NCBI GenBank assembly: GCA_002718995.2
Contig: PBGL02000027.1
Coordinates: 36,095 to 80,404, forward strand
Length of the DNA stretch: 44,310 nt
Direction: 5' to 3'
DNA from: Methanobacteriota archaeon
Lineage (GTDB): Archaea; Thermoplasmatota; Poseidoniia; Poseidoniales; Thalassarchaeaceae
Shown here: positions 1 through 44,310 of the stretch, piece after piece
How positions within the stretch are numbered: position 1 is the stretch's first letter
How the letters are laid out: each line of letters begins with the position of its first letter
The notes under the pieces: model-generated
What the model was told of the DNA's origin: nothing
The model's input: only the letters and a program-made list of their open reading frames with translations
Databases searched by the model: none
Translations under genes and position numbers: made by a program

Positions 1-390
1 AGTGCTTCTGGCTCTGTCATTGATCCCTACGAAGGGGAGACTAGGGATTTTCCGAACCAGAAACCCGAAGTTTCCGCCCCAGGAGTAAACATATTCTCCA
101 CAGCAACTACCGAGCTATCTCCTCCGTACGCATATTCATCGGGCACCAGCGACTCTACTGTTTTTGTTACTGGGGCACTATCTCTTATTTTGGAGCTCTA
201 TGGCGAAGAACTCGCCAATGAAGACGGCCAAATAGATCAGGAAGGGATGGAGCTGGTGAAGAGGGCGCTTGCAAACTCAGCAGTCAGTGGAGATGGGTCT
301 GATGGAGCTCACGACAGCAAATTGGGATACGGGAAACTAGATGCCTTTGAATGGGCCTCACAAGTCGCTTTTGAGCTCAATTTGAACTAG
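1..390 (+). CDS. Subtilisin-like (S8) serine protease, C-terminal fragment
   Basis: The frame is open from base 1 and ends with TAG at 388-390, so only the last 129 residues of a larger gene are present. It reads KPEVSAPGVNIFST, then SSGTSDSTVFVTGALS. This matches the end of the S8 peptidase catalytic domain, where the nucleophile lies in G-T-S-x-[AST]; the serine codon here is 148-150. The usual 'MATPHVAGA' that follows the serine is changed to DSTVFVTGA, so the fit is good but not textbook. The Asp and His of the triad would lie upstream of the window. The protein ends soon after the catalytic domain, with no C-terminal membrane segment or extra domain, unlike the second S8 protease at 35495. 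It was probably exported, but the signal region is not visible. Confidence 0.8.
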   Translation, partial: SASGSVIDPYEGETRDFPNQKPEVSAPGVNIFSTATTELSPPYAYSSGTSDSTVFVTGALSLILELYGEELANEDGQIDQEGMELVKRALANSAVSGDGSDGAHDSKLGYGKLDAFEWASQVAFELNLN

Positions 391-447
391 AAATACATTC
401 TGAGAGCGAATTTTTCAGCCGTCCCCGCACACTCATTTCGACCCTAT

Positions 448-456
448 GGTTAAATC
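448..456 (+). promoter_or_regulatory. Candidate TATA box for the 478 gene
   Basis: GGTTAAATC lies about 25 bases before the ATG at 478 in an otherwise GC-rich gap. At that distance an archaeal TATA box would start transcription at or near the ATG, giving a leaderless mRNA. No Shine-Dalgarno sequence is seen before the ATG, which agrees. Confidence 0.35.
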
Positions 457-477
457 CGCTCCCGACACCCCGCATGC

Positions 478-3400
478 ATGGCCCGCGGAGATAGAACACG
501 AAGCTCCCTATTGGTATTCTTAATGCTAACAAGCGTATTCGTTTCCCTCGTGGGCCCGGCGACCCCTGTGGTTGCGGCAAATGACACCACTTCAGGTACC
601 ATTTCGGGAACTGAGGTGTGGCAAGGAAGTCACGCCCTGACTGGCGATGTAGTCGTCTCATCTGGAGCGAAGCTGATAATCCAGCCTGGCACTACCGTGA
701 CCTTTCCCAATGGCACCCACTTGGATGCCAGGGGAAGTATATGCATAGGGGCATCCTCATGCGGAGCTAGCGGAAACGCAAATACAGCTCAGAAAATTAC
801 ATTCAGATGGACAGAACCATCGAATTCCAGTGCAAGAGGGGAGTGCTATGGGATGTCAAACGGTAATGAGGAAATTTTCATTGAAGACCCATCCTGCTTT
901 GAGGGAGTCTTGATTAGGGATTCGATAGACCTATCCCAAACCGCGATCAGGTACCTGACCATAGATGGGGCATGGGGGATACCATACTACATAGACACCC
1001 TGAACGAGTTCAGATACGGTGCTTTGGTTCTAGATGGTGCCAGCCCGACTCTCAGAGAGATGGAGTTCACAGATGTCAATACCAGTAGCGTATTGACCAC
1101 CAATCTCGCTCAGCCCAGATTCATTGGGGGGGAATATGTAGTAGGGAATGACGGCGAAAGCGGCGTAGACGGTTCCGCTGTCCAGATCTACAGCTCAGGA
1201 ACTCCAGTCACTCCTCTGATTATGGATTCCCCTACTCTCGTTGGAACTGACAGAGGTTGTGGACAGAGGGACGGAGGCAGGCCAACTGTCTGGGTTCAGG
1301 ACGCTTTCATTGAAATCGACGATGCTGATATTTCAGTGGGCGACTTCGGGATATCACTCAGGTACTCATCAGGTTCGGTGACCAACTCATCGATCGGTGT
1401 CAACTGCAATGGAATTGACATATACAGCCTCAAGAGCGTTGGGACGACAGACTACTACAACACAGTTGCCAGCAATGAGATAACCACGGCAGAAGGCACT
1501 CCAGTTACCATCTACGGGGGCGCCCATGCTGACGTTTACGATAACGAACTATCGGGGGCATCGGGAGGCTCCGGAATTGCGGTATACTCCAGTTATGCAA
1601 ACATCCAGAATAATGACATTGGCCCGATAGGGGGATGGAACGGACTCTGGATGCTGGGCTCATTCGATGTAATAGCTGAGAACAATACGATACATGACGT
1701 AGCCAAGGAAGTAGTTCTGGCAGGAGAATACGGCAATCAAGCTCCAGCCCCATCTGCTGCAAGAGCGTTCCTCGCAAACAACACACTCTCCACAGACGGA
1801 ACTGGGACCTGCTCCAGCATGACTCACTTCGGAGGCGGATTCACTTGTCCCGTTGTGCTCGCCTTCAGATCAGGCCTAACCATGTACGACAACGAGATCA
1901 ACGCCGCTGGGGATGCCGATGGGCTCAGGGCCGTCGGAGCTCTCCTAGATATCCGGAGGAACAATTGGAATGTACCTTCAACTGGCGCAGTCATCAAGCA
2001 CTACGATTCGGGGTATGCGGGAACTCAGCAGTACGGAACTCTCGGATTCTTCACTGAGAACTCATGGAATGGGGTGGATATGACCTACAATGTCACAAAG
2101 AGTGCAGTAACAGTGCAGTCTGAGACGATTCCAAGTGCTGCGGCGGGTGGGGATCCCGTAATCCTGTCATGGCCCGATCAGGAAGCCTGGCCAGCTAACC
2201 AATTCCAGAACGCAATAGTTCCCACTGAGGTTCAGGAGTGTGCCCTATGCGATAATCTGACTCCAAGGAACTTCCCTCTCGCGATAAGTATGGACAACAA
2301 CTCTACCGTATTCACCTTCGCGGCCCTGGCAAATCTTGACCTCTCGTCAGTATTTATAGAGACTCAGCCAACTCCCTACGCCGTTCAAGTGCGCAGGGCT
2401 GAGCTGGTCCGTTACCAGGTATTGGTGGAGGGCGAAAGAGTCGCAGGTGCTGGGGTCCTTGTAGAGGACGCCCTTGGAAACGATCTTTACGATATCGAAA
2501 CCCTCGATGACGGATACACCCCTTGGTTCTCATTGCCCTCTGATTTCCACCTAGACTTCAGGGGCCTAGGAGGGGGAGACAATCCCGATGGGTATGCGGA
2601 TGATGAATTCGAAGACTCCTGTACGGATGGAATCGACAACGACGGGGACCTCATCACGGATACTGAGGATCCAGATTGCGACTATGCCGCAGGAACTCGC
2701 GAGCTTTCGTTATACAGATACACAGCCTACAAGTTCGGCTCAGGCTTGGATAGCGGGGAGTTCACACTCGAGGACTCTTCCTACCAAGGTACCGCAGAGC
2801 TGCTGAATATGGCTCCCTCTGTAACCGTAACTCAAAATGAGGGCCACTCGTTCAGAAAGATCGTTAATATCACCGGCACAGCCCACGATGGCGTCCTCGC
2901 AGCATTCTATCAGACCGATGAGTTGGCCCAGTGGGATCAGAAGGGCTACGTCCACTCCGTCGAGGTCAAGGATCCATTCACTGGCGACTGGGACAATGCC
3001 CTTGTGGCGACTGACTCATCTGGGGCAGGAATGGGTGAGGTAACACGTAACAATCACCCGTTCAAGACATGGTTCTACGAATTGGACATGTCCAGCATGG
3101 CAGAAGGGGACTACACGTTCGAGTTCAGATCCTTTGACGGCATCACACATAGCCCCATAGTCGGGATTACGATAAAGCTCAACACACAGGCTCCTACTAT
3201 TTCCGTCACATCACCAAGCTCGATGTCAACACACTCAGACGATAGTGTCACATTCGAAGGAACGGCTTACGACTTCTATGGCTGCCCGGAGCAGTGTAGC
3301 ATGGATGTAGAGGACATATATTTCCAGATCGTGGGTCCGAACTTCCAAGTTACCACTCCTGTAAGTGGCGGACCCGACTGGTCATGGACTTGGGATTTTG

Positions 3401-4767
3401 GTGGGCAGCCAAGAGTGAATGCTCAGTACACATTCACAATATGGGCATCAGACTCCGACTTCTGCATAGGGGTCATTGACGAATGCGAGGCGACCGTCCT
3501 CACATTGAATATCGACAATTCGAATACGGCACCGTTCCTCAGTGTAACCTCTCCCCAGAGTGGAGACAGGCTAGCCGTCTCCGAGAGTTCAGTCTTCGAA
3601 GGGGTCGCCAGAGACTCTGATGGCACCATTACAAGGGTCGATGTTGAGGTTCTCGATATAGCGAATGGCTACATCAACGTCCACTCGGATGCAATCACTG
3701 ATTTCTCCTCAAATGGGGCATTCAGTCAGGAGTGGAACTCAATGTCCCTCAGACATAATGCAGAATACCAAATCAGGATGAGGTCATATGATGGGTTCGA
3801 CTACAGCGATTGGGTAGAACTTCAGATTACCGCGGACAACCCTCCTGATGCCGGCAACAACCAACCAGTGTTCGACTCAAGCGGCTGGCTCAATGAGATC
3901 ACCCTCTATTGCGAATTGGACTCCCAGTCCCAAGACAGGTGTACGCTGGCGGAGATCGATTTGATGGAACACTTCAGCGACGCAGACCAGAATCAAGAAC
4001 TGATGCTCTCCGTTTATGACAACGAGGAATTGACAAGTGACGATGAGTATGGGGTAGTTTTCAGCATCGCTTCTAATGGCATGGCGACTTACAACCCGAT
4101 AACCATGTCATTCTACGATCCGGAGATATCCGGATGGTCCTTGGATGAAGTTATTTTCGTAGCCTCTGACCCATTCGGATCCAAGGCGAACTCACTCCCT
4201 GTGTCGATAAATGTGATTGGACTGACTTTCGTCGTTAATGAGCCCGATGATAGTAGGATTGGCGACGATGAGATCGCAATATTCACCGGTACCGGACTCC
4301 CTGGTAAAACCGTCACAGCTACCATTGGTGGAAACCCCGTGAACAATACTGTTATCTCAAGCGATTCAACTTGGCAGATGGGGATCCCTGGGTCCAGGAT
4401 ATCCGGCTCTGCAACGCCGCAATTCAAGTACGGGGGAGAGACTTATGAGCCCGGATTCAAAATCACCGTGAGCGATGAAGAAGGAACCGGTCTTGGCACC
4501 ATGTTGATCATAGCTGTTGTAATTTTACTCGGCGCGATAGCTGCCTTCGCCTACTTCTTCGTTGAAATTGAAGAGGAAGATGAGGCAGAGGACTCAACAC
4601 AAGTAGTTGATTCGGAAGAAACGGAGGAGGACCCATATTCTTGGGCCAAGTCCGAAGAGGAAGCCCCATCTTCCCAGAATGAACGCTTCCAGAGCCATGC
4701 CGATCACCCCGGATGGCTGTGGGACACAGTCAACGAAGAATGGGTCCCAGAGGATTCCCAGGCGTGA
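478..4767 (+). CDS. Large anchored surface protein with beta-helix and Ig-like domains
   Basis: This 1429-residue exported protein starts with an Arg-containing signal peptide (hydrophobic stretch about residues 11-34). Residues about 50-520 have the look of a right-handed parallel beta-helix (NosD/pectate-lyase-like): repeated short strands with Asn turns such as NIQNNDIG and IAENNTIHD. Around residue 715 is a Cys-bracketed acidic segment CTDGIDNDGDLITD, a calcium-binding-like motif known from many secreted proteins. Residues about 780-1330 form Ig/cadherin-like beta domains (repeated 'TVTSP..G' and 'DSDGTI' turns). One membrane span lies at about 1340-1364, followed by an acidic tail ending in a Trp-rich motif GWLWDTVNEEWVPE. 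The topology is therefore outside-in with the tail in the cytoplasm. Beta-helix proteins often bind or cleave polysaccharide, but no catalytic residues could be assigned. Confidence 0.8.
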   Translation: MARGDRTRSSLLVFLMLTSVFVSLVGPATPVVAANDTTSGTISGTEVWQGSHALTGDVVVSSGAKLIIQPGTTVTFPNGTHLDARGSICIGASSCGASGNANTAQKITFRWTEPSNSSARGECYGMSNGNEEIFIEDPSCFEGVLIRDSIDLSQTAIRYLTIDGAWGIPYYIDTLNEFRYGALVLDGASPTLREMEFTDVNTSSVLTTNLAQPRFIGGEYVVGNDGESGVDGSAVQIYSSGTPVTPLIMDSPTLVGTDRGCGQRDGGRPTVWVQDAFIEIDDADISVGDFGISLRYSSGSVTNSSIGVNCNGIDIYSLKSVGTTDYYNTVASNEITTAEGTPVTIYGGAHADVYDNELSGASGGSGIAVYSSYANIQNNDIGPIGGWNGLWMLGSFDVIAENNTIHDVAKEVVLAGEYGNQAPAPSAARAFLANNTLSTDGTGTCSSMTHFGGGFTCPVVLAFRSGLTMYDNEINAAGDADGLRAVGALLDIRRNNWNVPSTGAVIKHYDSGYAGTQQYGTLGFFTENSWNGVDMTYNVTKSAVTVQSETIPSAAAGGDPVILSWPDQEAWPANQFQNAIVPTEVQECALCDNLTPRNFPLAISMDNNSTVFTFAALANLDLSSVFIETQPTPYAVQVRRAELVRYQVLVEGERVAGAGVLVEDALGNDLYDIETLDDGYTPWFSLPSDFHLDFRGLGGGDNPDGYADDEFEDSCTDGIDNDGDLITDTEDPDCDYAAGTRELSLYRYTAYKFGSGLDSGEFTLEDSSYQGTAELLNMAPSVTVTQNEGHSFRKIVNITGTAHDGVLAAFYQTDELAQWDQKGYVHSVEVKDPFTGDWDNALVATDSSGAGMGEVTRNNHPFKTWFYELDMSSMAEGDYTFEFRSFDGITHSPIVGITIKLNTQAPTISVTSPSSMSTHSDDSVTFEGTAYDFYGCPEQCSMDVEDIYFQIVGPNFQVTTPVSGGPDWSWTWDFGGQPRVNAQYTFTIWASDSDFCIGVIDECEATVLTLNIDNSNTAPFLSVTSPQSGDRLAVSESSVFEGVARDSDGTITRVDVEVLDIANGYINVHSDAITDFSSNGAFSQEWNSMSLRHNAEYQIRMRSYDGFDYSDWVELQITADNPPDAGNNQPVFDSSGWLNEITLYCELDSQSQDRCTLAEIDLMEHFSDADQNQELMLSVYDNEELTSDDEYGVVFSIASNGMATYNPITMSFYDPEISGWSLDEVIFVASDPFGSKANSLPVSINVIGLTFVVNEPDDSRIGDDEIAIFTGTGLPGKTVTATIGGNPVNNTVISSDSTWQMGIPGSRISGSATPQFKYGGETYEPGFKITVSDEEGTGLGTMLIIAVVILLGAIAAFAYFFVEIEEEDEAEDSTQVVDSEETEEDPYSWAKSEEEAPSSQNERFQSHADHPGWLWDTVNEEWVPEDSQA

Positions 4768-4802
4768 ATCACCAATAGGTCGTTAATCACGAACATTCTT
4801 GA

Positions 4803-7355
4803 ATGAAACTTGTCGCTAGTAGCACCATGACTTCCGTGCCTGCATCCAAACCAGGGGTTCAGGAACGCATCCTACTGCACCTCAGAGACTATGTTGATCA
4901 CGCCGACAAGGTAGAGGTACCGTTCGCCCTTTCGCAGATGGGAATAGCAAATGCCGTCTCAATAGCAAGGTCGAATGTCCCCCGCGCAATTTCCGGGCTG
5001 AGGGATCAAGGGTATCTAATCGAGAGGCAGGCGCACGTTACTGGAGTCTCAAGAAAGAGGAAGGCGTATTTCCTCACTGATGACGGTGCCAAATTAGCTG
5101 ACGATATATGGTCTAAGGTTGGTATGCAGATGGTCAGGGTCATTGGACACGACGGAAGGTCATCTACAATGGAGCTACAGAAGGCGCTGGAGTCAACAGA
5201 ATTACCTCTCAGGCACGTTGACGTAATCAGATATCTAGACGACTCTGGAACAATAGACTTCTCCTCTCTATCGTCGGATTTGATTGAAAGGGACCTTTCA
5301 AAACACATAGAGAAACAATTGGTAACCTCTCTCGGAGACCTGCCGAGGACAAGAAAGTTCTACGGCAGGGAGAAGGAGCTAGAGAACATGGTTAGCTTGT
5401 TGGAACACCAGTCAGGTTCAATCTTGGTTCCAGGGATTGCCGGAATAGGGAAGACCGCACTTTCGGCCAAGCTGATCGAGAGTTTCACCCATAGGAGGAA
5501 TCTACTATACCATAGATGCCAGGACTGGGATGGAGCTAGGGCATTCTTGGAAGCAGTGGGAGAGTGGATGTCCGCAATGGGCAGTGACGACCTCTCGGAT
5601 TATCTGGCATCTACTCCTGTCCCCCAGCCGCAGATGGCGGTCAATCTGATCGCTGAGGGACTGGATAGCGCACCATCACTAATTGTCATTGATGACTTGC
5701 ACAAGGTCGGTGACGAGACGCTCATTTCAGTACTAAGGTCACTATCAGTGAGAATTCCAGAAATCAATGATGTCGGACTAGTGATGTTCTCCAGGTCATA
5801 CAGGATGGTGGTTCCTGAGACTGACTCTTCTGGTAGAATTGTAACTCTGGTGATGCCATTGGATGGCCTTGATCAGGAAGCAAGTAGGCAGATACTTACG
5901 GCCATGAAGGATCTTGAGATGCCACAATTCCTCCACATACACAATCTTTCCAGAGGCCATCCCTTAGTCCTCGAACTGATTAACAGGGGGAGTGTCGGAG
6001 GGACATTCCACGAGACTCTTGAGACCTTCGTCGAGAAGGAGATTTTCAGCAGACTTTCGGGAGCAGAAAAAAGAGTCTTAGGCGCAATTTCTGTTTTCAG
6101 GGAGCCGATGCCATTGCAGGCGATTAGTGGCGTTGACGCCGAGACGGATCTTCTCGATGACCTCGTTGAGAAAGGTCTTGCTAGGCAGGCAGACAGTGAC
6201 AACTATGATGTCCACGATCTTGTCAGAGAATTCCTAACTAGGTCCATGGAAGACTCCCTTAGCCAGATCCTCCATGCAAACGCTGTAGAGTGGTATAGGA
6301 CTAGGCGCGAGACTCCATCTCAGAGTATTGAGTATATCCACCACCTTCACATGTCGGGCGATACCGAGGGCCTGGCTGCCGCACTTTCAGAAGAGGGGCA
6401 TGCATTGGTCAACTCGGGGCACATTGAACTTCTGGGTATCCTGAGGTCCTTAGATGTCTCAAATTTCGGCCCTAGGACAAGCTTCGTAATTCACGAGCTG
6501 AGAGGGGACATCCTGTCCATCCAGGGGAAGTGGGAACAAGCCGTGGAAGAGTACGATCTCGCAATGCCACTCGCACTGAAGCACAAGATGAACTCCCCGC
6601 TGGCAAGGCTCCTCTCGTCAAGAGCAGATCTTGCGGTCAAGAGGGGGCAGATGGATGAGGCACTTTCACTCCACAGAAAGGCGCTCGAGATCCAGATATC
6701 TGTTAGGGATGCTCTCGGGGCCGCAAGGTCATACAACAATATGGGATTCATTTTCAGGCGTCAGCGTGATAACAAGAAGGCACTCGAGGTGTATGGGAAT
6801 GTCGAAGAGCTCCTAGATGCAGAGGACTCCATCGAATTGACTGAGGCTAGAATCAGGCTCGCTTCTGCATTCCTTGAGATGGGTGAGATGGACAGAGCCA
6901 GGGACCATGCAATGATCGCCCATGATGAGACCGAGGAGAACGAGCAAGTCAGGTTGCATGCCAGATCTAGAGCGGTTTTGGGAAGATATTATGCAAAAAT
7001 CAAAGATAATGATCTGGCCATGCACCATTATTCAGGGGCACTCGAGATCCTTTCCGATCAATCAGACCCCCATAGTGCAGTCGAGGTCGAGATGCTACTT
7101 GGACAGGTACTAAGCGACGCTGGCAGGTCGGAAGAGGCTGCAGAACACTATCTCGATGGTCTCGCACTGGCTGAGGCCAATGATTTCAGAATGATGCAGG
7201 GAGAGATACTGTCGAGACTCGGCGAGGTCGAAAGCAATAGGTCACAGAGAATGGACTATCTTCAGAGATCATTAGTCGTATTCCGCGAACTAGGCGCAGT
7301 CCACAGGATGAGGGACGTTCAGAATGCGGTTCACAGAGTCGTAATGGGGCATTAG
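4803..7355 (+). CDS. Winged-helix / STAND-type NTPase / TPR regulator
   Basis: An 850-residue cytoplasmic protein with three parts. Residues about 20-105 look like a MarR-type winged helix (ARSNVPRAISGLRDQGYL, then SRKRKAYFLTDDG as the wing). An NTPase of the AAA_16/STAND class follows: FYGREKELENM near 190, Walker A GIAGIGKT near 211-218, Walker B SLIVIDDLHKV near 292-302, and an Arg after a sensor-like strand (MFSRSYR). From about 530 to the end are helical TPR-like repeats (for example GQMDEALSLHRKALEI, GRSEEAAEHYLDGLALA). The order resembles MalT/AfsR-type signal-responsive regulators with the DNA-binding part moved to the N-terminus. Ligand and target are unknown. The ATG at 4803 is the first in frame. 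The stop is interlocked with that of the opposite-strand gene. Confidence 0.8.
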   Translation: MKLVASSTMTSVPASKPGVQERILLHLRDYVDHADKVEVPFALSQMGIANAVSIARSNVPRAISGLRDQGYLIERQAHVTGVSRKRKAYFLTDDGAKLADDIWSKVGMQMVRVIGHDGRSSTMELQKALESTELPLRHVDVIRYLDDSGTIDFSSLSSDLIERDLSKHIEKQLVTSLGDLPRTRKFYGREKELENMVSLLEHQSGSILVPGIAGIGKTALSAKLIESFTHRRNLLYHRCQDWDGARAFLEAVGEWMSAMGSDDLSDYLASTPVPQPQMAVNLIAEGLDSAPSLIVIDDLHKVGDETLISVLRSLSVRIPEINDVGLVMFSRSYRMVVPETDSSGRIVTLVMPLDGLDQEASRQILTAMKDLEMPQFLHIHNLSRGHPLVLELINRGSVGGTFHETLETFVEKEIFSRLSGAEKRVLGAISVFREPMPLQAISGVDAETDLLDDLVEKGLARQADSDNYDVHDLVREFLTRSMEDSLSQILHANAVEWYRTRRETPSQSIEYIHHLHMSGDTEGLAAALSEEGHALVNSGHIELLGILRSLDVSNFGPRTSFVIHELRGDILSIQGKWEQAVEEYDLAMPLALKHKMNSPLARLLSSRADLAVKRGQMDEALSLHRKALEIQISVRDALGAARSYNNMGFIFRRQRDNKKALEVYGNVEELLDAEDSIELTEARIRLASAFLEMGEMDRARDHAMIAHDETEENEQVRLHARSRAVLGRYYAKIKDNDLAMHHYSGALEILSDQSDPHSAVEVEMLLGQVLSDAGRSEEAAEHYLDGLALAEANDFRMMQGEILSRLGEVESNRSQRMDYLQRSLVVFRELGAVHRMRDVQNAVHRVVMGH

Positions 7356-8155
7356 GATAGCCCAATTATCCTTTCAGGCTCGCTTTGCCCCAACCAATGA
7401 GTAAATTCAGGACCACTCTGTTTTGATATTGATAGGTCCCCTGTAAATGAATCACAAATCCTCATCAATACCTCGCTTTCCGCTAAATGTGGTCTATTGT
7501 TACTCTCCGAAAGGTGACAAAGAACCACGCTCTCAAGCCCCTCGTGCATTACTTCATTCAAAACCTGTCCAGTTTGAGCATTGGAAAGGTGACCTCCTCT
7601 GCCAGTTATTCTTCTCTTAAGCGAATCCGGATATGGTCCGCCAACAAGTCTGGAATGTTCATAGTTAGCCTCTATCGAAATATGTGAACACGTAGATAGA
7701 TGCTTCTTGAGCTCATCAGTCGCCTCTCCGAGATCGGTAACTATCGAAGCCCTATTGCCATCAGAGGAACGTGCGATTATTGCAACATTGTCAGCATCAT
7801 CATGAGGTACAGGGATGGGCAGGAGACTCAAATCTCCCCCTGCCTCAATCCTCTCCAAATCGGAGAATTCAGAAAAATTTTCATGATCGGCCCATTCCAT
7901 TCTTCGAGCGGTTTCGGCGTTGCTCATCAGAACCGATGCCCACTTCTTGGAAGCACGAGCAGCAGACCTTGAGTGATCGGAGTGATGGTGAGTAACCACA
8001 ATAGCATCAATTTCGGAGGATCTAACCCCAATCATATCCAGCCGCGACTCCATCCTCTTCAATGAGAATCCGCAGTCTATGAGGACCTTCGACTCGTCTG
8101 TTGAAAGGAGAACTGAGTTACCACGGCTCCCACTACCAAGATGAGTAATCTCCAT
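7352..8155 (-). CDS. WalJ/YycJ-like metallo-beta-lactamase-fold hydrolase
   Basis: A 267-residue metallo-hydrolase. The opening MEITHLGSGSRGNSVLL and the metal motif THHHSDH (His56, His58, Asp60, His61) are typical of the YycJ/WalJ branch. So are the later EANYEHSRLVGGPYP and GRGGHLSN. The length matches the family (about 260). Related proteins are suspected nucleases or phosphodiesterases that use two metal ions; the substrate cannot be read from the sequence. There is no signal peptide, so it is cytosolic. It ends convergently against the STAND gene with a 4-base overlap (TTAG) and stands alone on its strand. A TATA-like element lies about 27 bases before its ATG. Confidence 0.88.
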   Translation of the reverse strand: MEITHLGSGSRGNSVLLSTDESKVLIDCGFSLKRMESRLDMIGVRSSEIDAIVVTHHHSDHSRSAARASKKWASVLMSNAETARRMEWADHENFSEFSDLERIEAGGDLSLLPIPVPHDDADNVAIIARSSDGNRASIVTDLGEATDELKKHLSTCSHISIEANYEHSRLVGGPYPDSLKRRITGRGGHLSNAQTGQVLNEVMHEGLESVVLCHLSESNNRPHLAESEVLMRICDSFTGDLSISKQSGPEFTHWLGQSEPERIIGLS

Positions 8156-8177
8156 CGCTATTACCTAGTCCGTCCGA

Positions 8178-8188
8178 GGTAAATAGAC
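8178..8188 (-). promoter_or_regulatory. Candidate TATA box for the WalJ-like gene
   Basis: On the minus strand TCTATTTACC is centred about 27 bases before the ATG at 8155, suiting a leaderless transcript. The rest of 8189-8345 holds no ORF or clear element. No good box is seen at the right distance for the 8346 gene on the other strand. Confidence 0.35.
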
Positions 8189-8345
8189 CTTTGAACAAAT
8201 CCGTCAAAGACTGTCCCTAATCACTAATTCAGGACATTACTGGCGTCGCCATTGGCCAAAATATCTGACCTCCCGTCCGAACGACGCTCCATCATCATGA
8301 TAAGTCAGTCAAGAACGCTCAAAGCTGTCTAGATGGGGCTATGTC

Positions 8346-11300
8346 ATGAGACGAAAGCAGACCGCGGCATTCATCACGCTACTTCTACTCAGCAGTCTAG
8401 CCTTCGTATCACAGACTCGGCCACAGTCGCCAGTCTCCTCCACGGACCCCACAGAGGCACAGGGAGGGGCTCCTCCGGCCACCGACGCCGATGAAGATCA
8501 GATACCAGATCAGTACGAATCAATGCACGGTATTGTAGTGGTAATCGAGACGCCAGACGGCAATGTGAATGTCAAGGGGCTGGACATGAATAATGGCACC
8601 GATAATATGACTGATCACGACAGGGACGGGGCTCCTGCACTTCTGGAGTATTGCTGGCCCTATACTCTGGACAAGTGCTTCACGGATCGCCTCTCCCTTA
8701 CTGGTAAACCCCCTGAGTTGACTGATTCTGGAAAGAGGGAGTATCTTGATCCAACTAATTCGGATTCCGATGGCGACGGCCTCCCCGATGGGTACGAAAT
8801 TCACATGTGTACAGAAGGCGGATTAGGATACATCAACGCCTCGAACGCTTGGACCTGTCTTTGGTTTGACCCCCTTGATCCCTCTGACGAGGTCGAGGAT
8901 ATTGATCGCTGTCAAGATTTCACTTTCGGTTGCGGGGATGGATTTGACGTAAATCGGGACGGCTCCATAGACGTCACGGAGAGCTACACTAACTCCGAGG
9001 AGTACTCTTTCGGAATTCCTGATGATTGGATTACAGAAAGGGATGGTCTGTGGTGTGCTGGAGAAATCCCAGGGCTCAGCCCCGACTCATGTCAGATAGG
9101 GGAACAAAGACCTACGGGAGATAGCGGATGGTTGGGAAGCGATCCAACAGATCCAGATTCTGATCACTACACCTGGTCGGAAATTATCGCTACTGGACTC
9201 GTAGTGCCAGGGGACGGTATTCCGGATGGATGGGAGGTGCATTATGGGCTAGATCCTAGAAATGCAAGCGATGCCATAGAGGACTCAGACAGCGACGGAT
9301 GGGACTTGGATCGTGATGGTTTCGTAATTCCAGATACCTCCACCTCGACTGCCCAATGGGGCGAGGCATTCAGTAACTATGAGGAATACATGACTTACTT
9401 CGATGACGGAGCATGGGTTACTCCAGGCCTCAGGGGGACTCCGATGTCTGATCATGAGGGGGAAGTAATTACTTTCGATCAATCCACATCCCCTGGACTT
9501 GTTGACGGATCCGTGCATTCGCTAATCAGCGATTCTGGAAGGGATCGTCTATTGGTTGGATCAAAATTCGGAATTACTGCAATAGACCCATTCGGAGGTT
9601 CTGTATCACGTCATCATCTCCCATCAGGAATGGAGATGAATACCATGATGAGGTGGACAGTGGGCGACTCAGAGTTCATGATTGTCGGCACCAATTCGGG
9701 TATTCACTGCCTTTCTATGAACAGTGGTTTACCAGTAATCTCTTCTCTATCGGACTCCAATATCGGTTCTGTACATTCAATCCTTAAGTTAGAAACTGGA
9801 AGTAATGACCTAGACTTGTTAGCATTCGGAAAAAACTCTGCTTGGTCCCTCTCATTTATTCAAGATGGTGATTCAGATAATGGGCACTGCCTTGGTGATG
9901 GGTCCTCAATTTCCATTACTGAACCAGTTCCAATTCTTGCATTGAACGAAGTCCTTGAGGAGGCCAAGACATCTGCAAACACGGCTATCCACGTCCCAGT
10001 CTCCGGCAGAGGTCCACTTCTCCTGATTGGAACTGATTACGGACTAATCGCATGGAATACTACTGACACACTGACATCTGCAGGTGATCCTTGGTGGGTC
10101 TTCGATCAAGAAAATGCGGAGGACTTCGTCCAGCGAGCGGATCTCCTGAATGAGTCAAAGTCTGCGATAGTCAATACAATGGAGGTTGCCGGACCAAGGC
10201 AACCAGGAGGGGGCGTGGAAGAGGTTACTGGTTTTTGGCTAGGGACTGCAGGGGGCCTGCATTTAGTGGATCTCGGCACCTTCTTCCAGATGCCCTATTC
10301 TTCGATAAGCAGTGAAAGAATGTATAATCTCGACAGATGGGCGGAGGGAGCAAATGACGTACACTCAGTACTCTCTTACAATGGGATGGTCGTAATTGGC
10401 TCCAGGGATGGTACTTGGTGCCTCGAGGGCGGCCATACAGGCGTTCTGGGACTTTACATGAATCAGACTAGAGTACCTGGTCTGGTAACTTCACTTGTCT
10501 CAATGGAGCATGATGGAAAAAATTGGCTATTCGCTGGAGTCTCCCCGGGGAGATACATGAACATAATGCCCATCGATCCACAGTCTGCAGACTCTGACCT
10601 AGATGGGATGCCCGATGGGTGGGAATTTGCCTATGGGTTAGATCCGACCGATCCATATGACAGAGACAGGGACGCTGATGCCGATGGAGTCAGCTACGAA
10701 CTAGCAGATGGTACAGAATTTACTAGGGACTGGTCTAATCTGGAGGAATACAGATACATCAGTACATCTGAATTTGGTTTCAATGGAACCGATCCAAGGG
10801 ACATAGATTCTGACTCAGACGGCCTTTCCGATGGCGAGGAGTACTGGGGTTGGTTCCTCGGCCCGACATCATTCGATTGCCACTACCTGAATGAAGAGTA
10901 TATTTGCGATGAAGAATCAGGAGAACAGGCAGAGACAGTTCATCTCGAAGGATGGCTTGGCTCTGGGGCCGGAGGGGGCACCGATGGCCCGACCGATCCA
11001 ACAAATGCCGACACCGATGGCGATGGCATGCCCGATGGCTGGGAGATTGAGCATAGAAGGTGGATTGGAGATGTCTACACCGGTGGAAATTTGTGGACCC
11101 TCGATCCACGTGACCCAAATGACGCGGATGCCGATGCGGATGGAGATGGTCTTTCCAACCTCTGCGAATATATGTGGGGGAACATGTTGGAAACGGTCCT
11201 CAGGGAAGGCCTCCCATCTCATGGCGAATCAAACGAATCGGCCGCTTCATGGGTCAAGACAGACCCTAACAATGTCGACTCGGATGGAGACAGCCTTCCA

Positions 11301-14090
11301 GATGGTTGGGAAGCTAGGTACACTTGTACATGGAACAAGGACAACAAGGGAATCAACCCTCTCAACGGATCAGACTATCTTAACAATCCGGATTCAGATG
11401 GTTATGACGTCAATCATGACGGCGTCTTATCCCTCGATGAGCAGTTCGTAAACTGGCTAGAATACCACATCAAATCAGAAATCATGTACGGCTCAACGAC
11501 ATCCTCAGGTATTGCTTACCCAGAAAACTTCACTACTTCACTTTGGAACGAGACTTGGCAGGATCTTGCAGAGGGCTCCTTTGGGGATTTCACAAGCCCA
11601 TCCTACCAGAGCCTCGTAAATGGAACGACTACTCAGGATGTCGGATCTGCTAACCCACTTTCCGCTGACTCAGATAGAGATGGGATGCCCGACGGTTGGG
11701 AATTCTTCCACTCAAGGTGGAGCCTATTCGATGAAGAATGGACGTTGAATCCCGTCGACGAGAGGGATCAGACCGGTGATCCAGATGGAGATGGCATGAA
11801 CAATTGGGAAGAATACAACTCAATTGACGGAAACCTCAGTGAGACCGACAATCTCGTGACGTCTCCCCAGTTTTACCTACTGTCTGTGGGCGGCGAGTTA
11901 CTCGCAACCCCTTGGCTTTCGGCTGAGTCTTCCCTCTCTTTTGGGACATTCCTCTCTGATGAGCAGAGGAATCTAACTGGGCTGACTGCAGACCCTAATG
12001 ATCCAGACACCGATAACGATGGCCTACTTGACGGCATTGAGCTAATTTTCACTAGATGGAACTCCACAGACTCTGTATGGACGCTCAATCCTCTAGTGGC
12101 AGGAGATGGGAACTACGATTCAGATATGGATGGAATCACGGATCTTGTGGAGCTCAACTTGACCAATAACAATCCCGCAAATGGCGGACTGTCGCCACCA
12201 GACGCACCTAGGATGTGGGAGGAGGCGCAACAGCTAGACCCATCCGAGGCAAATAACAGGATATACAGGATCCTATTCAACAAGGAAGGCAAAGCACAGT
12301 TAGCGATGCAACAGTATCAGGAGTGGCTTTCCGGAGAGCCGGCTGGACCACTCCTGACCTACCTGCTTGGAATATCGGACCCCAATGACGAGGATACTGA
12401 TAGGGACGGCATGAGTGATGGTTACGAGTATTGGTTCACTGAATGGAATTTGGAGGATAACATATGGGAGATGAACCCCCTGACTGGTACTGACGTATCC
12501 AGGGATACAGATGACGACTCCTTCGACTGTGATGGCAATGGATTCATTTCAGACTCAGAGTCATTCGACAACCTCGCCGAGTATGAATCAAGAGTTTACG
12601 GAAAGAAGATAGCCGTAGATACGATTCCGAATGAGACCGGCTTGGTTTCATATGGTGCTGATGCAATAAATGCCCAGATTGAGGAGAATGGACTTTCTTA
12701 CCAAGCTGCTTTCGGTCACCTCTACTCATCATTCATCAGCAAGAGCATAAAGTCCTCAGAGAGAATGGGCTTGATCAATTCAGTAGATTACAACAATTTC
12801 AACACAAGCCTTGCCGGAGTTAGCGACCCGACGGACGGAGACTCGGATAGGGATGGGATGCCCGACGGTTGGGAATTCTGCTACTCAATATACGGGGAAT
12901 TCCTCCCTGTCAACTCTTTCAGATGGTCAATGAATCCAGTAAACTCACTGGATGTCGATTATGATCCGGACTCGGATGGCTGGTATGACAGAAGTTGGTC
13001 TGACTTGCCGGCCGAGCAGGGTAATTGGGAGGCGAGGCAGTTCACGCCGTCGCCGATAGATAGCCAGCTAGGCCAAGGCTCTCAGCCACTATACTTCTCC
13101 AATATCATGGAGTTCGAGAATGGGACTCACCCCCTGGATCAAGATACCGATGATGACTCCATGGTGATGATTCCATTCTTCCAAGATGGCTCCGTAGTGG
13201 CATATGTCCAAGACACCAATCTTTCAGATGGCAGAGAGGTATTCAAGTATGGGACTAACCCTCTCGATAATGACACTGACGGAGATATGATGCCAGACTT
13301 CTATGAGTACTACAGAGGGTGGAATGAGACCAATGATAACTGGTCATCGTATATCCAAATTTCAGTAGTCTGGTATCAGGTAACCCCTGTTGTTTGGAAG
13401 CCTGTTGATGTCTCTTCCGGAATAATCTCCAGGCCTCAATTAGACTGGGCGTGGTTCACGCATGACCCAACCGATCCTTCCGACGCAGGCCAGGATGCGG
13501 ATAATGACGGTGGTTGGGATTGCTCCAGTGGAAGTTGTGTGTATCAACCATACAACAACTTCCAAGAGTACTTCGGAGTGGTGAATGCCTCCCTTTCATC
13601 ACCTTCTTTGGTACGTGAATCCAGTCTGTATGACTGTTCAGGAAACCTAGTGATGGAGTGGTGGCAACTGAGGGAGGCACTATTGGGGACATGCTCTGGA
13701 AGTGCCGCCATTTCGACAAACTACTTCCGGATGTACAAAATCAACAACGATGACCAACTCTATGCCTTAATCGTGGACGACAACGATGTCGACTACGAGG
13801 ATGTAGACAGTAGTGACGATATTGTCACTCTTAACGGAGCTTGGGCCGACGAATTCAATAGGTTTGCAGGCGACCAGTATCACTTACCAAATACTGGGCT
13901 CGGGGAGTATGTTTTTGGATGGTGGGCCATTGATATCGATGGAGATCAGATAGCAGACGGAACCGATCCAACAAATTGGGATACGGATGGCGACTGGCTG
14001 AACGACCACTTTGAGATAGAGGACGACTTACTTGATGGAATAAGGGGGAATAGCGGATCCCCAATAAGATATGACGACCGTTCAACCTAG
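8346..14090 (+). CDS. Giant secreted protein with TSP3-like calcium-binding repeats and internal propeller
   Basis: 1914 residues with a signal peptide (hydrophobic segment about residues 8-25). At least twelve acidic repeats of the form D-x-D-x-D-G-x-x-D-G-[WY]-E occur, near residues 48, 139, 289, 749, 821, 889, 978, 1108, 1221, 1349, 1499, 1643 and 1879. Examples are DSDGDGLPDGYE and DSDRDGMPDGWE. They resemble thrombospondin type 3/EF-hand-like loops, which bind calcium and make rigid stalks. Residues about 395-740 interrupt the array with a probable beta-propeller, listed separately. Many aromatic and Asn-rich linkers and NPxD segments lie between repeats. No C-terminal membrane span or sorting motif is seen, so the mode of attachment is unclear. 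It is likely an extracellular structural or adhesion protein; no enzyme signature was found. The stop overlaps the start of the next ORF by 20 bases. Confidence 0.8.
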   Translation: MRRKQTAAFITLLLLSSLAFVSQTRPQSPVSSTDPTEAQGGAPPATDADEDQIPDQYESMHGIVVVIETPDGNVNVKGLDMNNGTDNMTDHDRDGAPALLEYCWPYTLDKCFTDRLSLTGKPPELTDSGKREYLDPTNSDSDGDGLPDGYEIHMCTEGGLGYINASNAWTCLWFDPLDPSDEVEDIDRCQDFTFGCGDGFDVNRDGSIDVTESYTNSEEYSFGIPDDWITERDGLWCAGEIPGLSPDSCQIGEQRPTGDSGWLGSDPTDPDSDHYTWSEIIATGLVVPGDGIPDGWEVHYGLDPRNASDAIEDSDSDGWDLDRDGFVIPDTSTSTAQWGEAFSNYEEYMTYFDDGAWVTPGLRGTPMSDHEGEVITFDQSTSPGLVDGSVHSLISDSGRDRLLVGSKFGITAIDPFGGSVSRHHLPSGMEMNTMMRWTVGDSEFMIVGTNSGIHCLSMNSGLPVISSLSDSNIGSVHSILKLETGSNDLDLLAFGKNSAWSLSFIQDGDSDNGHCLGDGSSISITEPVPILALNEVLEEAKTSANTAIHVPVSGRGPLLLIGTDYGLIAWNTTDTLTSAGDPWWVFDQENAEDFVQRADLLNESKSAIVNTMEVAGPRQPGGGVEEVTGFWLGTAGGLHLVDLGTFFQMPYSSISSERMYNLDRWAEGANDVHSVLSYNGMVVIGSRDGTWCLEGGHTGVLGLYMNQTRVPGLVTSLVSMEHDGKNWLFAGVSPGRYMNIMPIDPQSADSDLDGMPDGWEFAYGLDPTDPYDRDRDADADGVSYELADGTEFTRDWSNLEEYRYISTSEFGFNGTDPRDIDSDSDGLSDGEEYWGWFLGPTSFDCHYLNEEYICDEESGEQAETVHLEGWLGSGAGGGTDGPTDPTNADTDGDGMPDGWEIEHRRWIGDVYTGGNLWTLDPRDPNDADADADGDGLSNLCEYMWGNMLETVLREGLPSHGESNESAASWVKTDPNNVDSDGDSLPDGWEARYTCTWNKDNKGINPLNGSDYLNNPDSDGYDVNHDGVLSLDEQFVNWLEYHIKSEIMYGSTTSSGIAYPENFTTSLWNETWQDLAEGSFGDFTSPSYQSLVNGTTTQDVGSANPLSADSDRDGMPDGWEFFHSRWSLFDEEWTLNPVDERDQTGDPDGDGMNNWEEYNSIDGNLSETDNLVTSPQFYLLSVGGELLATPWLSAESSLSFGTFLSDEQRNLTGLTADPNDPDTDNDGLLDGIELIFTRWNSTDSVWTLNPLVAGDGNYDSDMDGITDLVELNLTNNNPANGGLSPPDAPRMWEEAQQLDPSEANNRIYRILFNKEGKAQLAMQQYQEWLSGEPAGPLLTYLLGISDPNDEDTDRDGMSDGYEYWFTEWNLEDNIWEMNPLTGTDVSRDTDDDSFDCDGNGFISDSESFDNLAEYESRVYGKKIAVDTIPNETGLVSYGADAINAQIEENGLSYQAAFGHLYSSFISKSIKSSERMGLINSVDYNNFNTSLAGVSDPTDGDSDRDGMPDGWEFCYSIYGEFLPVNSFRWSMNPVNSLDVDYDPDSDGWYDRSWSDLPAEQGNWEARQFTPSPIDSQLGQGSQPLYFSNIMEFENGTHPLDQDTDDDSMVMIPFFQDGSVVAYVQDTNLSDGREVFKYGTNPLDNDTDGDMMPDFYEYYRGWNETNDNWSSYIQISVVWYQVTPVVWKPVDVSSGIISRPQLDWAWFTHDPTDPSDAGQDADNDGGWDCSSGSCVYQPYNNFQEYFGVVNASLSSPSLVRESSLYDCSGNLVMEWWQLREALLGTCSGSAAISTNYFRMYKINNDDQLYALIVDDNDVDYEDVDSSDDIVTLNGAWADEFNRFAGDQYHLPNTGLGEYVFGWWAIDIDGDQIADGTDPTNWDTDGDWLNDHFEIEDDLLDGIRGNSGSPIRYDDRST
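9540..10560 (+). repeat. Seven blade-like repeats (probable beta-propeller) inside the giant protein
   Basis: Seven segments share the pattern hydrophobic-hydrophobic-G-[STK]-x-x-G-hydrophobic: LLVGSKFGITAID (residue 402), FMIVGTNSGIHCLS (444), LLAFGKNSAWSLS (491), LLLIGTDYGLIAWN (558), FWLGTAGGLHLVD (630), MVVIGSRDGTWCLE (681) and WLFAGVSPGRYM (727). Spacing is 42-72 residues, the size of one propeller blade. The pattern is close to the regulator-type propeller repeats seen in sensor proteins. The fold is an inference from pattern and count. Confidence 0.55.
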
Positions 14091-14595
14091 AACTCTTGAG
14101 TACACGCCCCTTGGAATGAATATGGAAGACTCCAGTGGAATGTTGCCCGGGCCCAGCGAACCTCTAGAGGACAGGCTTCTTTTCCTACAAGAGAACATGG
14201 TCAATTTCGTCAACCAGTACGGCCTACCGGTCGTTGAAGTAGCTCTAGTAGTCTCCAAATTCATCAGGATAATCACGGAAAAGCTCCAAAATACAGCCGA
14301 AGAGTCAGGTGAGGAACTGCCCAAATCAATTCTAGAGCCGTGGCCCATAGATTCAGATGGCGATGCTCCGTCAATCGACTCTTTCCCCTTGGACAGGGTT
14401 CTCGGTTCGGTAGATCAGGATAGGATGGATATTTTTGACACAATCATCCGAACCATATTGAATGAAGCTGAAATTCCTTTTGCATCAGCAATTACAGTAT
14501 TGAGGGATTGGGAATCGAAGATTAGGGCCCAGCTGAGTGAGTCAACAAGTCCGGGCCACCTATTCAGCCCCCTGAAGCTCCCCGAAGGATTCTAG
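14071..14595 (+). CDS. Hypothetical soluble protein with one DSDGD motif
   Basis: Not recognised. The ORF gives up to 174 residues; inner ATGs at 14116 and 14122 are plausible alternatives that shorten it by 15-17 residues and remove the 20-base overlap with the giant gene. No signal peptide or membrane span is seen. It is mainly helical (QENMVNFVNQYGLPVVEVAL, then KFIRIITEKLQN) and carries IDSDGDAPSIDSFPLD near residue 90. That motif recalls the calcium loops of the upstream protein, with the 'FPLD' ending common in TSP3 repeats. The frame is +1 relative to the upstream gene. It could be a separate partner protein translated by coupling, or the displaced C-terminus of the giant protein. It ends interlocked with the opposite gene (CTAG). 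Confidence 0.6.
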   Translation: MTTVQPRTLEYTPLGMNMEDSSGMLPGPSEPLEDRLLFLQENMVNFVNQYGLPVVEVALVVSKFIRIITEKLQNTAEESGEELPKSILEPWPIDSDGDAPSIDSFPLDRVLGSVDQDRMDIFDTIIRTILNEAEIPFASAITVLRDWESKIRAQLSESTSPGHLFSPLKLPEGF

Positions 14596-14927
14596 CGGCC
14601 TTGAGACTCAGCTACAATGCCGCTTGATACCCACCAAGCGTCAATAATCGACCAAATGAAAATTATTGGCCAAAGAACAACTGACAGAATTAGCGGTAAT
14701 TGAATCAAGAACCATCCGAGCCCCTTACGATGCTGACGATTGAAATGCTGTCCAAGAAAAAGAAACGGGACTAGTGACAGGATAATTGTAAAAATAGGCC
14801 TCAGTGCGCCCCAGGCACCTATTCCTCCGCTCAATTCAGACCAAATTACACCAAAAACACCAATCGCACTAACTTCGTCATCTTCGTCCTCTCTAGGTAA
14901 GATAACGACATAATCGTGGTCAGACAC
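14592..14927 (-). CDS. Small integral membrane protein, unknown
   Basis: 111 residues, not recognised. An acidic N-terminus (LPREDEDDE) is followed by a hydrophobic stretch at about 38-60 (LRPIFTIILSLVPFLFLG). A short basic loop HFNRQHRKG comes next, then a long hydrophobic region at about 72-103, possibly two spans around a Pro (LPLILSVVLWPIIFIW). By the positive-inside rule the basic loop should be cytoplasmic. The composition and the tail IIDAWWV resemble small TM2/Pmp3-like proteins, but no family motif is firm. It is convergent with the hypothetical gene to its left and divergent from the peptidase/Nudix gene. Confidence 0.6.
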   Translation of the reverse strand: MSDHDYVVILPREDEDDEVSAIGVFGVIWSELSGGIGAWGALRPIFTIILSLVPFLFLGQHFNRQHRKGLGWFLIQLPLILSVVLWPIIFIWSIIDAWWVSSGIVAESQGR

Positions 14928-14951
14928 GAGTCTTGGAGGGGGCAGGGTGGA

Positions 14952-15986
14952 ATGAATATGACGTATCCTAGATACGAAAAGGACAACTTACCACACCCGT
15001 TCGCATACTCCGTGGATTTGCCTAGGGTGCTGTTAACAGGATTCCAGCCATTCAATGGCAATAGGGAAAACGTATCTGAAGAAGTAGTCAGGAGATTCAG
15101 TCAGAGTGGTTTCGAAGGAGTCGAGCTTTCGACCATGGTGCTAAGCGTTGATGAGAAAGGATCTAGGAAATGCTCTGAAATATTGAACTTAGGCGACTCC
15201 CTCGATGTCATAGTGCATCTCGGACTTTCCGAGAGTAGGGAAAAGGTCAGTTTAGAGATGCTCGCAAAAAACCTCCTTGATATGTCCAAGCCCGATAATT
15301 CGGGCAGGATGATTTGTGGATCAAAGATCGTGCAAAATGCGCCCGATTCACTCAAGATCACGGCTCCAATCCACGTTTTGGATGAGGAGTTTGAGCATGA
15401 TGAAAGGGTCGTTTGGAGCGAGGACGCTGGGGGTTTCGTCTGTAATGAGACTCTCTTTAGAACCCTGGAGGCCAATGGTACCAATGACACTAAGATAATT
15501 TTTGTTCATTTGCCCAATAAATCATACATCAATATTAGTGACCAAGCTGAAATTGTCAGTAGGGTAATCAAGTGCCTATCCATAAAGCCCCTTTATGGGG
15601 TCGTAGGAGCGTTACTTAACGACTCTAAGGGTAGAATTCTGGCCTGTAGGAGGCCTGAGGGGGATGCATGGTCTGGTTGGTGGGAGTTCCCCGGGGGAAA
15701 AATCGAGGAAGGAGAGAACCAGGAAGAAGCCCTGGTTAGGGAAATTGAAGAGGAATTAGGAATTTCTGTAATTCCACACTCATGTGTGGCCGAAATCTCC
15801 CATGATTATGGCGACAGGGATGTGGAATTATTCATTTGGAAGTGCGAGACAGTCGATCCTAGTACTATTTTCCCCTCGGAACACGATGAAATAAAATGGG
15901 TCTCTCAAGATGAACTGATCAATCTAAAATGGCTCCCTGCGGACCTACCCCTCATTCAAGAATGGACCTTGAAAGGAATCCCCTAA
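14952..15986 (+). CDS. Pyroglutamyl peptidase (C15) fused to a Nudix hydrolase
   Basis: The first half matches pyrrolidone-carboxylate peptidase (cysteine peptidase C15): VLLTGFQPFNGNRENVS at the start, Glu102 in VSLEMLAKN, Cys164 in GGFVCNETLF and His186 in IIFVHLPNK (numbered from the ATG at 14952). The full Glu/Cys/His set is therefore present. The second half, about residues 215-344, is a Nudix domain. Its box runs from residue 249 to 271 (G-x5-E-x7-REIEEELGI) and it carries WWEFPGG, as in MutT-type nucleotide-cleaning enzymes. C15 removes N-terminal pyroglutamate from peptides; MutT-type Nudix enzymes hydrolyse oxidised dNTPs. No common pathway is known to me. The frame extends to 14916, but that start overlaps the opposite gene; 14952 follows GGAGGGGGCAGG and was preferred. 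Confidence 0.85.
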   Translation: MNMTYPRYEKDNLPHPFAYSVDLPRVLLTGFQPFNGNRENVSEEVVRRFSQSGFEGVELSTMVLSVDEKGSRKCSEILNLGDSLDVIVHLGLSESREKVSLEMLAKNLLDMSKPDNSGRMICGSKIVQNAPDSLKITAPIHVLDEEFEHDERVVWSEDAGGFVCNETLFRTLEANGTNDTKIIFVHLPNKSYINISDQAEIVSRVIKCLSIKPLYGVVGALLNDSKGRILACRRPEGDAWSGWWEFPGGKIEEGENQEEALVREIEEELGISVIPHSCVAEISHDYGDRDVELFIWKCETVDPSTIFPSEHDEIKWVSQDELINLKWLPADLPLIQEWTLKGIP

Positions 15987-16501
15987 TCCTCTTCGCCAAT
16001 CGTTGGGCGTCCCCTTTTGTCGAACCACTCATTCGGAGTGCCATCTTCGGACATCGAAAGCTCGTCACCGGCCCTCCTCGGAATTGCAGACCTTCCCTGA
16101 TGCCATGTAATATCCTCTATCCAATGGTCGATATCTTCTCCACGAATGGAAATTTCAACTGTCCCTCCCGTAGTCCGTTCACCCAATGAGAATGATATCT
16201 TTCCAACTAGCGCGGCCTGTCTGGAAATCGAGAAATCAGTATGCCTCCCTCCCTCCATATCGAGAGTCATGGCATCGAGTGCGGTATCCAGGATCCTTTG
16301 CTCAGATATCGATTCTAGGAACTTATCCAGAGATTGAGTGTTGCCGTGCAATACATCCGCCGAACCATGATGAGGAAACGTCCTTTTCACCATATTTTTG
16401 TTCGGAGACCAGTCCGGAAATATATTCCTCACTGCCAAAATTACCTTCTCCGGGTCTTCATGTGGCTGGACTACGGTCGACACCCTGATTTCAGGCTCCA
16501 T
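15983..16501 (-). CDS. UPF0201 family RNA-binding-like protein
   Basis: IRVSTVVQPHEDPEKVILAV and NIFPDW near the N-terminus are the signature of the archaeal UPF0201 family (Pfam 'RNA_binding', formerly DUF54). The family consists of small proteins with an RNA-binding-like fold and no settled role. From the Met at 16501 the product has 172 residues and the family domain begins within a few residues, so this start was chosen. An upstream Met at 16549 would add 16 basic residues outside the domain. The C-terminal 40 residues (RAGDELSMSEDGTPNEWF) are an extension not recognised. It ends interlocked (CTAA) with the peptidase/Nudix gene. Confidence 0.8.
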   Translation of the reverse strand: MEPEIRVSTVVQPHEDPEKVILAVRNIFPDWSPNKNMVKRTFPHHGSADVLHGNTQSLDKFLESISEQRILDTALDAMTLDMEGGRHTDFSISRQAALVGKISFSLGERTTGGTVEISIRGEDIDHWIEDITWHQGRSAIPRRAGDELSMSEDGTPNEWFDKRGRPTIGEED

Positions 16502-16594
16502 GGTTCTTCGAGACCACACCTGCTCATGAGTTCTCTCCAAAGAACTCAACCAAGAGCGCGAATGATTGAAACAGTAATCGAACGGGGGAGGACT

Positions 16595-17332
16595 ATGACT
16601 GAGCGCTCCTCCACCATGAGCGTGGCATTATTACTCGCTCCAACCCTCTGCGTCGTTTCAGTAAGATTCGGTCTCCCTGCCCTCGACGAGGTGATTTCTG
16701 ACGACTCATTATTGGAAATCGGAATACACTCTACAGCTGTATTATTGGGGCTGTTGATGTTTCTTAGGTATAGGAGAGTGGAAGATCACGAATACCATAG
16801 ATCTAGGGTCATCAAAGGTCTTTCAAGGACGTACAAGAGTGAAGATAGGGGCCTCTGGGAAGACAAGTCAGATCGTGCATTGGAGAGACTGGAATCTGCT
16901 TCGATAACAAAATCTAGGAAATCATCCATTAGATCAAGAGAAAGGATGTCAGGTACCGTGGGATCACTAAACTCTGAGATGTCTGAAATGGAGGTAGGTG
17001 ACGATTTTGAGGCAGATGTCAGGGTTTCAGGAGTCCAGACAATTGTCGACGAGGATAAGATCAAAGAGGAAATAAAACCAAGAGGCCCTTCATTTTCCTC
17101 CAGAATAAGCTCAATTATGGACTCATCTGCTAGAAGGAGAATAGAGAAGAATAAGGCCAAGCAGGAAAAGAGAAAGGCGAAAATGGAAGCCAAGAAATCA
17201 CCCTCTGATAGCGAGTGGGACTCCCCTGTATCGTCTACTATGGCTAGGTCAGTAATTTCATGCAAACAATGTGGAAGCCTGAATAATAGTGGTATTCAGT
17301 ACTGCTCCTCTTGTGGAGAATTCTTGGCCTAG
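16595..17332 (+). CDS. Membrane protein with basic linker and C-terminal zinc ribbon
   Basis: 245 residues from the ATG at 16595, which follows GGGGGAGGACT, a good Shine-Dalgarno-like site. The frame stays open far upstream to 16334 but overlaps the opposite UPF0201 gene there. Two hydrophobic segments (about residues 8-24 and 38-55, ending at FLRYRRV) suggest a hairpin in the membrane with the rest in the cytoplasm. A long charged linker includes a very basic stretch RRRIEKNKAKQEKRKAKMEA. The end is a zinc ribbon, CKQCGSLNNSGIQYCSSCGEF, with two CxxC pairs. It lies 46 bases before dnaJ on the same strand and may share its transcript. The function is unknown; a membrane-tethered nucleic-acid or ribosome contact is only a guess. 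Confidence 0.7.
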   Translation: MTERSSTMSVALLLAPTLCVVSVRFGLPALDEVISDDSLLEIGIHSTAVLLGLLMFLRYRRVEDHEYHRSRVIKGLSRTYKSEDRGLWEDKSDRALERLESASITKSRKSSIRSRERMSGTVGSLNSEMSEMEVGDDFEADVRVSGVQTIVDEDKIKEEIKPRGPSFSSRISSIMDSSARRRIEKNKAKQEKRKAKMEAKKSPSDSEWDSPVSSTMARSVISCKQCGSLNNSGIQYCSSCGEFLA

Positions 17333-17378
17333 TAGGGAACGGTTGAAAGCACCCAGTAATGAGCCCGTGGTCGATAAC

Positions 17379-18530
17379 ATGCCGGAGAAGAGGGACTACT
17401 ACGATGTCCTGGGCCTTTCGAGGGGCGCTAGTAAGGAAGAAATTCGCAAGGCATACAGGTCCCTCGCGAGAAAGTACCATCCCGATAAGAATCCCGACGA
17501 TCCCGAAGCTGAAAGCAGGTTCAAGGAACTCTCGGAAGCTTTCGCCATACTTTCCGACGATGATGAAAGAAGGAAGTATGACACATTTGGGCATAATTCC
17601 CCGGGTGGTTCGCCATTTGGCCCAGGTGGATTCCAAGGGGTCAATATCAGTATAGATGACCTATTTGGCGGCGATCTGGGTGGTATTTTCAGTCAATTTT
17701 TCAGCTCTTCACCCAGAAATAGGGGATCAAAAGGGTCCGACTTGATGGTAAGACATTCTGTCCCATTCCAAACTGCTATGGATGGCTGTGAGGAAGAGAT
17801 AGAAATTGAGGCACTCAGAACATGCGAAGAGTGCGAGGGAGAGGGATCCAAGGACCCTTCTTCGGTGAGGCCTTGCCCAGCCTGCGATGGAAGGGGAAGG
17901 ATAGAGAGGGTGGAGAGAATTGGGCCGTTTACCCAGAGAGTTGTCTCTGACTGCCCATCATGTGATGGGGACGGCAGAATTATCCAGAATCCATGCGAAT
18001 CATGCGGAGGTTCCGGACGCTCAATTCAAACAAAGAAGGTAAGGTTCTCTGTCCCTGCTGGGGTATCTTCTGGAGTCAGACTGAGGATGAGGGGGCATGG
18101 CGAGGCTGCGAGGAATGGGAGAGGTGACTCTGGCGATTTGTATATCGAGATAGAGGTGGAGAGTCATGAATGGTTCGAGAGAGATGGTTCCGATTTACTC
18201 ATGGCCTTGCCAATTGGCTTTGCAGATTTACTCCTTGGGACTACTGTAAAGATACCACACATTGACGGCACTGAAATCACGGTAAAAATTCCATCAGGAT
18301 CAAACCCCGGCGATACCATTTCTATTCCAGGAAGGGGTCTTCCGAGACAGGGGTCAAGATCCAGGGGAGAGGTTTCAATGGTATTGAAACTAGACCTTCC
18401 ATCGAGTGTCTCCCGTGCAGACAAGAAGAGAATTTCCGAAATGCACGACATCCTTGGTACGAACGAAGATGATATTGAGCAGAAAATAAGGGATGAAGCA
18501 GATAGGCGCAGGAATTCTAGAATTCGATAG
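17379..18530 (+). CDS. dnaJ: Chaperone DnaJ (Hsp40 type A)
   Basis: 383 residues from the ATG at 17379; the frame is open to 17289 but the J domain begins directly after this Met (KRDYYDVLGL). The HPD motif lies in KYHPDKNP, followed by a Gly/Phe-rich linker (GHNSPGGSPFGPGGFQG). Four CxxCxGxG zinc motifs follow (CEECEGEG, CPACDGRG, CPSCDGDG, CESCGGSG), then the substrate-binding beta domain ending in the GRGLPRQG region. This is the full type A layout. DnaJ stimulates the ATPase of DnaK and holds unfolded protein. Neither dnaK nor grpE is in the window. The gene may be cotranscribed with the zinc-ribbon gene before it. It ends 4 bases from the convergent gene at 18535. Confidence 0.95.
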   Translation: MPEKRDYYDVLGLSRGASKEEIRKAYRSLARKYHPDKNPDDPEAESRFKELSEAFAILSDDDERRKYDTFGHNSPGGSPFGPGGFQGVNISIDDLFGGDLGGIFSQFFSSSPRNRGSKGSDLMVRHSVPFQTAMDGCEEEIEIEALRTCEECEGEGSKDPSSVRPCPACDGRGRIERVERIGPFTQRVVSDCPSCDGDGRIIQNPCESCGGSGRSIQTKKVRFSVPAGVSSGVRLRMRGHGEAARNGRGDSGDLYIEIEVESHEWFERDGSDLLMALPIGFADLLLGTTVKIPHIDGTEITVKIPSGSNPGDTISIPGRGLPRQGSRSRGEVSMVLKLDLPSSVSRADKKRISEMHDILGTNEDDIEQKIRDEADRRRNSRIR

Positions 18531-18534
18531 GGCC

Positions 18535-20688
18535 CTATTCCTCTTCTAGACTCTTCCAATCTACAGCACTTCTTGGAGTAGCAGCAACAGGCTCTCCTCC
18601 CACCAGTCCGGATAACTGGAAGCTCAGTACACTAGGATTGCCATCTATCTTGACCCGAATGAAAGTCTTACTCTCTGACTCCAAGGTATCGAGGAAAACC
18701 TCATCCCCGCCAAATAGCCGCTTAGGTGAGACTTCGGAGATTCCAGCTACAGCGCCTTCAGGAGAGTGGAATCTTATCGCCGCTAACTTCCAATCCTCGG
18801 CCCCGACTCTGATTCCAAGAATCAGCGAGTCCCCCTTGTCTACGCCCCAGGCACACACCTCGATTTGCTCAGTCATGTGCCTAATTACAGGATCGCCCCA
18901 CTCTGAGATAATTCCGGCCCATGGACTATCTCCAAGCTGATGGAGTGCAGACTCTACAACTTGCTCGTTCATCTCACTCTCGGAAGCGTCCTTAGAGAGC
19001 CTCTCCCGAAGCCTCCTCAGCCTCCTTCTTTCGTGAATCTCTATTATTTCAGATCCCCTAGAACCATAGAACAGCCTTTTCCTTTCCCACCAAATCACAA
19101 TAATTAGTGGTACTACCATCAACGCTCCAAGGAATAAATACAGATCTCTGAAAAGATAAGAAAGATCACTTAATTGGGCATCATCCGGAACATCTTCCCC
19201 AGCATAGAACAGTGTGAATCGATACTCAACTTCAGCGTCGGAGGAGGCCAATTTTTCTATTCTAAGGGCATGGGTCCCAATCGGCAAACTGATCATCGAT
19301 CCATTCGTAGAATTCAAAATAATCCAGCTCCCCTGTTCGAGAGATTGAATTTGGAAGTTTACTGGTGACGCCCCCTCGTCTCTAATGTAGACTCTAGAGC
19401 CATTTGCGTCTTCGATTTTTATGGCATGGACATCTACGTTGTCCCCCGGGCCCAATGTTCCAGATAGAACTCCTGGGCCAGGAATTATTGGGTCATAGTA
19501 GCCTATTGGGCTGCCGTCGCTCCAGAGGTAGTCAGGTGCATCTCCAATCATATTTCCATCATTATTGGAGTCCGATGAGATGCCTATGGTCCAAGACGAA
19601 GGTCCATTCGAAGTAATTCTGAACTCTATTGAAAATACATCAGCTGGAGTCACTATCTCATCTGGGCATGTAGCTCCCTGTTCCTGTATCGCAATCTCTC
19701 CACTAGACGCTATCAGATGTATTGCCACTGAAACCTCTCCAATGAAAGCACAGTCCGGATTAATTTCCATTTTTCCTCCAGCCTGAAGTAATAGGGAATC
19801 CCCATCTGTGTCGAATCCAGAGACATGTCCAGTATATGTTACGGAACGGAATTCCAAGTGTTCTCCATGATTCCATTCACCCTCCAATTCCCCTCCATCA
19901 GGGGCTTCTAGGCTATTGTCAAATCTCGAAACATCGATTTTGTAAGTGGTCAAACCTGAATCATTCGGGTGAACAATTCTCAGCCATAGGGTGGAATTCA
20001 TTGGATAGTCTAGAATCATGGGAAAACTACCCTCACTCGGGTAAGTCCCTAGCAATGATTTGGAACTCGTACCGCTTTCCCAGATTTCCAAATCAGCAAC
20101 CCCTCCCGCCCTGAAATCCTCTATGACTACCACGTCACCATTTCCTCCAGGTATTCTGATCGAATCCTTATCCTCCTGATTTTCCAGAGAACCAACGATT
20201 ACTGCACCTTCCGCCAACTCCTGAATCTCAGATTGAATGTCAATTTCACACCTATCAAGTTGACAGATCGAAGTAGCATCAATCTCGAAGTCAACGGCCT
20301 GATTGCCCGGTACAGGTACAGTCTCGGGTAAATCCCCCGGCTCGACTAAATTGGCGTCATCCGGGAGTATTGAATCATGCACTATGTCATCAATATCAAA
20401 ACCCTCGCCCACATTTACCCGCCAAGATAGATTACTGTCAACAATTCCAGACCATTGAACTAGGTGAGTATCAGAAATCACATACTCTGCTCCGTCCACT
20501 CGGACGACCAATTCAAGTTCCGTGCAACTAACTTGCAGACATTCAAACTCCAACCAAGCTGGACCATGCCCGTCTACGTGACCTTCGACTATCGTAATCT
20601 CTCCCTCTTCAGCTATTGATGCGGGCGATACTAAGGCCAAAGTAGAGGCCAGAACTAGTGAAATAATCGCCGCCCTCGCCCGACTCAT
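18535..20688 (-). CDS. Exported membrane-anchored protein, unknown, with PPC-like domain
   Basis: 717 residues, not recognised as a whole. A signal peptide (IISLVLASTLALVSPASIAEE) is followed by a beta-rich extracellular part of about 480 residues. Within it, the segment from ENQEDKDSIRI to TTYKIDVSRF has the spacing of a bacterial-type pre-peptidase C-terminal (PPC) domain. One membrane span lies at about 513-535 (LFLGALMVVPLIIVIWW), then a basic stop-transfer ERRRLRRLRERL and a cytoplasmic C-terminal domain of about 170 residues (GDSPWAGIISEWGD onward). The soluble inner domain is unusual for a simple anchored protein and suggests a link between outside and inside. GGAG lies 6 bases before the ATG. 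It is divergent from arcS. Confidence 0.65.
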   Translation of the reverse strand: MSRARAAIISLVLASTLALVSPASIAEEGEITIVEGHVDGHGPAWLEFECLQVSCTELELVVRVDGAEYVISDTHLVQWSGIVDSNLSWRVNVGEGFDIDDIVHDSILPDDANLVEPGDLPETVPVPGNQAVDFEIDATSICQLDRCEIDIQSEIQELAEGAVIVGSLENQEDKDSIRIPGGNGDVVVIEDFRAGGVADLEIWESGTSSKSLLGTYPSEGSFPMILDYPMNSTLWLRIVHPNDSGLTTYKIDVSRFDNSLEAPDGGELEGEWNHGEHLEFRSVTYTGHVSGFDTDGDSLLLQAGGKMEINPDCAFIGEVSVAIHLIASSGEIAIQEQGATCPDEIVTPADVFSIEFRITSNGPSSWTIGISSDSNNDGNMIGDAPDYLWSDGSPIGYYDPIIPGPGVLSGTLGPGDNVDVHAIKIEDANGSRVYIRDEGASPVNFQIQSLEQGSWIILNSTNGSMISLPIGTHALRIEKLASSDAEVEYRFTLFYAGEDVPDDAQLSDLSYLFRDLYLFLGALMVVPLIIVIWWERKRLFYGSRGSEIIEIHERRRLRRLRERLSKDASESEMNEQVVESALHQLGDSPWAGIISEWGDPVIRHMTEQIEVCAWGVDKGDSLILGIRVGAEDWKLAAIRFHSPEGAVAGISEVSPKRLFGGDEVFLDTLESESKTFIRVKIDGNPSVLSFQLSGLVGGEPVAATPRSAVDWKSLEEE

Positions 20689-20750
20689 GCAATCTCCGAG
20701 AAGTAATCAGCCTTAGAATCCTTCAAGCGAAGTTTCTCATTCGAAGCACT

Positions 20751-22532
20751 ATGGGAGGCAGGCCACTAGCACGAGACGTGGTGGCAAGACAACGAACCTC
20801 CAGGCTATTTTCACTTGGGGACAGAGCCAATCCCTCATCGTGGGCACCAGCCATCGTAATTTCCGACGATGATCCAGAATTACCAATTTCAATGTCCCCA
20901 CTCTCATTTAGAAGGGACAACTCAGATTTCCCTTCAAAGCTCACCATGTCTACTAGGGCGAATATTTGCTTTCCATTCGACGGCCTCGATGTTTGGGAGG
21001 CAAGCGAGGGCCTCATATTGCCTCCCAGCCTAGAAGAATCAGACTCAGGAAGTTTCGGCGCAGGCCTCAATCTTCTCCCAGTCTCCTGGCAGTCATTGCA
21101 TCATGACAACTCTCTCTCAGATCAATCACTGGAGCCTTCGATCGTCATACTCGTCGATGCCCCACAACTAGCCAACAATCGTGGAAAACTGGTACAGGCT
21201 TTGGACGTGGTTAGGAGGAGATTCCCCACATCACTAATTTGGACTCCTGGAATTGCTGGTCCCGATAACTGCCACTTACTTTCTTGGCTCGGCGTGGACT
21301 TATTCGATCTTTCCAGATCGAGAAATGCCTCGGCGGCCGGAATCATACTTTCCCAGAGTGGTCCCCGCGAACCAGAGCTAACATTGGGGGAAAACGCGAA
21401 TATTGAGACTCAGGTCAATCATTGGGTGACGGCTCTTTCGGACCTGAGACAGTCAATCAGAAAAGGGACTCTCAGGGAATCAGTGGAGAAATGCATCGTC
21501 TCCAGCCCTCGTTCTGTCGAGAGGTTGAGGGCACATGACGCATTAATGAGTGGAAATATTGCCAATGCTGGACTATCAAGCACTGTGGATGGAAATAGGA
21601 GACTTCGGTGCAATACTCCAATTAGTCGCGATGATCCCCTAATTCAAGATTGGATAATGAGAATTTCCGAAATCCATACCCCACCTTCGCATCAGGCTGA
21701 CATACTTCTCCTGCTCCCATGTTCGGCCACTAAGCCTTACAGGCTTTCTCCCAGCCATCATAGATTCATCAAAAATATCTCAAGCAATAGGATCCATCAA
21801 GTCATGGTCACAGCACCCCTCGGACTAGTCCCAAGAGAACTTGAGGACCTATGGCCTGCAGCACATTATGACATCCCAGTTACAGGCGATTGGGACGAAG
21901 ATGAACTAGCAATAATCACTGGTATGGTGAGTAGGATCGTTGAAAGGGTAGGGTACAAGGAAGTGATTAACCACTCCGGACTAGATTTCTTCATTGAGGG
22001 GGTTGAGGTCCATGACACAAGGAATGGCGAAACTCCAGGCTCCCAGAATTCATTAAGCAAATTGGAGGAAGCTACTCGGACCGTATCTTCCTCGTTAAAT
22101 TTGGTAGACATCGGTCAAAAAGAGGAGAGATTACACACCATGGAGTCAAGATCAAGATTCATTCACGGTACAGATGACTGGCTCCAAGGAACTGTAGTTT
22201 CGGGAAGGCCCCCAATTCTAACAATTTCAAAATCCGGAGAACAGCTAGCTAGGTGGAATCCCAGAGACGGAAGGTTCGCCTTCTCTAAGAAATGCCTGCC
22301 AATTATCGGGAAAAGTGGAAAATTCCCAAAAGCTCATCTAATTCAGAACCATAAATGGATAGGCGATATTTTTCCTACAAATATCGTAAACTCCGAGGGA
22401 GAAATCAGAGTAGGTGACGAAATTTTGGTCTATCAGGACGACGCTCTGGTGGGATCTGCAAGGGCCGTGGCATCTTCATGGGAATGGCCCGAGGGACCAG
22501 GTAGACTGGCTCGTACTAGGCATAGGCTCTGA
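20751..22532 (+). CDS. arcS: Archaeosine synthase ArcS (TgtA2)
   Basis: 593 residues. ArcS takes tRNA carrying preQ0 at position 15 in the D-loop and makes archaeosine. The ArcS core is clear: LLPCSATKPYRLSPSHHRF near residues 321-339, then VMVTAPLGLVPRELEDLWPAAHYDIPVTGDWD about 25 residues later. An N-terminal TGT-like but degenerate half (VDAPQLANNRGKLVQALDVV, DLFDLSRSR) and a C-terminal PUA-like RNA-binding part (about 500-590, with VGDEILVYQDDALVGSARAV) complete the family layout. Archaeosine is archaea-specific, which helps fix the domain of life. The upstream enzyme TgtA is not in the window. S15 follows 75 bases downstream on the same strand. Confidence 0.92.
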   Translation: MGGRPLARDVVARQRTSRLFSLGDRANPSSWAPAIVISDDDPELPISMSPLSFRRDNSDFPSKLTMSTRANICFPFDGLDVWEASEGLILPPSLEESDSGSFGAGLNLLPVSWQSLHHDNSLSDQSLEPSIVILVDAPQLANNRGKLVQALDVVRRRFPTSLIWTPGIAGPDNCHLLSWLGVDLFDLSRSRNASAAGIILSQSGPREPELTLGENANIETQVNHWVTALSDLRQSIRKGTLRESVEKCIVSSPRSVERLRAHDALMSGNIANAGLSSTVDGNRRLRCNTPISRDDPLIQDWIMRISEIHTPPSHQADILLLLPCSATKPYRLSPSHHRFIKNISSNRIHQVMVTAPLGLVPRELEDLWPAAHYDIPVTGDWDEDELAIITGMVSRIVERVGYKEVINHSGLDFFIEGVEVHDTRNGETPGSQNSLSKLEEATRTVSSSLNLVDIGQKEERLHTMESRSRFIHGTDDWLQGTVVSGRPPILTISKSGEQLARWNPRDGRFAFSKKCLPIIGKSGKFPKAHLIQNHKWIGDIFPTNIVNSEGEIRVGDEILVYQDDALVGSARAVASSWEWPEGPGRLARTRHRL

Positions 22533-22607
22533 GCCCCCTCATATCTAGAGCCTCATCGCAGCGATTAAAGAGGGGGAGTAGGTCGCCCGCTCGCTGGAGG
22601 AACATGT

Positions 22608-23063
22608 ATGGCACGTATGCACAGCAAGGGTAAGGGTGCAAGTGGCTCATCTAAGCCTAGTTCGGGTAATCTACCAGATTGGTCAGAGACTGACAAGAGT
22701 ACCATAGAGGAACTCATCATTAGTATGGCAAAGGAGGGCCATTCCTCTGCAATGATCGGAATGGTTCTCAGAGACAAACACGCAGTCCCCGACGTCCGCC
22801 TTGCAACCGGGGAGAGAATTTCCCAGATCCTTGAAAGGAATGGAATTTCACCTAAGTATCCAGAGGATATGATGAACCTCATGAGAAGGGCCTTAGGTTT
22901 GATAGACCATCTTAACTCCAATTCGAAAGACCTTCACAACCGTCGCCAGTTGGAACTTTGTGAGTCGAAGATTAGGAGACTGGCTGAATATTACAAGGGT
23001 TCAGGAAAGTTAGATGGTGACTGGCAGTATAAGCGAGACCAGCTCAGGTTGATGGTTGAATAG
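22608..23063 (+). CDS. rpsO: Small ribosomal subunit protein S15 (uS15, S13e type)
   Basis: 151 residues, the usual archaeal length (about 150, against about 89 in bacteria because of the N-terminal extension). MARMHSKGKGASGSSKP is the archaeal/eukaryotic opening. The conserved core follows: MGMVLRDKHAVPDVRLATGE, LNSNSKDLHNRRQLELCESK, and RLAEYYKGSGKLDGDWQY. uS15 binds 16S rRNA in the platform of the small subunit. CTGGAGG 7 bases before the ATG is a strong Shine-Dalgarno site. In many archaea uS15 is followed by a RecJ/DHH-family gene, which bears on the next gene. Confidence 0.96.
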   Translation: MARMHSKGKGASGSSKPSSGNLPDWSETDKSTIEELIISMAKEGHSSAMIGMVLRDKHAVPDVRLATGERISQILERNGISPKYPEDMMNLMRRALGLIDHLNSNSKDLHNRRQLELCESKIRRLAEYYKGSGKLDGDWQYKRDQLRLMVE

Positions 23064-23104
23064 GCCATAGTAGGGGATTTGAACGTAAGCCCCTTCCCCC
23101 TCTC

Positions 23105-23992
23105 ATGCGAACACTGGCCGATGAGGAAATTTTCTCACCTGTCGTTGAAATTCTACGCTCTGTTGCCTCAATGGTCCGTTCTGGAAAAAGAATCACCCTT
23201 TCGGCCACAGATACGACACTCATCTCCTCTCTCGCCATGGCACCCGTCGAGGCGGCACTTCTGGATGAGGGAATTCCCTACAGTAGAATCATTACTGATG
23301 GTCCAGAGTCAAAATCAGCGGGCCTGCATTCACCTTTCATTTTGTTCGATCCATCATTGGATGAGTTCAGCTTCGATTCGGATCTATCAGCACTAGTCAT
23401 TGGAGGTGACGTACCAACTACTGCTCATTTGGGGCAGCAGGGAAAAGGTCGTAATGGCGTCCTGACTCCTGCGGCTATTTCACATGCACTAGCTCAGCTG
23501 ATTTCCCCTACTGGGAAGAGGGTTAGGAGGATGAGGCCATGGTCAATTTCAGGAAACTGGATACATCCATCCATGGATACAACTTATGATCCGGTTTACA
23601 CGACACTCAGGGACCTTCTGGAGGGAGAGGGAACAATCAGTGTAGTCCCCCTTCCTGAGGTTCCAATGCTGGAGACATCGACTCGGCCATGGATCGATGA
23701 AGGAGATCTCGCTGCAGTGAAGGAAAGGTGGCCACACTTGGATGCCGAAGGCAGGGCACGAGCGATTTCCCACCTTATGCGACCAGGACTAACTTCTTCC
23801 ACACCTTCGACATCACGTTTTGAGGAATTAGGCTGGAATTGTATTCTTGCCCCATCTTGGGATTACGATTTGGCGGATCAGATTAGAAAAGCCTCTCTAT
23901 TGTGGAAGCAAATGGAAAACGGTTTAGCAGCCGGGAAGGTTATTGACGCACTGATTTCGAGTGGCACATTATATCCTACTCTATACGAATGA
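23105..23992 (+). CDS. Putative degenerate RecJ/Cdc45-like protein
   Basis: 295 residues, not firmly recognised. The gene follows uS15 by 41 bases, the place where many archaea carry a RecJ/GAN-type DHH exonuclease. The N-terminus has the matching architecture: a strand and turn ITLSATDTTLISSLAMAP where RecJ has the HxDxDG(I/L) metal-binding strand, then a helix and AALLDEGIPYSRII. The metal-binding Asp and His residues are absent, as in Cdc45, the inactive helicase-partner relative. ALVIGGDVPTTAHL could be the decayed second motif. The assignment rests on position and pattern, so a different Rossmann-like protein remains possible. The last 17 bases overlap the convergent envelope gene. Confidence 0.45.
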   Translation: MRTLADEEIFSPVVEILRSVASMVRSGKRITLSATDTTLISSLAMAPVEAALLDEGIPYSRIITDGPESKSAGLHSPFILFDPSLDEFSFDSDLSALVIGGDVPTTAHLGQQGKGRNGVLTPAAISHALAQLISPTGKRVRRMRPWSISGNWIHPSMDTTYDPVYTTLRDLLEGEGTISVVPLPEVPMLETSTRPWIDEGDLAAVKERWPHLDAEGRARAISHLMRPGLTSSTPSTSRFEELGWNCILAPSWDYDLADQIRKASLLWKQMENGLAAGKVIDALISSGTLYPTLYE

Positions 23993-25985
23993 CGCTGTCA
24001 CATTCGAAGCATGTAAGCCTAAGTGGCCTAACGTCTGAGTCAACTGTAATTGAACTTCCACAGGAGGGGCAATTGACCCTCCCTCCTCCCTTGCCATTGG
24101 CCTCAGATCTCTCAATCTTGGGCGAAAGTAGGGAGATTGGGAATACCAGAAGTATGCTGAAGAGGACCAATCCTAGGACCATCTGCATTGGAAGTCCTAG
24201 GAAGTAAATCGCGAAAGACATTAGCCCCATGGTTGCAACTGTTACCATTGTCGGGAATCTAGACCTTCTTCTGGTTGCATTAAGTCCCATCCCGATAGCA
24301 GCACAGAGTGCTAGAACCATTATCCCGGACCCGACTAGAACACTGAACATGGGATTACCTGTTGGCGTAAACTCAACTCTGAAATCCAGATCGAGGTCAA
24401 GCTCACCCTCGTTAATTGAAATTGTCTCCTGCACAATCCACCTCCTGTGGGAGTACTCTATCCCTTCTGACGAAACTACGCCCACATCCTGAAGCATCGA
24501 GCCTTTCAACTCAACAGAGATGCCTATTGCCGTCCAGTATTCCTCTAAAGATGGACGAACAAAGTCCTCGACCAATAATTGCCTTTGCCCTTCGCTTACC
24601 AGGTATGAAGTCGAAATCGAGATTGATATGGAATCTGAACTGAATCCTCTCGTTCCCCCCATGTCGATATTTACTTCGGTTGGACCAAGATCAATTGGGT
24701 CGACCCCAAGTATTGACTCAGCTTCGATGAACATCCCATTGGAAAGGAATGACCGCATATCCGAGGTAGATCCAGTTAGATAACCGGTAAGGGCCAATAA
24801 TTCTGAGTCATCAACCATTCCGTTGTTGTAATCAGATTGTGGAATGGAGCTTGAATATGACTTCAGGTTCCTCCACCAGCTACTAGATTCCAAGCTAGAA
24901 TTTCCAATGTTGTCCAGCCCCCATCTCATCCATTGGGACATGGCACCCTCGAATTCAAGAGTCACATCCCTTTCAGTACTGTCGCCTTTCCATTCAGCAC
25001 TTATTTTCACGGACAAGTCCGTCCCTCCGGTCCTTAGCGGCTCATTGGCTGGATACCAGGTCCCTCCTCCCCCTCCATCGTCCCCGACTGTGATTGAATG
25101 CGTCATATTTGCCTCTATCCTGAGGCCATCTTGCGGCTCAAGGTGAAAGTCGACCCGGTAAGTGCCGCCCTCTGTGCCCTCGGGAATGTTCCAAACGAAT
25201 GTAACCTCGACACCATTCTCCACTAATGTCGCCACTGGTTTCTCATTGACTTCGGAATTTTGAATGGTAATGCCGCCCATGGATGCTGACCACATCCTAT
25301 CGTCAAATCCTGAGGAAAGTAGTATTGGGAAGTAAACTAGAGTCCCACTAACGCTGGCATCCCTCATTTGGATCTCAACCAGGGGCATCCTTACTGAGAT
25401 ACTGGACTTCTTGTCCTCGGACCCCCAAAGGAAGTTAACCCCCGCATTATCGCCCGGTTGATTGAATCCAAGAAGTTGCACGTTCAAGGTTATCTCAACC
25501 AAATCTCCGTCATTCACATCTCCAGACTCGACATCCACTGGTATCTGCAAATCACCTTCCCCAGTGATGTAAGGATTGAGTCCCTCAGAACTGCCCTGAT
25601 AGAAAGAGCCCCCTATTCTCACTTCTAGGGTAGCATTGATGTTGACCCCTACCGCTCCTTGGACTTCGTATGGGATAGTAAATTCCCAAGTTGAATCGGG
25701 ATGGCTTCCCTCGGAACCCCATACAACTCCCCACTTTCCGACTTCTATCGGTTGGAAAACCTGGGTAACTAGGACGGACTCAACCTCATCAAGGTCCGAA
25801 TCGAAAGGTGTCAGAGTTCCTATGTCTGCTTCACCAAGCAAAAACAACTCAAAATCCTCTGAGTTACAGCAGTTGGATTGCTGCCCTGCCACTTGGGGAA
25901 TGGGGGACAAAACTGTTGCCATCAGAGTCATACAAAGGAGAATCGCGAAGCGACCCCGCACATCCCCCATATGCCGACGTCTCAT
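23976..25985 (-). CDS. Exported membrane protein with C-terminal zinc ribbon, unknown
   Basis: 669 residues. A signal peptide (FAILLCMTLMATVLSPIPQVAG) is followed by about 520 residues of beta-rich extracellular sequence containing a Gly-rich turn GDDGGGGGTWYP. Hydrophobic spans follow at about 550-573 (VLVGSGIMVLALCAAIGMGL) and about 583-630 (two further spans, including GLVLFSILLVFPISLL). The cytoplasmic end is a zinc ribbon, CPSCGSSITVDSDVRPLRLTCFECDS. The extracellular part has no known catalytic motif. The overall plan, exported beta domains plus spans plus a small inner metal-binding domain, resembles other envelope proteins in this window. A TATA-like GACTAAATGG lies about 40 bases before the ATG (minus strand). 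It overlaps the convergent RecJ-like gene by 17 bases. Confidence 0.68.
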   Translation of the reverse strand: MRRRHMGDVRGRFAILLCMTLMATVLSPIPQVAGQQSNCCNSEDFELFLLGEADIGTLTPFDSDLDEVESVLVTQVFQPIEVGKWGVVWGSEGSHPDSTWEFTIPYEVQGAVGVNINATLEVRIGGSFYQGSSEGLNPYITGEGDLQIPVDVESGDVNDGDLVEITLNVQLLGFNQPGDNAGVNFLWGSEDKKSSISVRMPLVEIQMRDASVSGTLVYFPILLSSGFDDRMWSASMGGITIQNSEVNEKPVATLVENGVEVTFVWNIPEGTEGGTYRVDFHLEPQDGLRIEANMTHSITVGDDGGGGGTWYPANEPLRTGGTDLSVKISAEWKGDSTERDVTLEFEGAMSQWMRWGLDNIGNSSLESSSWWRNLKSYSSSIPQSDYNNGMVDDSELLALTGYLTGSTSDMRSFLSNGMFIEAESILGVDPIDLGPTEVNIDMGGTRGFSSDSISISISTSYLVSEGQRQLLVEDFVRPSLEEYWTAIGISVELKGSMLQDVGVVSSEGIEYSHRRWIVQETISINEGELDLDLDFRVEFTPTGNPMFSVLVGSGIMVLALCAAIGMGLNATRRRSRFPTMVTVATMGLMSFAIYFLGLPMQMVLGLVLFSILLVFPISLLSPKIERSEANGKGGGRVNCPSCGSSITVDSDVRPLRLTCFECDSVIRIE

Positions 25986-26055
25986 CTAAACAACTTGAAT
26001 ACAACCCCTGTGAGAGCACCATTTAGTCGATAATGTCAATTGTAAACATCAGCCA

Positions 26056-27786
26056 CTATCCATGAAGCCATGACATCATTATAGGGCCGTTATTCGGAAT
26101 CTTCTTTATTCTTGCAAAACCTACCCTTTCCAGTTGGACTATCATTCCTTCAACTAGTTCATAGTCCTCAATCACTCCAGAAACCTTCTGAATCCCGTCC
26201 GCCTGTGGGATTTCCAGAACAGCTTCTCTAGAAATTTCCACTGGTAGCCAGTGTGCAATCGCCCGCCTGTCAGTTCTTTCATTGGAGATTACTACGGCGA
26301 CTCCATCCAAGATCTTCACATCTGCAAAACCCTTCAGCCTGATGTCAACAATGCCAATATCGTCCTTCTCAACAAATATTTTTTCTGAGACCGCACCCCA
26401 TTCTCTCATCCCTGGTATAGTCCCATCCGGATGCTTTGGAATTGAAACTTCAGCAACGTAATCGCCAATCGTATCGGGGATTTCAATTATCACTTCATCA
26501 GGGCTCCTGACAAAGCTTCGACGTTCGGTGAACGAGTCTATTGTACTGGAATTTTTGGCCTCAATACTCTGCATTGGTATGGAGATGTCTTTCTGTGTTA
26601 GCCCAAGCTCCAGCCAGAATTCCCTAATGGCCTGAGACGAGAAACCTCTTTTCCTTATGGCGGAGATAGTTGGTAACCTCGGATCGTCCCAACCAGAATA
26701 TTTTCCTTCCGAAATTTCCATCCTCATTCCCGAAGTTGAGAATCCACCAAATTCCAGAAGCTTCACCCTCCCCCAGTAGAGTGTTTCTGGATAGTTCCAA
26801 CCAAAGTGACCATACAGAATTGTTTGCTTTCGAGTGCTATCCATTAGGTCCTTGCCCCTCACGATGTGCGTGACTCCTTGGAGGCGATCCTCAATGGCAC
26901 TCTGGAAATCAAGTAGAGGCCATACTTTGTACTTCTCTCCGACCATCGGATGGGGGGTGTGTTGGATTCTCAATGCGGGCCAATCTCTTAGGGCGGGATT
27001 GGGCAAGTCGAGTGAGGTTTTCACCCGGATAACAGCTCCTCCCTCAGGAATCCCACCAGATTTCATCGATTCAAAAAGCTCCAAATTCAAAGAAACATCA
27101 TTCTCCCTACATGGGCACTCCTCCATGTTATCTCGTAGCTTCTTGAAATTCTGTGCGGTACATCTGCAGGTATAACCGAAGCCTTCGTAAATCATTTTCT
27201 CAGCGTATTCGAGATAAATTGGCATTCTGTCACTAGCCCTTATGACGACATCGGCCTTCTTTCCAGAAATCCACTCGTACTCTTCCTCAATCTGAGAGTA
27301 TGCGGTTGGTTCAGGGGGCTTAACCTTGGTATCCGTATCGTCAAATCTCAGAACCACCCGGCCCCCATTTATTTTAGCTAGTTCAGAATTAATTACGACG
27401 CCCCGGGAGTGACCGAGTGACAGTGGCCCGTTTGGATTGGGTGCAAATCTCAGTGTTACCTCTCCTTTGATGCTATTGGGAAGCTCTGGAAGACCGACTC
27501 TCTTCTGCTGCTTCTCCCTATGGAGGGCTTCCGGATTAGTTTCTTCGAGGAGTTTCCTAACCGCATCCACTCCATCCACACTAGCTATCTCATTGGCTTC
27601 GTCCACTAGAAGCTGCACAAGCTCTCTAAGTTCTCTGGCCTTTGGCCTCAGTTCCTTCATCTCGGAAAGGAGTCTGCCAAGTACACTGCCAGCCTGCCCC
27701 GATCCATCATATTCCACAGCATTCTGCAGTGCATACTTGCGTACTGCCCGGATTACCTCCTCACTCCAGGGCCCAGATTCGGTCAT
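26056..27786 (-). CDS. gltX: Glutamyl-tRNA synthetase, archaeal type
   Basis: 576 residues, normal for archaeal/eukaryotic-type GluRS. An N-terminal helical extension of about 105 residues precedes the class I core, which opens with RFAPNPNGPLSLGHSRG (HIGH-like SLGH at 123-126). LRFDDTDTKVKPP, the zinc-like Cys set (CRCTAQ, CPC) and GWDDPRLPTISAIRKRG all follow in the usual order. The anticodon-binding part is the beta-barrel type of archaea and GlnRS. The KMSKS-equivalent loop reads FSTSGMRMEI. It attaches glutamate to tRNA-Glu in the cytosol, and probably to tRNA-Gln as well if the organism uses the amidotransferase route; no gat genes are in the window to support that. It lies 42 bases after rnhB in a likely three-gene operon. 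Confidence 0.94.
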   Translation of the reverse strand: MTESGPWSEEVIRAVRKYALQNAVEYDGSGQAGSVLGRLLSEMKELRPKARELRELVQLLVDEANEIASVDGVDAVRKLLEETNPEALHREKQQKRVGLPELPNSIKGEVTLRFAPNPNGPLSLGHSRGVVINSELAKINGGRVVLRFDDTDTKVKPPEPTAYSQIEEEYEWISGKKADVVIRASDRMPIYLEYAEKMIYEGFGYTCRCTAQNFKKLRDNMEECPCRENDVSLNLELFESMKSGGIPEGGAVIRVKTSLDLPNPALRDWPALRIQHTPHPMVGEKYKVWPLLDFQSAIEDRLQGVTHIVRGKDLMDSTRKQTILYGHFGWNYPETLYWGRVKLLEFGGFSTSGMRMEISEGKYSGWDDPRLPTISAIRKRGFSSQAIREFWLELGLTQKDISIPMQSIEAKNSSTIDSFTERRSFVRSPDEVIIEIPDTIGDYVAEVSIPKHPDGTIPGMREWGAVSEKIFVEKDDIGIVDIRLKGFADVKILDGVAVVISNERTDRRAIAHWLPVEISREAVLEIPQADGIQKVSGVIEDYELVEGMIVQLERVGFARIKKIPNNGPIMMSWLHG

Positions 27787-27828
27787 GTTCGTTACTGGGA
27801 CGTCGCCACTCCCTCTTTGTGATTCCCG

Positions 27829-28566
27829 TCAACCCCAGTCTCCAAGCGTTGATTGAGAGGTTATCCGGCCAGTCTCGGATCGTGTCGGGATCGGAGTCTT
27901 GTGGACTTCGCTCCAAGAATCTGCAACAGTCTTCCAACTCCATCTGAGGCAATTGTGTGGTAACTGTCCTGAGACAAGTTTGCGTACAGCCAATCGCGTT
28001 TTGGGATCAGACGGATATCCTGACCCTAAGTCCAGCTCTAAATCCCTTGAAAGCTCGTCAATTATATTATCCCTCTCAACTTTAGCGATAATGCTAGCGG
28101 CGCCAGTTACAACGTCCAAAGAATCCATTCCATGCCTCGACTCAATTTTCCAGCCCTTCCAATCCCCCCCTAGTTCTTCGGAGAGTCTTTTACCAAATCT
28201 CTCCTCATCAACGTCACAAGCATCGACTTTCAGATCCCCCTCGCTCCGTGGGTCCGTGCCCGATTCAAATGCCTCAGCAAATAACTTCACCTCCAAGCTA
28301 TTCAAATCGGAATTTATGCTGTTGTAATCTATCCTTGAAGGCTCGCAGACCGCTAGTCCAACCCCCCATCCCCTATTTTCTACCTCTCTGATTATATCCG
28401 CGTAAACACCCTCCCTTTTTCTGGGAGCGAGGACCTTTGAGTCCCTCGCTCCGATAGTTCTTAGCAACTCTAAGTCTTCTGATGGAACGCAAAGTGAGCA
28501 AACGACCAATGGCCCCAATGCAGGGCCCCTGCCTGCCTCATCTATTCCTGCCCTGGGGCCACTCAT
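27829..28566 (-). CDS. rnhB: Ribonuclease HII
   Basis: 245 residues. GIDEAGRGPALGPLVV at the N-terminus gives the first two catalytic acids (Asp9, Glu10). KVDACDVDEERF supplies Asp115, and HGMDSLDVVTGAASIIAKVERD supplies Asp148 in the place of the family's HxAD motif. GSGYPSDPKT is the usual late motif. The enzyme cuts the RNA strand of RNA/DNA hybrids and single ribonucleotides in DNA. Its ATG overlaps the stop of the upstream envelope gene (ATGA on the minus strand), so translation is probably coupled. Residues after about 215 are a short extension (WSEVHKTPIPTRSETG). Confidence 0.95.
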   Translation of the reverse strand: MSGPRAGIDEAGRGPALGPLVVCSLCVPSEDLELLRTIGARDSKVLAPRKREGVYADIIREVENRGWGVGLAVCEPSRIDYNSINSDLNSLEVKLFAEAFESGTDPRSEGDLKVDACDVDEERFGKRLSEELGGDWKGWKIESRHGMDSLDVVTGAASIIAKVERDNIIDELSRDLELDLGSGYPSDPKTRLAVRKLVSGQLPHNCLRWSWKTVADSWSEVHKTPIPTRSETGRITSQSTLGDWG

Positions 28567-30623
28567 ATCTCAAGGTCAAAGTCAGACGGAACTTCATCAT
28601 CACTACTGGAATCAACTTTACCATCTGTTTCTCTAGATGCTTCCAAGATTTCGTTATCTGGGTGAAGCATATCTTCACCTGTGATCTCATCTGCTATCCT
28701 CATCGCCTCCTGGATATCGTCCTCCGTTTGGGCGCTATCCAAGATTTCGCTTGCTTCACTGACAATTTTCTCGTCCGGAGACTCCAGCGGTTTCTCGGAA
28801 TCCCCACCCGATTTTTCCATGAAGTCGGTTTTGAATTCCGAATGAGGTAAAGTTGGACTTTCAATAACTCCCTTTTCCTCTGCCACTTCTTTCCCGAATC
28901 GTGAAATCCACTCTTCCGCCTTTTCGGCATCAAGCCCCTCGGCTTCTCCGGGTTCCCTCATCTCTCGTGCTCTGATCGATAATGCCTTCACCACTCCTAA
29001 AGTGCCGATAACCACTACGACGATTATCAGGGAAACCTCTAACCACTTATTCATCCATTTGACAATAATTTCTCTAATCCCGTTTTCAATTGGATCCGGA
29101 TCTTCGATCTCTGCGCCTGGAATTGTAGCCATTTCCGTGCCCATGAAAATTATTGAGGGATCCCTGGTCGACCTAACTTCCACAGTTAATGTTGCTTGGG
29201 ATTCTATAGGGGCAACATCTGGAACTACCATCCAAGCAATGAAAGAAACCGACTCCCCAGATTGGACATCAAGAAGTTCGAACGACCTAGGCGCCCCAGA
29301 AGTCGAGTCAAAACTCGATCCAGCCGGAGGGATGAAGCAGAAATCGGTGACTACGTTCGAATCAAGATTAGCAACTATGCCGTCCGGCCCATTGCCAGAA
29401 TTCATCAAAGTCCAAGTTGAAGTCAAATTATTTCCATCAATAATTTCCGAAGTAACCATTTCTAGGGTCCAACTGAAGTATTCCCCTGATACTATGGTGA
29501 ATGATACATGCCCAGGGGACCAATCATCAACAACCAGTTGCACTACAAGGTCAGCGGTCTTTCCAGATATTGTCCCTTGAGCAACTGTCACATTTATCGA
29601 AATTCCACTAATCGTATTTCCTGGGGAGATTGTATAGCTATTATCCGTGAAATCAATATCGATCCACTCTTCCCCTCCGATCATGTTTAGCTCGAATTTC
29701 GAGGCGATATCACCTGTATTCGAAATCTCCAAGATTACCTCACAGAACTCCCCTGGAGAAGTTTCTGAATTTGAACACCCATCCTCGGATTTCTGGATTT
29801 CTCCGCCAACTCTTGGAACAATGTTTACGCCTTGGACAGATTTGGATACTGAACCAGGGAACGCCTCGCTCCAAACTAAAGCTTCGAAAAATAGTGACCC
29901 CTCATTATCTGACGGCGAGTCAATCTGAATTCTTGCCGTAACGGTCCCGTTAGGTGGGACGTTTTCAAGTTGCCATCTATCAATGACAGAAGCACTCCAG
30001 CCACCATAGGAGAAGAATAAATCAGATTGACCAACAGGTTGAGATTCGGAATCCAACGGAATTATTTCCAGTTTCAAGTCCCTCCATGAGTTTCCCTCAT
30101 TCCTAAGCATTATTTCGAAAATATCCGTACTTCCAGGCTCTATGGAAGAAACCCCCCCTCCTTCTACAATGCTCGCCCCATCGAAGAAGCCATACCTGAG
30201 GGAGAAGTTATACCAATCCGATGAAGCATTATCCAAGGATTGCACCCTCATGGAGAACTGGTGGAGGGATTCCGATAGGGGAAGGCCCCCTGACACGGTA
30301 GGAGCCTCAATGGAGTATCCAACCCATGTCAGTTCTCCCGGGGACATTTCGTAAAGATGTCCCAGGGACGGACTCTCCTGATTACCCCAAGATATGTTCC
30401 ACCCATCAGGGCCGGAAATTGAAACTATGGCTTCGTCACTAAAACCCTCATTATTTGTGAAATTCACATTCACCCCTATCTCCGAACCAGGGTCAATATC
30501 GAAGATTGAACCAGAATCGACCCCAAATGTCGTGCCTATTCCATCCGTACTTTCTTGGGCCTGCGCTGTGAATGAAAATGATAGCAACAATAGCGTCACT
30601 AAAGGAAGAGCCTTCCTAATCAC
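28563..30623 (-). CDS. Exported membrane-anchored protein with CARDB/NEW3-like beta domains
   Basis: The frame is open to 30710, but a GTG at 30623, preceded by AGGGG and followed at once by the signal peptide IRKALPLVTLLLLSFSFTAQAQE, is the more likely start (686 residues). The outer part consists of repeated Ig-like domains (VNVNFTNNEGFSDEAIVSIS; LEISNTGDIASKFELNM; STWTLMNSGNGPDGIV) of the CARDB/NEW3 kind, which often mediate adhesion or spacing. One membrane span lies at about 528-551 (WLEVSLIIVVVVIGTLGVV). A strongly acidic inner tail of about 130 residues ends in SSSDDEVPSDFDLEI. It overlaps rnhB by 4 bases and heads the rnhB-gltX operon. A TATA-like AGCATATTG lies about 40 bases upstream of the GTG. 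Confidence 0.7.
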   Translation of the reverse strand: MIRKALPLVTLLLLSFSFTAQAQESTDGIGTTFGVDSGSIFDIDPGSEIGVNVNFTNNEGFSDEAIVSISGPDGWNISWGNQESPSLGHLYEMSPGELTWVGYSIEAPTVSGGLPLSESLHQFSMRVQSLDNASSDWYNFSLRYGFFDGASIVEGGGVSSIEPGSTDIFEIMLRNEGNSWRDLKLEIIPLDSESQPVGQSDLFFSYGGWSASVIDRWQLENVPPNGTVTARIQIDSPSDNEGSLFFEALVWSEAFPGSVSKSVQGVNIVPRVGGEIQKSEDGCSNSETSPGEFCEVILEISNTGDIASKFELNMIGGEEWIDIDFTDNSYTISPGNTISGISINVTVAQGTISGKTADLVVQLVVDDWSPGHVSFTIVSGEYFSWTLEMVTSEIIDGNNLTSTWTLMNSGNGPDGIVANLDSNVVTDFCFIPPAGSSFDSTSGAPRSFELLDVQSGESVSFIAWMVVPDVAPIESQATLTVEVRSTRDPSIIFMGTEMATIPGAEIEDPDPIENGIREIIVKWMNKWLEVSLIIVVVVIGTLGVVKALSIRAREMREPGEAEGLDAEKAEEWISRFGKEVAEEKGVIESPTLPHSEFKTDFMEKSGGDSEKPLESPDEKIVSEASEILDSAQTEDDIQEAMRIADEITGEDMLHPDNEILEASRETDGKVDSSSDDEVPSDFDLEI

Positions 30624-30712
30624 AAACACCCCTGTATGTCTGGTGATTTCATTCCTACCCCAATATGCTTGAATTACGGAGCATTCATGAGGTTGGGCGC
30701 TGTTCGCCAATC

Positions 30713-30898
30713 ATGACACCGGTATGGCCGTTCTCTAGAAAGAAATCCAAATCGCGCAAGGCAAAGCCAATCGAGGATAAGCCCGTCGTCAACTATGAAC
30801 GTCAGTCAGAAGACGATCAAAAGAGTAAGTTGGAAGACAGAAGTCACCTCGAAGACAAGGACTTCCTTGATGCGATGGCTCTTTTAGAGGACAAGTAA
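30713..30898 (+). CDS. Small highly charged protein, unknown
   Basis: 61 residues from the ATG at 30713, not recognised. The start PVWPFSRKKSKSRKAKP is basic, the remainder is a charged, probably helical segment (RQSEDDQKSKLEDRSHLEDK), and it ends DFLDAMALLEDK. No membrane span or Cys pair is seen. It is convergent with pheT, 10 bases apart, and divergent from the envelope gene. The codon-level look (Lys/Glu periodicity and a clean stop before pheT) supports it as real, but it is short. An in-frame TTG at 30665 is less likely because it would lie in the divergent promoter region. Confidence 0.45.
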   Translation: MTPVWPFSRKKSKSRKAKPIEDKPVVNYERQSEDDQKSKLEDRSHLEDKDFLDAMALLEDK

Positions 30899-30908
30899 TT
30901 GTTGAAAC

Positions 30909-32663
30909 TCAGAGAACTGGGTCGGGTATCACCACGGCTAGCCGTTCAACATCAAACTCACCGGCGTGTATTGGAGATTTCAATCCAAATTTATTGGAAA
31001 CTTCGGGATCTATCTCGCCGAATTGCCCTACCTCTATGCCATCGATGAACACCCGGGACCCCCTTCCACCTATCCAGGGTCCGTCACCCGTATCCATGGG
31101 TCGATATTCGACCTCATCCAAGGTCCCCCCCAAATCTCTGACCAATGCCTGTGCGATGCCCTTCGCAGAAGCGAATCCGCTACCAACTTCGGCACAGGCC
31201 CAAGAGGCACTAATCTTATTCCTCGAATCGTGAACCACCTCTCCCAACTCGTAAACTCTCTGCGGTAACTCATGGTGTCTATTGGAAGAGAGTAACCTGA
31301 GAAGAGATGGTAGGACGAATTGACGCATCATGGTGTGGTCCATGGTGATTGGATTGGAAATTATAGAAGATGCCCCCCTCTCTTCCCACCTCATAATCTC
31401 AAATTGATCTCCTTTATTGGACAGAGTCAAACTCTGAGTCTCTTGTAACCCGACTGATCTTAGGCTGGCCCTAATCCTACGATTAATCTGTGAAGAAGGA
31501 AGGGGCACAGCATCAATGTGCACGGAAGACAACTTCTGCGGAAGATTCCCATAGCCGAATCCTATTGCAATGTCCTCGATAATATCCACTGGATGCATAA
31601 TGTCACTACGCCACCTTGGCATCGAAACGATATGTTCCTTCTCTCCCACAACACAATCTGCCCACCTATCGGCTCTTTCGGAACCCTCTGTAACAGTCCT
31701 CGTCTCAATCAACTCTCCACCCATCCTCGAAATAGATTCGGAAATCTCGGACTCCCCTAGCTCAACCCCAAGTATCCTCTCCACGAGTTTTCCGGGGACT
31801 CTATGTCTCTTGTTTTCGAAATTGGGAGTAATGGTAACGCCACCATCCCATCCCGATATTTCGACGCTCTCGACCCTTCCTCCTAATTCAGAAAGAGATA
31901 GGCAAACCAGTAATAGGCACGCCTCGCAAGCTCGAGTATCGGTTCCCGTGACATCGATGAAGAAGTCTGTAGTCCCCTCATTTACAGTAGTATGGTCTCC
32001 ATTGATTATCGGAGGGAAGGAGAGGATATCATCATTCGAATCAACGATGATTGGGTAACGACTCATTCCATCCATTAGATGGGCATATTCCACGCCCTTG
32101 GGGTGCTCCGTAAGAACTTCTGAGATGCTCATTTCTTTTTCTGAAGCTAGAGGCACGAATGAGTATCCGCCGTCTACAGTTTCATACCTGAATGGAGGCT
32201 GCAGTTTAGATAGATCATGGACGCCTATCGACGAGAGTGATCTCTTCCTGCCGAGGGTAAGGTGCAACTTCTCCTGATGATCCATCAATGATTGAATGAA
32301 GGCATCTCTCTCCGAATCATTTGATCCAGTATTCACACCTCTTACCACTGCAGCCATAATTATTGGTCTAACATCCTCCAGGGAAGTATCAACATCGACC
32401 TTTATTCCACTAGGGATTACGCCCACATCACTTACAGTATCGTGTGCGCCCATGAATGAGCGAGCAGCCCTAGCCATTGTTTCATGGCCAAGTAAGTCTG
32501 GCCGGTCTGGAAAAACCTCTATCTCAATTTCTTCATCATTGAATTCCTCGACTGGACAACCTATGTCCGGAAGAAAGTCTGGCCATCTTTCTCTTTGGTG
32601 GTTGAAGTTGTTGATCCTCTGAATTCGCTCTATCACAGAATGTTGGAGGCTAATGGTGGGCAT
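30909..32663 (-). CDS. pheT: Phenylalanyl-tRNA synthetase beta subunit, archaeal type
   Basis: 584 residues, close to archaeal/eukaryotic PheT (about 550-590) and much shorter than the bacterial form. It lacks the bacterial N-terminal tRNA-binding OB fold and opens directly with MPTISLQHSVIERI. EIEVFPDRPDLLGHETMARA and DIIEDIAIGFGYGNLPQ are family signatures. The catalytic-like core with PHRVYELGEV-type spacing (LPQRVYELGEVVHDS) follows. It pairs with PheS, which is not in the window. It starts 9 bases after the stop of the GXGXG gene, with GAGGT spaced 6 bases before the ATG, so the two are cotranscribed. Its stop faces the small charged gene. Confidence 0.93.
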   Translation of the reverse strand: MPTISLQHSVIERIQRINNFNHQRERWPDFLPDIGCPVEEFNDEEIEIEVFPDRPDLLGHETMARAARSFMGAHDTVSDVGVIPSGIKVDVDTSLEDVRPIIMAAVVRGVNTGSNDSERDAFIQSLMDHQEKLHLTLGRKRSLSSIGVHDLSKLQPPFRYETVDGGYSFVPLASEKEMSISEVLTEHPKGVEYAHLMDGMSRYPIIVDSNDDILSFPPIINGDHTTVNEGTTDFFIDVTGTDTRACEACLLLVCLSLSELGGRVESVEISGWDGGVTITPNFENKRHRVPGKLVERILGVELGESEISESISRMGGELIETRTVTEGSERADRWADCVVGEKEHIVSMPRWRSDIMHPVDIIEDIAIGFGYGNLPQKLSSVHIDAVPLPSSQINRRIRASLRSVGLQETQSLTLSNKGDQFEIMRWEERGASSIISNPITMDHTMMRQFVLPSLLRLLSSNRHHELPQRVYELGEVVHDSRNKISASWACAEVGSGFASAKGIAQALVRDLGGTLDEVEYRPMDTGDGPWIGGRGSRVFIDGIEVGQFGEIDPEVSNKFGLKSPIHAGEFDVERLAVVIPDPVL

Positions 32664-32672
32664 TACAAAACC

Positions 32673-34253
32673 TCAATTCCCAAGCCACATCGGTAAAGGC
32701 CTCTCGAATCCAACCAACCTAAGACCGCTTATTGCGGCCGTGTCCATATTCATGGCCCTCAGATTCCTTCTACTGAACATCGAAACCCGACTAACTCCTA
32801 TTTCCTTCATCCAGCCTCTGAATTCGGAATCCAAATCGGTAATATGTTTCGCCGCGTCGCAGTCACTGGGGATTGGTCCGACTAGGAAGGAGCACCCTGC
32901 TGAAGCAGCTATTACTAGGTCCTTAGAGCTGGGTGAATTATCAATTTCAATAGCTATGGCTCTTCCGTGAGCATTGAAATCCATCGCTCTTGCCGCAAGG
33001 CCAATTCTAGGTAATGCCGATGCCGCCCTATTCCCTCCATAAGTTCCAGCATCCACTATGGCCCCATCAAGATCCAATTCGGAAACGAGTCTGAATAGAT
33101 GCTCCACTCTTTCGACCCCATCTCTTAGGAAGACCAATGAAGACTCATCCATCGTGCTTGTAAGGGACACAATCAAACCCTCTATTTCGGCATCATTCAG
33201 GGAGGGAAGATCCGCAAGATCTAGGATAAGCCCTGAACATTTTGAAAGTTCATCAACAGCGCCTACAAGTTCGCTCATACCAACAAGGAGGAGATCGCCA
33301 CTTCGCGGAGAAGCCCTCACCATTGCAGGGTGTTCAGACCCCAATGAATCCGTCAGAACTTCCCCATCTTCAGACTCGATTAGCCAGGGCATGGACAATT
33401 GTATGCCTCCCTCATCACTACCAGCTGGTAGTAAATTCACACCACTATCGGCATGAGCATGCTCTGGTAGCCTGTCAGTAGCCGACGGAAATATCCCTAT
33501 GTTCTCAAAACCCTCAGAAATACTCCTCAATGGGGTGGAGTCGACCTGAGTCCCCTCTCCATCGGAAACTAGTACTAGCGCATCATCGCCCACGGAGAGC
33601 CCTAGTGGCTCTAATAATATGGAAAACTCCTCTATTTCTGAATCAGTAATTGATCTCATGGACGCCCCAGAGCCTGGAGGGGGGCAACTTCCCGAAATAA
33701 CAATTTTACCTCCTCTGATTCCAATTCCGGGGTTGATTCCTGCAGAGCCCATAACTATCACAGTGCCACCAGTCATTCCGGCCCCAACATTTTCCCCTAC
33801 GTGCCCTCTGACGATCAACGAACCGCCATCCATCCCAGCTCCAGCATCCCTTCCCGCCGAACCGTGAACCGTAATCGTCCCCCCGGACATGTGAAACCCT
33901 GCTTTATCTCCGACATCACGTTCCACCACTGCTCTTCCGCTATGTTGGAAAGCACCCAACATCGAACCACATCCTCCTTCCAGTGTTAGTGAACCTCCCC
34001 TATTCATTCCGCCAACAAACTCGCCCAATTCTCCAAGAATTAGAACTCTTGACTTGTGGGGGAGGTGTGTGATGACCCCAAACTCTCCGGTACGAGGCTT
34101 TAGGTCGCCGCCGGCACCATATCCAATCTTGATTAGACGATCCTTTTCCATCGCCTCAGGGAGCATTCTTGCAATGTCTCTGTTGAGCTTGAGGCTCTTC
34201 GCTGTCAATTCCCTCATCGCACTCGACTCGTGACACGAGCAAGTGGTCTTCAT
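32673..34253 (-). CDS. GXGXG-domain protein with degenerate glutamate-synthase-like FMN domain
   Basis: 526 residues from the ATG at 34253 (a TTG at 34268 is also in frame). The first 210 residues hold the GXGXG right-handed helix of glutamate synthase, FwdC and related proteins: GYGAGGDLKPRTGEFG, GEFVGGMNRGG, GDKAGFHMSGG, GRDAGAGMDGG, GENVGAGMTGG, GINPGIGIRGG. The C-terminal half looks like the GltB FMN-binding barrel. GTYGGNRAASALPRIGL stands where GltB has GGTGAAP, then SSKDLVIAASAGCSFLVG, then SRRNLRAMNMDTAAISGL. The FMN-phosphate Gly-rich motifs and the 3Fe-4S Cys cluster are not visible. GXGXG comes before the FMN-like part, the reverse of standard GltB. A glutamate synthase activity is not supported; a structural or channelling role is a guess. 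A CxC (TCSCHE) lies at the N-terminus. Confidence 0.7.
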   Translation of the reverse strand: MKTTCSCHESSAMRELTAKSLKLNRDIARMLPEAMEKDRLIKIGYGAGGDLKPRTGEFGVITHLPHKSRVLILGELGEFVGGMNRGGSLTLEGGCGSMLGAFQHSGRAVVERDVGDKAGFHMSGGTITVHGSAGRDAGAGMDGGSLIVRGHVGENVGAGMTGGTVIVMGSAGINPGIGIRGGKIVISGSCPPPGSGASMRSITDSEIEEFSILLEPLGLSVGDDALVLVSDGEGTQVDSTPLRSISEGFENIGIFPSATDRLPEHAHADSGVNLLPAGSDEGGIQLSMPWLIESEDGEVLTDSLGSEHPAMVRASPRSGDLLLVGMSELVGAVDELSKCSGLILDLADLPSLNDAEIEGLIVSLTSTMDESSLVFLRDGVERVEHLFRLVSELDLDGAIVDAGTYGGNRAASALPRIGLAARAMDFNAHGRAIAIEIDNSPSSKDLVIAASAGCSFLVGPIPSDCDAAKHITDLDSEFRGWMKEIGVSRVSMFSRRNLRAMNMDTAAISGLRLVGFERPLPMWLGN

Positions 34254-34286
34254 TGTGACGGGCGTCAATGTGTCTCACGCTCCATT

Positions 34287-34300
34287 TCATTTAATTTATC
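34287..34300. promoter_or_regulatory. AT-rich divergent promoter between the GXGXG gene and gap
   Basis: CATTTAATTTATCAAT is the only AT-rich patch in the 114 bases between the two divergent starts. On the plus strand TTTAATTTAT would put transcription near 34320-34325, giving gap a leader of about 45 bases with AAGGAGAGGTG in it. On the minus strand ATAAATTAAAT suits the GXGXG-pheT unit with a start near 34265. One box may serve both. Confidence 0.45.
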
Positions 34301-34367
34301 AATTCGGCGAATGGGTATGTTGATAGAGGGAAGTCATGGGCATCCAGTCAAGGAGAGGTGAAATGCT

Positions 34368-35408
34368 GTGGGAGTAATCAAGGTTGCAATTAATGGCTTT
34401 GGAACAATTGGAAAGCGTGTCGCGGACGCCGTGGACGCACAAGATGACATGCAAGTAGTTGGCGTCACTAAGACAGGTCCATCTTTCGGCTGTGATTTGG
34501 CTGTAAAGAAGGGGTTCCCCCTCTACTGCACTTTCGACGATCAAGAATCAATCTCCCGATTTGGGGCGAATGGTTATGAATGCTCTGGGGGATTATCAGA
34601 TCTACTCTCGGTGGCAGACGTTGTAGTCGACTGCTCTCCAGGAAAGTTGGGTGCAGATAATCTTTCAAAGTACAAGTCAGCTGGAATCAAATATATGTTT
34701 CAAGGAGGAGAAAAACATGCTCTCACGGGACTTTCCTACACATCTTCCGCTAATCATGCAGAGAATCTTAACGCACAGGGGACAAGAGTCGTCTCCTGCA
34801 ATACGACCGGACTTTCCCGTACTCTAGTCCCCCTTTACGAACATTGTGGATCACTGAAAGTAGAATGTACAATGATACGCAGAGCCGCCGATCCAGGAGA
34901 TTCAAACAGGGGCCCAATTAATGCAATAAAGCCAGTTCTCAAGGTTCCTAGCCACCACGGTCCAGACGTGATTACGGTCAAGCCAGAGATAGAAATTAAC
35001 AGTCTTGCAGTGGCAGTTCCAACTACTATCATGCATGTTCACTCAATTATTGCCGATTTACCATCGGGTCACGGCCTCACAACGGAGTCGGTAATGGACC
35101 TCTGGAGAAACACTCCCAGAGTCATCATTATGAACGGTTCCGAGCATAAAATTACTACCACTGCGGAAGTCATGGAAATGGCCCGAGATATTGGCAGAAA
35201 ATGGGGCGATTTGCATGAAATTTTCGTATGGGAGGATGGCGTCAAGCTAGTCGGAGATCGCCTCTATTATTTCCAGGCTATACATCAGGAAAGTGACGTC
35301 ATTCCGGAGAATATTGACTGTATCCGGGCCCTCATGGGAACGGAGTCAGACTGGAGAAAGAGCGTGGAGATGACCGATTCGGCCATTTCCCGCTATTACG
35401 GCCTCTGA
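34368..35408 (+). CDS. gap: Glyceraldehyde-3-phosphate dehydrogenase, archaeal type II
   Basis: 346 residues starting with GTG (the ATG five bases earlier is out of frame). KVAINGFGTIGKRVADAV is the nucleotide-binding opening and VVSCNTTGLSRTL holds the catalytic Cys144. QGGEKH and TTIMHVHS are typical of the archaeal class II enzyme, which is far from bacterial Gap. It makes 1,3-bisphosphoglycerate from glyceraldehyde-3-phosphate with NAD(P)+, or the reverse in gluconeogenesis. It is monocistronic as far as can be seen: divergent from the GXGXG gene, with its own promoter, and 86 bases before the surface protease. Confidence 0.95.
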   Translation: MGVIKVAINGFGTIGKRVADAVDAQDDMQVVGVTKTGPSFGCDLAVKKGFPLYCTFDDQESISRFGANGYECSGGLSDLLSVADVVVDCSPGKLGADNLSKYKSAGIKYMFQGGEKHALTGLSYTSSANHAENLNAQGTRVVSCNTTGLSRTLVPLYEHCGSLKVECTMIRRAADPGDSNRGPINAIKPVLKVPSHHGPDVITVKPEIEINSLAVAVPTTIMHVHSIIADLPSGHGLTTESVMDLWRNTPRVIIMNGSEHKITTTAEVMEMARDIGRKWGDLHEIFVWEDGVKLVGDRLYYFQAIHQESDVIPENIDCIRALMGTESDWRKSVEMTDSAISRYYGL

Positions 35409-35437
35409 GAGGGGTTATTTGACCTAGAATAGCGACT

Positions 35438-35446
35438 CATTTATGA
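35438..35446 (+). promoter_or_regulatory. Candidate TATA box for the surface protease
   Basis: TCATTTATGA lies within a short near-palindrome between gap and the protease gene. A start about 25 bases on would give a leader of about 28 bases that contains the hairpin ending at the ATG. Confidence 0.3.
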
Positions 35447-35479
35447 ATCAAGAGGCGTTAACGGTCAAAAGTCAAGCTT

Positions 35480-35494
35480 GGGTCCGAAGGACCC
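35480..35494 (+). promoter_or_regulatory. Hairpin ending exactly at the protease start codon
   Basis: GGGTCC-GAA-GGACCC forms a perfect 6-bp stem with a 3-base loop, and the next base is the A of the ATG at 35495. No separate Shine-Dalgarno site lies between hairpin and start. The stem would cover the ribosome landing region; its effect is not known. Confidence 0.5.
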
Positions 35495-38400
35495 ATGAAC
35501 ACAAGGAGAAAGTCCGTATTGGCACTCATTCTCCTAATTCTTTCAACGTGGTCGGGAACGGTCGCTGCGGATATGCATACTCAATACTCGGAATCACAAA
35601 CTACCTCAGTTTGGGAGGGCGAATGGGCCCTTCTCGACAATGCCGCGGAATCTGAATATCCACTAAGAGAGTCTTCGGGACTAATTCACTCCCCACTCGG
35701 GACTTTCGACCCTCTCAGAGAGGAAATGCCAATTGGCCCGGATTGGCTAACAAATTATGGCCAATCATCAAGCCCTCGTATGGTACTGGTCCAGTCCACC
35801 AGTTCTGATTTGACCCCTCTAATCAACGATTTGGAAGCATCCGGTTTCAAAATCCTAGACTCCATTCCAGACAGCGTCTTGGTCGTCAGACCTCCATCGG
35901 GTGGAAGCTATGGCGACTACCTAGCAAAACTCTCCCATGCCAGATGGTTCAGCGAGATGCCCCACTCGTGGAAGGTACCATCTGAAATTTCCGTTGCAGA
36001 GCCCCCGGCCGATTTGCTCGATCTGGATGTGATCCCGGCAGGGGATATGATGGACGATGAAATATCGGAGCTTTCATTGCATCTTTCACAAATCTCCGAA
36101 AATTACGGCCGAGACGAAATTTGCGACTCAAGCCTATGTCAATTGAGGGGGGTAAATCCGGCTTGGCTCACACCACTGGCTCTCGACTGGAGAGTTCTGA
36201 GTATACAAACCTCAAGCGTACTGAAGATTCACAACAGTAACGCATGGACAATATCTGGCCTCGAGGGTGCATATCTAGACAGTGGGAATTCTCTGAATGG
36301 CTCAGGAGAGGTACTGGCAATCTCAGACACGGGTTTGGACGAAGATCATGGTGATTTCAATGGAAGAGTCAGGGGAATTTACGATCAGTTCGGACCTGAT
36401 AACAGCCATTCTGATATGAATAGCGGCCATGGCACTCATGTCGCAGCTACTCTTCTGGGCGACGGTTCTGGTGATGTTGCATCCAAGGGAATGGTTCCTG
36501 ATGCTACATTCCACTTTTATCAGCTAGAGGCCGACAGCTCAGGAGTACTTGCCAGGTGGGGGTCCCTGTACGAGATGTTCACCCATTCATGGGACCAAGG
36601 AGCTAGGATTCAGACCAATAGCTGGGGGAACACCAATCTAGTCGGCGAATACTCCTCTGACTCTCGCTCCGTGGACGACTTCGTCTATGACTATCCAAGA
36701 TTTTTGGCACTCTTCTCCGCTGGCGACCTAGGTCCCGACCCAAATTCAGTCACTCCTCCCGGATCTGCCAAGAACGCACTTACCGTCGGCGCGTCAACTA
36801 CCGGATCCTTTTCTAGCGTTCCAGAGGGCTCCGTATCTTCCACCTCCTCATCCGGCACTACTCTCGATGGCCGAATCAAGCCAGATATTGTCGCCCCTGG
36901 CGTAATGATTTGCTCGGCCAGGGCGGAAGAAGCTCAACATGCCAGCGGAGATTCTTGCTCCAGTGCGACACACAGTGATGGAACTACTCCACTATACATG
37001 ACACTGAACGGTTCTTCCATGGCCACTCCAGTTGTAGCAGGGGCGGCAGCGATGGCCAGGCAGTTCCTCAGAGAGTCAGAGGGAATCAGTGAGCCTCGCT
37101 CTGACCTCATTAGGGCCATTCTAATCAATGGAGCAGAGGATTTGGGTAATCCTGATATCCCCAACTCTCTCGAAGGTTGGGGGCAGATCGACCTCCAGCA
37201 GAGCCTGTATCCCACCTCTATCGCTGGTTCTAGTGTAACCAGTCTAGACTTGTTCTACGATGATACCAGAGAGCTACTGCCCGGTCACAGCTTCGTCTAT
37301 ACATTCGAAATGTCCAATGATGCAATATCTGGACTGGATATTACATTGGTTTGGAATGACAAGGAGGGCTCTGCAATTGCTAATCAGAGCGCCCCTCGCT
37401 TAGTAAATGACTTGGATCTAAGGCTCATTTCTCCCGATGGTTCGATCTACCTAGGAAACAGCCTTTCCGGCGGTTTCAGCATTACGGGCACAGGTAGCGA
37501 GGACCGACTAAATAACGTTGAGAGAATCAGATTGCCAACGGGAGGTAGTGATGCAGGTATCGGTACTTGGATGGTAGAAGTGGGACATGCAGGTGGCTCA
37601 TTACAGGATTATTCAATAGTGGTCTCCGCCGATGCTTCAGAGACCACAAAGTCGGACTTAGCGGTTTTTGAAGGGTCCCTAACTACCTCAGTCGAAAGTC
37701 CACTCCAAGGTGACACTCTTCTTATTGAAGCTGCTTGGGGCAACAGGGCTGCAGCACCAACTGGCAACTACAAGATTGAGATTGAAGACCTGACTACGGG
37801 GACAATCATTCACACATCTAGTAGGGCCTCACTTAGCGGAGGAGGACTAGACTCTCTCTCATTCCCCCACTCATTCTCATCCACTGGTGCACACCTTCTT
37901 GAGCTAAGATTGGATTCAGACTTCGAAGTTGAGGAGCTCAACGACGAGGCAGCCGGAATTGATAACAACAAAATTGTGATTTCGGTGTCTGTTTCTCAGA
38001 TAGGGGTCAGGGTCACCCCTCTGATGGAAGACGGAAACTTGCCCCAGACCCCATCGCAAATGGAACAGGCCATGAGGAGGACCCTCGACCCCCGAACTGG
38101 GAGCTCCATATATTTCGACCTAGAATTAAGGAATGAGGGGACATCACCCATATCTGTCAGATTAAGCGTTTCACCAGTGCAGATTGTTTCGGAGAATGGA
38201 ATACTGCAACAGCCTTCGGATGAATGGTGGAAACTACTCAATGAAACAGGCCCCTGGGACCTATCTCCGCTTGGAGAGGAAGGGGACAGAATAATCGTCC
38301 AGTTGAATCTTACTGATGTTGATACCGATATCAATAATCCATCGGGTGCAGTTTACGCTCTACCCGGGACATTTGTAACGGATCTAAATCTCTATGACGT

Positions 38401-40273
38401 AAACGCCCCAACAGTGTCTCACTCAATGAGGTTAGAGGCAGAGGTGGAAAGAGTAGAGGGCCTGTACACGATTGCGGCCGGTACCCAGGAGTTAGGAGCA
38501 GAACCCGGTGAGTTGGCGATTTTCTCACTTTCAGTAAAGAATACTGGTAATGGTCCCACTCAGTACAGGGTAGTTTGCGATTCTGAAAATAATTGGCCAA
38601 TTTTTGTCGGTAATAGCCAGTCATCAGATGTCACACTGGACCCTCTTGGGAGATTGCAGTTCTTGCCAATCCCGATCAAGGTCAGAGTGCCCGACTCAGA
38701 GAATGGCGAGCCTGCTGCAGGAACTACCGAGGACCTTTCCTGCACCACTACCTCTGTAAATGATCCAACCCTTACTACCACAGAGGATGCAACTGTAGAG
38801 GTATTCGAGAATATGGACTTCCTTACAGACATCTATTCGGTGGACCTATCCGATGAGTGGATTCCCCTTGGGCCCCTTGCAGTAGCCTCAGATAGGGCAG
38901 TACTGAATGGCGATATTATTGCAACTAAGATGGTGGTTTCAAATGATGGAAATCTGCCAATGTCCTTTGAGGTCACGGCACTCTCCTCTCTAAACACATG
39001 GCCCGTGCAACTTGTACATGGTGAAGAAGAGTCTCTGGAAGGAGTCACATTCACCATACCAGCGGGCTCACAGACAACCGTGACAGTGAACACTATTGTC
39101 CCTATGACCGCACAGATGGGCGATTCTAACACTATCACAATAAGGACCACTCAGGAAGGTGGCCAAATAGTAACAAATGCAACAAAACTAGTCGTTCTCG
39201 AACTCGCCCATCTTGACCTAGTCGGGGACGAGAAGATTTCAGTCGCACTAGGGACCAGTGGAGTCGCGTCTATACATGCACACAACATTGGAAACGTCGA
39301 ACTCTCAGTTTCGTTAACCATGGGGACTCTACCAGACGGCTGGACCGCTGGATTCCTCTCGTCTCGAGATTTTGAAATGGGGATGAATCAGCAGGCTACC
39401 ATATCAGTTGCCTTGGAATTGCCTGGAAACCTGTCTTCGGGACCCCTCCCCAATACCGTCCCAGTCATTATTGAGGCGTTCACGCCCGGCGGAGCCTCCC
39501 AGTCTTACACAGTCTGGATGCAAGTCGAAGTACTGCCCTCGTCTTGGCTCAAATTTGAATGCGAGAGCACTCTGCTGGAGGGCATAGTCGCCGATTCCGA
39601 GGGGGAATTCGAAGTGACTCTGACCAATTGGGGCAATGTCGACTCGGAATTTACTATCGACATCATCTCGCCCGAGGGATGGACAGTATTCATCTACTCT
39701 TCACATTCAGGCCCACTTTCCCCTGGTCAGTCGGTTCAGATTACAGTCACAGCGAGTCCAGGAGAATCCACTGAGTTCGGACTCGTCCAGCTTTCCCTGC
39801 ATGCGAACTCAACTTCCTCCGAAGTAACCTCGACTGATGGGAATCTCGATCTGCAGGTCAGTAAATCTAGAGATTCCGGCTCATTTACCATCCCTTCCTG
39901 GGCATATGCGATAGCATTCCTATTGTTACTATCTGCCACATTGGTACTTGGAATGAGGATGAGGAGTTCATCATCCGAGGGCCTGAGGCCGGAGGAGGAG
40001 CTGATACCTCCTGGTTCCGCGCTGCTCTCAGGAACTCAAACAGAGAGGCGGGCTGCAGCGATGGAGACTAGCGCATCCGGAGAGGTCCTAACAGGCACGG
40101 TTAGTGATGACGAAATAGAATCGGCGATGAGTTCCACGGCTCTCCCTTCGCTCGAGATTCCAAAGTCCCCTGAAGGGGCAGCCCCATTGCCTCTAGGGGG
40201 ACTGCCCGAGGGATGGACAATGGACCAATGGGCCGCTTATGGTCACCTCTGGTGGGAACAGAATCGTCCGTGA
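35495..40273 (+). CDS. Giant subtilisin-like (S8) protease, membrane-anchored
   Basis: 1592 residues. A signal peptide (about 6-25) precedes a prodomain-like region (about 60-160, MVLVQSTSSDLTPLINDLE). The S8 catalytic domain has Asp278 in ISDTGLDEDHGDF, His312 in HGTHVAA, the oxyanion Asn375 in TNSWG and Ser508 in NGSSMATPVVAG, so the triad is complete. A P/PPC-like domain follows (about 570-710), then long CARDB/NEW3-like beta repeats (VKNTGNGPTQYRV, VSNDGNLPMSFEV, NIGNVELSVSL, NWGNVDSEFTI). One membrane span lies at about 1468-1489 (WAYAIAFLLLLSATLVLGM). An inner tail of about 100 residues ends in PEGWTMDQWAAYGHLWW. It is probably a cell-surface enzyme that cleaves extracellular protein to supply peptides. 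It has its own promoter and ends 31 bases before adk. Confidence 0.9.
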   Translation: MNTRRKSVLALILLILSTWSGTVAADMHTQYSESQTTSVWEGEWALLDNAAESEYPLRESSGLIHSPLGTFDPLREEMPIGPDWLTNYGQSSSPRMVLVQSTSSDLTPLINDLEASGFKILDSIPDSVLVVRPPSGGSYGDYLAKLSHARWFSEMPHSWKVPSEISVAEPPADLLDLDVIPAGDMMDDEISELSLHLSQISENYGRDEICDSSLCQLRGVNPAWLTPLALDWRVLSIQTSSVLKIHNSNAWTISGLEGAYLDSGNSLNGSGEVLAISDTGLDEDHGDFNGRVRGIYDQFGPDNSHSDMNSGHGTHVAATLLGDGSGDVASKGMVPDATFHFYQLEADSSGVLARWGSLYEMFTHSWDQGARIQTNSWGNTNLVGEYSSDSRSVDDFVYDYPRFLALFSAGDLGPDPNSVTPPGSAKNALTVGASTTGSFSSVPEGSVSSTSSSGTTLDGRIKPDIVAPGVMICSARAEEAQHASGDSCSSATHSDGTTPLYMTLNGSSMATPVVAGAAAMARQFLRESEGISEPRSDLIRAILINGAEDLGNPDIPNSLEGWGQIDLQQSLYPTSIAGSSVTSLDLFYDDTRELLPGHSFVYTFEMSNDAISGLDITLVWNDKEGSAIANQSAPRLVNDLDLRLISPDGSIYLGNSLSGGFSITGTGSEDRLNNVERIRLPTGGSDAGIGTWMVEVGHAGGSLQDYSIVVSADASETTKSDLAVFEGSLTTSVESPLQGDTLLIEAAWGNRAAAPTGNYKIEIEDLTTGTIIHTSSRASLSGGGLDSLSFPHSFSSTGAHLLELRLDSDFEVEELNDEAAGIDNNKIVISVSVSQIGVRVTPLMEDGNLPQTPSQMEQAMRRTLDPRTGSSIYFDLELRNEGTSPISVRLSVSPVQIVSENGILQQPSDEWWKLLNETGPWDLSPLGEEGDRIIVQLNLTDVDTDINNPSGAVYALPGTFVTDLNLYDVNAPTVSHSMRLEAEVERVEGLYTIAAGTQELGAEPGELAIFSLSVKNTGNGPTQYRVVCDSENNWPIFVGNSQSSDVTLDPLGRLQFLPIPIKVRVPDSENGEPAAGTTEDLSCTTTSVNDPTLTTTEDATVEVFENMDFLTDIYSVDLSDEWIPLGPLAVASDRAVLNGDIIATKMVVSNDGNLPMSFEVTALSSLNTWPVQLVHGEEESLEGVTFTIPAGSQTTVTVNTIVPMTAQMGDSNTITIRTTQEGGQIVTNATKLVVLELAHLDLVGDEKISVALGTSGVASIHAHNIGNVELSVSLTMGTLPDGWTAGFLSSRDFEMGMNQQATISVALELPGNLSSGPLPNTVPVIIEAFTPGGASQSYTVWMQVEVLPSSWLKFECESTLLEGIVADSEGEFEVTLTNWGNVDSEFTIDIISPEGWTVFIYSSHSGPLSPGQSVQITVTASPGESTEFGLVQLSLHANSTSSEVTSTDGNLDLQVSKSRDSGSFTIPSWAYAIAFLLLLSATLVLGMRMRSSSSEGLRPEEELIPPGSALLSGTQTERRAAAMETSASGEVLTGTVSDDEIESAMSSTALPSLEIPKSPEGAAPLPLGGLPEGWTMDQWAAYGHLWWEQNRP

Positions 40274-40304
40274 CCGTTATGACTGCCATCTAGGTCGGAA
40301 TGGT

Positions 40305-40919
40305 ATGGAGGGTTCCATCGTACTCTTTGGTCCACCTGGTGCAGGTAAGGGAACTCAGGCTGGTAGGATTTCCGAATTAACCGGTAAGCCACAGGTTTCA
40401 ACAGGGGACATGCTGAGGGAAGCTGTCTCCCGAGGCACGGATCTTGGTCATGAGGCCAAGTCTTTCATGGAGGCTGGTTTACTGGTCCCAGACTCAATTA
40501 TCATCGGACTCATCTCTGAGAGGCTGAAGAACGATGATGCGGCAGAAGGAGTTCTATTCGATGGATTTCCCCGGACTATTCCCCAAGCAGAGGCACTAGC
40601 AGAAATTGTTTCTGTTGAAGCCGTCATCTCCATAGAAGTCCCAGATGATTCGATTGTTGAGAGGATAGTCGGAAGAAGGATGGACCCTGAAACCGGTGAG
40701 ATTTACCATATCAGGTTCAAGCCTCCGCCAGAAGAAGTCTCTATGAGAGTGGTCCAGAGAAAGGACGACACCGAGGAAACGGTAAGAAGTCGATTGGCAG
40801 CTTATCATGAACAGACTGCACCATTGGCCGAATGGTACTCTACGAAGGGGCTGTTAATCCGCATCGATGGAAACGGGTCGATCGACGAAGTGGGGAACTC
40901 CATAGCTTCTAAATTGTGA
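40305..40919 (+). CDS. adk: Adenylate kinase, bacterial/eukaryotic type
   Basis: 204 residues from the ATG at 40305, which places the P-loop GPPGAGKGTQ at residues 9-18; the upstream extension to 40239 has no family support. STGDMLREAV, FDGFPRT, GRRMDPETGEIYH and RKDDTEETVRSRL are all standard Adk motifs. The lid is of the shorter, Cys-free kind and its IYHIRFKPPPEE wording recalls plastid and bacterial enzymes. It balances ATP, ADP and AMP. Many euryarchaea use a different, AdkA-type enzyme, so this copy may derive from bacteria. Rnp4 follows immediately. Confidence 0.94.
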   Translation: MEGSIVLFGPPGAGKGTQAGRISELTGKPQVSTGDMLREAVSRGTDLGHEAKSFMEAGLLVPDSIIIGLISERLKNDDAAEGVLFDGFPRTIPQAEALAEIVSVEAVISIEVPDDSIVERIVGRRMDPETGEIYHIRFKPPPEEVSMRVVQRKDDTEETVRSRLAAYHEQTAPLAEWYSTKGLLIRIDGNGSIDEVGNSIASKL

Positions 40920-40928
40920 GGGATTGAA

Positions 40929-41255
40929 ATTTCTAGAGTCAATAAGCGCCGTTCACGATCCTCCAAGAATAGGAAGGCAGATGCCACCTTAGCAATAGCT
41001 AACCTCTCTGAAACACTATCAGGTCATTTAGACGATAAGAAAATTGCAGATTCAGCTGCTAGGGATATTATCAGAGTGGGCAGGAGGCATGGAAAGAGGG
41101 CCGACCCAGAAATTTCCAGGATGATATGTAGAAAATGTTTCATAGCCCTGTCTCCAGGTCAGAACTCAAGAATTAGGATAGTCTCCAAGAAGATCATTAC
41201 TACATGTACCATATGTGGAAAAATTTCCAAGACAAGCCCGAGGGATTCAATATGA
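40929..41255 (+). CDS. rnp4: RNase P protein subunit Rnp4 (Rpp21/Rpr2), no canonical start codon
   Basis: The reading frame from just after the adk stop to TGA at 41253-41255 encodes Rnp4. It has an N-terminal helix pair (ADATLAIANLSETLSGHLDD, then ARDIIRVGRRHGKRADPEISR). A zinc ribbon follows, with Cys pairs CRKC and CTIC and a basic strand SRIRIVSKK between them, all in the family order. Rnp4 is one of the archaeal RNase P proteins that aid tRNA 5'-end removal. No ATG, GTG or TTG is in frame before the domain. ATT at 40929 follows GAGGG by 6 bases and is the best candidate (108 residues); ATT at 40923 also fits. The stop overlaps the start of the CRM gene (ATGA), so adk-rnp4-CRM is a tight operon. 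Confidence 0.8.
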   Translation: MSRVNKRRSRSSKNRKADATLAIANLSETLSGHLDDKKIADSAARDIIRVGRRHGKRADPEISRMICRKCFIALSPGQNSRIRIVSKKIITTCTICGKISKTSPRDSI

Positions 41256-41524
41256 AATCAATACCCAGTAGGATACTCAAACTATCAGCCGACCCATCAA
41301 TGAGGCCCACAGTTAGAGTGGGGAAGTCCGGCTCAACAGAGGCAATAATTGCCGAACTGAAAGATCAGCTGGAAAATCGTGAGTTGGTCAAGGTCAAAGC
41401 GAATAGGGGAATCGTTGGCAACTCAAGCGAAAGGGGAGGCCTATTCACCTCCCTGGCTATTCAGACGGGTTCAAGGCTAGTTTTCCAGAGGGGAAACGTC
41501 GCCGTTTTCTGGTCTGGAAAATAA
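41252..41524 (+). CDS. CRM-domain (YhbY-like) RNA-binding protein
   Basis: 90 residues from the ATG at 41252, which overlaps the rnp4 stop by ATGA. MRPTVRVGKSGSTEAIIAEL, then ENRELVKVKANRG and SRLVFQRGNVAVFW, match the single CRM (CRS1-YhbY) domain: the GxxG-like loop is GKSG and the last strand has the R-G-N-hydrophobic pattern. Stand-alone CRM proteins in bacteria and archaea bind ribosomal RNA precursors. The frame continues upstream to 41204, but that start lies inside rnp4. Its partner genes, rnp4 and the nearby 23S rRNA gene, suit an RNA-maturation role. Confidence 0.88.
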   Translation: MKSIPSRILKLSADPSMRPTVRVGKSGSTEAIIAELKDQLENRELVKVKANRGIVGNSSERGGLFTSLAIQTGSRLVFQRGNVAVFWSGK

Positions 41525-41527
41525 CGC

Positions 41528-41545
41528 TGTTTTAATCCATTTTGG
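41528..41545 (+). terminator. T-rich stretch after the CRM gene
   Basis: TGTTTTAATCCATTTTGG follows the stop of the CRM gene within a few bases, in a window where runs of T are rare. Archaeal termination often needs only such tracts. It also lies upstream of the antiporter promoter, so it would separate the two units. Confidence 0.35.
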
Positions 41546-41562
41546 CATTCACTGAATCGAGA

Positions 41563-41570
41563 GATATTTA
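41563..41570 (+). promoter_or_regulatory. Candidate TATA box for the antiporter gene
   Basis: GATATTTA is centred about 27 bases before the ATG at 41594. This would give a leaderless transcript from that ATG and argues against the in-frame GTG at 41573. Confidence 0.4.
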
Positions 41571-41593
41571 GGGTGTTCTCAGTTCGGCGGACC

Positions 41594-42997
41594 ATGGTCA
41601 GCCAAGAACAGATAGTTTTGGGGATATTCATCCTCTCATTCGTGTTAATTCTCTCAGAGGTAGTCCATAGGACAATAGCCGCATGGTTCGGTTCTGTCCT
41701 GATGCTAATTTACGGCCATTGGACAGGAGTATTCCACCTCCATGAAGAGTACAACTCAGCCGGTCAATTGATCGATACTTACACACTTGAGCATACCATG
41801 TTGGGATGGATTGAGTGGGAAGTTATTGGCCTGTTACTGGGGATGATGATTTTCGCCTCAATTTTGGAGATATGCGGATTCTTCGAGTATGTTGCTATCA
41901 AGGCTTCGAAGATGAGCAAGGGTGACCCTTGGAGGTTGATTGTCCTCCTCGGAACCTTCACCACATTGCTATCTCTTGTCATCGACAATGTCACTGCGAT
42001 CATCATCATCGCTCCTGTGACTTTGAGGATCTGCAATAAATTGGAGATTAATCCAGTCCCCCCACTGCTCGCAGAGGCAATCCTGTCCGACACCGGTGGA
42101 GTAGCATCGATGGTAGGCGACCCTCCCAATGTCATGATTGCTGCAGCCGCTGCTGATGCAACTCCTGCTTTGGAAGCTTTCTCTTTCAATGGCTTTCTTT
42201 TCAAGCTAGGTATTCTAACATTCATTGCATGGGTCGCAACTCTGACTTACTTCAGGTGGTACTACAAGGACTGGGCGGAGCAGAAGTCACCACACGTCGA
42301 CCTTCTTATGGAAGAGGATGAGTGGGATGCAATCAACGACAAGCAGCTGATGTACACGACTCTCTTTATTCTCGGCATGACCGTAGTAGCGTTCTCCGCT
42401 AAATCTCTTCTAGATCTAGAGATAGAGATCGATGGGATAGCCCTAGCAGGTGCTGGTTTCGCACTGATTGCTGCCAGGCCGGGGGAGGAAATCAGAGAAG
42501 GATTCATCAATGACGTAGTAGAGAAGGTCGAGTGGCAAGCGTTGCTGTTCTTTGTAGGGCTATTCTTACTAGTCGGAGGAATTGGCGATGTAGGCTATCT
42601 CGATCAGGTCGCCAACTGGATTTTCGATAACTTCGGAGATGACGAAGTCAAGCTCGCCATAGCTATCATCTGGGTCTCTGCAATAGCCAGTGCCCTGATT
42701 GACAACATCCCATTCACAGCAGCCATGATTCCGGTAATCTTCAGTATCACCGAGGCCAGTGGAGGGACTCTGAGCCCAGAGCCCCTACTATGGGCACTGG
42801 CAATGGGGGCTGGATTCGGTGGAAATGCGACTCCGATTGGATCCAGCGCCAATGTGATGACTGTAGCAATCAGTGAGCGTTCGCCGTATCCGATAACTAC
42901 GAGAGAATGGGTCAGAGCAGGGTTTCCCGTGATGCTGATCACATGCTGCGTGGCGACCGTTTTCATGTACTTCTTCCATGGCGCACTGTATTCTTGA
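41594..42997 (+). CDS. NhaD/ArsB-superfamily sodium/proton antiporter-like permease
   Basis: 467 residues with about eleven to twelve hydrophobic spans, a normal size for the ion-transporter superfamily (NhaD, ArsB, P protein). The two inverted halves each carry the signature loop. In the first it is SDTGGVASMVGDPPNVMI at about 165-182, after VIDNVTAIIIIAPV. In the second it is GGNATPIGSSANVM at about 408-421, after LIDNIPFTAAMIPV. The paired 'DNxxxTA' segments and 'G(D/S)xxN' loops mark the substrate site. NhaD-type sodium export would fit a marine cell, but ArsB-like export of oxyanions cannot be excluded from sequence alone. The ATG at 41594 was chosen over GTG at 41573 because a TATA-like box sits 27 bases upstream. 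Confidence 0.88.
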   Translation: MVSQEQIVLGIFILSFVLILSEVVHRTIAAWFGSVLMLIYGHWTGVFHLHEEYNSAGQLIDTYTLEHTMLGWIEWEVIGLLLGMMIFASILEICGFFEYVAIKASKMSKGDPWRLIVLLGTFTTLLSLVIDNVTAIIIIAPVTLRICNKLEINPVPPLLAEAILSDTGGVASMVGDPPNVMIAAAAADATPALEAFSFNGFLFKLGILTFIAWVATLTYFRWYYKDWAEQKSPHVDLLMEEDEWDAINDKQLMYTTLFILGMTVVAFSAKSLLDLEIEIDGIALAGAGFALIAARPGEEIREGFINDVVEKVEWQALLFFVGLFLLVGGIGDVGYLDQVANWIFDNFGDDEVKLAIAIIWVSAIASALIDNIPFTAAMIPVIFSITEASGGTLSPEPLLWALAMGAGFGGNATPIGSSANVMTVAISERSPYPITTREWVRAGFPVMLITCCVATVFMYFFHGALYS

Positions 42998-43017
42998 CCA
43001 CCCTTATGAAGCAAGAA

Positions 43018-43032
43018 ACCCCCTCGGGGGGT
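43018..43032 (+). promoter_or_regulatory. GC-rich hairpin one base before the start of the repeat protein
   Basis: ACCCCC-TCG-GGGGGT is a perfect 6-bp stem with a 3-base loop, separated by one C from the ATG at 43034. It lies 21 bases after the antiporter stop, so it may instead help end that transcript. The G run could also act as the ribosome-binding site when unfolded. Confidence 0.5.
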
Positions 43033-43033
43033 C

Positions 43034-43396
43034 ATGCCCGAATGCGCGGTTTGCGGTTTGGTGACCACTTCTTCGTCATGCCCAGTATGCGGAAGTGCGC
43101 CATCCAATGAATCAGCAAGACCACAATCATCACTTTTGGCAGAACAGGAAGGCGGAAACGCGTTACCATTCGGTTTAGATGCGAGAATGGAAGATTCACA
43201 TGATCCACCAATCCCTTTCGGTCTAGAAAAACTCCCAGAAAGAATTGAAACTAGTAAATTGGCCTTCGGATTGGAAAACTCCCCCTCAGAGGTGGAAAAG
43301 GAAGGGAAAAATGTCGTAATTGGTGGACCGTCTAAGGATAAATCTAATGATAATCTACTATTCGATTTGTCCGATTCCCCTGTGAGTGGAGAATAA
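43034..43396 (+). CDS. Small zinc-ribbon protein with 16-residue repeats
   Basis: 120 residues, not recognised as a known family. The N-terminus is a compact zinc ribbon: CAVC at residues 4-7 and CPVC at 16-19. From residue 45 to the end the protein is built on an exact 16-residue period: PFGLD at 45, PFGLE at 61, AFGLE at 77, a weak NVVIG at 93 and LFDLS at 109. The segments between are acidic and polar and probably disordered. The short F-G-L-acid motif looks like a peptide that docks to another protein several times. No membrane span is seen, so it is cytosolic. It lies between the antiporter and the 23S rRNA gene on the same strand. Confidence 0.7.
   Translation: MPECAVCGLVTTSSSCPVCGSAPSNESARPQSSLLAEQEGGNALPFGLDARMEDSHDPPIPFGLEKLPERIETSKLAFGLENSPSEVEKEGKNVVIGGPSKDKSNDNLLFDLSDSPVSGE
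43166..43393 (+). repeat. Five 48-base coding repeats (FGL[DE] motif)
   Basis: The motif starts at codons for residues 45, 61, 77, 93 (degenerate) and 109, always 48 bases apart. Base identity between copies is low, so the period has been kept at the protein level. The final copy is cut short by the stop. Confidence 0.65.
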
Positions 43397-43656
43397 TCAG
43401 TCACTGCGGCCAATTTTCAGGCCAAAAAGTAGGTCTAGTACCCCGGTTACTTCATATACCGAATGTAGGTCGCCGGGATGCTTTGTGTGCTCCTTGGTAC
43501 ATCGCGTACCAGGGTAAGAGGTTGAGGCCGCTCCGCCCCGCGGGGAGACGGAATGGCCAGAGAAACCTGAATTGATATGCCTGGAATACCAGAGGAATCA
43601 ATTCTCCACTATCTGATAGTGGGGAGGCGATTAAAACTCATACAGGTGGGTATGTG
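43397..43656 (+). other. Non-coding 23S leader with several strong stem-loops
   Basis: No ORF is found. In order it contains a weak GGCC-loop-GGCC at 43408-43423; a TATA-like CATATA at 43453-43458; a 9-bp hairpin CCTTGGTAC/GTACCAGGG at 43492-43514 (loop ATCGC); a nested GC-rich fold at about 43519-43571 (AGGTT with AACCT outside, CCCCG/CGGGG inside); and a 10-bp hairpin TCTCCACTAT/ATAGTGGGGA at 43603-43625 extended by AATC/GATT. This is consistent with a pre-rRNA leader and processing stem. The signal-recognition-particle RNA core, tRNA T-loop and 5S motifs were looked for and not found. Confidence 0.6.
43450..43459 (+). promoter_or_regulatory. Candidate TATA box for the 23S rRNA transcript
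   Basis: CTTCATATACC lies about 200 bases before the mature 23S start. Transcription from about 43480 would include all the leader stem-loops. No better A/T-rich box lies between the repeat-protein stop and the rRNA. Confidence 0.35.
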
Positions 43657-44310
43657 GAATCACAAGATGCTACAACCCGACTGGGGGATGGCTCGGCTCG
43701 AGAGCCGAAGAAGGTCGTGACAAGCTGCGATAAGTCGCGGGGAGAGGCATGAATCTCATGGATCCGCGAATTACCGAATTGGACCTCCTGGCACTCAGTG
43801 CCATTCCTCTTTATTGTAGGAAAGGGAACCCCCCGAACTGAAGCATCTCAGTAGGGGGAGGAATAGAAATCAAGAGAGATTCCGTTAGTAGTGGCGAATG
43901 AAAACGGAATAGGACAAACCGAATCCCCTTGGGAAACCTTGGGGAGATGTGGGGTAAGGATCGTCTGTAGCCTAATTCTAGGAAGTGGAAGTCGTCCTGG
44001 GACGGCGCACCAAAGAGGGTGAAAGTCCCGTACACGTACTAGATATGGCCAAGTGACGACACCAGAGTAGCGTGCGTTGGATATCGCGCGTGAATGTGGG
44101 AGGCAGATACTTCCAATCCTAAATACTACTCGAGACCGATAGTTGACAAGTAGCGTGAGCGAAAGCTGAAAAGTATCCTTAGCGGGATGTGAAAAGACCC
44201 TGAAACCAGTCGGGAACAAGCTGAATAGGCGTGAAAGCGAAGATATGAGCAGCGTCTATTCGTGCGTTTCGAAAAATGCCCCTGGGAGTTCTGATCATTG
44301 GCGAGGTTAA
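43657..44310 (+). rRNA. rrl: 23S ribosomal RNA, 5' part (cut by window end)
   Basis: About the first 650 bases of 23S rRNA. Landmarks in order are GGGGGATGGCTCGGC near 43682, GCTGCGATAAGTCGCGG near 43723, TAGTGGCGAATGAAAACGGA near 43888, CAAGTAGCGTGAGCGAAAG near 44147, and GGGATGTGAAAAGACCCTG near 44183. All are universally conserved domain I-II segments. The mature 5' end is estimated by alignment with the start of other 23S genes and may be off by about 10 bases. No 16S gene or tRNA precedes it; the upstream neighbour is a protein gene. An unlinked 23S is known in Thermoplasma and its relatives. ORFs inside this region are artefacts. Confidence 0.96.

Follow-up and report, generated by a model that had tools for sequence, protein, structure and literature searches.

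A zinc-ribbon protein of Poseidoniales with FGL-type motifs at a near-fixed pitch, and the same motif in a Cdc6/RFC-like ATPase

Next to the 23S rRNA gene of a member of the Thalassarchaeaceae (Poseidoniales), within the window (that is, the whole stretch of 44,310 nucleotides analyzed here), lies a gene for a 120-residue protein that belongs to a real small family, a description of which was not found. Behind an N-terminal zinc ribbon, its rapidly evolving tail repeats a hydrophobic motif of the type [LI][PLA]F[GD][LI]xx[AS]P, and in the genus of the window 40 of the 51 places at which this kind of motif was detected fall in only two proteins, the zinc-ribbon protein and an ATPase resembling Cdc6 and RFC. 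The reading that we prefer, with a probability of about 0.42, is that the gene product acts as a multivalent adaptor (or decoy) that would display a docking peptide for a receptor common with the ATPase.

The window gene, its motif copies, and its chromosomal slot

The features on which the analysis is based are the following.

41,573 to 42,997, + strand: CitMHS-type membrane transporter (PF03600, E value of 8.3e-76), conserved upstream neighbor by synteny
43,004 to 43,012, + strand: ttatgaagc, candidate TATA-like element, ca. 30 bases before the ATG
43,034 to 43,396, + strand: zinc-ribbon/FGL-repeat gene, open reading frame (ORF) of 120 amino acids (aa), stop codon included in the coordinates
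43,034 to 43,099, + strand: N-terminal Cys4 zinc ribbon (C4, C7, C16, and C19; CxxC-x8-CxxC)
43,163 to 43,189, + strand: motif copy 1, LPFGLDARM, proline absent at +6
43,211 to 43,237, + strand: motif copy 2, IPFGLEKLP
43,259 to 43,285, + strand: motif copy 3, LAFGLENSP
43,307 to 43,333, + strand: KNVVIGGPS, earlier claimed as a decayed copy, judged here not to be one
43,355 to 43,381, + strand: motif copy 4, LLFDLSDSP, its F being the 11th residue counted from the C terminus
43,660 to 44,310, + strand: 5' part of the 23S rRNA (RF02540, 529.5 bits), conserved downstream neighbor, cut by the window end

The first-pass annotation had described the ORF as a zinc-ribbon protein, and both its coordinates and the ribbon proved correct. 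The ribbon is the only conserved cysteine-bearing domain, and its four cysteines are unchanged in all 14 sequences of an alignment of the protein's relatives. In scans of Pfam and NCBIfam, all zinc-ribbon matches were below the cutoff, no TPR match was obtained (the ORF stops at 120 aa), and no model of the family itself was present in these libraries, which, together with the evenly spaced repeats, bears out the earlier suggestion of an unnamed family. Among the matches listed from open-licence articles, no title dealt with the protein or the motif (absence in print is not claimed), and the combination of “Poseidoniales” and “zinc ribbon” matched no paper in that literature. The tail had been called acidic, which it is, but only mildly, since its 98 residues contain 19 D/E versus 9 K/R.

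There are four motif copies (three FGL and one FDL), with phenylalanines at residues 46, 62, 78, and 110, i.e., at distances of 16, 16, and 32 residues, and three FGL were found in 0 of 200,000 shuffles of the tail. The five copies originally proposed at residues 45, 61, 77, 93, and 109 were counted from one residue before the F; four of them stand, but the supposedly decayed one at 93 (VVIGG) has no F, and the three closest aligned relatives have no motif there. Duplication of a 48-base unit as the origin of the array is unlikely by eye because the printed linkers between the motifs are unlike one another.

A first protein search matched 19 of 97 genomes, one of them (G065) weakly and with an internal stop, while a 14-sequence profile matched 77 of 148 genomes within the family, spread over 9 of its 11 genera, confirming that relatives with the repeat exist. 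These matches include both short forms and long forms with an additional C-terminal part (see below). In a sample of the class, an N-terminal profile matched 120 of 194 genomes. In what follows, genera carry g numbers, g1 being that of the window. The gene was found in 14 of the 16 genomes of g1, the closest relatives of the window protein being 57% (G007), 55% (G011), and 46% (G012) identical. The two genomes without the gene (G001 and G004) gave no 23S match either, so the slot stretch itself may be missing there.

At the loci where transporter, gene, and 23S rRNA were all found, the gene is flanked by the CitMHS-type transporter on one side and by the 5' end of the 23S rRNA on the other, and before this slot there are a YhbY gene (PF01985) and genes read as adenylate kinase and subtilisin-like. 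As noted in the first pass, there is no obvious partner among the immediate neighbors. The slot transporter is 98% identical in G007, G011, and G012, ca. 34 to 36% in other members of the genus, and 70 to 89% in several other genera, which suggests an exchange between two transporter types at this position. In G012, an extra 609-aa gene, by our reading a sodium/proton antiporter, is located on the opposite strand between the transporter and the ribbon gene (L022:10932-12761). Two genomes, G006 and G046, have two slot copies each, 23S included (L064 = G006:C21; L061 = G046:C4). The second slot protein of G006 is nearly identical to that of G021, from another genus, and the second one of G046 is a long form; we regard these as mixed assemblies, probably with contaminating contigs from another genus.

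The candidate TATA-like element is found about 30 to 40 bases before the start codon in the window and in short-form relatives, 34 of 40 of which have a loose 7-base version of it upstream. Related elements are CGACAGCATCAAG, found at 38 of 320 loci, many of which represent one and the same place, and TATAATAAAAC, in g6. The element may serve the gene as a TATA/BRE promoter of its own, with a transcript that has a short leader or none. Directly before the start codon (43,019 to 43,031) there is a short inverted repeat, CCCCCTCGGGGGG, kept in G007 and not in G011 or G012.

The motif in a Cdc6/RFC-like ATPase

The neighbors give no obvious partner, but a genome-wide motif search does give a lead. 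In the genome of the window, a DNA pattern for FG[ILMF][DE]xxP matched 7 places (2 with the reversed control). The window gene holds 2 of these and a 620-aa ATPase 1, and the other 4 are in short, non-coding-looking open frames. For the 16 genomes of the genus, the pattern FG[ILMFV][DENK]x[AS]P gave the 51 places mentioned above versus 12 for the reversed control; the zinc-ribbon gene accounts for 25 of them, judged by their position, and the ATPase linker for 15, of which 13 were read as protein and two (G005:C44 and G009:C39) were recognized from their letters, while the 11 elsewhere correspond to background. We therefore rejected the idea of a motif common to many proteins of the genus, since beyond these two proteins the matches are background. 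When the pattern was relaxed and applied to 31 genomes of other genera, the matches listed were also mostly background.

The ATPase of G015 has PPFGISDAP, outside the pattern, so that all 16 genomes of the genus carry the ATPase motif. In G010, PFGIEDAP appears letter for letter in both the zinc-ribbon protein and the ATPase, and either G or D is used at the same motif place in the two proteins. The ATPase has one copy, in a predicted-disordered linker that is poorly conserved around it. Across 64 named loci, the motif was found in 14 of 14 (L201 to L214), in 6 of 6 of a second group (L215 to L220), where it takes the form FDI[ED]x[ASI]P, and in 0 of 44 more distant ones, at least five of which end before the site. 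All four ATPases read of g9 have it (G042, G023, G033, and G051), and in g11 two (G053 and G035) have the variant LPFGVI[KE]QP (LPFGVIEQP in G035), with no motif seen in G124, G025, and G044. The ATPases read of g4, g6, and g7, genera that do have the zinc-ribbon array, showed no copy, and the 7 ATPase linkers of the other family that were read, out of 12, contained no FG[IL]xx[AS]P.

Given its absence from the distant loci and from the g4, g6, and g7 ATPases read, the ATPase link cannot be the ancestral function of the zinc-ribbon array. Most genera with the array showed no such motif in the ATPase; a real link would then be a later addition, made in g1 and g9 and perhaps in some of g11. The case of G035, with the ATPase variant and no ribbon ORF in the slot (six frames read), speaks against strict pairing.

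The ATPase itself occurs in nearly all Poseidoniales genomes searched, with an ortholog in 58 of 60 genomes of the family and in 13 of 13 further genomes, 12 of them from the other family. Its structural model contains a confident AAA+ domain (residues ca. 26 to 255) and a C-terminal winged helix (ca. 540 to 618), far apart in the sequence and with unreliable relative placing (pTM of 0.44), while the motif region has a pLDDT of <50. The top Foldseek matches were Drosophila Cdc6/ORC and RFC, followed by NB-ARC, Aeropyrum Orc1, MuB, and TnsC, with 10 to 18% identity among the matches listed. Sequence profiles gave Pfam scores below threshold for AAA_22 (22.6 versus a cutoff of 27 bits) and ORC-CDC6-like (19.7 versus 27), nothing above the cutoff in NCBIfam, and 13 weak matches of the ATPase core profile to PDB sequences, which were AAA+ proteins and designed or leucine-rich repeat chains. 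The ATPase shares the AAA+ fold with Orc1/Cdc6 and RFC, and the C-terminal winged helix with Orc1/Cdc6, but differs from them in the long linker between domains and in a probable Walker B segment, read as LIALDYP-like, without the usual Glu. Only the similarity of the modeled fold suggests a role in replication.

Also in the linker, QGTL[ED]DF (L202:4102-4122) is present in 11 of 11 genus rows of the alignment versus 0 of 27 other rows, and strings similar by eye occur in four g9/g11 ATPase sequences; we take this island to resemble a PCNA-binding PIP box. In three wider loci, genes that by reading are SMC, ScpA, ScpB, and a separate Orc1/Cdc6 are found near the ATPase, a neighborhood that is part of a generally conserved gene order. 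At L195:8948-11115, the last four bases of the ATPase gene are shared with a 99-aa ORF, which has no NCBIfam match and adjoins the ATPase gene in 29 of 30 loci (L088 to L117); its product is a possible partner of the ATPase.

One could argue that the zinc-ribbon protein is a multivalent adaptor but that the ATPase motif is a look-alike with a different receptor. With a motif so short, the reversed pattern produces about one chance match per genome (12 in 16 genomes), and both the g4, g6, and g7 ATPases and the unpaired variant of G035 fit such a coincidence. Nevertheless, the ATPase copy is kept in every genome of the genus (15 by pattern plus G015) and reappears as the FDI form in all six loci of the second group, and both proteins use G or D at the same motif place. 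We consider this alternative rather unlikely.

Pitch of the array and descent from a long form

Across the 41 short forms we found 139 instances of the motif, roughly [LI][PLA]F[GD][LI][DE]x[AS]P and mostly 15 to 16 residues apart, with 2 to 6 copies per tail (up to 6 in G116, from g4). Residues at positions 0 (F in 127 or Y in 12), +1 (G in 110 or D in 29), and +2 (L/I in 131) were set by the search string itself; outside it, there was L/I at -2 in 123, P at -1 in 88, and P at +6 in 97. Counting related genomes separately, the distances between motifs (n = 103) were 16 in 50 cases, 15 in 16, 26 to 33 in 32, and others in 5, two of which (4 residues) look spurious. For seven hand-picked clade representatives, exactly 16 residues separated the motifs in 11 of 18 distances versus a mean of 0.71 at random placement, a value never attained in 20,000 random placements under a null that ignores inheritance. 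An alignment of four close relatives showed 19 invariant columns out of 24 in the motifs versus 5 out of 77 in the linkers, the motif columns being picked by the motif itself.

Random spacing among relatives had been named beforehand as the outcome that would speak against the first-pass annotation; the spacing is non-random, although not always 16. A near-fixed pitch is thus a family trait, with distances of 15 to 16 in g1, g4 (first pair), g6, g7, g9, and g11 despite differing linkers, and with exceptions in g4 (27 to 33) and in part of g1 (15, 29, and 16). Such regularity would be expected if the pitch mirrored a partner with repeated sites (a ring or filament), so that one tail would run along one oligomer instead of gathering several free partners, and the spacing shared across these genera and by the long forms (see below) points in this direction. 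The wide gaps in g4 and part of g1 argue against it, and inheritance without indels could also preserve the pitch, so that we hold this version to be unlikely.

In the other family of the order, the five slots read (G060, G061, G063, G081, and G091) all hold a long protein, as does that of G022 (g8), with 400 to 490 aa; long forms were also found in g3, g5, g8 (G107), and the second G046 slot. They consist of the ribbon, two LPFG-like motifs, and a TPR-like C-terminal part, which reached the Pfam cutoff in G019, the only one so tested, and was assigned by look in the others. The script scored the motif pair as 14 to 15 residues apart in 9 of 11 long forms, the exceptions being one of 13, where a neighboring string was caught, and one with a single motif matched. 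A search of 12 genomes from the other family with LPFG[IMLF]G returned 37 matches versus 10 for the control, and the 30 with loci were in the ribbon/TPR-like protein or else, by eye, in enzymes, membrane proteins, and unlikely frames.

The window protein has in common with the long slot protein the Cys4 ribbon (CxxC-x8/9-CxxC in the alignments), the place between transporter and 23S, and two LPFG-type motifs 14 to 16 residues apart. The long protein differs in its size (ca. 400 to 540 aa), its TPR-like part, and its motif, LPFGxG versus PFG[LI][DE]x[AS]P in the short form. Since it lacks the C-terminal TPR domain, we call the window protein a derivative and not a long-form member. The best interpretation is a protein that has dropped the TPR part and acquired further motifs, the first two of its motifs presumably being inherited from the long form. 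Five g10 loci (G098, G099, G024, G052, and G043) and two of g11 (G025 and G044) had no ribbon ORF in the slot after ORF filtering. Together with G035, this points to an apparent loss of the gene in g10 and in some of g11, which makes it dispensable. In the simplest history, one branch of the family of the window would have lost the TPR part and gained motifs, and the gene would afterwards have disappeared from g10 and some of g11.

For a single pair, dN/dS was 0.44 by NG86 (0.263/0.597) and 0.86 by YN00 (0.330/0.385), so that the two methods disagree and give no proof of purifying selection on the protein as a whole. The higher value, the missing TPR-like part, and the slots without a ribbon ORF would all suit a functionless, decaying remnant of the long protein, but the cysteines and motifs kept while linkers change, the frames open in all 41 short forms read, and the up to six motif copies in g4 make this very improbable. 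We also considered that the FGL tail might mimic the ribosomal stalk and bind elongation factors, and discarded this idea on the basis of the stalk tails of the same genome: archaeal P-stalk tails are also acidic, with F, G, and L, but these end in GGFDGLGDLFG and GGFEGLGSLFG, in another order and spacing and only at the C terminus, and the window tail has no GLxxLFG-type sequence.

A possible docking peptide

Multivalent scaffolds of short linear motifs are a known general kind, and hubs built of repeated linear motifs are well known from eukaryotes. The window protein resembles them in its tail of repeated short hydrophobic motifs with variable copy number and differs in its near-constant pitch and in matching no described Pfam or NCBIfam family above the cutoff. 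It would be a variant of such scaffolds, and as judged from the sequence, the adaptor idea is plausible. The first-pass annotation had pointed out that such arrays usually bind several copies of one partner; this may hold here, although no partner was found.

According to our preferred reading, one receptor would bind the docking peptide of both the zinc-ribbon protein and the ATPase. The zinc-ribbon protein would gather several receptor copies, or span neighboring sites of an oligomer, and might either recruit the receptor or compete with the ATPase for it, in a setting that may be chromosome replication or maintenance. Motif columns kept while linkers change, the pitch, the synteny of the slot, and the presence of the motif in two proteins favor an adaptor. 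Against it, the ATPase motif was found by searching for the motif, the pitch is not universal, and the gene is dispensable. A more specific proposal, which we make only tentatively, is that F[GD][IL]xx[AS]P is a lineage-specific docking peptide for one receptor of the chromosome replication/maintenance machinery, of which the ATPase shows one copy and the zinc-ribbon protein a near-fixed-pitch array derived from a TPR-type adaptor, acting as a multivalent hub for, or competitor of, the ATPase. If the common motif does mean a common receptor, an orphan protein encoded beside the 23S rRNA would be tied to a Cdc6-like ATPase of the uncultured marine Poseidoniales, and the peptide would offer a direct route to the receptor.
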